Assembly (NCBI GenBank): GCA_018671515.1
Contig: JABHHN010000079.1
Coordinates: forward strand, 1 to 43,366
Direction: 5' to 3'
Length of the DNA: 43,366 bases
Source of the DNA: an archaeon
GTDB lineage: Archaea > Nanobdellota > Nanobdellia > Woesearchaeales > GW2011-AR15
Position numbers and translations under genes: made by a program. The notes under the pieces were generated by a model. It was not told the origin of the DNA. It was given only the letters and a program-made list of their open reading frames with translations, and did no database searches. This document shows positions 1 through 43,366 of this stretch, one piece after another. Numbering within the stretch: the first letter of the stretch is position 1; every line of letters starts with the position of its first letter.

Positions 1-2
1 AA

Positions 3-116
3 ACTCAAAAAGTAGAATTTCTGACAAGAGTAATTGCATTTAATATAGATCGATTGATAAGATTGAACAAAAAAGTTATTCTGATAATAATCAGAATAAC
101 AAGGGTTTCATATTAG
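3..116 (+). CDS. Possible 3' end of an upstream gene (partial, unrecognised)
   Basis: One frame is open from the window edge to TAG at 114-116, giving 37 residues rich in Ile, Arg and Lys. I do not recognise it. By synteny the gene before pop5 in archaea is often another RNase P subunit (Rpp30), but no Rpp30 motif is visible. An 11-bp perfect inverted repeat (75-100) lies inside the frame, and CTG and CGA codons, uncommon in neighbouring genes, occur in it. Both weaken the coding case. It may be only a chance open frame. Confidence 0.22.
   Translation, partial: TQKVEFLTRVIAFNIDRLIRLNKKVILIIIRITRVSY
75..100. repeat. Perfect 11-bp inverted repeat (hairpin)
   Basis: Arms GTTATTCTGAT and ATCAGAATAAC surround a 4-nt AATA loop. 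No T-run follows on the plus strand, so it is not an obvious terminator for rightward transcription. It lies upstream of the promoter of the RNase P/proteasome operon. Confidence 0.6.
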
Positions 117-182
117 CCTACATAATTTAAGAAGGAAATTCAACAATTCCAACCTAAAATTTTATAAATGATAAATTAATTC

Positions 183-190
183 TTTATAAA
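183..190 (+). promoter_or_regulatory. TATA box for the rnp2-psmA operon
   Basis: TTTATAAA is followed by a purine-rich stretch (191-222). With the usual archaeal 25-nt spacing, transcription would start near 210-215, leaving a short leader before ATG 240. Confidence 0.45.
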
Positions 191-239
191 GGAGAGAGAA
201 GAGAAAGGAGATAGATTAAATATTTCTCATTAAAAAATC

Positions 240-578
240 ATGGAAAAACTTAAACCATTATTACCAGTATTAAAAGAAAAGAAAAGATATGTTGTTTTCT
301 CCATAATCTCTAAAAAAAATGAAAATATTGACCAAATATTTACACTTATAGAAAAAAATTATAAAAAATTATTTGGTGAATTTGGTCTTGCAGATGCTGG
401 ATTAATGTATTTAAAAAACAAGTCATTAAATAATAAAGGTATAATTAGAATAAATAGAAAATGTGTGGATAAACTTAAAACCTCATTTACTTTACTAAAT
501 GAAGATTTTATAGTTGACTGTGCTGGAATAAGTGGAATACTAAAAAAGGCAGAATACAAATATGTAAAAAATATTTAA
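240..578 (+). CDS. rnp2: RNase P protein component 2 (Pop5)
   Basis: This 112-residue protein begins with the Pop5 pattern: a short Leu/Pro-rich start, then LKEKKRYVVFSIIS, which forms the first strand of the Pop5 fold. Pop5 pairs with Rpp30 in the protein moiety of archaeal RNase P, which removes 5' leaders from pre-tRNAs. Length fits the family (about 105-130). The nearest purine-rich SD-like stretch (around 214-220) is too far for a normal SD, so initiation is probably on a short leader. The proteasome alpha gene follows 53 nt later, a common archaeal arrangement. No Rpp30, Rpp29 or Rpp21 gene is visible here. Identification rests on the N-terminal motif and on synteny. Confidence 0.82.
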   Translation: MEKLKPLLPVLKEKKRYVVFSIISKKNENIDQIFTLIEKNYKKLFGEFGLADAGLMYLKNKSLNNKGIIRINRKCVDKLKTSFTLLNEDFIVDCAGISGILKKAEYKYVKNI

Positions 579-631
579 TCAGATTAATAAAATAATAATA
601 ACATAAAAAAAGAGAACGAGGAAAAGAAAAA

Positions 632-1348
632 ATGCAACCAATGGATCACCAAATGATGGGGTATGACAGGGCAATTACAATGTTTAGTCCTGATGGCCGT
701 CTACTACAAGTAGAATATGCTAAAAAAACAGTTAAACAAGGATCAACAGCTATAGGTATGAGTTGTAAAGACGGAGTACTTTTAGTAACTGATAAAAGAA
801 TTGTTGATAAATTAATAATTCCTGATTCAGTAGAAAAAATATGGAAAATTGAAGATCATATAATGATAACAGCTGCTGGAATAATAAGTGACGCTAGAGT
901 CTTAATTGACAGAGCACAAGTAAGAGCTCAACAACATATGGTAACATATGACTCACCAATTGATATATTAGCAGTTGTTAGAGATTTATGTAATCTAAAA
1001 CAAATCTGCACACAATCAGGTGGATTAAGACCATTTGGTGTATCACTATTAATTGCAGGAATTGATAATGGAACTCCGAAATTATATGAAACAGACCCTA
1101 CAGGAATCTATTTCAGATATAGAGCGACAGCAATTGGCGAAGGGGAAAATGAAATTGAAGAAATTCTTTATAAAGATTTCAAAGACACAATGACAATTGA
1201 TGAAGGATTAAAATTATCAGTAAATGCACTAAAAAAAGTTCTTGAAGAAAATATAAAACCTGAAAGAATCGATGCTGCATTTATCAAATTAGGAGATAAT
1301 AAATTCACAAAAGTAACAAAAAAAAGAATTGCTGAACTGATGAAATGA
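632..1348 (+). CDS. psmA: Proteasome subunit alpha
   Basis: The 238-residue protein has the proteasome alpha signature YDRAITMFSPDGRLLQVEYA at residues 11-30, including the N-terminal helix that gates the 20S pore. Alpha subunits form the outer rings of the 20S core; they are non-catalytic and dock the PAN/Cdc48-type unfoldase. Length is typical. Start ATG 632 is preceded by a GAGG-like sequence near 617-622; ATG 641 is an in-frame alternative, since residues 1-10 contain several Met codons. It sits between Pop5 and SBDS as in many archaea. No beta subunit or unfoldase gene is in the window. Confidence 0.96.
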   Translation: MQPMDHQMMGYDRAITMFSPDGRLLQVEYAKKTVKQGSTAIGMSCKDGVLLVTDKRIVDKLIIPDSVEKIWKIEDHIMITAAGIISDARVLIDRAQVRAQQHMVTYDSPIDILAVVRDLCNLKQICTQSGGLRPFGVSLLIAGIDNGTPKLYETDPTGIYFRYRATAIGEGENEIEEILYKDFKDTMTIDEGLKLSVNALKKVLEENIKPERIDAAFIKLGDNKFTKVTKKRIAELMK

Positions 1349-1380
1349 TTCAGTCACAGTTATATACGAGGTGTTAGACA

Positions 1381-2097
1381 ATGAAACCAGGAATAATAGC
1401 AAAAGAAAGTGTTAAACTAAATATAGCCAGATTAAAAAAAGGTGGAGAAACATTTGAAATTGTATTAAATCCGGAAAAAATTGTTGAGCTAAAAGAAGGA
1501 AAAATTAAAGATGTTCGAGATGTTGTTGAATCAGAAAAAATTTTCTCAGATGCTAAAAGAGGCTTATTTGCTTCAACTATCCATCTGCAATCAACTTTTT
1601 CTACAGAGGATGAAATAAAAATAATAGAAATCATTCTTAAAGAAGGAGAAATACAACTAACTCAAGAATATAGAGAAAAGATTAGAGAAGACAAAAAAAG
1701 GAGAATAATAGATATTATCGTAAGAAATGCTATAGATCCTAGAACTAATCTTCCTCATCCAAGGATAAGGATAGAAAATTCCTTTGAAGAAATAAAAGTA
1801 AGGATTGATGAATTCAAAGATCCAGAATCTCAAGTCAATGATGTAATTACTTCATTGAGACCTATTCTTCCAATAAAATTTGCAACTAAACAAATTACTA
1901 TTACAATACCTGCTAAATTCGCAGGAGCTGGAAGTAATTTTGTAAGAAGATTTGGAAAAATAAGTAATGAGAACTGGTTAAATGATGGTTCATGGAGTTG
2001 TGTAATAGAAATTCCTGCAGGATTGCAGAATGATTTATTTGATCAATTAAATGGATTAACACATGGTGATTTTCAATCAGAAATAAACGAGAAATAA
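1381..2097 (+). CDS. Ribosome maturation protein SDO1/SBDS
   Basis: This 238-residue protein is the SBDS orthologue. Residues about 10-95 form the FYSH domain (KLNIARLKKGGETFEIVLNP), followed by the helical middle domain and a ferredoxin-like C-terminal domain. In eukaryotes SBDS works with EFL1 to release eIF6 from the large subunit; archaeal SBDS is believed to act in a related 50S maturation step, though less is proven. A GAGGTG motif around 1369-1374 lies about 6 nt before ATG 1381. It is followed by the exosome genes, the classical archaeal SBDS-rrp4-rrp41-rrp42 superoperon, with only 19 nt to the chosen rrp4 start. Confidence 0.95.
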   Translation: MKPGIIAKESVKLNIARLKKGGETFEIVLNPEKIVELKEGKIKDVRDVVESEKIFSDAKRGLFASTIHLQSTFSTEDEIKIIEIILKEGEIQLTQEYREKIREDKKRRIIDIIVRNAIDPRTNLPHPRIRIENSFEEIKVRIDEFKDPESQVNDVITSLRPILPIKFATKQITITIPAKFAGAGSNFVRRFGKISNENWLNDGSWSCVIEIPAGLQNDLFDQLNGLTHGDFQSEINEK

Positions 2098-2116
2098 TTC
2101 TAAGGTGAAAAGAAAA

Positions 2117-2821
2117 ATGACAGAAAGTAAATTAATGGTAGGTAATAAGGATATTGTTGTCCCAGGTGATATATTGGCGACAGGTATGGAATATTTACCA
2201 AGCCAAGGAACATATAGGAAGGGTAATGAAATAATTTCCTCATTGTTAGGTTTGGTAAGAGTAGAAGGTAAAGTAATAAATTTAATTCCTTTATCAGGAG
2301 CATATCTTCCTAAAAAAGGAGATACAATAATAGGAAAGGTTATAGACATAAATTTAAATGGCTGGAGACTAAAAACCAATTCTGCATATTCTGCACTTTT
2401 ATCTATGAAAGATGGAAGTAATGAATATATAAGACGAGGTGCAGATCTTAGCGAGTATTATGAGATTGGTGACTATGTTATTTGTAAAATTACAAATGTA
2501 ACAAGTCAGATGCTTATAGATTTGACAGTAAAAAGTCCTGGACTTGGAAAACTTGAAGGTGGAAGAATAATTTCAGTTACTCCTACAAAAGTTCCAAGAA
2601 TAATTGGTAAGCAAGGTTCAATGGTATCTATGATAAAATCAGCAACAGGTACAAATATACTTGTTGGACAAAATGGATATGTATGGGTCAAAGGTGAACC
2701 AAAAGGAGAAATCCTTACTGTAAAAACAATAAAAAATATAGAAAAAAATAGCCATAGAAGTGGACTTACTGAAGAAATAAAACAGTATCTTAAGAATAAC
2801 GGTGGTAAAGATGGCATATAA
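2117..2821 (+). CDS. rrp4: Exosome RNA-binding subunit Rrp4
   Basis: This is a cap subunit of the archaeal exosome. It has an N-terminal domain (VPGD near residue 16), an S1 domain (about 66-138) and a KH domain with its GxxG loop GKQG (about 164-167). Rrp4 sits on the Rrp41-Rrp42 ring, recruits RNA and favours poly(A)-rich substrates. ATG 2117 was chosen because AAGGTG (2102-2107) lies about 9 nt upstream; the in-frame GTG at 2105 is part of that motif. The 3' end overlaps rrp41 by 11 nt, implying translational coupling. The 234-residue length is normal. Confidence 0.95.
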   Translation: MTESKLMVGNKDIVVPGDILATGMEYLPSQGTYRKGNEIISSLLGLVRVEGKVINLIPLSGAYLPKKGDTIIGKVIDINLNGWRLKTNSAYSALLSMKDGSNEYIRRGADLSEYYEIGDYVICKITNVTSQMLIDLTVKSPGLGKLEGGRIISVTPTKVPRIIGKQGSMVSMIKSATGTNILVGQNGYVWVKGEPKGEILTVKTIKNIEKNSHRSGLTEEIKQYLKNNGGKDGI

Positions 2822-3512
2822 GAAAAGAATTGATGGAAGAAAATTTGATGAAATGAGGCCTATTGAAGCAAAAGTAGGAGTTATTGATAGAGCTGTAGGT
2901 TCATCTTATTTTAAGATTGGAAAAACAATTGCTTATGCAGCAGTCTACGGTCCTAGAGAACTATTTCCTAGATTTATGCAAAATCCAACAAAAGCATTAT
3001 TAAGAACACATTACAATATGATGCCGTTTTCAGGAAGTGGAGACAGAGTTAGACCAGGACCTTCAAGAAGAAGTAAAGAAATTTCTTTAGTTACTAAACA
3101 CGCTCTTGAACCTGTACTAAAATTAGATGATTTCCCAAATGCTGTTGTAGATGTGTTTATTGAGCTTCCACAAACAGATGCAGGAAGTAGATGTGCAGGA
3201 ATATGTGCAGCTTCAATGGCTCTTGCAGACGCGGGAATCACAATGAAAGATCTTGTTGGTGCTATATCTGTTGGAATTGTCGATGGACAAGTACTTGTAG
3301 ATTTAGATTACCAAGAAGAAGCATTCGATGGAATTGTTTCAGATGTCCCTATTGCAATTATACCTAGCACAGGTGAATTGACATTATTACAAATGGATGG
3401 ACAAATATCAAAGGATGATCTTATGAAAGGTCTTGAAATGGGAAAGAAAGCAATAACCCAAATAATGGATGTCCAAAGGGCAGCATTAAAAGCAAAATTC
3501 AAAGGTGAATGA
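2811..3512 (+). CDS. rrp41: Exosome catalytic subunit Rrp41
   Basis: This RNase PH-fold protein is the active phosphorolytic subunit of the hexameric exosome ring, degrading RNA 3'-5' and adding A-rich tails. The N-terminus has RIDGRKFDEMRP. The phosphate-binding segment DAGSR is at about 123-127 and the acidic active-site region includes the VSDVP Asp at about 178. ATG 2811 follows GGTGG (2801-2805) by 5 nt; the GTG at 2802 is inside that motif. It overlaps rrp4 upstream and meets rrp42 with an ATGA overlap at 3509-3512. The 233-residue length is typical. Confidence 0.96.
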   Translation: MAYKKRIDGRKFDEMRPIEAKVGVIDRAVGSSYFKIGKTIAYAAVYGPRELFPRFMQNPTKALLRTHYNMMPFSGSGDRVRPGPSRRSKEISLVTKHALEPVLKLDDFPNAVVDVFIELPQTDAGSRCAGICAASMALADAGITMKDLVGAISVGIVDGQVLVDLDYQEEAFDGIVSDVPIAIIPSTGELTLLQMDGQISKDDLMKGLEMGKKAITQIMDVQRAALKAKFKGE

Positions 3513-3514
3513 GG

Positions 3515-4306
3515 ATGGATCAAAGAGTTAAAAATCATATATTAAAATATTTAAGTCAAGGACTTAGATTTGACGGTAGAAAATCTGATGAAATCAGAGA
3601 TATTTCAATAGAATATGATGTATCAAAAACTGCTGAAGGTTCTGTTAAAGTTAAATTAGGTGAAACAGAAGTACTTGTAGGAGTAAAATTAGAAGTAGGT
3701 AAACCTTATCCTGATAAGCAAGATGAAGGAACAATCATGGTAAATGTAGAATTATTACCTTTAAGTTCACCAGATTTTGAAAGTGGACCTCCAAGTCTTC
3801 AAGCAATTGAACTTGCAAGAGTCATAGATAGAGGTATGAGAGAATCAAATGCTGTTGATTTCAAGAATCTATGTATTGAAAAAGGAGAAGCAGTCTGGAA
3901 TATATTAATTGATGTATGTACATTAAACGACGCAGGAAATCTACTTGATGCTGCGGGAATAGGTATGCTTGCTGCATTGCAAAATACTTATTATCCTAAA
4001 CTTGAAGATGGTAAAATAAACTACAAAGAAAAAACAGATAAGAAACTAGGTTTGAAATTATCTCCAATGCCAGTTACGGTCTATAAATTAGGTAGTTATT
4101 TTATAGTTGACCCTCTAAAAGATGAAGAAATGGCAGCTGATGCAAGATTAACAGTTACAACAATTTCAGATGGTACTATCTGTGCATTACAAAAAGGAGG
4201 AGATCTTCCTTTGACACTAGATGATATCGACAAAATGCTTGATCTTGCAATTGTTAAAGCAAATGAAATAAGAAAAAGTATAGGTGATAAAAATGCCAAA
4301 AAGTGA
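3515..4306 (+). CDS. rrp42: Exosome subunit Rrp42
   Basis: This second RNase PH-fold subunit alternates with Rrp41 in the exosome ring and contributes to RNA binding without its own phosphorolytic site. It shows FDGRKSDEIRDI near the N-terminus and the DAAGIGMLAAL helix mid-protein. Two starts are possible: ATG 3509, which overlaps the rrp41 stop, or ATG 3515, which sits 6 nt after GGTGA (3504-3508). I chose 3515 on motif spacing. Length is about 263 residues. Its last codons overlap the start of rpoK, so the exosome and polymerase genes are translationally linked. Confidence 0.94.
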   Translation: MDQRVKNHILKYLSQGLRFDGRKSDEIRDISIEYDVSKTAEGSVKVKLGETEVLVGVKLEVGKPYPDKQDEGTIMVNVELLPLSSPDFESGPPSLQAIELARVIDRGMRESNAVDFKNLCIEKGEAVWNILIDVCTLNDAGNLLDAAGIGMLAALQNTYYPKLEDGKINYKEKTDKKLGLKLSPMPVTVYKLGSYFIVDPLKDEEMAADARLTVTTISDGTICALQKGGDLPLTLDDIDKMLDLAIVKANEIRKSIGDKNAKK

Positions 4307-4526
4307 ACAAATGGAATACACCAAATATGAAAAAGCAAGATTAATAGGAGCTAGAGCAACCCAAATTTCAATGGGTGCTCCAAGTACTCTTAAACTTTCA
4401 AAGAAAGTAATGGAAGAAATTAGATACAATCCTATTGAAATCGCTAAATTAGAATATGAAGCTGGAAAAATTCCTATAGAAGTTAGAAGAACTTCAAGAC
4501 ATGGTGAAGTAACAACAAAGGAATAA
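4293..4526 (+). CDS. rpoK: DNA-directed RNA polymerase subunit K (Rpb6 homologue)
   Basis: The 77-residue protein matches archaeal RpoK/Rpb6: YTKYEKARLIGARATQIS followed by MGAP, then a C-terminal IPIEVRRTS strand. RpoK helps assemble and stabilise the polymerase clamp and core. ATG 4293 lies 5 nt after AGGTGA (4282-4287) and inside the end of rrp42; the upstream GTG 4284 belongs to the SD-like motif. RpoK is usually encoded in ribosomal-protein or exosome contexts in archaea, which fits. NAD kinase follows after only 6 nt. Confidence 0.93.
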   Translation: MPKSEQMEYTKYEKARLIGARATQISMGAPSTLKLSKKVMEEIRYNPIEIAKLEYEAGKIPIEVRRTSRHGEVTTKE

Positions 4527-4532
4527 AGACCT

Positions 4533-5309
4533 ATGAAAAATTTTCTTATTATTTTTTATGATGATAATAATCATCATATTATTTCTTCTATTAAAACTAC
4601 ACTAGATAATAATAGTTTAAACTATGATTTATATGAGAGAACTAATCTAAAAAAAGAATTATTTCTCAAAAGAGATTGCATCATAGTCATTGGTGGTGAT
4701 GGAACATTTCTAAGAACATCTCATTTTGTAAAAAATATACCAATGATTGGAATAAATTCAAATCCAAAAAAGAAAGAAGGATTTTTAATGCATGGAAATG
4801 TTGATTATTTCAAAATCATTATTGAATCAATTGTCAAAAATAATTATGGTATGCGAAAACTTATTAGATTAAGATGTAAAATCAATGATAAAGAAATTGA
4901 AGATATTGCATTAAATGATTTCTACATAGGTCCAAAAACACCATATTACCTATATAACTATGACATTAAAATTGGAAATATTAAAGAACTTCAAAGAAGT
5001 TCTGGAATACTTGTTTCAACACCTGCTGGGACAACAGCTTGGATTAATTCTGCAGGCGGAGTAAAAATGAATCTTGATTCTACTAAATATCAATATTTGA
5101 TAAGAGAACCATACACAGGTAATCTTATGAATAAATATAAATTAAAAAATGGAATTCTAAATAAAAATCAGAAAATTACTCTTTTTTCAAGATGTGATTC
5201 TGGAATTGTTGTTGCAGATAGTGTAAGTTGTGAATACAATCTTAAAAAAGGAGATAAGGTTGAGATTAGTGTTTCTAAAGATTATTTGAATTATGTTGAT
5301 ATTTCTTAA
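4533..5309 (+). CDS. nadK: NAD kinase
   Basis: NAD kinase makes NADP from NAD and ATP. The diagnostic GGDGT is at residues 54-58. A second NE/D-type motif reads ALNDFYIG near residue 126-133, and the C-terminal all-beta domain carries the SSGILVSTPAGTTAW loop. Length (258) is normal. It starts 6 nt after the rpoK stop with no clear SD of its own, so it is probably read through from the exosome operon. The NADPH link to downstream proC and proA is general metabolism, not a specific inference. Confidence 0.9.
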   Translation: MKNFLIIFYDDNNHHIISSIKTTLDNNSLNYDLYERTNLKKELFLKRDCIIVIGGDGTFLRTSHFVKNIPMIGINSNPKKKEGFLMHGNVDYFKIIIESIVKNNYGMRKLIRLRCKINDKEIEDIALNDFYIGPKTPYYLYNYDIKIGNIKELQRSSGILVSTPAGTTAWINSAGGVKMNLDSTKYQYLIREPYTGNLMNKYKLKNGILNKNQKITLFSRCDSGIVVADSVSCEYNLKKGDKVEISVSKDYLNYVDIS

Positions 5310-5394
5310 ATTATATATCATAATAATCACATACCTAAACAATTTATTCTTTACTACCAACAATTATTTAACTTAGACATAATAAATTAATATA

Positions 5395-5883
5395 ATGCAA
5401 ATTAAAAAAGCAACTCTTAGTGATGTAAAAGAACTTGTAAAAATTTGGAATTCTTTTGTTAAAGAGCATGATAATACAGTAATCAAAAAATCTCCTGAAA
5501 AAAAAATCAGAAGAAATATGGTTCATACATCAGATGTCATTTTCGAAAAATGGATATCAAAATGTATCAGATCAAAATTAGGGTATGTAATCATTGCCAT
5601 TGATAATAATAAAATTATCGGATATATGTTATGTACCATAAAAAAATATGATGAAATTTTCAAACTCAAATACTATGGTTCAATTAATGATATTTATATA
5701 ATGAAAAAATATCGCGGAAAAGGTATAAGTTCTAAATTAAAAGATGAATCAATAAAATGGTTTAAATCTAAAAAAATTAAATATATAAGTCTTTCATTTA
5801 ATTCTGAAAATTCTCTACCTTATAAAATTTATAAAAAATGGGGATTTAAAGATGAATATACAGAAATGTGGAAGGAAATTTAA
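5395..5883 (+). CDS. GNAT family N-acetyltransferase
   Basis: This 162-residue protein shows the GNAT fold. It has an N-terminal IKKATLSDVKELVKIWN helix, a beta-4/alpha-3 acetyl-CoA pyrophosphate loop RGKGIS (residues 107-112), and the C-terminal SLPYKIYKKWGFK motif typical of substrate-acetylating GNATs. The substrate is unknown. It has no SD-like sequence and an A/T-rich upstream region, suggesting a leaderless transcript separate from nadK (85-nt gap). It is convergent with the VOC gene. The C-terminal YxKWGF pattern resembles RimI-like or small-molecule acetyltransferases, but the substrate cannot be told from sequence. Confidence 0.85.
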   Translation: MQIKKATLSDVKELVKIWNSFVKEHDNTVIKKSPEKKIRRNMVHTSDVIFEKWISKCIRSKLGYVIIAIDNNKIIGYMLCTIKKYDEIFKLKYYGSINDIYIMKKYRGKGISSKLKDESIKWFKSKKIKYISLSFNSENSLPYKIYKKWGFKDEYTEMWKEI

Positions 5884-5907
5884 GTTAAAATACTCAATAA
5901 AAAATAA

Positions 5908-6357
5908 TTATTTCTTAGTCCAATTCATTAGTTCAATGATATTTCCTTCTGGATCTTTAGCATAAACACATGTTAATGTTCCAGTTTTAAATTCTTTTTT
6001 TCCAATTTCACCTAGTTTAATTCCTGCATGTGAAATCAATTTTTCCAACACTAATTTAACATCATCAACTTGAAATGCAATATGACCATATCCTTCTCTA
6101 TTTGCAACAATTGGATTTAATTTTTCTAAATTTTTTGTATATTGAAAGATTTCAAGTGTTGGTCCATCTTTTTCATATCCGGGTAATGTTAATTGAATTC
6201 CATTTAAATTAGCATTTTCTATATCTGTTGCTTTATTAAGCCAATCTCCAAATAAATTTGTTTCACGGCCTGTTGGTTTGCAATCAAAAACATTTATGTA
6301 AAAATCTGCCAGTTTTCTCCAGTCCTTACTGATAATATTTGTATGCATATATTTCAT
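5908..6357 (-). CDS. Glyoxalase/bleomycin-resistance (VOC) superfamily protein
   Basis: A single 149-residue VOC protein with two beta-alpha-beta-beta-beta halves. The usual metal-binding quartet appears intact: H5, E69 (in GPTLEIFQY), H92 (in GYGHIAFQVDD) and E142 (in GNIIELMNW). VOC enzymes include glyoxalase I, extradiol dioxygenases, epimerases and antibiotic-binding proteins; this one resembles generic lactoylglutathione-lyase-like proteins, and substrate assignment is not justified. A TATA-like AATTTAAATAAA lies about 25 nt upstream on the minus strand, consistent with a leaderless start. It is monocistronic and convergent with the GNAT gene. Confidence 0.86.
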   Translation of the reverse strand: MKYMHTNIISKDWRKLADFYINVFDCKPTGRETNLFGDWLNKATDIENANLNGIQLTLPGYEKDGPTLEIFQYTKNLEKLNPIVANREGYGHIAFQVDDVKLVLEKLISHAGIKLGEIGKKEFKTGTLTCVYAKDPEGNIIELMNWTKK

Positions 6358-6432
6358 AGTTATAAATAAATCAATATTTTATTTTATTTAAATTTTTTGT
6401 ATGAATGATAATTCTAAAACAACATAGAAAAC

Positions 6433-6441
6433 TTTATAAAT
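6433..6441 (+). promoter_or_regulatory. TATA box for a short transcription unit upstream of proS
   Basis: TTTATAAAT is centred about 26 nt before the ATG at 6463, the archaeal distance expected for a leaderless start. A second TATA-like sequence (around 6590-6602) precedes proS itself, so this box may drive a separate short RNA. Confidence 0.45.
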
Positions 6442-6462
6442 ATTAGAGATATTTTTAAACAG

Positions 6463-6537
6463 ATGAAATTCAATAAAAATCTTATAGATTTTATAAAAAT
6501 CTGGTTATTTGATGTAGTTCCAGCACCCGATTACTAA
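6463..6537 (+). CDS. Candidate leaderless 24-residue peptide upstream of proS
   Basis: The 24-codon ORF is positioned like a leaderless gene behind the TATA box at 6433 and is followed by a T-rich stretch ending in TTTTTT (6548-6553), which could end transcription. The predicted peptide has a hydrophobic/amphipathic middle (LIDFIKIWLFDVV) and ends in PAPDY with two prolines. It could be a genuine micropeptide, a leader related to the downstream prolyl-tRNA synthetase, or a chance ORF in a non-coding RNA. I recognise no homologue. Confidence 0.35.
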   Translation: MKFNKNLIDFIKIWLFDVVPAPDY

Positions 6538-6636
6538 TTTCTCATCGTTTTTTAACAATTATAATTTAATTCAACACATATAACAAATATTATATAGTAA
6601 ATTTATTTACGAAATATACATACTTAGGTGGTAATC

Positions 6637-8790
6637 ATGATAAAAGTCAATTTTAATGTCAATAATGTAAAATTAGGTATAGTTAATTTAAAAAATCTTA
6701 AAGAAAAAAAATCAAATAAATCAATTGAAGATTTTGAAAAAGATATATTTAAAGAAATAAAATCTAAGTATAGTTTAGATACTCTAGGTGAAAATGAAAT
6801 AATCAAATCATTTAGAGAATTATATTGGTCTTTTTCCATGGACCCAACAAAAAACAGAATTTCATCCGAAGCACTTCTAAGAAGAATACTTAAAGGTAAT
6901 AATATGTGGAGAATAAATAACATTGTTGATTCTCTAAATATGATATCTGCTAAATCATTATTACCAATGGGATATATTGATCATTCTACTTTTAAAGGAG
7001 AAATCACAATAAGAACCACAAATAAAGATGAAGAATTTATAAAAATAGGTGGAAAAATAAAAAAATGCAAAGGAACAGAAATTTGTGTAAGTGATGATGA
7101 AAAAATAATGGATTATGGATATGCAACATCTGATTCAGACCTTACAAAAGTGTCCGACAAAACAAAAGATTTGATGATATTAATATATGGAACAAAAGAT
7201 GTATCTGATGAGCATTTAAAAAAATCTATGTCTGATTCAATAGAAATATTAAGTAATTTTTATGATTTTAAAATTGAAGAAGAATCAATTAAATCTGCAA
7301 AGGTTGTAAAAATAGCTCCAAAAAAAGAAGTAAAAAATACAAAAAAAGAAGAAAAAAAAGATACATTAGGCATGACTGCTAAAAAAGATGAAAATTTTAG
7401 TGAATGGTACACACAAGTAATCCAAAAATCTAAAATGGCAGATTACTCTTCAGTTTCGGGATGTATTGTCTACAGACCTTATTCTTATGAAGTATGGGAA
7501 GAAATTCAAGATTTTTTTAATAAAAAAATCAAAAAATCAGGTGTAAAAAATGCTTATTTCCCTGTGCTTATTCCTGAAAGTCTTCTTAATAAAGAAGCGG
7601 CACATGTAGAAGGATTTGCTCCTGAAGTAGCATGGGTAACTCATGGTGGAAATACTAAATTAGGTGAAAGACTAGCAGTTAGACCTACAAGTGAGACTAT
7701 CATGTATGATTCATATTCAAAATGGATAAGATCACACAATGACCTACCTTTAAGACTAAATCAATGGAATAGTGTAGTCAGATGGGAATTCAAACATGCA
7801 ACTCCATTTTTACGGGGAAGAGAATTTTTATGGCAAGAAGGACATACTGTTTTTGAAACCAAAAATGAGGCAGAAGATGAAGTTTTTGAAATCTCTGAAT
7901 ACTATTCAAAAATATATGAAGAATTATTAGCAGTTCCGGTTATCCAAGGTAAAAAAACTGAAAGTGAAAAATTTGCAGGTGCAGAATATTCAGTTTCATG
8001 TGAAACATTTTTACCTCTTGGAAAAGCAGTTCAAGGATGCACATCGCATCTATTAGGACAAAATTTTGCAAAAGCATTTGACATATCTTTTTTAGACAAA
8101 AATGGAAAAAAACAATATCCTTGGCAAAATTCATGGGGATACTCAACTAGATCATTAGGAATAATGATAATAACCCATGGTGATGATAAAGGATTAGTAA
8201 TGCCTCCAAAAGTAGCACCTATTCAAGTTGTAATAGTTCCTATCTTATTTGATAAAACCAAGAAAAAAGTCCTAAAAGAAGCAAATAACATCAAAAAGAA
8301 ACTAGATGATTTCAAAATAAAACTAGATGATAGGACTGATTATACTCCAGGTTGGAAATATAATGAATGGGAATTAAAAGGTGTCCCTATAAGAATTGAA
8401 TTTGGTCCAAGAGATTTAGAAAATAACCAGGCAATGCTTGTCAGGCGTGATACTGGAGACAAAAAGGCAGTGAAATTAAATGATATAGAGAAAGAAGTAA
8501 AAAAAATGCTTGATAAAATCCAGAAAAATCTATATGAAACAGCCCAAAAAAGGATAGAAAACAGTATAGAAAAAGTTAAAAACTGGGATGAATTCAAAAC
8601 TGCAACAAGCCAAAAGAAATGGATCAAAGCAATGCATTGTGGCGACGCTAAATGCGAAAAAAAGATCAAAGACGAAACAAATGGTGTAAAGACCAATTGC
8701 ATTCCTTTTGACCAACCTAAAAAATTAGGAAAATGTGTTAAATGTGGTAAAGATGGTAAATATGAAATTTTATTTGCAAAAAGCTATTAA
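6637..8790 (+). CDS. proS: Prolyl-tRNA synthetase with N-terminal B3/4 domain fusion
   Basis: The 717-residue protein joins two parts. Residues about 50-207 look like a tRNA-synthetase B3/4 domain (SFRELYWSFSMDPTKNRISS and MGYIDHSTFKGEITIRTT), the fold that edits mischarged tRNA in PheRS beta and in stand-alone deacylases. A Lys-rich linker (about 226-244) leads to a complete archaeal/eukaryal-type ProRS: the catalytic class II core from about 250, motif 2 region VRWEFKHATPFLRGREFLWQ, an anticodon-binding domain, and a Cys-rich C-terminal domain with MHCGDAKC and CVKCGK, ending in KSY. Archaeal ProRS is usually about 480 residues, so the N-terminal 235 are extra. ATG 6637 follows AGGTGG (6626-6631) by 5 nt; GTG 6628 is inside that motif. 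Confidence 0.94.
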   Translation: MIKVNFNVNNVKLGIVNLKNLKEKKSNKSIEDFEKDIFKEIKSKYSLDTLGENEIIKSFRELYWSFSMDPTKNRISSEALLRRILKGNNMWRINNIVDSLNMISAKSLLPMGYIDHSTFKGEITIRTTNKDEEFIKIGGKIKKCKGTEICVSDDEKIMDYGYATSDSDLTKVSDKTKDLMILIYGTKDVSDEHLKKSMSDSIEILSNFYDFKIEEESIKSAKVVKIAPKKEVKNTKKEEKKDTLGMTAKKDENFSEWYTQVIQKSKMADYSSVSGCIVYRPYSYEVWEEIQDFFNKKIKKSGVKNAYFPVLIPESLLNKEAAHVEGFAPEVAWVTHGGNTKLGERLAVRPTSETIMYDSYSKWIRSHNDLPLRLNQWNSVVRWEFKHATPFLRGREFLWQEGHTVFETKNEAEDEVFEISEYYSKIYEELLAVPVIQGKKTESEKFAGAEYSVSCETFLPLGKAVQGCTSHLLGQNFAKAFDISFLDKNGKKQYPWQNSWGYSTRSLGIMIITHGDDKGLVMPPKVAPIQVVIVPILFDKTKKKVLKEANNIKKKLDDFKIKLDDRTDYTPGWKYNEWELKGVPIRIEFGPRDLENNQAMLVRRDTGDKKAVKLNDIEKEVKKMLDKIQKNLYETAQKRIENSIEKVKNWDEFKTATSQKKWIKAMHCGDAKCEKKIKDETNGVKTNCIPFDQPKKLGKCVKCGKDGKYEILFAKSY

Positions 8791-8911
8791 GGTAATTCCT
8801 TATTTTTTAAGGTACCCCATACCCTATTCTCAACTTTTTATTATTATATTAAGCTCACCCATGATTTAATACATTGGCTTAATAAATAATTAAATTTCTT
8901 GACAATTATTC

Positions 8912-8937
8912 AAAAGCAGATTATATCTGCTTTTTTC
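8912..8937 (+). terminator. Hairpin with T-tract after proS
   Basis: Arms AAGCAGA/TCTGCTT enclose a TTATA loop, and the downstream arm runs into a T-tract. This resembles an intrinsic terminator for proS transcription, although archaeal termination depends mainly on the T-run. It lies 120 nt past the proS stop. Confidence 0.45.
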
Positions 8938-8940
8938 TAT

Positions 8941-8995
8941 ATGCAAGTTCTAAAAGAACTTGCTATGAAAGACCGAAAGTCAAGATATAATTCAA
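8941..8995 (+). repeat. Two-hairpin intergenic element, copy 1
   Basis: Arms GCAAGTTC (8943-8950) and GAACTTGC (8956-8963) surround a 5-nt loop. The sequence TATGAAA follows, then a small GAC/GTC stem (8971-8981), ending in ATAATTCAA at 8987-8995. The same order of parts recurs at 19213, 23252 and, inverted, 39081. Here it ends directly before the TATA box of the proBAC operon. Confidence 0.6.
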
Positions 8996-8997
8996 AT

Positions 8998-9010
8998 ATT
9001 ATATAAATTT
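8998..9010 (+). promoter_or_regulatory. TATA box for the proBAC operon
   Basis: ATTATATAAATTT directly follows the two-hairpin element. Start of transcription near 9028 would place the GGAGGT at 9026-9031 at the very 5' end of the mRNA, so the real start may be slightly upstream. Confidence 0.4.
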
Positions 9011-9040
9011 TAAAAAAAATAATTTGGAGGTAAATAAAAA

Positions 9041-9094
9041 ATGAAAACAGAAAAACTTGGTGGTTGTATTCCTTGTGAGGAATCAACTAAATAA
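9041..9094 (+). CDS. 17-codon upstream ORF overlapping the proB start
   Basis: The peptide MKTEKLGGCIPCEESTK has the best ribosome-binding site in this region: GGAGGT at 9026-9031, 9 nt before ATG 9041. It is in a different frame from proB, overlaps the proB start region, and stops at TAA 9092-9094. proB itself has no SD. Ribosomes finishing this ORF could reinitiate at proB, or a frameshift could join the two. It contains CxxC (CIPC) and one proline codon. No homologue recognised. Confidence 0.45.
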   Translation: MKTEKLGGCIPCEESTK

Positions 9095-9860
9095 AGCAAA
9101 AAGAATAATTATCAAATTAGGGACAAGTACTATTCTAAAAGAAAATGGTATATTTAATTATGAATTAATAAATGGATTTATTAAAGAAATAATTAAATTA
9201 AAAGCGCAAGGAAAGGAAATTGTAATTGTTTCTAGTGGTGCAGTAGGATTAGGCAATAATCACTTAACATGGCAAAAAAGTGAAGATAAATTATTAAACA
9301 AATGTTCTGCATCTATTGGACAGTCAAAATTGATGTATTCATATCAAAATTCTTTTGACAAATTTAATTTATCAATTGCTCAACTACTTCTAACAAACAA
9401 AAATTTTAAAACAAATAGAAGGAAAAAAAGAATAAAAAATGTTCTAGAAAAATTATTAGAAATTGGAATAATACCTATAATAAATGAAAATGATTCAATA
9501 ACTGAAAGTGAAACTTCATTTGGTGATAATGATATTCTTGCAGGACATATATCAAATATTACAAAAGCAAATCTATTAATTATTTTATCAAATGTTGATG
9601 GAATATATAGAAATTATATAAAAAAAGATGTTATAAACTACATTTCTAAAACAGACTCTACTATCAAAAATTATGTAACTTCTAATAGGTCTTCTTTTGG
9701 AAAAGGTGGAATGATGTCAAAAATTCATGCAGCCAAGATATGTTCTCAAACAAACACTATGACTGTAATTGCAAATGGGCAAGAAAAAAATATTTTATTG
9801 AAAATTATAAATGGAAAAAATATAGGCACACTAATTAATCTGGAGGATAGTTCAAAATGA
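9075..9860 (+). CDS. proB: Glutamate 5-kinase (gamma-glutamyl kinase), short form
   Basis: First step of proline synthesis: ATP-dependent phosphorylation of glutamate to gamma-glutamyl phosphate. The amino-acid-kinase fold is clear: IIIKLGTSTIL at the N-terminus, VIVSSGAVGLG, the INENDSI loop, SFGDNDILAG, and the Lys/Gly-rich FGKGGMMSKIHAA. At about 261 residues it lacks the C-terminal PUA domain of E. coli ProB, as many short forms do. The start is uncertain: GTG 9075 gives MRNQLNKAKRIIIKLG, and TTG 9057 is possible; neither has an SD. An overlapping 17-codon ORF with a strong SD suggests translational coupling. The last codons overlap proA by 4 nt (ATGA). Confidence 0.92.
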   Translation: MRNQLNKAKRIIIKLGTSTILKENGIFNYELINGFIKEIIKLKAQGKEIVIVSSGAVGLGNNHLTWQKSEDKLLNKCSASIGQSKLMYSYQNSFDKFNLSIAQLLLTNKNFKTNRRKKRIKNVLEKLLEIGIIPIINENDSITESETSFGDNDILAGHISNITKANLLIILSNVDGIYRNYIKKDVINYISKTDSTIKNYVTSNRSSFGKGGMMSKIHAAKICSQTNTMTVIANGQEKNILLKIINGKNIGTLINLEDSSK

Positions 9861-11098
9861 AATTAAGAAACAAAAATATAATACAAATTGCAAAAGATGC
9901 AAAAAAAACATCTGTTGAATTAAATAAATTATCAACTAAAGACAAAAATAAAATTTTGTTAAACATAATTAAATCATTAGATAAAAATAGAAATGAAATT
10001 TTAGAAGCTAACAAAATTGATGTTGATAATGCAAAAAATAATATTAAGATATCTCTTCTAGATAGATTGATCCTAAATAATCAAAGAATTGATAATATGA
10101 TTGATTCATTAAAAATCTTAATTGATTTAAAAGACCATATAGGAGAAATAATTGATGAAAAGACATTAAAAAATGGACTAAAATTAATCAAAAAAAGAGT
10201 TCCATTTGGTGTCATTGGTGTAATTTATGAATCAAGACCTAATGTTACAATAGATGTTGCTAGTATCTGTCTAAAAAGTTCATCTTCTGTAATTTTAAAA
10301 GGTGGAAGTGAGGCAATAAACACCAACAAAATACTTGTTAAATTACTAAATGATTCATGCCAAATAAAGAATGCTTTTCAACTTATTGAGTCAACAGATA
10401 GGTCAATTACAAATGAAATATTAAAATTAAACAACTATATTGATTTAATTATTCCAAGAGGTGGAAAAAATCTCATTAATTTTGTAAGAGATAATTCTAA
10501 AGTTCCAATAATTGAGACAGGTACTGGAAATTGTCATATATTCCTTGATGAAAAATATGATATAAAAAAAGCAATTAAAATTATCATTAATGCAAAAACT
10601 CAAAGACCTAGTGTTTGTAATGCTGTTGAAAAATTATTAATTCATGAAAATACTTTTGGTAATAACATAAAATCCATAATTAATGAATTAAAAAAGAAAA
10701 ATGTTGAAATCAGAGGATGCAATAAGATAAATGAAATTGAAAAATGTAAAATTGCAGATGAAACTGATTGGCATACAGAATATTTAGATTTGATCATGGG
10801 AATTAAAATTGTTAAAAATGTTAATGAAGCAATTTCACATATCAATAAATATGGAACTAAACATAGTGAAGCTATTCTTAGTTATAATAATGAAAATATT
10901 GACAAATTTAATAATGAAGTAGATGCTTCCACTGTGTATACTAATGCCTCAACTAGGTTTACTGATGGGTATGAATTTGGAATGGGTGCAGAGATTGGAA
11001 TAAGTACTCAAAAATTGCATGCTAGAGGACCAATGGGACTTGAAGCACTTAGTACATACAAATATTTAATAACAGGAAATGGTCATATAAGAAAATAG
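9857..11098 (+). CDS. proA: Gamma-glutamyl phosphate reductase
   Basis: This 413-residue aldehyde-dehydrogenase-fold enzyme reduces gamma-glutamyl phosphate with NADPH to glutamate semialdehyde, which cyclises to pyrroline-5-carboxylate. Visible motifs include VPFGVIGVIYESRPNVT (115-131), ILKGGSEA, the IPRGG turn and the catalytic cysteine C254 in QRPSVCNAVE. C-terminal FGMGAEIGISTQKLHARGPMG is the typical ProA ending. ATG 9857 overlaps the proB stop; GGAGG at 9842-9846 gives an SD. proA is followed 15 nt later by proC. ProBA is uncommon in archaea, so a bacterial origin is likely (inference). Confidence 0.97.
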   Translation: MKLRNKNIIQIAKDAKKTSVELNKLSTKDKNKILLNIIKSLDKNRNEILEANKIDVDNAKNNIKISLLDRLILNNQRIDNMIDSLKILIDLKDHIGEIIDEKTLKNGLKLIKKRVPFGVIGVIYESRPNVTIDVASICLKSSSSVILKGGSEAINTNKILVKLLNDSCQIKNAFQLIESTDRSITNEILKLNNYIDLIIPRGGKNLINFVRDNSKVPIIETGTGNCHIFLDEKYDIKKAIKIIINAKTQRPSVCNAVEKLLIHENTFGNNIKSIINELKKKNVEIRGCNKINEIEKCKIADETDWHTEYLDLIMGIKIVKNVNEAISHINKYGTKHSEAILSYNNENIDKFNNEVDASTVYTNASTRFTDGYEFGMGAEIGISTQKLHARGPMGLEALSTYKYLITGNGHIRK

Positions 11099-11113
11099 AT
11101 TTAGGTGATTTTA

Positions 11114-11920
11114 ATGAATGAAGATAAAATTGGTTTCATAGGAGCGGGAAGTTTAGCTGAGTGCTTAATTAGTGCACTTGTCAAAAAAGATTATAATAAT
11201 ATCATTGCAAGTAGAAGGACACAAAGTGAATTAGATAGATTAAGTAAGCAATACAGGATTAAAACTACAACTGACAATATTGAAGTCTTAAATGATTCAA
11301 AATATGTAATTTTATGTGTCAAACCTGGTGATGATTTAAATGGAGTACTTGAAGAGATAAAATCATCAAAAATTGATTATTCAGAAAAAGTTTTCATAAC
11401 TATTGCAGCTACAGTTCGAAAAAAACAACTGACAAATATACTTGGACAAAATACAAAAATTGGAATTGTCATACCTACAGTTGGAAGTATATATGGAGAA
11501 GGTGTTTCAATCTATTCATCAAACAACACAGAAATAGATGATAAAATTGAAGCTATTTTTGGAGCAGGCGGATATGTACAAAAAGTTGATGAAGATAAAG
11601 TAATTCAATCTGCCCAAGGTGCATGTCTTCCAGGATGGGATAGCAGATATGTATTGAAAAACCTTGAAATGCTAAGGAAATATTTTCCAGATAATGAACT
11701 CTCAAAAAAATTTATAATAAATAATTTAAGAGGAGTTGCAAATATGCTTGAACAAAATGAAAGTGATGATTTGCAAGCACTAAAAAATTATTCTTTAAAA
11801 GTTGGAAAACCTGGAAAAAGTATTACATATCAAGGAATTGAATTGTATGAAAAAAATGGTTTCTATAAAGCAATAGAAAAATCTCATGAATTAGTCGGTG
11901 AAATCATGAAAAAATATTGA
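11114..11920 (+). CDS. proC: Pyrroline-5-carboxylate reductase-like protein
   Basis: This 268-residue protein begins with a Rossmann motif IGFIGAGSLAECLISAL, then a helical dimer domain, and sits third in proB-proA-proC. It should reduce pyrroline-5-carboxylate to proline. It is diverged: the usual SGSGPAY helix start is replaced by AQGACLPGW, and the C-terminal SPGGTT signature is replaced by GKPGKSITYQG. Operon position makes ProC the best call, but the substrate could differ within the F420-reductase/P5CR-like superfamily. ATG 11114 lies 5 nt after AGGTGA (11103-11108); GTG 11105 is part of that motif. Confidence 0.85.
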   Translation: MNEDKIGFIGAGSLAECLISALVKKDYNNIIASRRTQSELDRLSKQYRIKTTTDNIEVLNDSKYVILCVKPGDDLNGVLEEIKSSKIDYSEKVFITIAATVRKKQLTNILGQNTKIGIVIPTVGSIYGEGVSIYSSNNTEIDDKIEAIFGAGGYVQKVDEDKVIQSAQGACLPGWDSRYVLKNLEMLRKYFPDNELSKKFIINNLRGVANMLEQNESDDLQALKNYSLKVGKPGKSITYQGIELYEKNGFYKAIEKSHELVGEIMKKY

Positions 11921-12008
11921 TTTTTTATTATTTTTATATTCTTTTTTACTAATAAGTAGTAAAGTATTTAAATTCTTATTACTTAATATATTATATTAAG
12001 TGAATAAA

Positions 12009-12725
12009 ATGACATTTCATAAAACAGAAACATTAGAAGATGCAAAAACAATTGGAACAGTAATTAGAGCTATAGGAAGAGGAAAACAAGAATTAGAAGA
12101 TAGAAATCCAATTGTTCAAAAATTATTAGAAGAAGAAAATTACCTTACATTAGATAATATTGTATATAACCAAAAAAAAAAACAACAAGCTAATTCTTGT
12201 GATGATACTGAAGAATATTTTCAAGCAATGTTATCTTGGAGAGGTAAATCACCAGAAAATGATGATCCAAAAAACATTTACAGAGCTGGAGTGATTTTAT
12301 TTTATGATAGTAAATTTTTAGGTATTTATAAATATGAAAATGAAAATCTTTTCTTATCTGCAAGAAATGTAAGAGACTCACAAGGAAAACCCGTATTATT
12401 TAGGGGTGGAATATATCAAATGGACGATAAAATTACAAAAAGTATAGATAAAATGCCTATTGCTGATAAATACAATGGAAAATGGATGATTCTAAATATT
12501 CCAGAAACTGAAAAAATATTTGTCTCTAATTTAAGATATATACATGAAGGTCAAAATATGATTGATAGCTTAAAATTACCATGGAAAACTCCAATTAATC
12601 TTGAAAAAGAAATGATGAATATAGGCAATAAAGCAAAAGAAATTCTTGATGGAAAGACACATAGACCTTATGAAATTATACAATATAAAGACTTATTAGC
12701 AAAAGCAAGTGTTTGCAAATTATAA
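12009..12725 (+). CDS. Conserved-looking protein of unknown function
   Basis: A soluble 238-residue protein that I do not recognise. It has a charged helical N-terminus, a Lys/Gln run (about 54-60), then an alternating beta-like core (AGVILFYDSKFLGIYKYE), and a helical C-terminal third. No membrane segment, Cys cluster or nucleotide motif is seen. A TATA-like TATTTAAAT (11967-11975) lies about 30 nt before the start region; GTG 12000 would be leaderless and ATG 12009 has a short leader. I prefer ATG 12009. It stands alone between proC and the convergent Rieske gene. Confidence 0.7.
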   Translation: MTFHKTETLEDAKTIGTVIRAIGRGKQELEDRNPIVQKLLEEENYLTLDNIVYNQKKKQQANSCDDTEEYFQAMLSWRGKSPENDDPKNIYRAGVILFYDSKFLGIYKYENENLFLSARNVRDSQGKPVLFRGGIYQMDDKITKSIDKMPIADKYNGKWMILNIPETEKIFVSNLRYIHEGQNMIDSLKLPWKTPINLEKEMMNIGNKAKEILDGKTHRPYEIIQYKDLLAKASVCKL

Positions 12726-12769
12726 AAAATATTATATGTAAAAATTAAAGCAAATATATTTTTTAAATT

Positions 12770-13075
12770 TCATTTTACTTTCACAAATACATAATCATCT
12801 TCGACTTTTACATCAAATGATTTTACATTCTTATTTGGAAACTGGCATTCACCAGTCTTTACATCAAATTCCCAACCATGCCACGGACATGCAACTTTTC
12901 CATCATCTATATGACCTTCACAAAGGGGAGCTCCTTGATGAGTACACAAATTATGTATTGCAGAATATTCACCATTTACATTAAAAATTGCAACAGGAAC
13001 ACCTTCTATTGATACTAATTTTCCTTCTCCTTCTTTTACTTGAGAAGTCGGACATGCTTTGATAAATTCACTCAT
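12770..13075 (-). CDS. Rieske [2Fe-2S] ferredoxin
   Basis: A 101-residue single-domain Rieske protein. Both cluster-binding loops are complete: CTHQG (C44, H46) and CPWHG (C63, H66). No signal peptide is seen, so this is a soluble electron carrier like those serving oxygenases or nitrite reductase NirD-type systems; no partner enzyme is encoded nearby. The ATG at 13075 has GGTGA about 6 nt upstream on the minus strand; the more upstream GTG is inside that motif. It is divergent from the EEP hydrolase, sharing a 59-nt promoter region. Confidence 0.93.
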   Translation of the reverse strand: MSEFIKACPTSQVKEGEGKLVSIEGVPVAIFNVNGEYSAIHNLCTHQGAPLCEGHIDDGKVACPWHGWEFDVKTGECQFPNKNVKSFDVKVEDDYVFVKVK

Positions 13076-13134
13076 ATAAATCACCCAATATACTAAAGGT
13101 TAATATTATATATAAAATTAATGTTTAGAGTAAT

Positions 13135-13884
13135 ATGGTCAAAATAAAAGTAATGAATTGGAATATTTTTTGGGGTTTTGGTAGTGTAAAAAATAGTCTC
13201 CACCATTCACTTGCATTTTGGAAATATTTTGGAATGGTAGACACTAAAAAAAACGTGTCTAAAATTTCACAATTCATAAGGACTAAACAAATAGATATTG
13301 TTGGATTACAGGAAATTGATAATGGTTCAATAAGAAATCGAAAATTCAATCAAGTTGATAAAGTCTCAGACATAACTGAATTAAAATTTAAAAAATATGC
13401 ACCTGAAAAAACATTCTTGAATTTTGCAGATGATGGAAATGCATTAATTTCAAGATTCAATTTTAAAAATATAAAAATAATTGATTTACCATATAATAAA
13501 GAAAAAAGAAGTCTAATTTCTGCAAATTATAAAATTAAAGGTAAAGAATTCAAGGTAATTGTCACACATTTAGGTGCATGGAAATTTAATAAAAATGAAA
13601 GAATTCAACAGATGCATACAATATCTGAATATGTAAATTCACTAAATATCCCTGTAATATTAATGGGAGATTTTAATTGTGAACCACAAGATAGAGAATT
13701 TAAATTACTTCTAACTAAAACAAATCTTAAACCACTTATTGATGGGGCAACTTACAAACATATGGGAAAAGATTGCAAATATGATAATATATTGATATCT
13801 CCAGAAATAAAAGTAATTGAATCAAAAATTCTTGATGTAAATTTATCTGATCATAAACCTGTATATGCAGAACTTTCAATTTGA
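13135..13884 (+). CDS. Endonuclease/exonuclease/phosphatase (EEP) family hydrolase
   Basis: A 249-residue Mg-dependent hydrolase of the DNase I / ExoIII / sphingomyelinase fold. The catalytic set is present: N10 (VMNWNI), E60 (VGLQEID), GDFN at 178-181, the THLGAW His, and C-terminal SDHKPV with H240. It lacks a signal peptide. The family includes DNA repair nucleases, phosphodiesterases and lipid phosphatases, so the substrate is open. TATA-like TATATATAAAA (about 13108-13119) is placed for a leaderless start at ATG 13135. Confidence 0.88.
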   Translation: MVKIKVMNWNIFWGFGSVKNSLHHSLAFWKYFGMVDTKKNVSKISQFIRTKQIDIVGLQEIDNGSIRNRKFNQVDKVSDITELKFKKYAPEKTFLNFADDGNALISRFNFKNIKIIDLPYNKEKRSLISANYKIKGKEFKVIVTHLGAWKFNKNERIQQMHTISEYVNSLNIPVILMGDFNCEPQDREFKLLLTKTNLKPLIDGATYKHMGKDCKYDNILISPEIKVIESKILDVNLSDHKPVYAELSI

Positions 13885-13931
13885 TTTAAGTTTTAAAAAT
13901 ATTTATATAATACTCTTATTCTTGAATTTGT

Positions 13932-14273
13932 ATGAAAAAAATTATTATTTTAATATTTATTTTAATACTAAGTAGTTGTATTAAAATTCAATCACCTAAT
14001 GATTTTCAATGGAACCAAAATAATGAAGCATATGTTAAAATCAAATTAGGAGAAACTGTGAATTTAAAAAGACCAATAATTACTGTTTTAAAAATAAATA
14101 AAGAGTCTGCTACAATCCACGCAGTTGGAAAAAGTTTAGAATGTGATGATGTTGATGATGACTTCATAATTACAAAAGAAGAAATTCAAATACATAGATT
14201 AGGGATATCAGTTCATAAAATTGAAGAAGATTTTGTTACTTTTAAACTAAAAGGACATGATAGTTTTTGCTAA
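13932..14273 (+). CDS. Small predicted lipoprotein
   Basis: The 113-residue protein begins with MKKIIILIFILILSSC: a short positive start, hydrophobic core and lipobox with acceptor Cys16. The rest is a small beta-rich domain with an acidic patch CDDVDDD and three Cys besides the lipobox. Function unknown. A TATA-like ATTTATATAATA (13900-13911) is about 25 nt upstream, so the transcript is likely leaderless. It is convergent with the methyltransferase gene, with only 3 nt between stops. Confidence 0.72.
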   Translation: MKKIIILIFILILSSCIKIQSPNDFQWNQNNEAYVKIKLGETVNLKRPIITVLKINKESATIHAVGKSLECDDVDDDFIITKEEIQIHRLGISVHKIEEDFVTFKLKGHDSFC

Positions 14274-14276
14274 CTA

Positions 14277-15122
14277 TTATTTCTCAGCAACAAATACACC
14301 ATATGTCGCAATATTATTCTCATCTGCAAATACTTTTTTTTGATTAATGCAAGCAATTGTATTTTTATGCATATAATTAGAAAAAATACCTAATTTATAT
14401 AAAATCCAACTAAAAACATAAGCTAAAGCACCAATGTTATATATCCTATTTCTAGTTCTTTTAATATCTTTTAATTTATCATAATAATTAATTTTTCTAA
14501 ATCCTATTTTTTTTAAATCATTTTGAAAACTATTAACTGTTGCTAAATTTGTTAGTCCCCATCCCCCTAACCAATCATCATAAATTTTATTTTCCTTTTT
14601 ATTCAAGTATTCCCTAATTTGAAATCCATCTGTCACAACAAGTTTTCCTCCTTTTTTTAAAAGCCTATATGCTTCTTTTATAAAATCTATTTTTTTATTA
14701 GCATAACAAATACTTTCTACACCAAATATTTTTGTAAATGATTTATCGTTATATTCTGTTTTAGTATAATCTTGAATTGAAAAATTAATATTTTTTGAAA
14801 ACTTAAATTTATCAGCTAACTTTCTTGCTTTTTTTAATTGAACTTCAGATAATGTAATTCCTTCAATTTTAGCATTTGTATGTTTTGCTAAATACAAACT
14901 TATCCCACCTATCCCACAACCAGCATCTAAAATTTTATCATTAGAATTTGCATCTAAAGATTCCATGATAAATTTGTTATTATTCAAAATTGATTCTTTA
15001 GTGTTCTTAGTATTTTCATACCAATACCCATAATGAAGGGAATGTGTTCCTTTGGAATAAACTAAATCATAAAGAATTTGTGTTTGATTATAATAATTCT
15101 CAATTTCTTTATATTTAGACAT
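14277..15122 (-). CDS. SAM-dependent methyltransferase (Erg6/tocopherol-methyltransferase-like)
   Basis: A 281-residue class I methyltransferase. The SAM-binding glycine motif is ILDAGCGIGG (64-73), preceded by the HYGYW motif typical of the sterol/tocopherol and small-molecule N-/C-methyltransferase group. It also has KKGGKLVVTDGF after motif III. A C-terminal hydrophobic stretch (ALAYVFSWILYKLGIF) may associate with membranes or bind a lipid-like substrate. The substrate cannot be assigned; a prenylated lipid or quinone-like acceptor is one possibility. It is convergent with the lipoprotein gene and divergent from rtcA. Confidence 0.82.
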   Translation of the reverse strand: MSKYKEIENYYNQTQILYDLVYSKGTHSLHYGYWYENTKNTKESILNNNKFIMESLDANSNDKILDAGCGIGGISLYLAKHTNAKIEGITLSEVQLKKARKLADKFKFSKNINFSIQDYTKTEYNDKSFTKIFGVESICYANKKIDFIKEAYRLLKKGGKLVVTDGFQIREYLNKKENKIYDDWLGGWGLTNLATVNSFQNDLKKIGFRKINYYDKLKDIKRTRNRIYNIGALAYVFSWILYKLGIFSNYMHKNTIACINQKKVFADENNIATYGVFVAEK

Positions 15123-15216
15123 ATTTCAAATTATTAATTTCTGACATTAAATATCTTTTTAAAAATACACAGCAAAATAAACAAATATTAATAATCACTT
15201 AATCTTCCTGTACTTC

Positions 15217-16254
15217 ATGATTGAAATTGATGGTTCTATTGGAGGAGGGCAGATTCTTCGTACTGCTCTATCACTAAGCGCAATAACACAAAAACCCTTT
15301 AGGATAAAAAACATAAGAAAATCAAGACCAAAACCTGGTCTTAAAGCACAACACATCAAATGTGTTGAAGGAGTAGCTCAATTATGTAATGCAAAATTCT
15401 CTGGATGTACTTTAAAAAGTAAAGAATTAGAATTCATCCCAAATAAATTAAACCCAAAATCATTATCAATTGACATAGGGACTGCCGGATCAATTTCATT
15501 ATTTCTACAAGCAATGATTCCACCAATAATTCATGCTGGGAAAAATATATCAATAGAAGTTTTTGGAGGAACAGACACAATGTGGTGTCCACCAATTGAT
15601 TATTTCAAAGAAGTCTTTTTACCTCATATAAGAAAATATGCAAATTATGAATTCAAATTACTAAAACGAGGTTATTACCCTAAAGGTGCTGGACATGTCA
15701 TATTAAAACTCAAACCTCAAAAATTAGTTGATATTAGAATTAAAAACATAACACTATTAGAGTTTAAAGATGTATTAGTAATAAAAGGAATATCACATGC
15801 ATCAATGGATTTAATGAAAAGAAGAGTTGCAGAAAGACAAGCAAAAACTGCAGAATTAATTTTAAAAGATTATAGTACTGATATATCAAATGAATATTCA
15901 ACTACAAAATCAACTGGTTCAGGAATTGTACTTTGGGCATTAACAGGAGATGATGATGATGGTATTGATTTTGATAATCCAATAATTTTTGGAGCAGACA
16001 GTTTAGGAAAAAAAGGAAAGTCAGTACCAGAAGTAGCACAAGTTGCAGCAGATGAAGTATTAAAATTGATTAAACAAAAAAGTTGTTTAGATAAATTGAT
16101 GGCCGATCAAATGCTGTTATATCTGGGACTATATCCAAACTCCAGAATAAAAGTTCCAGAAATTTCAGATCACATAAAAACTAATATCAATACAATTGAA
16201 AAATTCTTAGATGTCAAATTCAAAATAGAAGACGATATTATTTCTGTAGAATAA
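15217..16254 (+). CDS. rtcA: RNA 3'-terminal phosphate cyclase
   Basis: RtcA converts RNA 3'-phosphate ends to 2',3'-cyclic phosphate using ATP via a covalent His-AMP. The N-terminus IDGSIGGGQILRTALSLS and SRPKPGLKAQHI are diagnostic, as is the RNA-binding GGTDTMWCPP. The expected nucleotidyl His aligns with H319 in the SDHIKTN segment. The 345-residue length is typical. No RtcB is present here. It appears to be leaderless and monocistronic; the convergent GGCT-like gene ends 6 nt after the rtcA stop. Confidence 0.94.
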   Translation: MIEIDGSIGGGQILRTALSLSAITQKPFRIKNIRKSRPKPGLKAQHIKCVEGVAQLCNAKFSGCTLKSKELEFIPNKLNPKSLSIDIGTAGSISLFLQAMIPPIIHAGKNISIEVFGGTDTMWCPPIDYFKEVFLPHIRKYANYEFKLLKRGYYPKGAGHVILKLKPQKLVDIRIKNITLLEFKDVLVIKGISHASMDLMKRRVAERQAKTAELILKDYSTDISNEYSTTKSTGSGIVLWALTGDDDDGIDFDNPIIFGADSLGKKGKSVPEVAQVAADEVLKLIKQKSCLDKLMADQMLLYLGLYPNSRIKVPEISDHIKTNINTIEKFLDVKFKIEDDIISVE

Positions 16255-16260
16255 AAAAAA

Positions 16261-16839
16261 TTAATCAATATTTAATTTAGAATAAACATCAGGTAAATTT
16301 TCTTTTAGAAGTTTATTTATGGTTTCTAATTCATTATTCTCAATTTTAGCCATCCTTGGAAACTTTGAATTATTCCTATCATTTACAAATGGATAAATCC
16401 AATTAACTGTGTTTTTTATAAATTCTCTTGCAAATTCAACACTTTGTGTAAGACAACCAGAAATTACAGTATCTACATATGTCAATGCTATTGGAAATTC
16501 TTTTGTTGGAACTTTTTGATCAATTACAAAATAAGCCCAAAGTTTTCCATCAATGTAGTTTTGATCCATTATTTCTTTTCTAATAAACCCATACTCTCTT
16601 CTATCTAATTCGTATAAATATTTTTCTTCTACTTCAAAAATTACTCCATTAACTTTAAAATTTTCTTTCTTTATTATTCCAAGTCCTGTTCTGTTTTCAT
16701 GATGTACATGATTTCTCCATCCTCTTTCATATCCATTGATAACTACTGTTTTTGATTTTCCTGTATTATCTTTACCAATAGTCTGTGCAAGACTATTTTT
16801 ATTTATTAAACTCCCATATGAAAATATATAATCCCTCAT
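16261..16839 (-). CDS. Gamma-glutamylcyclotransferase-like (GGCT/AIG2 fold) protein
   Basis: A 192-residue protein of the GGCT/BtrG fold. It has YGSL at 7-10, which binds the gamma-glutamyl moiety, and the internal LDRREYGF segment carrying the expected acidic catalytic residue. GGCT enzymes release pyroglutamate from gamma-glutamyl peptides or amines. The C-terminal half, helical, extends beyond the minimal domain and might refine specificity. No glutathione genes are nearby, so the substrate is unclear. Convergent with rtcA; divergent from surE. Confidence 0.8.
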   Translation of the reverse strand: MRDYIFSYGSLINKNSLAQTIGKDNTGKSKTVVINGYERGWRNHVHHENRTGLGIIKKENFKVNGVIFEVEEKYLYELDRREYGFIRKEIMDQNYIDGKLWAYFVIDQKVPTKEFPIALTYVDTVISGCLTQSVEFAREFIKNTVNWIYPFVNDRNNSKFPRMAKIENNELETINKLLKENLPDVYSKLNID

Positions 16840-16934
16840 AATAAGAGTTAATTATAAAGCCTATATATTGTTATGTTAATTAATACCAAATAATTTTAGA
16901 AATATTTTTTAATACTGACACAATTAAAAAATAT

Positions 16935-17726
16935 ATGACTTCAATTCTTTTAACAAATGATGATGGATACAATTCAATAGGTTTTTATCCTTTACTTAAT
17001 GAATTATCAAAAGATTTTTTAGTAAAAGCAATTGCACCAAAAACTGAACAAAGTTGGGTTGGTAAATCTATTTCTAAATTCAAAGAATTATCAATAGAAA
17101 AAACAAAAATTGAAGATTTTGATATACATTTAATAGATGGAACTCCTGCAGACTGTGTACAAATTGGAATTTATGATGTATTTAAAAAAAAACCTGATAT
17201 TGTTGTCTCAGGCATAAACATAGGGAATAATTTAGGACATGGTTTTATCCTTAGTTCAGGAACTGTCGGTGCTGCAATGGAAGCATCCATAAATGGAATA
17301 AAATCATTATCTTTTTCCCTTCAATTTCCACCCAATGGACGGGATTCTCTTGATTTTTTTAATCCTAAAAATTATTCAATTTATTTTAATGCAGCTAAAA
17401 TTTCTGCTAAAATTGTGAAAATATTCTCAACAGTTAATTTTAGTGAAGGTATTGATTTAATATCTGTAAATATACCATTTAAAGCAAATATAAATTCTGG
17501 TTTTGAAATAACAAAACCATATAGAAATAATTATGGAAAATTATTCCACAATAAAAATCTAAAATTTAAACATATAAATCCACCCTTTGATTTTAAAGAT
17601 TTAAAAAAAGGCACTGATCTAAAAGCTTTAAGTGATGGGAAGATATCAATAACTCCTATTAATCTAGATCTTGTTTCAAAAAAATCATTAGAAGGATTAA
17701 AAAATATTATGAAAAACAATTGGTAA
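16935..17726 (+). CDS. surE: 5'/3'-nucleotidase SurE
   Basis: A 263-residue SurE metallophosphatase that dephosphorylates nucleoside monophosphates. ILLTNDDGY places the metal-binding Asp pair at residues 8-9. S40-region PKTEQSWVGKSIS and the GINIGNNLGH / SSGTVGAAMEA segments complete the active site. Length and motif order are standard. An A/T-rich upstream region without SD suggests a leaderless transcript. It stands alone, followed by a lipoprotein gene about 107 nt downstream. Confidence 0.94.
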   Translation: MTSILLTNDDGYNSIGFYPLLNELSKDFLVKAIAPKTEQSWVGKSISKFKELSIEKTKIEDFDIHLIDGTPADCVQIGIYDVFKKKPDIVVSGINIGNNLGHGFILSSGTVGAAMEASINGIKSLSFSLQFPPNGRDSLDFFNPKNYSIYFNAAKISAKIVKIFSTVNFSEGIDLISVNIPFKANINSGFEITKPYRNNYGKLFHNKNLKFKHINPPFDFKDLKKGTDLKALSDGKISITPINLDLVSKKSLEGLKNIMKNNW

Positions 17727-17832
17727 ATATCATATCCACTATCACACATATAATTTTTCTAATTTTGGAATGATTTCAATTTAATTTAAAGTTATCAATA
17801 GGTATTTATATAAGTATTAAATAATATATACA

Positions 17833-18249
17833 ATGAAAAAAATATTGATTATATTATCATTAATACTAATTATCTCTGGATGTAATAGTAATAAAAACTT
17901 GGATAGACAAGACTTATTAAATTCTGACCATAAAGAATGGGTCAAGATAGATCCAATACAATGCTTTGGAAATCCTTGGGAAATAGATTGGGTAAAAAAT
18001 AATCAAAATGATAATTTAAATTACCCAAAAAATCTGCATAGTCAAGATTTATCACTTGAAGAAATTGAAATAATAAAAAATTATTATAACAAACAAGGAA
18101 TTCAAATACATGATTTAAAAATAAAATGGACATATGATGTTGTTTGTGAAGCATGTAATTGTCCTAAAGGTTATACATTATATCTTCAAATTTCAAAAGA
18201 AGATGTAGATAAAATGCTTGAATTAGGGTATACAATTAATCAATATTAA
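17833..18249 (+). CDS. Predicted lipoprotein with CxxCxC motif
   Basis: A 138-residue protein with signal MKKILIILSLILIISGC and lipobox Cys17. The mature part ends with a conserved-looking CEACNCPKGYTLYLQIS segment, which resembles small exported archaeal and bacterial proteins with a CxxCxCP motif of unknown role. A further Cys (ECFGNPW-like region near residue 44) gives an even number for disulfides. A TATA-like element lies about 30 nt upstream. No partner genes identified. Confidence 0.75.
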   Translation: MKKILIILSLILIISGCNSNKNLDRQDLLNSDHKEWVKIDPIQCFGNPWEIDWVKNNQNDNLNYPKNLHSQDLSLEEIEIIKNYYNKQGIQIHDLKIKWTYDVVCEACNCPKGYTLYLQISKEDVDKMLELGYTINQY

Positions 18250-18290
18250 ACCAATAATTATTTATTCTATCATTAAAATTAAATTTGTAT

Positions 18291-19139
18291 ATGAAGAAAA
18301 GTGAGAAGTATTCTTTTAGTGCAATTATTCTTAATTCAATATTATTCACAATCAAATTCGTTGCAGGAATATATACAAACAGTATATCTCTTATTTCAGA
18401 TGCACTTAATTCTTTGAGTGATATTTTTTCATCTATAATTGTATACGTATCAATAAAAGTTGCCAATAAAAGACCTGATTGGAACCATCCTTTTGGTCAT
18501 CATAGAGCAGAACCATTGGCAGGAGTTGTCGTTGCAATTTTCACTGGAATTCTAGGTTTTGAAGTTGCAAAGACTTCAATCATCAGAACAATTTCTGGAA
18601 AATCAAATTTAATTGGAGACGTTGCAGCAATTGTACTTATAATAAACATATTAATCAAATTATTCATGGCAAATTTCTTCATCAAGAAAGGAAAATCTAT
18701 GAAAAGACCAGCTCTAAAAGCAACAGGAATAGATTCAAGAAATGATGCAATAGTTAGTTTTATAGCATTAATTGGTGTTGGTGGTTCATTTATAGGATTT
18801 GGAAACCTAGATAATATTGCAGGTATAATAATCAGTTTATTTATATTTTATTCAGGATATCAAATAGCAATTGAAAATATTGATTATTTAATGGGAAAAA
18901 CACCACCTAAGAAATATGTTGATAAACTAGTTAAAAAAGCAAAAAAAGTAAATGGTGTGAAGGGAATAAATGATGTTAGAGCACATTATGTAGGAAACAG
19001 AATACATATTGAAATCCATGTAGAAGTTGATGCTAATTGTAGCACAAAAGAATCACATGATATTGGAAAAGTAGTCCAAATAAAAATTGAAAAACTAAAT
19101 GATGTAGATAAAGCTTTTGTGCATATAGATCCTGTTTAG
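18291..19139 (+). CDS. Cation diffusion facilitator (CDF) divalent metal exporter
   Basis: A 282-residue CDF protein with six predicted membrane segments and a cytoplasmic ferredoxin-like C-terminal domain (VHIEIHVEVDAN-like strands). The transport site appears as N40-x3-D44 in helix 2 and D148-x3-D152 in helix 5; HPFGHHRAEP (66-75) is the family loop. The acidic DxxxD in helix 5, instead of HxxxD, is more typical of Mn/Fe than Zn transporters, which is inference. ATG 18291 was preferred over TTG 18285. A two-hairpin element follows in the downstream gap. Confidence 0.9.
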   Translation: MKKSEKYSFSAIILNSILFTIKFVAGIYTNSISLISDALNSLSDIFSSIIVYVSIKVANKRPDWNHPFGHHRAEPLAGVVVAIFTGILGFEVAKTSIIRTISGKSNLIGDVAAIVLIINILIKLFMANFFIKKGKSMKRPALKATGIDSRNDAIVSFIALIGVGGSFIGFGNLDNIAGIIISLFIFYSGYQIAIENIDYLMGKTPPKKYVDKLVKKAKKVNGVKGINDVRAHYVGNRIHIEIHVEVDANCSTKESHDIGKVVQIKIEKLNDVDKAFVHIDPV

Positions 19140-19188
19140 TAATTAATTAATTCTTAAAAAATTTATATTATATATGCATAATATTTTT

Positions 19189-19284
19189 ATGAAATTTTTA
19201 CATCAATATTTCTGCAAGCCAAAGGTTTGCTCTACTACAAAAGAACTTACTTTAGTAAATTCTTTACTTAATAATAAAAATTAA
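19189..19284 (+). CDS. Candidate 31-residue leaderless micro-ORF
   Basis: ATG 19189 lies about 25 nt after a TATA-like AATTTATATTATA (19160-19172) and opens a 31-codon frame with two Cys in CKPKVC. It overlaps the two-hairpin element copy 2, whose palindromes supply part of the reading frame; the other element copies do not encode a similar peptide. It is therefore more likely fortuitous. Confidence 0.15.
   Translation: MKFLHQYFCKPKVCSTTKELTLVNSLLNNKN
19213..19262 (+). repeat. Two-hairpin intergenic element, copy 2
   Basis: Arms GCAAGCC (19214-19220) and GGTTTGC (19224-19230) around an AAA loop, one G-U pair. A TCTACTACAAAA spacer follows, then a second stem GAACTTAC/GTAAATTC (19243-19262) with one mismatch. 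It lies between the convergent CDF and coiled-coil genes. This is the most diverged of the four clear copies. Confidence 0.5.
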
Positions 19285-19376
19285 TTCTAAAAATATAGTG
19301 TATATAATTTATCAACTATTCAAAAAAAAGTTAAAAAACAAATATAATAAAAAATAGAAAATTAAATTTAAAAAAA

Positions 19377-21800
19377 TTAAAGTCCTATAAGATTGATATC
19401 ATCATACAATTCTCTCATGACATTATGCATATTCTCTTTATCTTCATGACTATGGAATTTTAAAGTATAATATTTATCCCTTGCTTTATTATAGAATACT
19501 TTAGCTTCAGTTGATCTTCCTTGTTTGACCATTTTTCTGCAAGTATCTAAATCATCATGGATTGAATGCTTATGATTATCTTTAAGATCAGGTACATGAA
19601 TTGATTTTGCATGCTCAATATTTTGAATTTCAATATTTGTCTCTTTTATCATACCTATTTTTTCATGTAGGTATTGTTGAAATTCATCTTCTTCAAGCTT
19701 TTTTCTCTCCATCTCAATTTCACTTTCTGCATAATCAAGTGCTCTATCTTCAATATCTATTACTTTCTGTTTTTTAGATAATGATTTTTCTTTTGTTTGT
19801 AAGCCCTTAAATTTTTTCTCAAGCTCTTTCTTCTTACTATCAAGCTCTTTATGAGCATCTTTCTCATGATTTTTTAAGATCTCTAATCTTTTCTCATAAG
19901 ATTTTTCCATAGTTTCTAACCTATCATCTTTTTTATTTAAGATATCTTCTTTTTTATCTAATTCCATTAATATCGAATTTAATTTCTGCTCTTTTGTCTT
20001 GGTAGTTATTTCTCTATCATGAAGTGTATTTTCAAGTTTTCTTAACTTCTTTTCCGTATCCTTAAATGAATCAATTTTATTTTTGATTTCTCCTTCTTGG
20101 ATTTTAATGACTGATTCTCTTTTTGCTAAATCCTGACCTTTCTTATAGAAATCTCTTTCAAGATCTATTAAGTATTGGGTTCTTTCTCTAATATCATGGT
20201 CAAGTCTTCGTCTTAATTGTTCAAGATTTGCATAATCTCTTGAATATTTTCCTTTATGACTATCCAATTTAGATTTATTAGTCTCTAATTCTTTTTCATA
20301 AATGATTAATTCCATTTTTTTCTTTTCTAATTGTTCAAGTAAAAGAATTATTTTTTCATGACCTTTTATATCTGGAATATCAGCAGATGATTTTTCAATT
20401 TTCTTAAGTTCACTTTTTTCAGCTTCAAGTTCTTTAATTAATTCAGAAATACTTTGCTCTTTATTTGCTGATTTCTTTTTTTTGTGAACTGATACTTTTT
20501 TATGAGTTGCAACTTTCTTTCTCCTTGATGTCTTTTTCTTAATCTTTTTTGCATGCTTAATTATTTTTTTTGCATGAGCTCTTGGAATATTTGTTTTTTC
20601 AACTATGTGATCCTCATGTGTGTCTGCTAAAACTTCAGCAGAACCAATACCTACACTTTCAAGTTCGTCTTTTCTTTTTTGTCCAATACCTGGAACTTCA
20701 TGTAAAGGTGTTACTTCCTGCACAAGTTCGCTTTCTAATTTAGTACCGAAATCTACTGAATCTTCATCTTTGAAATCAGCAGATTCTTTTTTCATTTTTG
20801 CTAAAAGATCATTTATTTCTTTATCTTCGTCAATTAAACTTTTTACTTCAACTTTTTTGTCGACAATCTCTTCTTTTTTGTCAGTTGCTAATACCTCAAA
20901 TTCAGATGTTGGTGACATCTCTACATCAAAGACAGGTGGTTTAGGTAGATCACCTATTTTTTCTTCAGGTGGTAATGAAATACTTTTTGGTTCCTCTAAT
21001 TTTGGAGGTTTGAAATCAAAACTTTCTTTTTTATCAAATGAAGGAGGAAGAGATAAATCATTTTTCTTTGTGACATCTTCTTTTTTGATTTCTGTCTTTA
21101 AATCTAAATTCTTTACATCCTTTTTTTTCTTCCCTAATAATCCGCCAAACAATCCTTTTTTAGGTTTAGATTCTTTTGATTTAGGTGCAGAAGGAGGATG
21201 AGGAATTGAAATTGCTTCCTTACTTACAACGTCTAATTTTTTCAAATCTGAATCCAATTTTTCAAAAGGTTTTATTGGTTCTTCTTTTTTCATATCTATT
21301 GAAAAACTAGGTGGTGGAGGAATTGATGAAGGATTTTTATTTATATTTTCTGATTTTAATCCTGGCATATTCAATTCTTCTACTTTTGAATCATTTGAAA
21401 AACTAGGTGGTTCAGGCATAGAAAATGAACTTTTACTATCTTCTTTTGCAATCACTTGTTTTTCTAATTCTGTATTAAGTTGTTGATTATTATCTTCATG
21501 CATAACAGGTGGTTCTGGAATAGTCATTGCACTTGGTGCTAAAGGATCAGGCATATCATTTAAACCAGTTAGATTTGGTTCTTCATTACCTGGAACTGGC
21601 GGAAGAGGGAGTTTATCAATTTTACTAGGTGATTTTTTTTCTTTTGTACCCATTATCTTTGAAAGGAATCCAACTTTTTTCTTTTCTTCAAATTTTGGAG
21701 GTGGTGGTAATTCCCCAAGATCTATTTTTTGATTATTTGGTATATTTTCTTTTAAGTCAGATATTTCTTTTTTTGTATCAATAATTTTTTCAGTCTGCAT
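19377..21800 (-). CDS. Large proline-rich, HhH and coiled-coil protein (unknown)
   Basis: An 807-residue soluble protein with four parts. Residues 1-355 are disordered and Pro/Lys-rich, with recurring PxPPSF-like motifs (128-134, 160-166, 199-204, 251-255) and two copies of a KxGFLxxxxGxKxKK-like motif (41-56, 214-227). Residues about 366-415 resemble a helix-hairpin-helix pair (LHEVPGIGQKRKDELESVGI). A basic His/Lys-rich stretch (420-447) could bind nucleic acid. Residues 450-720 form a long coiled coil, and 740-807 a small helical domain (DTCRKMVKQGRSTEAKVFY) of a type seen in other DPANN proteins. It may be a cytoskeletal or chromosome-associated scaffold; function unproven. TATA AGTATATAAATAC (about 21824-21837) precedes the start. 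Confidence 0.88.
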   Translation of the reverse strand: MQTEKIIDTKKEISDLKENIPNNQKIDLGELPPPPKFEEKKKVGFLSKIMGTKEKKSPSKIDKLPLPPVPGNEEPNLTGLNDMPDPLAPSAMTIPEPPVMHEDNNQQLNTELEKQVIAKEDSKSSFSMPEPPSFSNDSKVEELNMPGLKSENINKNPSSIPPPPSFSIDMKKEEPIKPFEKLDSDLKKLDVVSKEAISIPHPPSAPKSKESKPKKGLFGGLLGKKKKDVKNLDLKTEIKKEDVTKKNDLSLPPSFDKKESFDFKPPKLEEPKSISLPPEEKIGDLPKPPVFDVEMSPTSEFEVLATDKKEEIVDKKVEVKSLIDEDKEINDLLAKMKKESADFKDEDSVDFGTKLESELVQEVTPLHEVPGIGQKRKDELESVGIGSAEVLADTHEDHIVEKTNIPRAHAKKIIKHAKKIKKKTSRRKKVATHKKVSVHKKKKSANKEQSISELIKELEAEKSELKKIEKSSADIPDIKGHEKIILLLEQLEKKKMELIIYEKELETNKSKLDSHKGKYSRDYANLEQLRRRLDHDIRERTQYLIDLERDFYKKGQDLAKRESVIKIQEGEIKNKIDSFKDTEKKLRKLENTLHDREITTKTKEQKLNSILMELDKKEDILNKKDDRLETMEKSYEKRLEILKNHEKDAHKELDSKKKELEKKFKGLQTKEKSLSKKQKVIDIEDRALDYAESEIEMERKKLEEDEFQQYLHEKIGMIKETNIEIQNIEHAKSIHVPDLKDNHKHSIHDDLDTCRKMVKQGRSTEAKVFYNKARDKYYTLKFHSHEDKENMHNVMRELYDDINLIGL

Positions 21801-21909
21801 TTTATTAAATTATAAGTCTGAGTATTTATATACTTTTATTGTACCTAAAAAGTAACAATACCCGAAAAATAGAGTAAAATATATAAAAAAAGAAATTAGA
21901 AACATAATA

Positions 21910-22275
21910 ATGACTGAACTTCCTGAAATTGAAAAAACCATAATTGATTCTAGAAAAAGATTGTTAAATATTGAAAAAACAGATAGAGATATCAACAATT
22001 ATATGGACATCATGCAATTAAGGTGGAAAACAAATATTGGTGATTTTGAAAAAGAAGCTAAAGTGATGCACCTAACTATGGAAGAAATCCAAGATAATTT
22101 CAAAAAAGATATGAATTATTTTTTACATATGATCACTAAATTTAAAAATACTGGTACTGCAGAACAAATGACTAAAATCACTCAAAAAATAAATGAGCAA
22201 AATTTTGAATCAAACGTAACTAGAATGGAATTCAAAAAAATGGTACTTTTAAAACTAAAAGAATATCTAACTTAA
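21910..22275 (+). CDS. Small all-helical protein (unknown)
   Basis: A 121-residue charged, all-helical protein without Cys, membrane segment or known motif; heptad-like spacing suggests a coiled coil. It is divergent from the 807-residue coiled-coil gene, with TATA-like AAATATATAAAAA (21877-21889) about 25 nt before ATG, hence leaderless. A shared promoter region with its large neighbour hints at related function. Its stop overlaps the end of the convergent DUF1385 gene by 9 nt. Confidence 0.72.
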   Translation: MTELPEIEKTIIDSRKRLLNIEKTDRDINNYMDIMQLRWKTNIGDFEKEAKVMHLTMEEIQDNFKKDMNYFLHMITKFKNTGTAEQMTKITQKINEQNFESNVTRMEFKKMVLLKLKEYLT

Positions 22276-23118
22276 TGACTTTTTTAAAGCATCAATTGAA
22301 ACTTCGATTTGAGACCCATCTGGAATCCTTGTTGTAAGTCTTTGTAAACTAAGACCTGGGAAAATTATTAATTTTATCAATGGATTTTCTACATGTGCTG
22401 CAGTAAACTTCAAAATTTCATATGATATTCCTGCAACTATTGGTATCAAGACTAATCTTGATAAAAACCTGACAAATAAATTAATAGTTGGAATCACTGA
22501 AAATATCAATATTGAAAGACACATTACAATAAGTAAAAAAGTTGTACCACATCTTGGATGCAATCTACTACATTTCTTTACATTTTCAACTGTCAATTTT
22601 TTCTTTTGTTCATAACAATTCACAGCCATATGTTCGGCACCATGATATTGAAATAATCTTTTGATATCCTTCATCAATGAAATCAAAAGCAAAAAAATTA
22701 CAAAAAAAACTAACCTTATTATACCATCAACAATATTAAATAAAACAGTATTTGATTTATCTGCTAAAAGATTGGTTACTAAAAGTGGTGCAATTATGAA
22801 CAAGACAATATTTATTGCAAAACTACCTATGATTGTACCTACTAATTCTTTATTTGATAATTGTTCATCTTCTTCAACAGCAGCATTAGCTGAATAATTT
22901 ATTGCTTTTACTCCTACTACTAATGTTTCTGCAAATTTAAATATACCTCTAAGAATTGGAGTTTTATGCCAAAAACTTTCATTATTTTTTATTTTTTCAA
23001 TTTTTGTAGTTATCTTTCCATCTGGTCCACGGACTGAAATTGCATATTTTTTAGGAGACCTCATCATCACTCCTTCAATAACTGCCTGACCACCAACAAC
23101 TATAGTTTTTCCTGACAT
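22267..23118 (-). CDS. DUF1385 family membrane protein (YqhQ-like)
   Basis: The 283-residue protein begins with the DUF1385 signature VGGQAVIEGVMMRSP and carries conserved YHGAEHMAVNCYE and HPRCGTTFLL motifs, with four or five hydrophobic helices. The family, widespread in Firmicutes (YqhQ) and plant plastids, has conserved His/Glu/Cys residues that hint at metal binding, but its biochemical function is unsettled. The 3' end overlaps the helical gene on the other strand. The upstream intergenic space holds a two-hairpin element. Confidence 0.88.
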   Translation of the reverse strand: MSGKTIVVGGQAVIEGVMMRSPKKYAISVRGPDGKITTKIEKIKNNESFWHKTPILRGIFKFAETLVVGVKAINYSANAAVEEDEQLSNKELVGTIIGSFAINIVLFIIAPLLVTNLLADKSNTVLFNIVDGIIRLVFFVIFLLLISLMKDIKRLFQYHGAEHMAVNCYEQKKKLTVENVKKCSRLHPRCGTTFLLIVMCLSILIFSVIPTINLFVRFLSRLVLIPIVAGISYEILKFTAAHVENPLIKLIIFPGLSLQRLTTRIPDGSQIEVSIDALKKSLS

Positions 23119-23251
23119 CTCAATTTATAATTGTCTAGTGCTTTATATTTCTTGCGTATAAGGATGAAGTTTTCAAAAATGCTTTAATTAATCAAATATG
23201 TTTGTTTTTCTGAATCATTAGTTCATAAATGAAAACATAGTGTATTGCTTG

Positions 23252-23307
23252 CAATCCACAGGTGCAAGTCCACAAGACTTGCTATAAAAAGAGCAAAGCT
23301 CTAAAAT
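23252..23307 (+). repeat. Two-hairpin intergenic element, copy 3
   Basis: Arms GCAAGTC (23254-23260) and GACTTGC (23266-23272) enclose CACAA. TATAAAAA follows, then GAGC/GCTC (23281-23291) with loop AAA, and the element ends in ATTCAA (23302-23307). It lies between divergently transcribed genes (DUF1385 and DUF357), so it cannot be a simple terminator for both. Confidence 0.6.
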
Positions 23308-23406
23308 CCTAATTCAATTGCATTTACAAAATAAATGAAACAAGAAATAAATAACAATCATAATAAAAACACATAATTTAAAACACCATCACAATTTCTA
23401 AAATTC

Positions 23407-23694
23407 ATGGACGATATCATTACTAAAGAAAAAATAATAAAGTATCTTGGTATAACCAAAGAAGCACTTGATAAAGTAAAATCTACAAAAATGGATGAAG
23501 CTAGAATTGATCAAGCAAAAGATTTTTTGGATATGGCAGAGAGGTATTTTTCAGATGCAAATCACTTCTATAAAAAAGATGATTACATAAATGCATTTGC
23601 TGCAGTAAATTATGCACATGGATGGCTTGACGCAGGAGCAAGAATAAGATTATTTAAAGTAAATGATAGTAGACTTTTTACAGTTGATGATTAG
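23407..23694 (+). CDS. DUF357 family protein
   Basis: A 95-residue archaeal DUF357 protein: an N-terminal helix pair, then the signature FLDMAERYFSDANHFYKKDD and AAVNYAHGWLDAGARIRLFKV. The family is helical and related in fold to HEPN/tetratricopeptide-like hairpins; function unknown. It has no clear SD, and the upstream A/T-rich tract suggests a short leader. It is followed by a convergent ferredoxin. Confidence 0.9.
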   Translation: MDDIITKEKIIKYLGITKEALDKVKSTKMDEARIDQAKDFLDMAERYFSDANHFYKKDDYINAFAAVNYAHGWLDAGARIRLFKVNDSRLFTVDD

Positions 23695-23710
23695 AAAAAG
23701 TTAAATAAAT

Positions 23711-23965
23711 TCATATTAATTTTTCTTTTGTTTCAAGATTTGTTAAATGAATAACATTTACAGGACATACATCAGCAGCTTCCATATTTAATTCTTTGTC
23801 TTTTTCTTCAACACCTAACTCTTGCCAACCATCGTCTCTATGTATTCCTTTAACTATATCTGATTTCCCATCATCATGCATCTCCCAAAATTCAGGAGCT
23901 ACAGCTGCACATGCACCACAACCTATACAATCAGGCCTATTATGTTCTAATTTAAATTTAGTCAT
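23711..23965 (-). CDS. [4Fe-4S] ferredoxin
   Basis: An 84-residue single-cluster ferredoxin with ligands C13, C16, C19 (CIGCGAC) and C67 (VCPVN). The acidic middle insertion fits the archaeal/thermophile type monocluster ferredoxin with a loop. Soluble electron carrier; its redox partners are not in the neighbourhood. A Rieske ferredoxin is 11 kb away. TATA-like AATTTATATAG lies upstream on the divergent side, where the 103-residue gene also starts. Confidence 0.93.
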   Translation of the reverse strand: MTKFKLEHNRPDCIGCGACAAVAPEFWEMHDDGKSDIVKGIHRDDGWQELGVEEKDKELNMEAADVCPVNVIHLTNLETKEKLI

Positions 23966-24054
23966 TGTTTATGTGAAAAGTTAGAGCAAATTTATATAGT
24001 TTATGTAAACCAAACATAAAATTAATAAAGCAAAAATTTATTTGATATAATATT

Positions 24055-24366
24055 ATGAATGAAAATCTAACTGATATTGAAAAACAAATAAGAAAATTAT
24101 CTTTTGCAGTTGAAGCAAACCAGAAAAAAACTTCTGAAATAATTAAAGTCATGAACCAGCTTATAGGTGAAGTAAAAGAATTAAAAAAGACAAGCCAAAT
24201 TACATCTTCTAATCAATCACAATCTAAAAGCCAACAAGAAAAACAAGAACAAAAAACACTTACTGATAAAAAAGGAACAAAAGACACAGCTAAACCAATT
24301 GATAGAAACCGTGTTGCTCCAGAAGATGTATCAATTGAGAAAATGTTTTATTTCGGCAACAAGTAA
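24055..24366 (+). CDS. Small coiled-coil protein with Gln/Ser-rich linker
   Basis: A 103-residue protein with an N-terminal coiled coil (residues 4-45), then a Ser/Gln/Lys-rich low-complexity linker (about 46-80), and a short C-terminal motif VSIEKMFYFGNK. The latter looks like a docking peptide for a partner. Not recognised. A TATA-like sequence precedes the ATG by about 25 nt. It is convergent with the 79-residue gene. Confidence 0.65.
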   Translation: MNENLTDIEKQIRKLSFAVEANQKKTSEIIKVMNQLIGEVKELKKTSQITSSNQSQSKSQQEKQEQKTLTDKKGTKDTAKPIDRNRVAPEDVSIEKMFYFGNK

Positions 24367-24378
24367 TTATATTTAATA

Positions 24379-24618
24379 TTATTCTTTACTCTCTTTAATC
24401 TTTTGTATATCACTTAATCTCTCATTTGATTTAATAGATGCCTTAAAGAGAATTTCTTTTTCCATTCTTAATTGATCTATTATATCATCTCTTCTCTTAA
24501 GCTCCTTATACAAAGTATCAATTATTTTTTTATAATTTTTATCAAATTTCTTTTTAGAAGGATTCTTCATGTATTCATCAATATCTTTCATTGGTAATTT
24601 TTTCTTTTTCCCTAACAT
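24379..24618 (-). CDS. Small coiled-coil protein
   Basis: A 79-residue Lys-rich protein; residues 25-79 predict as a coiled coil (IDTLYKELKRRDDIIDQLRMEKEIL-like heptads). The start is MLGKKKKLPMKD. No family recognised. It is one of several small helical proteins in this neighbourhood. Confidence 0.6.
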   Translation of the reverse strand: MLGKKKKLPMKDIDEYMKNPSKKKFDKNYKKIIDTLYKELKRRDDIIDQLRMEKEILFKASIKSNERLSDIQKIKESKE

Positions 24619-24716
24619 ACATTATAAGCATTATTTCATACTTTTAAAATTTTATTGCAAAAATATAATGAAAAACATAAATAATTTATACTAAATATTC
24701 AATTCACTAATTTAAA

Positions 24717-25058
24717 ATGGTAATCTCTGAAAGACAATTGGAAGAAAATGAAGCAAAAATTGACAATATATTACACAAAGTGTTAAAGTCAATGGAGCAT
24801 ATCAAACACCTTACAATGACTCTAAAAAATGCACCTACTTACAAATCCGAAGAAGAATTAAAAACATTTATCACAGATAGAACAAATAAAATTCTCTTAT
24901 TATCAGAAACTGTCACAAATCTAACAATGCTTGCAGATGAAATAGATATTGAAGATGAAACAATAACTGTAGAAATAGACACAAAAATCAGAGGAGAACT
25001 TGATACTGCTGTCCAAACTATAAAAGAAGCAAGAAGTCTATTAGGCCAAGATGATTAA
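24717..25058 (+). CDS. Small all-helical protein (unknown)
   Basis: A 113-residue acidic helical protein beginning MVISERQLEENEAK, with two or three helices and no Cys or Trp. Heptad patterns suggest dimerisation. Function unknown. It precedes the toxin-antitoxin pair on the same strand, but a 79-nt gap with its own TATA box separates them. Confidence 0.68.
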   Translation: MVISERQLEENEAKIDNILHKVLKSMEHIKHLTMTLKNAPTYKSEEELKTFITDRTNKILLLSETVTNLTMLADEIDIEDETITVEIDTKIRGELDTAVQTIKEARSLLGQDD

Positions 25059-25137
25059 GTTTCATTTTTAACCCAAATCAAAAAAAGAATAAATTTATAA
25101 AATAATCTTACTTTTCTTATTTATTGAGGATATTAAT

Positions 25138-25404
25138 ATGGAAATTGGAATAACAAAATTAAGTACAAGAGGACAAGTGGTCATCCCTAACAACATAAGA
25201 GAACAAATGGGTTTAACTGATAATGAGCAATTTATTGTCATATCCGATAATGGTGAAATAATACTAAAACCAGTTAAAGAAGCATTAAATATCAATAGAA
25301 AAAAAAGTAAGCATGCTGAAGAATTCATTAGAGCTATGAGACATGATAAAATTTTAACAAAAATGGAAAATGGTAATGAACTTTCAGCTGATAAAGTATT
25401 ATAA
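25138..25404 (+). CDS. AbrB/MazE-type antitoxin
   Basis: An 88-residue protein with an N-terminal SpoVT-AbrB DNA-binding domain: TKLSTRGQVVIPNNIREQMG (6-25). The C-terminal half is a flexible helix, typical of antitoxins that bind the toxin. AATTTATAAAATAAT (about 25088-25102) and GAGGA before ATG give promoter and SD. The AbrB domain probably represses its own operon. The toxin gene follows 42 nt later. Confidence 0.85.
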   Translation: MEIGITKLSTRGQVVIPNNIREQMGLTDNEQFIVISDNGEIILKPVKEALNINRKKSKHAEEFIRAMRHDKILTKMENGNELSADKVL

Positions 25405-25446
25405 CCTAAAATATTTAATTTTCCGAATATTTAATGAGGACATTTT

Positions 25447-25743
25447 ATGATTAAAGAACTTAAAATAAAAATTATTAGTACAGCAAAAGAGAAAAATATT
25501 ACTTTAAAATTTTCAGTTGAATTTAATAAATTATTAAAAAAACTAAAAGATAGTCATTTAAAAATAAAATTATATAAACAAATTTTAAAAATTATTGAAA
25601 ATCCAGAAATTGGAAAACACATGAAGTATAGCAGAAAAGGTGAACGTGAAATTTATCTAGATTCTTTTAGACTTTATTACAAATTTTATATGGAAGAAAA
25701 AATATTAAGATTTGTTGAATTCTCACATAAAGACGAACAATAA
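25447..25743 (+). CDS. RelE/ParE-superfamily toxin
   Basis: This 98-residue basic protein fits the RelE/ParE fold: two helices (FSVEFNKLLKKLKDSHLKIKLYKQILKIIENP) then strands with MKYSRKGEREIYLDSFRLYYKF. RelE-type toxins cleave mRNA on the ribosome; ParE-type poison gyrase. C-terminal catalytic residues are not decisive here. GAGG precedes ATG. Its location directly downstream of an AbrB antitoxin is the main support. Confidence 0.8.
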   Translation: MIKELKIKIISTAKEKNITLKFSVEFNKLLKKLKDSHLKIKLYKQILKIIENPEIGKHMKYSRKGEREIYLDSFRLYYKFYMEEKILRFVEFSHKDEQ

Positions 25744-25746
25744 TTG

Positions 25747-26226
25747 TTAAATAATAAATATTATATCTTTTCCTTCATTTATTTCTTTTTTTACTTTAAA
25801 CAATTTATTGATTTCTTTTTTTATGAAATCTAATTTTTTTGATTTTTTAAGAATTGATAATGCAAATTTATCTTTTCCCACTCTTTTTATTTCAATTAGT
25901 CCTTTTTTTATATCCTCAAAATTATGAATTGCAGTAAGAGATATCACAACATCAAATTCATTGTCTCTGAGAGGCATTTTTTCTGCCTTTCCTAAAATCA
26001 TATTTTTTTTATGTTTTGATTTTTCTATCAATTCATTTGATGGATCAATTCCAACGATGTTTTGAGTTGGAATCAAGTCCCAAGAAACACCAGTTCCACA
26101 CCCTACATCAAGTATTTTATCTTCAGAATTAATTTTGACATTTTGAAGAATTAATTTAATTTTATTAAGTTGTTCTTCTTTATAGAGTTCATCATATCCA
26201 GATGATATATTGTTATAGTATGACAT
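25747..26226 (-). CDS. Small SAM-dependent methyltransferase
   Basis: A compact class I methyltransferase. From ATG 26226 it has 159 residues with ILDVGCGTGV (motif I), GIDPSNELIEKSK, and NEFDVVISLTAIHNF (motif II/IV). The C-terminal region after KRVGKDKFALSILKK is short and lacks the usual beta-6/7 hairpin, so it is near-minimal. A longer start at 26301 is in frame, but residues before the chosen Met are hydrophobic and unlike the family. Upstream of 26226 lies an A/T-rich promoter region shared with the divergent ABC operon. Confidence 0.78.
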   Translation of the reverse strand: MSYYNNISSGYDELYKEEQLNKIKLILQNVKINSEDKILDVGCGTGVSWDLIPTQNIVGIDPSNELIEKSKHKKNMILGKAEKMPLRDNEFDVVISLTAIHNFEDIKKGLIEIKRVGKDKFALSILKKSKKLDFIKKEINKLFKVKKEINEGKDIIFII

Positions 26227-26287
26227 GATTAGATGAAAAATCATGATTATTAAATAATTTATTTTTTTATTATTTATTACCCACAAT

Positions 26288-26297
26288 CTATAAATAC
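26288..26297 (+). promoter_or_regulatory. TATA box for the ABC exporter operon
   Basis: CTATAAATAC is centred about 28 nt before ATG 26321, which would give a leaderless or nearly leaderless mRNA. Confidence 0.5.
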
Positions 26298-26320
26298 ACA
26301 TCTTCCTTACATTTCACAAC

Positions 26321-27133
26321 ATGTTAAATAAATCCCTATTCAATAAATACATCACTCTTGCAAATATCAATCTAAAACAAATCATGATTTATCGATTTGA
26401 ATTCATGATGTCAATAGTAATTACACCAATCACATTACTTGTTTATTATTTCACATGGACTGCTATTTTTGGAAATGGCATGATGACATCTACATTAGGA
26501 TATACTCTTACTGACATGATATCGTACTTCGTTGTAGGGATGGTAATAAATCATGCAATATACAACAACGTAGGAGTTGATCTTCAAAATAAAATAATGG
26601 ATGGAAGTCTTTCTGCAGATTTATTAAAACCAATATCTCCTTTTTTTGTATTTCTCATACAGAATATCACCAACAGAGCATTTGCGTTTATTGCTGAAGT
26701 TCTCCCTGTATTTTTCATATCACTATTAATGTTTAAATTTCAATTACCAAATATGTTAACTTTACTAATTTTTTTAATATCATTAATGCTTAGTTTTTTA
26801 TTAAATTTCATGATAAATATAATGATGGGTTTAATTGCATTCTGGGTAAAAAACATAAGATCTATTCAATGGTTCTGGTTTATCATAATAAGATTATTTT
26901 CAGGTGAATTTCTACCATTAGAATTCTTTGGAGCTACATTTATTACAATATCATCATTTCTTCCATTTCAATACATAAGATATAGTCCAATAAGAATTTT
27001 TATTGGGAAACTAGATGTCTATGCAAGCTTAAATGTATTATTTGTGCAAGCAATATGGATAATAATTTTAATTTTAGTTTTCCAATTTTTCTGGAAAAAA
27101 GCAATGAAGCAATTTGGAGCTGTTGGAGGATGA
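26321..27133 (+). CDS. ABC-2 type transporter permease subunit 1
   Basis: A 270-residue membrane protein with about six helices and the pattern of the DUF990/ABC-2_2 permease group (N-terminal YRFEFMMSIVITPITLL, a central GLIAFWVKNIRSIQWFWF). It pairs with the next permease and an ATPase to form an exporter. Its last four bases overlap the next ATG (ATGA), implying coupled translation. Confidence 0.88.
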   Translation: MLNKSLFNKYITLANINLKQIMIYRFEFMMSIVITPITLLVYYFTWTAIFGNGMMTSTLGYTLTDMISYFVVGMVINHAIYNNVGVDLQNKIMDGSLSADLLKPISPFFVFLIQNITNRAFAFIAEVLPVFFISLLMFKFQLPNMLTLLIFLISLMLSFLLNFMINIMMGLIAFWVKNIRSIQWFWFIIIRLFSGEFLPLEFFGATFITISSFLPFQYIRYSPIRIFIGKLDVYASLNVLFVQAIWIIILILVFQFFWKKAMKQFGAVGG

Positions 27134-27915
27134 ACCAAACAATAAACGTTATTAAAAAATCTCTTAGTTTAGTCCTTGCAAAAGAAATGATGTATAAATT
27201 CAATTTCTTTGTTAGATTTCTAACTTTAGCTACATTTGATTTAATAATCCCTCTTATGACTTTTTTAACATATCAAAATACTAATGGTTTTCCAAATTGG
27301 AATATTGACCAAATGCTTCTTTTTCAAAGTATTGCAATATTTGTAAATGGACTAGACAGAACATTTTTCTGGAGAGCTGGATGGACTGTTGCTGATGAAG
27401 TTAGAAATGGTACATTTGATAGATTACTACTGCTTCCAATTAATACAATCAAGTTTATCATTTTCAAATCAGTTGGACTTGAACATTTAGGTGAAGTCAT
27501 TATTTCAATTGCATTAATGTCATATACAATAATTAGATTAAATATTACAATTACTGCTTCAATTTTATTCATGTTTTTCCTATTTGTATTACTATCAATG
27601 ATTTTTTATTTTTCAATACTCCTAATAAGAATATCAATAATAGTTGTAAACATAAAAGCAGCTAGAGTTGGAGAATTGACAAGAACAATAAAGAGTTTTG
27701 CAAGCTATCCAACAAGTATATTTGGAAAAGCAATGTCATTTATATTACGATATATTTTCCCATTAGCAATAATTGCACAATTTCCAGCTGAATTACTTCT
27801 TGGAAGAATATCAGACAATATTTTTATAATAGGAATAGTTATCATAACATTTTATATAATCTCAAATAAAATTTGGAAAAATACTCTAAAAAAATACGTA
27901 AGTGCAGGTGGATAA
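27130..27915 (+). CDS. ABC-2 type transporter permease subunit 2
   Basis: A 261-residue protein with six predicted helices, similar in layout to the first permease: MMYKFNFFVRFLTLATFD at the start and LLIRISIIVVNIKAARVGEL mid-protein. ATG 27130 overlaps the upstream stop and has GGAGG (27126-27130) close by; longer open frame upstream is an overlap artefact. Related heterodimeric ABC-2 exporters move lipids, drugs or polysaccharides. Confidence 0.88.
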   Translation: MNQTINVIKKSLSLVLAKEMMYKFNFFVRFLTLATFDLIIPLMTFLTYQNTNGFPNWNIDQMLLFQSIAIFVNGLDRTFFWRAGWTVADEVRNGTFDRLLLLPINTIKFIIFKSVGLEHLGEVIISIALMSYTIIRLNITITASILFMFFLFVLLSMIFYFSILLIRISIIVVNIKAARVGELTRTIKSFASYPTSIFGKAMSFILRYIFPLAIIAQFPAELLLGRISDNIFIIGIVIITFYIISNKIWKNTLKKYVSAGG

Positions 27916-28897
27916 AATTATAGAAGTAAAAAATCTAAAAAAAGAATTCAAAACATTCTCAAAAGGTCATGGTATAAAGGATTCCATAAAATCATTGATA
28001 AAAAGAAATTATTCTACTGTAAAAGCACTTAATGATATAAATTTCAAAATAGAAAAAGGAGAAATTAGAGGATTTATTGGACCAAATGGCGCAGGTAAAT
28101 CCACTACTATCAAAATTCTTTGTGGAATATTATTTCCAACTTCTGGTCAAGTAAAAGTAAATGGCTTTGAACCATGGAGTCAAAGAAAAAAATATGTAAA
28201 AAACATAGGTGTAGTATTTGGACAAAAATCACAATTATGGTTTGATCTTCCACCAATTGACACATATCATTTAAATAAAGCAATATATGACATACCTGAT
28301 ACAAAATTCAAAAAAACTCTTGATTATCTTGTAAATCTTCTTGAAATAAAAGACATCATCTATAGACCAACAAGACAACTTTCATTAGGAGAAAAGATGA
28401 AATGTGAATTAGTCTCATCATTACTTCATGGTCCAGACATAGTATTTCTAGATGAACCAACAATAGGTCTTGATATAATATCAAAAGAAAAAATTAGACA
28501 GTTCATTAAAAAAATCAATAGAGAAAAACAAATTACATTCTTATTAACAACTCATGACATGGATGATATTGAAGACCTTTGCAAAAACATAATCATAATC
28601 AATAAAGGAGATATTGTCTTTGATGGAGAATTAAGCAAAATCAAAAGTGAAGTAATGAAAACAAAAATTCTTGATATAAAGTTCAAAGAGAAAATAACAA
28701 GCAAAGACATTAAAAAAATCACAAAGGGATGCATTGTTAGAGAACAAAAAGATTATGAAGCAAGAATTTCAGTAAATCTAAAAAAGACAACAATCCAGAA
28801 AGTCATGAATGATATTGTAAATGAATTCTCAATACATGACATAAATATAAGTAATCCTAGAATTGAGACTATTATTAAAAGAATTTATGAGAAATGA
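27902..28897 (+). CDS. ABC exporter ATPase
   Basis: A 331-residue ATPase. Walker A is GPNGAGKST (60-68), the signature LSLGEKMKCE and Walker B IVFLDEPTIGLD are intact, with GVVFGQKSQLW as Q-loop and TTHDMDD as H-loop. The LSLGE signature and the extended C-terminal domain are typical of the ABC-2_2 exporter ATPases. Start codon is uncertain: GTG 27902, GTG 27908, or an ATT at 27917 that sits 5 nt after AGGTGG; no ATG is available near. It overlaps the permease upstream and the PLP enzyme downstream by 4 nt. Confidence 0.93.
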   Translation: MQVDKIIEVKNLKKEFKTFSKGHGIKDSIKSLIKRNYSTVKALNDINFKIEKGEIRGFIGPNGAGKSTTIKILCGILFPTSGQVKVNGFEPWSQRKKYVKNIGVVFGQKSQLWFDLPPIDTYHLNKAIYDIPDTKFKKTLDYLVNLLEIKDIIYRPTRQLSLGEKMKCELVSSLLHGPDIVFLDEPTIGLDIISKEKIRQFIKKINREKQITFLLTTHDMDDIEDLCKNIIIINKGDIVFDGELSKIKSEVMKTKILDIKFKEKITSKDIKKITKGCIVREQKDYEARISVNLKKTTIQKVMNDIVNEFSIHDINISNPRIETIIKRIYEK

Positions 28898-29703
28898 AAA
28901 ATAAAACAACACAAACATTATCTAAGCTAACATCAAAACAAAACATCTACTTCACAAGACGTGGAAATACATCTATAAAGACCGCTCTAAAACTAGCTAA
29001 ATTACAAAACAAAACAAAAGTAATAATTCAAGATCAAGGAGGATGGATTACTTATAATCAATTCCCTGATCAATTAAAATTAGAATTAATAAAAATAAAA
29101 ACTGATGAAGGACAATCAATATTATATGAATTAAAAAAAATAATTGATAAAAACTCAATTATTTTATGGAATTCTGCACCTGGATATATCTGTTTTGAAA
29201 ATAATATGAAAGACCTCTATGACATCGCAAAAAAAAGCGATGCAATTCTAATAAATGATATTTCTGGAAGTATAGGTGAAGAATGTTCAAAATATGGAGA
29301 TATATTACTTGGTTCATTTGGGAGATGGAAACCTTTGTGGTTAGATCAAGGTGGTTTCATTGCATCAAATGAGAATTTAGAAATCGAAGAACATATTTTT
29401 GAAGAAGAATTCTATGATAAATTAAATACTGCTCTTGATAACCTTGAGAAAAGAAAGAACTTTCTTTTCTCTATATCAAATAATATTAAAAAAGAATTGC
29501 AAAATAATTCAATATTAAAAGAAAATATCCTAAAACCAGAACAAATTGGATACAATGTAATCGTAAAATTTAATAATGATGAAATAAAACAAAATATCAT
29601 AAAATATTGTGATAAAAACAACTTTGAATACACAGAATGTCCAAGATATATCAGAGTATTATATGACGCTATAAGTATTGAAGTTAAGAGATTAAAAGAA
29701 TAA
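28894..29703 (+). CDS. Minimal DegT/DnrJ-like PLP-dependent enzyme
   Basis: A 269-residue protein with a fold-type I PLP pattern. D122 in AILINDISGSIGEECSKYGD fits the pyridine-nitrogen Asp, and K146 in LLGSFGRWKPLWLDQGGFIAS fits the Schiff-base Lys of the DegT/DnrJ/EryC1/StrS group. It is about 100 residues shorter than typical sugar aminotransferases, with a reduced N-terminal portion. Its ATG overlaps the ATPase stop, so it belongs to the exporter operon; it may modify the exported compound. Five in-frame TAA codons and a TAG end it. Confidence 0.75.
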   Translation: MKNKTTQTLSKLTSKQNIYFTRRGNTSIKTALKLAKLQNKTKVIIQDQGGWITYNQFPDQLKLELIKIKTDEGQSILYELKKIIDKNSIILWNSAPGYICFENNMKDLYDIAKKSDAILINDISGSIGEECSKYGDILLGSFGRWKPLWLDQGGFIASNENLEIEEHIFEEEFYDKLNTALDNLEKRKNFLFSISNNIKKELQNNSILKENILKPEQIGYNVIVKFNNDEIKQNIIKYCDKNNFEYTECPRYIRVLYDAISIEVKRLKE

Positions 29704-29718
29704 TAATAATAATAATAG
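29701..29718 (+). repeat. Tandem TAA triplet repeat (serial stop codons)
   Basis: Five consecutive in-frame TAA codons and one TAG follow the PLP-enzyme coding sequence, immediately before the AGGTGA SD of the next gene. Either a microsatellite or a strict termination block. Confidence 0.7.
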
Positions 29719-29729
29719 GTGAATAAAAA

Positions 29730-30125
29730 ATGACATTAGAATTACCAGAAGATATGGATGAATTAGTTTATTGGACTGCAAGAAAGATTGATGATGGAAA
29801 TGTAAAAGCATGGACTTATAGAGGTGATTGTCCTGAATGTGGAAAAGCTAAAATGGGAAAACCTAAAAATAAAGATGGTAAAGCTAAAATAAGAGCTAAA
29901 TTCTATGAATGTCCATCATGCAAATTCACAATTGATAAAGAAGAATATGAAGATACTCTAGAAGCATGTATAATTTACACATGTCCTCATTGTAAACACA
30001 AAGGAGATACTAAAATACCATATATAAGAAAAAACTTCAAAGGAGTTAAATCATTAATTTTTGAATGTGAATCATGTAAAGAAAAAATCCCTATAACAAA
30101 AAAGATGAAAAAACCCAAGAAGTAA
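29730..30125 (+). CDS. Double zinc-ribbon protein
   Basis: A 131-residue Lys-rich protein with four CxxC knuckles: 34-37, 61-64, 85-88 and 113-116, forming two zinc ribbons. N-terminus MTLELPEDMDELVYWTARKI is conserved-looking and acidic. Zinc ribbons of this kind occur in RNA- and ribosome-associated archaeal proteins; exact function unknown. ATG 29730 lies 7 nt after AGGTGA (29717-29722). It may be the last gene of the exporter operon or independently read. Confidence 0.8.
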   Translation: MTLELPEDMDELVYWTARKIDDGNVKAWTYRGDCPECGKAKMGKPKNKDGKAKIRAKFYECPSCKFTIDKEEYEDTLEACIIYTCPHCKHKGDTKIPYIRKNFKGVKSLIFECESCKEKIPITKKMKKPKK

Positions 30126-30159
30126 AAATATTTAAACCAGTAGTATCAAATATTTATAC

Positions 30160-32601
30160 ATGAAAAAATCAACTATTATTTTCTTATCAATTTTCCTTAT
30201 CATAATCTCGTCTGCATATGCAAAAGAAAAAGTTTATTCTGGTTGGGTATATAGTGATGTAACATTAAAACTAGATTCAACAAATTTTAAAGTCTTTGTC
30301 AGTGAAACAGGAAATTCCATAATATTTAATTATGAAGGCGGTGTTGAGTCAGTTGACCTTGATGAATGTAAAACGTTTACTAGCAGAAAATTCTGCTTCA
30401 ATAATTCTGAATTTGTTGAAGAAACTAGAGAATACAAGGCAGATATTTACATCTATAAACTTAAACCAACAATTACTGTATCAAGATCAGTAACAAAAAA
30501 TTTAGTAAACATTGGTGAGGAATCAACTTTTAGTATTATAATAAAAAACACTGGTGACACAAGAGCTACCAACATCAAATTCAAAGAAGACTTACCATCT
30601 GCAATAACAATAACTAACACTAAAGTTTGCAAAAAAGAAGGTAATGATATTGTATGGTCTGGTGATCTTAGTGTAGGAGATACACTTGAATGTGAATACA
30701 CTGTTTATGCCAATGACGATATTGATACTACATTAAGTGCACAACTTGAATATCATGATGGGTTTTTAAATAAAAAAATATTTTCAACTTCTGTTCATTT
30801 CTATACTGCAGAAATACTTACCATAAAAAAAATAGCAGAAAAAACAACATTGTACATCAATCAAGAAACTGATTTAAGATTCAATTTGACAAATAACATA
30901 GATGGTGTAATTGAAAATGTAAAAGCAACCATATATATTCCTTCTGGATTAATAGTTAAAGATTCAAGCATACCCAAAATAGGTGATAATTACATCTGGG
31001 AAGGAAATCTTAAATTAAATAAAACTCAAGGAATTTGGTTTTCTATTGCAGGTAAAAAAGTAGGTGCAAGCAAAATTGAAATGACTGTAGATTATGAGTA
31101 TAATGATAAAAAAATTAAAATAGAAAATATAAAACAAGAAATTACAGTAGAAGAAGAAGGAATAGAATTAACAAGTGAACTTACTGACAAATTAGATATT
31201 GATGCTAATGAAGATTTTAAATACACTTTATCTATTGAAAACCTAAATGGAAATTCATATATAAAAAATATAAATGTTGAGATGGACGCAACTATTGGTA
31301 GATTTGAAAAAATCAGTTTAAATTCTCTTGCGGTCAATGGTACAAAAAAATTATATGATGCAACATTTTTAATCCCTGATATAGATGCAGCTACAAGTTA
31401 TTATATCAATGCAAATGTAAGTTATTTAACACAATATGGTGATAAAAGTTCAGAAGTACTTAAAATATCAATCAATGCTGATCCAATCCAAAAATTGACA
31501 ATTTCTAAATCTTTTTCAGCCTCTACTATTGAAGAACAAGGGGAAGCAATAGTCACGGTATATGTAACTAATGAACTTAATCAAAATCTTGAAAAAGTAT
31601 TTTTATTTGAAAAATTCCCAAAATATATTACAATAGAAGGTCAAACTTCAAATTACCTTGATCTTACAAAAGGAGAGAAAAAAATTGCTTATACATATAC
31701 TGTAAAAGCACCTAATTTTGTTTCCAAAGAAGTACCATATCCACTAAACACTACTGCTGCATATGTTGTTGATGGAAACGAAATTTCATTCACACAATCT
31801 GATATATTAAAAATTAAACCTAAAGAATTGGATTTAAAAATATCAAAAAGTATTGAAACAGGGACTATTTACATTGGAGAAACAATTAGTACTACTTATA
31901 CAATCACTAATGAAGAAAGTGAAACTATAAATGATGTAGAAATTTTTTTTACCAATGATCAATATGCTGATACTGTCAATACATTTAGTTCTTTTATTAA
32001 AAAAATAGATCCAGGTGAAAAAATTATAATTAACGATGAAAAAATTAGACCAAAAAAAATAGGATCAATAACTTTTGGTGGAGCATATGTCAATTATAAA
32101 GATAGTAGAAAAAGAAATTTCAGTAAAGATATAACTAATCTTAAAATAGAAATTGTAAAAAATTATATTGATGATGCATTAGTAATAATTGAGAAAAAAA
32201 TAGCTCTTCCAGTAATATTAGGAGAAAAGACAAAAATATACAATGAAGTTAAAAATATTGGTTCAAAAGATGTAATTGTAACAATTATAGATGGTGAAAA
32301 ATCATGGAACATCCCTATAAAAAAAGAATCCAATACATCAGTTATGTATGAATTGATATTTGATGAATTAGGATCCATGACTCTTCCTTATTCAAATATT
32401 GAATATAAAATAGGTGAAAAATCATTAAAATCTATTTCCAATGTTTTAAATTTTAAAGTAGTTGAAGAAGAATTAATTGTTGATACAAATTCCACCAATA
32501 ACAATAATGAAACAGATGATGATGAAAATATTGATGTAATATACAAAAAAAGTATTCTAAAAAAAATAATAGAATGGTTTAAAAAAGTGCTTAAAATCTA
32601 A
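30160..32601 (+). CDS. Large secreted DUF11-like repeat protein
   Basis: An 813-residue exported protein with a cleavable signal ending SSAYA (about residue 21). Five or so immunoglobulin-like repeats follow, each with a pattern such as SVTKNLVNIGEESTFSIIIKNTG or KSIETGTIYIGETISTTYTIT, typical of DUF11/CARDB-like domains. An acidic Asn/Thr-rich linker (around 773-793) precedes a C-terminal amphipathic basic helix (SILKKIIEWFKKVLKI). There is no clear transmembrane anchor, so attachment may be by that helix. TATA AAATATTTAAA (about 30125-30135) is placed for a leaderless start. Likely cell-surface. Confidence 0.85.
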   Translation: MKKSTIIFLSIFLIIISSAYAKEKVYSGWVYSDVTLKLDSTNFKVFVSETGNSIIFNYEGGVESVDLDECKTFTSRKFCFNNSEFVEETREYKADIYIYKLKPTITVSRSVTKNLVNIGEESTFSIIIKNTGDTRATNIKFKEDLPSAITITNTKVCKKEGNDIVWSGDLSVGDTLECEYTVYANDDIDTTLSAQLEYHDGFLNKKIFSTSVHFYTAEILTIKKIAEKTTLYINQETDLRFNLTNNIDGVIENVKATIYIPSGLIVKDSSIPKIGDNYIWEGNLKLNKTQGIWFSIAGKKVGASKIEMTVDYEYNDKKIKIENIKQEITVEEEGIELTSELTDKLDIDANEDFKYTLSIENLNGNSYIKNINVEMDATIGRFEKISLNSLAVNGTKKLYDATFLIPDIDAATSYYINANVSYLTQYGDKSSEVLKISINADPIQKLTISKSFSASTIEEQGEAIVTVYVTNELNQNLEKVFLFEKFPKYITIEGQTSNYLDLTKGEKKIAYTYTVKAPNFVSKEVPYPLNTTAAYVVDGNEISFTQSDILKIKPKELDLKISKSIETGTIYIGETISTTYTITNEESETINDVEIFFTNDQYADTVNTFSSFIKKIDPGEKIIINDEKIRPKKIGSITFGGAYVNYKDSRKRNFSKDITNLKIEIVKNYIDDALVIIEKKIALPVILGEKTKIYNEVKNIGSKDVIVTIIDGEKSWNIPIKKESNTSVMYELIFDELGSMTLPYSNIEYKIGEKSLKSISNVLNFKVVEEELIVDTNSTNNNNETDDDENIDVIYKKSILKKIIEWFKKVLKI

Positions 32602-32648
32602 AATTATATAAACTAAATAAATTCTTAATATATAAAAAGGGGTGTAAT

Positions 32649-33599
32649 TTGGTAGTTACTGATATTTTTGTTTGGACAAGTCTTGCAGCAGCAAGTTTAC
32701 TTATAATTAGTAATTCAGCAGCATACATCATAATGGCTATTTCTGATTACGCAAAAAAGACTGGAATTTCTGATTACCTTATTGGTTTTGTAGTCGTGTC
32801 TCTTGCTACATCTCTTCCTGAATTATCTACTGCAATAATTGCATCTGTGACAAATAGCAGTGATCTTATATTAGGAAATATAATTGGTGCAAATATTAAC
32901 GATGTAACTATAGTTTTAGGAGTTACTGCAATAATTGGAAAAAAATTATTTATTCATGGTAAAGTCCTTACAAAAACAGTATTTACTGTACTTTTTATGT
33001 CTGCACTTCCATTAATTGTCGGTGTTGATGGATATGTAAGTAGAATTGAAGGTATATTTTGCATACTTGCATTTATATTTTATATTGTTAGATTAATAAA
33101 AAAAGAAGGTAAATTAGGACATGTAAAAAAACAAGTTCTCCTAAAAGATGTCTGGGTTGATATGCTTGTAATTGGTGGAACTGTTGCAGCATTGTTATTA
33201 AGTACAAATTGGTTATTAATATCTACAAAAAGAATTGGAGAAATTCTTCATATAAATCCTTTTTTTACAGGCATGATAATAATAGGTGGAGCAACAACTG
33301 TACCTGAATTAATTGTCAATTTAAAATCAGTACTTGGAGGGACAAGTGGAATCGCTTTTGGAGATGTCCTTGGAAGTGTTGTAGCTAATTCTTCACTTGT
33401 TCTTGGTATTGCAGCTGTCATTCAACCAATAAGGTTTATTCCTGGACCATTCATAACTTCTGCAATTTTCATGGTAACAACAGTATATATTGCACTTCTA
33501 TTCATTATGAAAAAAAGTATTGATTGGCAAGAAGGTATTGGTTTGCTTCTTATCTATGCAACTTTCTTAGTCAGAGAGTATTTTACTTATTTTTCATAA
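32649..33599 (+). CDS. CaCA-family sodium/calcium-type cation exchanger
   Basis: A 316-residue membrane protein with about ten helices and the two inverted alpha-repeats: GFVVVSLATSLPELSTAI / GNIIGANINDVTIVLG in the first half and GMIIIGGATTVPELIVNL / GDVLGSVVANSSLVLGI in the second. These line the ion pathway of CaCA exchangers. Start TTG 32649 lies 4 nt after GGGGTG (32639-32644); no better ATG exists nearby. Confidence 0.92.
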   Translation: MVVTDIFVWTSLAAASLLIISNSAAYIIMAISDYAKKTGISDYLIGFVVVSLATSLPELSTAIIASVTNSSDLILGNIIGANINDVTIVLGVTAIIGKKLFIHGKVLTKTVFTVLFMSALPLIVGVDGYVSRIEGIFCILAFIFYIVRLIKKEGKLGHVKKQVLLKDVWVDMLVIGGTVAALLLSTNWLLISTKRIGEILHINPFFTGMIIIGGATTVPELIVNLKSVLGGTSGIAFGDVLGSVVANSSLVLGIAAVIQPIRFIPGPFITSAIFMVTTVYIALLFIMKKSIDWQEGIGLLLIYATFLVREYFTYFS

Positions 33600-33600
33600 A

Positions 33601-33610
33601 TTTTATAAAA
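33601..33610 (+). promoter_or_regulatory. TATA box for tRNA-Gly
   Basis: TTTTATAAAA lies about 30 nt before the tRNA 5' end. Confidence 0.5.
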
Positions 33611-33635
33611 GAAGAATTTTTTTAATCCTTAATAA

Positions 33636-33748
33636 GCGGCGATGATCTAGTGGCTATGATACTACCCTGCCATGTAAAGCAGAGTAGAAACATTTAATGT
33701 TTTCGCAGACCGGTGGAAGCCCGAGTTCGATTCTCGGTCGCCGCACCA
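33636..33748 (+). tRNA. tRNA-Gly (GCC) with canonical intron
   Basis: Acceptor stem GCGGCGA pairs with TCGCCGC; T-arm CCGAG/CTCGG surrounds TTCGATT; discriminator A33745 and an encoded CCA (33746-33748). The anticodon stem CTACC (33662-33666) pairs with GGTGG (33712-33716). Anticodon GCC is 33669-33671. A 38-nt intron (33673-33710) follows position 37. CTGC (33667-33670) pairs with GCAG (33705-33708), leaving 3-nt bulges CAT and ACC, which is the bulge-helix-bulge motif cut by the tRNA splicing endonuclease. Confidence 0.92.
33673..33710 (+). other. tRNA intron (bulge-helix-bulge)
   Basis: Removal of these 38 nt restores a normal 7-nt anticodon loop C-T-GCC-A-C. Both splice sites fall after the second base of 3-nt bulges that flank a 4-bp helix. 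The intron itself can fold a small AAACAT/ATGTTT hairpin. Confidence 0.88.
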
Positions 33749-33821
33749 TTCTTTTATATTTAATACTTAATTTTACTTTTAGAATTTTTCTTACTATATT
33801 TTTCCACATTAGAAAATCTTC

Positions 33822-33872
33822 GATTTCCTAAATTGAACAGGTGATTAAAACACGTGAATCTTGTAGGAAATC
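33822..33872. repeat. 9-bp inverted repeat downstream of tRNA-Gly
   Basis: GATTTCCTA (33822-33830) and TAGGAAATC (33864-33872) flank 33 nt that contain CACGTG. A shorter GAAAATC/GATTTC hairpin (33812-33827) competes with the left arm. No ORF or T-tract explains it; it could be a small RNA fold or a protein-binding site. Confidence 0.4.
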
Positions 33873-33956
33873 TTAGACTTACTGCTATATTAAAAAATAT
33901 AATCATAAATTGATAAATTACATTTTACCACTAATAAATAGTTAAATTAATTAAAT

Positions 33957-33966
33957 TTATAAATAA
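33957..33966 (+). promoter_or_regulatory. TATA box for the radical-SAM-like gene
   Basis: TTTATAAATA lies 22-31 nt before ATG 33988, implying a leaderless transcript. Confidence 0.5.
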
Positions 33967-33987
33967 TTTTATTATATTTTTTTAGAA

Positions 33988-35502
33988 ATGACAAATTTTA
34001 AATTATTAGACCCTTACACTAATGATGATTCTCTTGAAATTTTTGTAGAAAAAATAATAGAAGAAAAAAAGAAAAAAGCTGATCCAATTTCTACTTACCA
34101 TAAATATTACGTTATTTCTAGTATGAAAGAATTTGATGAAAAATTTTCTTCATTTCCTAATATTAATGAAATATATGAAAAAATTAAAATTGAAATTAAT
34201 CCATTTGATGAAACGGAAATTAGTAGTCATAAATGGTTTTCCAAATCAAAACGCCTTATTACAGTAATAAATAATGAATTTAATTTAATTAATAAATTTC
34301 CTCCTTCTACCGAATCATTACCTAAAATTATCCCAATAATTCCTCCTGAAATATTATTTAAATTAGAAAAATACGATATTTTAGAAAAAGATGTTAAATC
34401 ATGGATTTGGAGAACTATACCACAAATTAATCCATTAGAAAAAAGAATTTCAGAGGAAGAAATAGATAAAATTAATGCTTATAAATTATTAAAGCCTTTA
34501 CTTGGAAATCCTAATTTAGCAAATACTTTAAGAACAATGGATATTGCAAATGGATGTGGTGTTCAATGTGATACTTGTTTAGCTGATTCAAGTAATATTT
34601 CTTCTAAATTTACTTATGAATCTTTAGAAAAATTGTTCAAAGACAAATTATTTACAGGGGATTATGATTCAAGTGCTGATATCCTGAAAAATGGTATGTT
34701 GCAGAGTGATTCATTGAGGATCGGAAGCTCAGGAGATATATCCGATCATCCTGATGCAATAAAAATAGTTAATATGATTTTAGAAGAAACTAAAGGATTA
34801 GATGAATATAGACAAAAAAAAGAAAATAGACATAAAATAAGTGTATTTACTAATTATAGACCATCTAGAGAATCTACTCTTGATGCATTTATAGATTTAG
34901 CTACACAAAATCCAAGGTTGCATTTAACAATCTCACTTCCTTTAAATATAAATCCTCACGTAAATGAAGAATTCAAGAAATACTTAAAAAAAAGAGAAAA
35001 TTTATTTTATTTTTCTAAAGAAACACTAGAAAATTTTTCCAAGGACCCAAATCATAAAGGTGATCCACCAATTAGATATATTAAAAAACCAACTAATGTA
35101 TCTATAACAGATATAGGACCAGAAGGCAATAATAGTTCATTTAGTACCGGAAGAACAATAGATGAAACTATTCTTGAAGCAAGAAAAATTCCAACTATTG
35201 AAAAAAATAGAAGTATTGATCATTCACAAAGAGGATATGTAAAACCTTATTTAAATCCAGACTCCCTTTGGCTTATGACATATACTACAATATTTGAATC
35301 TCATACATTAAGAGCTTTTACTCCTATTACTAAAAAAAATATTAACCATATTTCAAATCTAACATATCACCCTGGATTTAAAGAACAACCTATTGCTTGG
35401 TCAAAAATTCCTACAACTAATTTAAAACCTTATAAAGATATTTTAAAATCCATTAGAATTGGTGCTGGATATCAAGAAAGACCTGTTACAATTGTTTCAT
35501 AA
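33988..35502 (+). CDS. Divergent radical-SAM-like protein
   Basis: A 504-residue soluble protein with a CX3CX2C motif CGVQCDTC (C190, C194, C197), the pattern that holds the [4Fe-4S] cluster in radical SAM enzymes. About 50 residues later, LRIGSSGDISDHPDAI has the spacing and character of the GGEP-like SAM-binding motif with its HPD, and ISVFTNYRPS and LHLTISLPLN look like later barrel strands. The first 185 residues have no recognised domain. The substrate is unknown, and the call is by motif only. It is single, just after tRNA-Gly. Confidence 0.7.
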   Translation: MTNFKLLDPYTNDDSLEIFVEKIIEEKKKKADPISTYHKYYVISSMKEFDEKFSSFPNINEIYEKIKIEINPFDETEISSHKWFSKSKRLITVINNEFNLINKFPPSTESLPKIIPIIPPEILFKLEKYDILEKDVKSWIWRTIPQINPLEKRISEEEIDKINAYKLLKPLLGNPNLANTLRTMDIANGCGVQCDTCLADSSNISSKFTYESLEKLFKDKLFTGDYDSSADILKNGMLQSDSLRIGSSGDISDHPDAIKIVNMILEETKGLDEYRQKKENRHKISVFTNYRPSRESTLDAFIDLATQNPRLHLTISLPLNINPHVNEEFKKYLKKRENLFYFSKETLENFSKDPNHKGDPPIRYIKKPTNVSITDIGPEGNNSSFSTGRTIDETILEARKIPTIEKNRSIDHSQRGYVKPYLNPDSLWLMTYTTIFESHTLRAFTPITKKNINHISNLTYHPGFKEQPIAWSKIPTTNLKPYKDILKSIRIGAGYQERPVTIVS

Positions 35503-35565
35503 TTTTTAATTTAAATAACAAACACTAAAAACAATAATTAAAAAAACTAAATAAAAAAAGAAAAA

Positions 35566-35847
35566 TTAACTTAAAACTTCCATTGAACCAAACTTTCCTG
35601 GTGAGAGTTGTAATGTTCCATTATACTCACTGCACCATCCATTTGAGATTTTAATACTGCTTCCTACTGATACTTTTCCAATATCATCATTCCATAAAGC
35701 AATAATAACTTTTCCTGTATCATCTTCACCAGTAAAATTACATACTTGAAGCTCTCCGCCTCTAACATCTCTTGGTTCTTCTTTGTCAACAATCTTTAAA
35801 GTAATGTCTGTTACTTTTGTCTTATCTCCTAATTCGTTTACTTTCAT
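35566..35847 (-). CDS. OB-fold single-stranded DNA-binding (RPA-like) protein
   Basis: A 93-residue single OB fold similar to the DNA-binding domain of archaeal SSB/RPA: MKVNELGDKTKVTDITLKI at the start, ALWNDDIGKVSVGSSIKISNGW in the middle, and a beta-strand end. The aromatic W in LWND and in NGW matches positions that stack on bases. It lacks the acidic C-terminal tail of crenarchaeal SSB. It could also bind RNA. Confidence 0.82.
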   Translation of the reverse strand: MKVNELGDKTKVTDITLKIVDKEEPRDVRGGELQVCNFTGEDDTGKVIIALWNDDIGKVSVGSSIKISNGWCSEYNGTLQLSPGKFGSMEVLS

Positions 35848-35926
35848 AATTTAATCACAAATTTTTGATTCTGGAATAGTTTAAAAAATTATCTAAAAAA
35901 TTAATTTGAAATTATATAAAAAGAAA

Positions 35927-36316
35927 TTACCTAGGTGGATTTCCAACAATTAATTCTAAATCAGAAAAGGCTTGTGACTTTTGCAAATGATCTTCACTAA
36001 TCCCTATTTTATAGTCAAAACTTTTATGATAAAAATATACTTTATCTTCAATTTTCTTACATGTTCCCATCCCTGCTACCCTATATGGATCAATATTTCC
36101 AATAATTGGAGGAAGCATTTTATCATTTATTTTCTCACGTGTATACTCAATTTTATAGGTATGAAGTAATGAATCTAAAATATACGCATGTGTTTTACGC
36201 ATATTTGTTGAAAATATCCTAATTACAGGTTTTTCTTCAACACCAACATATACTTGTACTACTTTGAAATCTTCATTATCTGCAAAAGGAACATGTATAT
36301 CTTCAATTTTTCCCAT
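35927..36316 (-). CDS. Small protein of unknown family, paralogue A
   Basis: A 129-residue soluble protein that I do not recognise. It is clearly paralogous to the protein at 37649-38041: both share VVQVYVGxEExPVxR, a central GMGxCKKIxxxVYFY, and the end LELIVGxPP. No catalytic motif is evident. It sits on one side of an MFS transporter and its paralogue on the other, all on the minus strand. Confidence 0.72.
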   Translation of the reverse strand: MGKIEDIHVPFADNEDFKVVQVYVGVEEKPVIRIFSTNMRKTHAYILDSLLHTYKIEYTREKINDKMLPPIIGNIDPYRVAGMGTCKKIEDKVYFYHKSFDYKIGISEDHLQKSQAFSDLELIVGNPPR

Positions 36317-36366
36317 AAAAAGAATAATTAAAATTTACCCTATAAAAGTTTCTTTCAAATTTTGCG

Positions 36367-37581
36367 TCAAAACTTAAATTTTTCCTTGATTCCTTTTTGA
36401 TATCTGATAAGAAGTAATATTATTCCAAAGAATAATCCTGTCAATGCCATTGTCATTATCAAGAACTGTAATGAAGTTTTATCAATAATTATTCCTGCAA
36501 TTGCAATTGCAATTATTCCAAATAATGACATTACCATGGAATAAATACTTATTACTGTAGCTCTGATCTTTTTTCTTAATTTATGTACAAGTGCATTATT
36601 GAGTATCAACATACTCATCATAATAAAACCACCTGCTAACCCTCTTGCAAGTATGAATGTATACTTATTTGAAAAATACATCAAAACGAAGAACAATATA
36701 CTTCCAAAAAATGAAATCATTATTGCTTTTTTCTCTTTGAACTTTTTTTCTATCGTATGACTCAAATTCATGGCAACAGTTTGAAGTATTATTGAAAAAA
36801 AAGCAACAATTCCAATCTGTTCAATAATAAATCCTTTTTCTAAAATATATGGACCACCAACTAATTGTTGATATATTTGATCAATACAATAACTTATTAC
36901 TGTAAAAATAATAATCCAGATAATTTTATTATGTTTTTTCACATAATTAATTCCCTCTTTCATCTGATCAATATGTTCAATTATTGCAAATTTCCTTTTT
37001 TTTGGTAATATTTCAAACAGAGTTAATGAATGAAGAAACAAGAAGACACCAAAAAATATGCTTACATAATATGGATATTTAATATTTTTAGTATAGAGAT
37101 ATGGCGCCAAAAAAGCTGAACCTACCAAGACTACTAAAAATAATGATTGTTGTCTGCTTGAAATTTTTAAGTATTCCTTTTCCCTTTTTATTGCCTTTAG
37201 ACTATCAAACATCAAAGCATCCCATGCACCTGATAGAAATGCCTGTCCAATACCAAATACAATAGATGAAATAATAAAATAGAAAAGCGTAGATGAAAAA
37301 GTTAATATTAATATACCCATCAAATATAGAAATAAACCCATTGAAACAGATTTTTTTCTTCCATACAAATCTGCAAATGCACCAGTAGGAATTTCACATA
37401 ATAAAGTGGCAAGCAATCCTATACCTGCTGTGAGACCTATATCAAAATATGATAGTCCATAATATTGATAATAAAATATAGCTATGGGTATAAAAAACAA
37501 AGTAAATCCCGCAATAACATAGAGAACATTTATTTTGAAGATATTTCCCTTATATTTTGATTTTGTATCCTCATTCATCAA
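36367..37581 (-). CDS. Major facilitator superfamily transporter
   Basis: A 404-residue protein with 12 predicted helices. The MFS loop-2/3 motif is present as GAFADLYGRKKSVSMG, and a central hydrophilic loop (about 195-215) separates the halves. Related drug-efflux-type MFS proteins export small molecules; substrate unknown. It is flanked by two paralogous small genes, which may indicate duplication around a transporter. Confidence 0.92.
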   Translation of the reverse strand: MMNEDTKSKYKGNIFKINVLYVIAGFTLFFIPIAIFYYQYYGLSYFDIGLTAGIGLLATLLCEIPTGAFADLYGRKKSVSMGLFLYLMGILILTFSSTLFYFIISSIVFGIGQAFLSGAWDALMFDSLKAIKREKEYLKISSRQQSLFLVVLVGSAFLAPYLYTKNIKYPYYVSIFFGVFLFLHSLTLFEILPKKRKFAIIEHIDQMKEGINYVKKHNKIIWIIIFTVISYCIDQIYQQLVGGPYILEKGFIIEQIGIVAFFSIILQTVAMNLSHTIEKKFKEKKAIMISFFGSILFFVLMYFSNKYTFILARGLAGGFIMMSMLILNNALVHKLRKKIRATVISIYSMVMSLFGIIAIAIAGIIIDKTSLQFLIMTMALTGLFFGIILLLIRYQKGIKEKFKF

Positions 37582-37648
37582 TGGTGTAAAGAATGGTTTA
37601 TTTAAAAAATTTTTTAAGTTTTAAAAAATAAATAATTTTAATTAAACT

Positions 37649-38041
37649 TTATTTTGGAGGCTCTCCAACAATTAATTCCAAAGGAGAATAAAGAGAAGGT
37701 TCAATTTTTTTCAAATGATCTCCATCTATCCTCATTTCATAATCAGTACTAAATCCATAGAAATAAACTCGATTATCAATTTTTTTACATTTCCCCATCC
37801 CTATTGCATTATATTCTTTACCCTGAACAAAACTTTGAACAGGAACCAAATATTGAGAACCTATTACTTCTGGAACTGCTTTAATAGAATAATCTTTAAG
37901 TAACTCTAATAATATTTTCATATGTGACTTTTCACTTAAAGGAGCTACTCTCATAACTGGAGTTTCTTCTTGTCCAACATACACTTGAACTACTTTGTAT
38001 TCTATGCCATCTTCATCAGGTAATTGAATCTCTTCTGTCAT
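37649..38041 (-). CDS. Small protein of unknown family, paralogue B
   Basis: This 130-residue protein is the partner of the one at 35927. It has VVQVYVGQEETPVMR, AIGMGKCKKIDNRVYFYG and LELIVGEPPK. Differences concentrate in the middle helix. No SD is seen on the minus strand; upstream is A/T-rich. It is separated by 67 nt from the MFS gene. Confidence 0.72.
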   Translation of the reverse strand: MTEEIQLPDEDGIEYKVVQVYVGQEETPVMRVAPLSEKSHMKILLELLKDYSIKAVPEVIGSQYLVPVQSFVQGKEYNAIGMGKCKKIDNRVYFYGFSTDYEMRIDGDHLKKIEPSLYSPLELIVGEPPK

Positions 38042-38091
38042 TTTATAAATGCGAATTATAAGTAATATAAAAAGAATTCTAAAATAATTTT

Positions 38092-38991
38092 CTAACTATT
38101 TCTTTTACTTAGATTCACAATAGAATATATCAACACCACACCAGCAAAATACTGACTTGGTGCTAAAACTACTTTATACAATACTGCATCAATTACAACT
38201 GCCAATAATGGAAATACTAATTCTAGAAGTGTAGATATCTTTGCCTGCGTTTTTTGCAGACCTTTATAATATAGCCACAATGCAACCATTCCTGTTGAGA
38301 GTGCAATGAATATGAATTGAGAAATCTGTGAAAGATTTACATCAAATAATAATGCCTGTTTTTTTAAAACAAAAACAGCCAATAGTGCAAAAACTGATGT
38401 AAATATGAATCTAAGTCCTGTTGCAATTGTATGTGTTGTTTCTCGTAAAAGCATCTTTGAAAATACTGTTGATGTCCCCCATGCAAATGCTGCACCTAGA
38501 GCAAGTAATGCTGCCATAATAGTTCCACTTCCTGTATTAATATTTACAACACCATTTGGAAAAGTAACAAAATATGCAGATACCAATGCTAAAGCAGCCC
38601 ATTTAAAATAATTTTTATTTAATTTCTCCTTTAAGAAAAAATGTGCTGCTGAAATTGCAAATATAGGTTGAAGTTTCTGCAATAAATAAACAACACTAAA
38701 TGGGATAAAATTCACCCTTGCAAGTGCAGATGTAAACCATAATGTTCCTAAAAGCCCACTTAGTATTCCAATTACTACTGAGAGAAGGACTATTTTCTTT
38801 GTAAAAATCTTTTTTTTAAATAAACTAGGAAGCACAAATGGACTTATTATAATAACACCAATTATATGTTCATAAAAAACAATTATTATTGCAGGAAGGA
38901 CGTATAAATTTCGTCTGATAATCCCATCAAGTGCCCATAATATTGCTGCAAGAACTATTAATATAGAACCATTATTAAGATGCTTTTTCAT
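38092..38991 (-). CDS. EamA/DMT-superfamily transporter
   Basis: A 299-residue protein with ten predicted helices as two EamA repeats: ILAAILWALDGIIRRNLY at the start and LALGAAFAWGTSTVFSKMLL beginning the second. The family exports amino acids, sugars or metabolites. Its start is divergent from the DUF11-like gene at 39298 and the intervening region includes an inverted copy of the two-hairpin element. Confidence 0.9.
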   Translation of the reverse strand: MKKHLNNGSILIVLAAILWALDGIIRRNLYVLPAIIIVFYEHIIGVIIISPFVLPSLFKKKIFTKKIVLLSVVIGILSGLLGTLWFTSALARVNFIPFSVVYLLQKLQPIFAISAAHFFLKEKLNKNYFKWAALALVSAYFVTFPNGVVNINTGSGTIMAALLALGAAFAWGTSTVFSKMLLRETTHTIATGLRFIFTSVFALLAVFVLKKQALLFDVNLSQISQFIFIALSTGMVALWLYYKGLQKTQAKISTLLELVFPLLAVVIDAVLYKVVLAPSQYFAGVVLIYSIVNLSKRNS

Positions 38992-39297
38992 TGAAAAATG
39001 AATTTGTTAGTTGATTAAAAAGTTTACGCAGGAGCAGTTTTGTTTATTATAATATTCATCTTAATATTTTTAATATGTTATTGAATAAGTACTTCAGAGC
39101 TACGCTCTTTATTGTAGCAAGCTCTATGAGCTTGCATATGGAAGAGAAAAAAGATGAAATCTTTTTTCCTTGTATTGATGAAAATAATTTAAAATAGAAC
39201 CCATTGCTTCAAAAATATTTCATTTCTTTATACTCTAACTTTTCAGTAAGCTTTAAATACAAGTATATAATAATACAGAGCATTGGGTGGAGGTTTT
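38992..39297. other. Intergenic region with hairpin element and promoters
   Basis: This gap between divergent genes holds the inverted two-hairpin element (39081-39137), and CTTTAAATAC (39251-39260), a plausible TATA box for the gene starting at 39298. No ORF of note was seen. Confidence 0.5.
39081..39137 (-). repeat. Two-hairpin intergenic element, copy 4 (inverted)
   Basis: Read on the minus strand: arms GCAAGCTC and GAGCTTGC (39128-39135 and 39117-39124) around a 3-nt loop, spacer TACAATAAA, then GAGC/GCTC with loop GTA (39097-39107), ending in ATTCAA (39086-39081). The order and ending match copies at 8941 and 23252. It lies between divergent genes. Confidence 0.6.
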
Positions 39298-40725
39298 ATG
39301 AAGACTAAACATATAATTATAGTAGCATTTACATTTTTAATACTTATTTCTAGTGCCTTTGCAATTGATTTTACAATAGAAATGACTTCTGTCCAGAATG
39401 ATATTTTCTTAGATGAAAGTGCAGAATTTAATTTGACAATAATTAATATCAAAGACGAAGCAGATGTTTATCAAGCATATACTACTGATATTGGATGGTA
39501 TATCAGTACTAGTGAACCTCTTGGACTTTTAGAACCCGGAGAGAAAAAAGAAATTACAGTAAAACTTACACCTAATGCATGGGCAACAATTGGACCTCAA
39601 AAAATAACATTTATTATAAAATCAAGAAATGGAGAAACCAAACAGCAAAGTGAAATTCCTATTTTTGTAAAACCATGGGACTATGTTGGACGAGAATACG
39701 TCCCTTCTTTCGAACTAAGATTAACAATACCTGAAATAATTGATCCTAGAGCACAAAGTGTCCCTGTTGAAATCAATATGAGAAATAGGAACAGACTTAA
39801 TGCAGAAGGCATGAAACTAATTATTAAAAGTTCATTTTTTAATAAAGAAAGAATAATAAATATTGCACCATTAGAAGAAAGATCTGAAGAATTCAGTTTC
39901 CCAATAGATAAACTTACTCAACCACAAGATATAGATGTAGAAGCAATATTATTTTTTAAAAATAATTCAATAAGCTCAAAAAGAAAAACTGTCAAAATAA
40001 CTGAATATAGTGATTTAATAAAAACAGAAGAAACAAACAAATACTTCTTTAAAGAAACCAAAGAAATCAAAATAGTAAATGATGGAAATGTTATGGCACA
40101 GGAAAAATATAAAGTCCCAATGACATTCTGGGAAGCAAAATTCAGCAAAGGTAATCCTGAACCTTCAGTTATAAAAGAAAATGGGAAAAAATATTTTATT
40201 TGGGATCTTAATCTTAATCCACAAGAAGAATACAAAATAAATCTTGATACAAATTATAGATTAGTACCTTATCTATTTTTTATAATAATAATATCATTTG
40301 CTCTATATTATATTAATAGGAGCCCAATTGTTTCAAAAAAAAATGCTTTAATTATAAATACACCTTCAGGTGGAATATCTGAATTAAAAATAGTTCTCCA
40401 TATAAAAAACAGAACACAAGAACTAATAAATAACATTCATATAACTGATAAGATTCCTAAATTAGCAGAACTTGTAAAAGAATCAAGTATCGGAACAATT
40501 GAACCTACAAAAATTCTAAAACATGATAGAAAAGGAACTTTGATTAAATGGGAAATTCCAAATCTTGAACCATATGAAGAAAGAGTCATAACTTACAGAA
40601 CACGTTCAAAACTAAACATAGTTGGTGGAATAGTTCTTCCAGCATACAAAGTTAAATTTGATACTAAAAATGGCAAAGAAAGAGTCATTTACTCAAATAA
40701 ATGCGATGTAAGAATTGAATATTAA
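39298..40725 (+). CDS. Membrane-anchored DUF11/CARDB-like surface protein
   Basis: A 475-residue protein with signal sequence MKTKHIIIVAFTFLILISSAFA, two or three extracellular beta-sandwich domains of CARDB type (LDESAEFNLTIINI and so on), then a transmembrane helix (LFFIIIISFALYYI, about residues 329-342) and, after it, another DUF11-like domain (ELKIVLHIKNRTQELINNIHITDKIPKL). If the signal is cleaved, that last domain would be cytoplasmic, which is unusual. GGTGGAGG (39287-39294) precedes ATG 39298. It resembles the 813-residue surface protein at 30160 in domain type. Confidence 0.82.
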   Translation: MKTKHIIIVAFTFLILISSAFAIDFTIEMTSVQNDIFLDESAEFNLTIINIKDEADVYQAYTTDIGWYISTSEPLGLLEPGEKKEITVKLTPNAWATIGPQKITFIIKSRNGETKQQSEIPIFVKPWDYVGREYVPSFELRLTIPEIIDPRAQSVPVEINMRNRNRLNAEGMKLIIKSSFFNKERIINIAPLEERSEEFSFPIDKLTQPQDIDVEAILFFKNNSISSKRKTVKITEYSDLIKTEETNKYFFKETKEIKIVNDGNVMAQEKYKVPMTFWEAKFSKGNPEPSVIKENGKKYFIWDLNLNPQEEYKINLDTNYRLVPYLFFIIIISFALYYINRSPIVSKKNALIINTPSGGISELKIVLHIKNRTQELINNIHITDKIPKLAELVKESSIGTIEPTKILKHDRKGTLIKWEIPNLEPYEERVITYRTRSKLNIVGGIVLPAYKVKFDTKNGKERVIYSNKCDVRIEY

Positions 40726-40787
40726 TTTTATTTTTATTATTTATTAGTAGTAATATTTAAATATAACTTCTGACAGTACTTTTAAAT

Positions 40788-41486
40788 ATGACTGATAAAC
40801 CTGAATCAAGACTTGAAAAATTCATAGCAGAAACACTTATTCCCAATCATCAAAATCTTGATGGTATTGATACTAATATATCAGATGTATTTAATAGAAT
40901 ATCTGATTTTTATGCCCTTTCATAAATTATAAAATCTCAAAATATTACTAACTCAAAAAGAATTGAAGAGTTAGAAAGAATTTCTAGTTTATTTGCTCAA
41001 TTATATACAGATCTTGCATACTTGTCACCCTTACCTGAAAAACATGATGTTGAGAAATCTAGATACTTTCAAGAAGAAGGAAAAGTTTTTGGAGGTAAAA
41101 GAAAATACTTTAATGAAAAAATAGATACAGATTCTACTTATGCTCATCTATTTCAATTATCAATTAAAATAAATGATTATGCTGAAACATATCATGATTC
41201 ATCTTTTGAAAACCCTAGTTTTTTAAGTATTCTAACAAAAAATACAACAAAAAAAAACCAATTAAAAATAAGACCTGCGTTATCAAAAGCACTACATAAT
41301 CTAGAAAGTACTTTTGTTAATTTATTATATGTAAATAATGAAGACGTAAATTACGAAGGTGAATTTTTTGATGAATTTGATGTGCATAAAACTGCTGCAA
41401 AAGATAATTTATATTTTAAACATTCTGATTTAAGACTATATAATAAACCAAATGTAGATTTACAAAAAAGTCCAGATTTAGAATAA
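40788..41486 (+). pseudogene. Gene interrupted by in-frame TAA (unknown function)
   Basis: A single frame runs from ATG 40788 to the stop at 41486 except for TAA at 40923-40925 (codon 46). Both sides look coding: the first 45 codons give MTDKPESRLEKFIAET and a helical region, and after the stop the helical pattern continues (KRIEELERISSLFAQLYTDL) into the 154-residue ORF from TTG 41022. A TATA-like TATTTAAATATA (40753-40764) is well placed for leaderless initiation at 40788. It is either a recent pseudogene, a sequencing error, or a rare readthrough. The full product would be about 232 residues, helical, with no recognised domain. Confidence 0.65.
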
Positions 41487-41502
41487 ATAAAGAATAATTT
41501 AG

Positions 41503-42333
41503 TTAAATCATTTCTTTTGTTTTTTTCCAAGGGAAATTTAATTTCTCTAAAATATTGATTATTTTATTTCTCCCTTCACCATTTAATCCTTTCCAATCAA
41601 TAATTGCTAGCTCTGCAGGTTTTGTTGATCTATTTATCATCTGTTTGACCATGTCCTCATTCATTGCATCCACAAAATGTTTTGGACAAATATGAGACAT
41701 ACAAATGTCTGTAACAAACTCTACCTTATTAAAATTATGACAATAATGAGTCCCACCAAAACCAATAGCAACTTTATAATCTCGATTTAAATCCAAATCA
41801 AGTGTTTTTAATAATGTCTGAGCAACAATTTTTCCTATTTCTTTGTCAATCCATTCATTTTTTGTTGATCCAATTTCTACATAAACTACTGGTGTTTTTA
41901 GAAATGGTCCATGATGTGTAGACTCAAGTGTAATATCATATGTTGATTCCGTGTAATTTCTTTTTAAATTATTAAAATATTTTTTTAAAAATAATGGTGC
42001 ACTATAACATATTTCAGCCTCACGTCCACCCATTTCATTATTAGAATAATTACCAATAAAATGTCCGCTTAAACTTGGTTTTCCTGAAACTGCAGAATGT
42101 TTAGATATAACAACAATCAAATCAGAATCTAAATCTTTATCAAATTCCTCAAACGTGATATGTTTTTTATCAGTCAATAATAAATCAACATCATTAAATT
42201 CTGTTTGTGTATTGAATACTTGATTTCCATCAAATGATTTTGTAGTTTCCTTAAAATTTATTAATTTAAGTAAATTTTCTCTTATGTTATTAGATGCTAA
42301 ATCAGCCATACTTGAGAGAATAGATATTTTCAT
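41503..42333 (-). CDS. dtdA: D-aminoacyl-tRNA deacylase (GEK1/DTD2 type)
   Basis: A 276-residue archaeal/plant type D-aminoacyl-tRNA deacylase that recycles tRNA mischarged with D-amino acids. The conserved motifs THHGPF and GFGGTHYCHNF supply zinc ligands and active-site residues; VVISKHSAVSGKPSLSGH-like and HICPKH-like segments also match. No bacterial-type DtdA is seen. It is monocistronic and minus-strand; its start faces a long non-coding upstream region shared with the PEF-CTERM gene. Confidence 0.93.
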   Translation of the reverse strand: MKISILSSMADLASNNIRENLLKLINFKETTKSFDGNQVFNTQTEFNDVDLLLTDKKHITFEEFDKDLDSDLIVVISKHSAVSGKPSLSGHFIGNYSNNEMGGREAEICYSAPLFLKKYFNNLKRNYTESTYDITLESTHHGPFLKTPVVYVEIGSTKNEWIDKEIGKIVAQTLLKTLDLDLNRDYKVAIGFGGTHYCHNFNKVEFVTDICMSHICPKHFVDAMNEDMVKQMINRSTKPAELAIIDWKGLNGEGRNKIINILEKLNFPWKKTKEMI

Positions 42334-42433
42334 TTTATATTAAAAATCTTTAAACTATATTAAATTAATTATGTTCAAAAATAGAGCATTTATCGTGTTA
42401 AAATAGTGTTAATTATACCCAAAAAGGCATAAA

Positions 42434-42442
42434 TTTATATAG
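42434..42442 (+). promoter_or_regulatory. Distal TATA box for the surface-protein gene
   Basis: TTTATATAG is one of two TATA-like elements upstream of ATG 42594. If used, it gives a leader of about 130 nt that contains two hairpins. Confidence 0.35.
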
Positions 42443-42459
42443 TAAATGTGGTTTTCCTA

Positions 42460-42525
42460 TATTCCTTAGGGGGAATACAGTTATTTGATTAGTAAGTTTC
42501 ACTGTAAAGTGATAAATAATACTAA
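42460..42525 (+). promoter_or_regulatory. Structured segment with two hairpins
   Basis: One hairpin pairs TATTCC (42460-42465) with GGAATA (42472-42477). The second pairs TCACT (42499-42503) with AGTGA (42508-42512), nested inside TTAGT/ACTAA (42489-42493, 42521-42525). Both lie between the two TATA boxes, so they could be operators or leader RNA structure. Confidence 0.4.
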
Positions 42526-42527
42526 CA

Positions 42528-42537
42528 TTTATAAATA
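42528..42537 (+). promoter_or_regulatory. Proximal TATA box for the surface-protein gene
   Basis: TTTATAAATA would start transcription near 42557, giving a roughly 35-nt leader that includes the canonical SD AAGGAGG (42579-42585). Confidence 0.5.
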
Positions 42538-42593
42538 GCCTGTATTTACCAACAAAAAATATTAAGTTTAAAATAATTAAGGAGGCATAAAAA

Positions 42594-43091
42594 ATGAAAA
42601 AAACATTTGCAATTTTAATGGTTGTTATGGCTTTAGCTGTATCAAGCGTTATGGGAGCACTTCAGTTTACACTTGATGATTCAAATGTTCACGTTGGACA
42701 AGGAGAATCAGTAGACGTAGAGCTAATAGTAACAAATAATGCAGTACCTGTTGTAGGTCTTGTAATTGATGTAGAGGAATACTGTAGAGAACACGCAGAT
42801 CCTAACTACGGATGTAATGTAGGAGACGCATACTCACCTGCAGAACTTGACGTAGTTGTAACATCACCAACAGACGTAGACGGTAAAGCTACAATAACTT
42901 TAACACACGACGGAAGCGATGTTTTCGGAAACTATCACTTTACAATCTGTGATGATTCAGAAGATAATTGTGGAGAAGGTGGAGCAAGTGTAACAGGAGA
43001 TGCTTACATCCCTGAATTCACAGCAATTGGTGCAGGTTTAGCATTACTTGGTGCAGGATTATACACAGCTAAAAGAAGAAAAAAGAACTAA
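42594..43091 (+). CDS. PEF-CTERM surface protein
   Basis: A 165-residue exported protein: signal peptide MKKTFAILMVVMALAVSSVMG, an acidic beta-rich domain with four Cys (VEEYCREH, GCNVGD, TICDD, NCGEG), and a C-terminal sorting tripartite signal: IPEF, hydrophobic TAIGAGLALLGAGLYTA, then basic KRRKK. PEF-CTERM proteins are substrates of an archaeosortase. SD AAGGAGG (42579-42585) is stronger than the usual GGTG motif in this window, and codon use (GAC, TAC, CAC, AAC) is richer in C-ending codons, both pointing to high expression. Likely an abundant small surface protein. Confidence 0.85.
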   Translation: MKKTFAILMVVMALAVSSVMGALQFTLDDSNVHVGQGESVDVELIVTNNAVPVVGLVIDVEEYCREHADPNYGCNVGDAYSPAELDVVVTSPTDVDGKATITLTHDGSDVFGNYHFTICDDSEDNCGEGGASVTGDAYIPEFTAIGAGLALLGAGLYTAKRRKKN

Positions 43092-43202
43092 ATTTTTTAG
43101 TTTTTTATTTTATTTTTTTTTAATAATTTTTCTAAAGTTTTAATTAATTCAAACATATAATTTCTACAAACACTTATTTTATAATTCATCATTACTAAAA
43201 AA

Positions 43203-43260
43203 GCAAAGAATTTGCTTTCTTTCCCATGATACTCTCCACCCTAAAGGGTGGAGTATCTTT
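43203..43260 (+). repeat. Downstream hairpins (possible terminator or element end)
   Basis: GCAAA/TTTGC (43203-43215) and the perfect 8-bp CTCCACCC/GGGTGGAG stem around TAAA, extendable by GATAC/GTATC with a 2-nt bulge, precede TTTTAAAT. They could end the surface-protein transcript, be a fifth diverged two-hairpin element, or be the terminal palindrome of an IS200/IS605-like element. Confidence 0.45.
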
Positions 43261-43265
43261 TAAAT

Positions 43266-43366
43266 CTACCATGATTTCAATCTAGTTTGTTGCCAATAAT
43301 CATATTTTCTTTTAACATCAAAATAATCATAATTTCCTTGACATTTTGTGATGTAATGTTCTATCA
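43266..43366 (-). CDS. Partial gene, C-terminus only (unknown)
   Basis: On the minus strand a frame is open from the window edge to TAG (43268-43266), 32 codons. The residues have coding character: YDYFDVKRKYDYWQQTR followed by a Trp before the stop. I do not recognise the family. The nearby strong palindrome would fit the end of an IS200/IS605-like element, making a transposase possible, but the tail does not match a TnpA or TnpB motif that I know. Confidence 0.5.
   Translation of the reverse strand, partial: IEHYITKCQGNYDYFDVKRKYDYWQQTRLKSW

Follow-up and report, generated by a model that had tools for sequence, protein, structure and literature searches.

The fusion gene and its surroundings

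The window analysed here, a stretch of 43,366 nucleotides (positions 1-43,366, forward strand) of contig JABHHN010000079.1 in a woesearchaeal assembly (GCA_018671515.1), encodes a prolyl-tRNA synthetase (ProRS) that carries a B3/4 domain at its N-terminus (Table 1). The fusion is genuine and the observation is confirmed. The Pfam B3_4 match (E 2.8e-20; cut-off 29.3 bits) is followed on its C-terminal side by tRNA-synt_2b (PF00587, residues 342-511), HGTP_anticodon (PF03129, residues 530-623) and ProRS-C_1 (PF09180, residues 650-717), while the NCBIfam model of the archaeal/eukaryal-type ProRS, TIGR00408 (proS_fam_I), matched over positions 2-475 of 475, well above its cut-off of 437 bits. Neither the INS/YbaK domain (PF04073, tRNA_edit) nor the B1, B5 and B6/7 domains of the beta subunit of phenylalanyl-tRNA synthetase (PheRS) were detected by Pfam in the window protein. 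The initial annotation had assigned the first ~210 residues to B3/4 and not to INS or YbaK, and the remainder to an archaeal-type ProRS; both assignments are borne out, the homologous module covering residues ~1-215. It had also placed a D-aminoacyl-tRNA deacylase elsewhere in the window, and this gene was found (PF04414).

An alternative GTG start lies at 6628, nine bases upstream of the ATG at 6637; the latter fits better, since it is preceded by GGTGG. A full-length protein search of the window genome (120 contigs, ~90% complete) found no second ProRS. Proline biosynthesis genes lie downstream of the fusion; proB, proC and proA also adjoin ProRS in the related genome G001, and a ProC gene adjoins the YbaK-ProRS genes of G007 and G009, as judged by reading of open reading frames (ORFs).

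Table 1. Positions of features in the window and of editing-type domains in related genes (for other contigs, locus:positions; genomes in brackets)
Feature	Position	Strand	Basis or remark
GGTGG, likely ribosome-binding site	6627..6631	+	sequence before ATG 6637
B3/4-ProRS fusion gene, 717 aa, ATG start	6637..8790	+	open frame without stop; Pfam, TIGR00408
Full B3/4 module, residues 1-215	6637..7281	+	end-to-end homology to stand-alone B3/4 proteins (hmmsearch, alignment)
Pfam B3_4 match, residues 60-188	6814..7200	+	PF03483, 73 bits; also genome search
Codons D98 to N101	6928..6939	+	D98/N101 = E. coli PheT D251/N254 (T. thermophilus Asn-beta-250); alignment, roles from PMC3275996
Codons G112 to D115	6970..6981	+	G112 = His265/His-beta-261 of bacterial PheRS, D115 = D268; alignment, PMC3275996
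Variable lysine-rich linker, residues ~216-247	7282..7377	+	length and sequence differ across all three fusions
Archaeal-type ProRS, residues 248-717	7378..8787	+	TIGR00408 (620 bits), PF00587, PF03129, PF09180
Terminator-like hairpin 3' of ProRS	8912..8934	+	weak: 1 found, 0.9 expected in shuffles
Proline biosynthesis cluster: proB, proA, ProC-like gene	9057..11920	+	downstream of ProRS; ProC-like gene under proC cut-off
D-aminoacyl-tRNA deacylase	41503..42333	-	PF04414, 218 bits
Free-standing ProRS-type B3/4 (G228)	L267:6564-7256		candidate trans-editing factor
Archaeal-type PheT, internal B3/4 kept, second bacterial-like B3/4 C-terminal	L127:173-2461, L136:1683-3986, L142:1190-3466, L152:1466-3868		L127, window genome
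TrpRS with degenerate N-terminal B3/4-like domain	L128:668-2485		24 bits, Asn lost; window genome
MetRS, B3/4 between anticodon-binding and tRNA_bind domains	L141:2827-5562, L148:1059-3692, L206:720-3335, L212:2690-5317, L214:1463-4657		usual layout
LysRS-I with N-terminal B3/4 (G162, G341)	L201:2797-5196, L202:1137-3500
LysRS-I with C-terminal B3/4 (G156; G422)	L204:2877-5255, L268:2618-4930		G422 outside the order
LysRS-II with C-terminal B3/4 (G050, G227)	L200:3391-5568, L203:1299-3431
Bacterial-type AspRS with C-terminal YbaK	L274:2345-4633 (G005), L241, L243, L248
AsnRS with N-terminal YbaK	L273:667-2484 (G007)
TyrRS with two N-terminal editing-type domains	L272:2232-4262 (G009)		AlaX-like tRNA_SAD and YbaK

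Recurrence and range of the fusion

A full-length search recovered the same fusion, end to end, in two further genera of the same family, G003 (66% identity) and G004 (62% identity), each as a single frame whose alignment starts at residue 2 or 4 and extends to 717; the domain order is thus shared with other DPANN genomes. An artefact, either a chimeric contig or a mis-called start uniting two genes, might be suspected in a metagenome-style assembly of 120 contigs, but is hardly credible. The frame runs on without a stop in three independent genomes at these full-length identities, ProRS is flanked by an NAD kinase-like and an RtcA-like gene both in the window and in G003 (in G003 read from the ORFs), and the module and the adjacent genes have the same GC3 (0.13). 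The fusion is therefore not peculiar to one assembly, and the three genomes and the common neighbours rule out an assembly join. The suggestion that the domain was newly recruited has to be qualified: within the family the fusion is old enough to span three genera with domains 53-57% identical, and the domain has apparently since been lost or exchanged.

ProRS matches were obtained in 309 of the 353 genomes of the order, and only three of the matches listed start from the first residues, although a highly divergent fusion might be hidden in this score-sorted set. The fusion is rare: its carriers amount to 3 of the 10 genomes of the family, with none outside it among the matches listed. In 371 genomes sampled across the phylum, a module profile search added no ProRS fusion to these; the long frames among its matches were MetRS, LysRS, PheRS or TrpRS (by Pfam or ORF reading). 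Only unfused ProRS was seen among the best 80 of 591 ProRS matches in a contig scan, a ranking by overall similarity that could miss a distant fusion and from which very near relatives were left out. No relative of the ProRS-type module was detected in the viral contigs scanned. Long frames at the ProRS matches of G185, G209, G271 and G187 turned out to be plain ProRS with an open frame ahead (G044 and G181 aside).

Relatives and origin of the B3/4 module

The HMM of the archaeal module aligned over ~228 positions in both stand-alone proteins and fused domains, so the fusion also takes in ~60 residues ahead of the part that the Pfam model covers. A profile of ProRS-type and stand-alone sequences matched CtdA (PDB 9f7e; E 8e-28, residues ~54-212), another B3/4 protein (9mkl; E 1e-28), E. 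coli PheRS (3pco; E 5e-10) and T. thermophilus PheRS beta (E 9e-6), in agreement with the kinship to PheRS B3/4 proposed earlier for the N-terminal region. The nearest non-fusion relative is a free-standing B3/4 protein of 230 aa in G228, whose family is a different one; it scores 174 bits, against 116 for the next match, and in the B3/4 tree it groups with the three ProRS-fused domains (support 100/95); the latter form a branch separate from the bacterial CtdA-like proteins sampled. Judged by this homology, the ProRS module corresponds to an entire stand-alone B3/4 protein and derives from a stand-alone B3/4 gene. The G228 protein is a rare free-standing ProRS-type B3/4 and a candidate trans-editing factor for tRNA-Pro.

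Between the three fusions, identity is 53-57% in the module and 65-73% in the ProRS core. By NG86, dN is 0.32-0.41 and dS is saturated or no lower than 2.3 (YN00 gives 1.6 for one pair). These estimates speak for purifying selection on the module, a sign of constraint and not of activity.

PheRS beta shares with the module the Pfam family, the Asn and Asp and, in archaeal PheRS, Gly in place of His261. However, the window domain is N-terminal on a different synthetase, has no B1, B5 and B6/7 domains around it, and includes the ~60 residues with which the stand-alone proteins begin. CtdA, the canavanyl-tRNA-Arg deacylase, matches most of the module and is similar in length and layout, but it is free-standing and acts on tRNA-Arg, and the window domain belongs to another branch (99/100). 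The ProXp-ala-ProRS of protists (PMC11295145) and the YbaK-ProRS of G007, G009 and G245 likewise have an N-terminal editing domain on an INS-less ProRS, whereas their domain is of the unrelated YbaK/ProX fold (PF04073). Bacterial ProRS with INS also unites ProRS and a cis-editing domain (for the window B3/4, cis-editing is predicted); there, INS is an internal insertion of the PF04073 type, in contrast to the TIGR00408 core with N-terminal B3/4 of the window protein. Precedents in archaea or CPR bacteria for borrowing between synthetases, with different domains, appear in passages of two papers: SepRS that has a ThrRS editing domain at its N-terminus (PMC8762117), and TyrRS and LysRS with the PheRS B2 domain (PMC5370408); these passages describe no B3/4 fusion. 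Known already are PheRS B3/4, CtdA, the protist ProXp-ala-ProRS, the ThrRS editing domain on SepRS, and PheRS B2 on TyrRS and LysRS. No description of B3/4 on ProRS, MetRS or LysRS was found in the open-access PMC literature, which is weak evidence, as the slash of 'B3/4' is unsearchable.

Residues of the editing site

In the sequence alignment, D251, N254, H265 and D268 of E. coli PheT correspond to D98, N101, G112 and D115 of the window protein. Asn250 and His261 of T. thermophilus PheRS are the equivalents of N254 and H265 (PMC3275996); hence, of the PheRS editing residues, Asn250 is kept (N101), His261 is replaced by G112, and Glu334 is not kept. In archaeal PheRS, Gly also replaces His261 and Tyr is still edited, the triad being credited with a part in positioning more than in catalysis (PMC3275996). 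Glu334 reads the Tyr hydroxyl (PMC3275996), so its absence fits a substrate other than Tyr. The Asn, both flanking Asp and the surrounding core motifs are invariant in the ProRS copies of the three genera. A single-sequence AlphaFold model of residues 1-239 had a pLDDT of 34 and was discarded.

Domain exchange at the N-terminus of ProRS

Within the family, the N-terminus of ProRS is bare, B3/4 or YbaK. YbaK-ProRS is encoded in G007 and G009 (PF04073, 104 and 90 bits), so that such fusions, placed in eukaryotes by the initial annotation, are present in this archaeal family too; one more is found in G245, from another family. ProRS is unfused in G001, G002, G005 and G008, and the G006 gene, in which an N-terminal domain is absent, is cut by a contig end. 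In the tree of ProRS cores the family forms one clade (99/91), with unfused G002 as sister to the window protein (97/86), both nested in a group that also includes fused G003 (98/98). Constraining the three fused cores together was not rejected (p-AU 0.099). The core phylogeny would thus be compatible both with one gain followed by losses and with later exchange.

The best PDB match of a free-standing protein of G002 is ProXp-ala (5vxb, E 4e-22); the usual targets of ProXp-ala are Ala- and Cys-tRNA-Pro. The YbaK-type protein of the window genome (G000) belongs to a different subfamily (best matches 1wdv and 2cx5), and G004 has only a YbaK fragment at a contig edge, which on inspection resembles this non-ProXp-ala protein. 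ProXp-ala was not found in G000 or G003, nor was any YbaK-type protein found in the latter. These few genomes, three of them incomplete, give only a hint that the fused module may do the job of ProXp-ala. A rule by which a genome has either B3/4-ProRS or ProXp-ala and never both was dropped, because in several genomes of the family both seem to be missing (neither was apparent in G001, G005, G006 and G008).

Predicted function

Archaeal-type ProRS is not known to carry INS. Misactivation of Ala and Cys by ProRS is reported in passages of PMC6344894 and PMC11295145. The core of the fusion would charge tRNA-Pro, and without INS errors such as Ala-tRNA-Pro would arise; by virtue of the flexible lysine-rich linker, the N-terminal B3/4 module could gain access to the 3' CCA end of a mischarged tRNA and would then hydrolyse the ester. 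The fusion is probably a ProRS with cis proofreading of mischarged tRNA-Pro, because the CtdA and PheRS beta families that the module matches both hydrolyse mischarged tRNA (PMC10018355; PMC3275996). Moreover, cis editing is reported for an engineered TyrRS that had received the editing module of an archaeal PheRS (PMC3275996). A proofreading role is also plausible from domain relatedness, the kept Asn, purifying selection, the exchange with YbaK and the presence of ProXp-ala in the nearest unfused relative. Taken as a whole, the earlier interpretation is partly supported.

If the module edits, Ala would be the most likely substrate and our leading guess, though a tentative one; next would come a non-protein analogue of proline, for which the case is somewhat more doubtful, and then Cys, which is unlikely. 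This order is a matter of judgement. Known B3/4 substrates are Tyr, m-Tyr and canavanine, all larger than Ala, which counts against Ala editing; the missing Tyr-recognising Glu334 likewise counts against proofreading.

Rather than hydrolysing, the module might have become an appendage that binds or positions tRNA and raises the affinity of ProRS for it. B3/4 is joined to many synthetases, including TrpRS, for which no editing is known, and the TrpRS copies scanned do not reach the Pfam threshold and no longer have the conserved Asn, so at least some fused copies may have a role other than hydrolysis. In addition, PheRS B2, an RNA-binding fold, is reported on TyrRS and LysRS of CPR bacteria in passages of PMC5370408. 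Such an appendage is nevertheless quite unlikely in the case of ProRS, where the Asn, both Asp and the core motifs show no variation and where the module swaps with the YbaK deacylase fold and not with an RNA-binding one. Overlapping with proofreading is the reading of the module as a CtdA-like detoxifier of one specific non-protein amino acid, such as a proline analogue (azetidine-2-carboxylate, hydroxyproline) or a D-amino acid. CtdA, the best characterised stand-alone relative, is specific for canavanyl-tRNA-Arg (PMC10018355), the patchy distribution of the fusion in the family suits a conditional need, and proline biosynthesis genes adjoin ProRS. However, no analogue gene cluster was seen, and related genomes put YbaK at the same position of ProRS or keep ProXp-ala, so that a dedicated detoxifier appears rather unlikely and general proofreading in cis is the reading that we prefer.

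Editing-type domains on other synthetases

In related archaea the module is also joined to five or more further types of synthetase, a point that the initial annotation overlooked. The window genome has three other B3/4 genes, coding for a stand-alone protein (L001), PheT (L127) and TrpRS (L128); TrpRS with a degenerate B3/4 is also present in six relatives (G002, G003, G004, G007, G008 and G009). MetRS with B3/4 was found in ~16 genomes of the order (including G007, G009, G036, G091 and G151), seven of the fusions, from order or class relatives, being checked by Pfam and the rest identified by N-terminal sequence and HMM match. In the MetRS of G485 the domain is C-terminal and tRNA_bind is absent.

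In the B3/4 tree, one group (99/100) unites MetRS (one branch), PheRS (one branch), ProRS, two LysRS copies and two bacterial proteins, while the domains of N-terminal LysRS-I and of the G050 LysRS-II take separate positions among archaeal stand-alone proteins; at least three captures are therefore needed. We tentatively propose that B3/4 in this DPANN order may be a proofreading cassette that can be moved between synthetases, with at least three captures and attachment to at least six synthetase types (ProRS, MetRS, LysRS-I, LysRS-II, PheRS beta and TrpRS), some of which are not known to edit post-transfer, with a parallel set of YbaK fusions; fidelity would then be rebuilt for each synthetase by domain exchange and not through canonical editing sites.

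Editing domains are usually taught as fixed to particular synthetases, B3/4 to PheRS and YbaK/INS to ProRS, whereas here, in a single archaeal family, the same site of ProRS is vacant or holds B3/4 or YbaK, and relatives carry B3/4 on MetRS, LysRS and others. If active, these domains would be natural experiments on whether substrate choice lies with the editing domain or with the synthetase carrying it, and would give insight into translation accuracy in small-genome archaea. Post-transfer editing might also come to light in MetRS, LysRS or TrpRS, for which it has yet to be established.

YbaK was found on AspRS, AsnRS and TyrRS (Table 1), and frames of ~750 aa with YbaK, of which a subset was opened, recur widely across the order.
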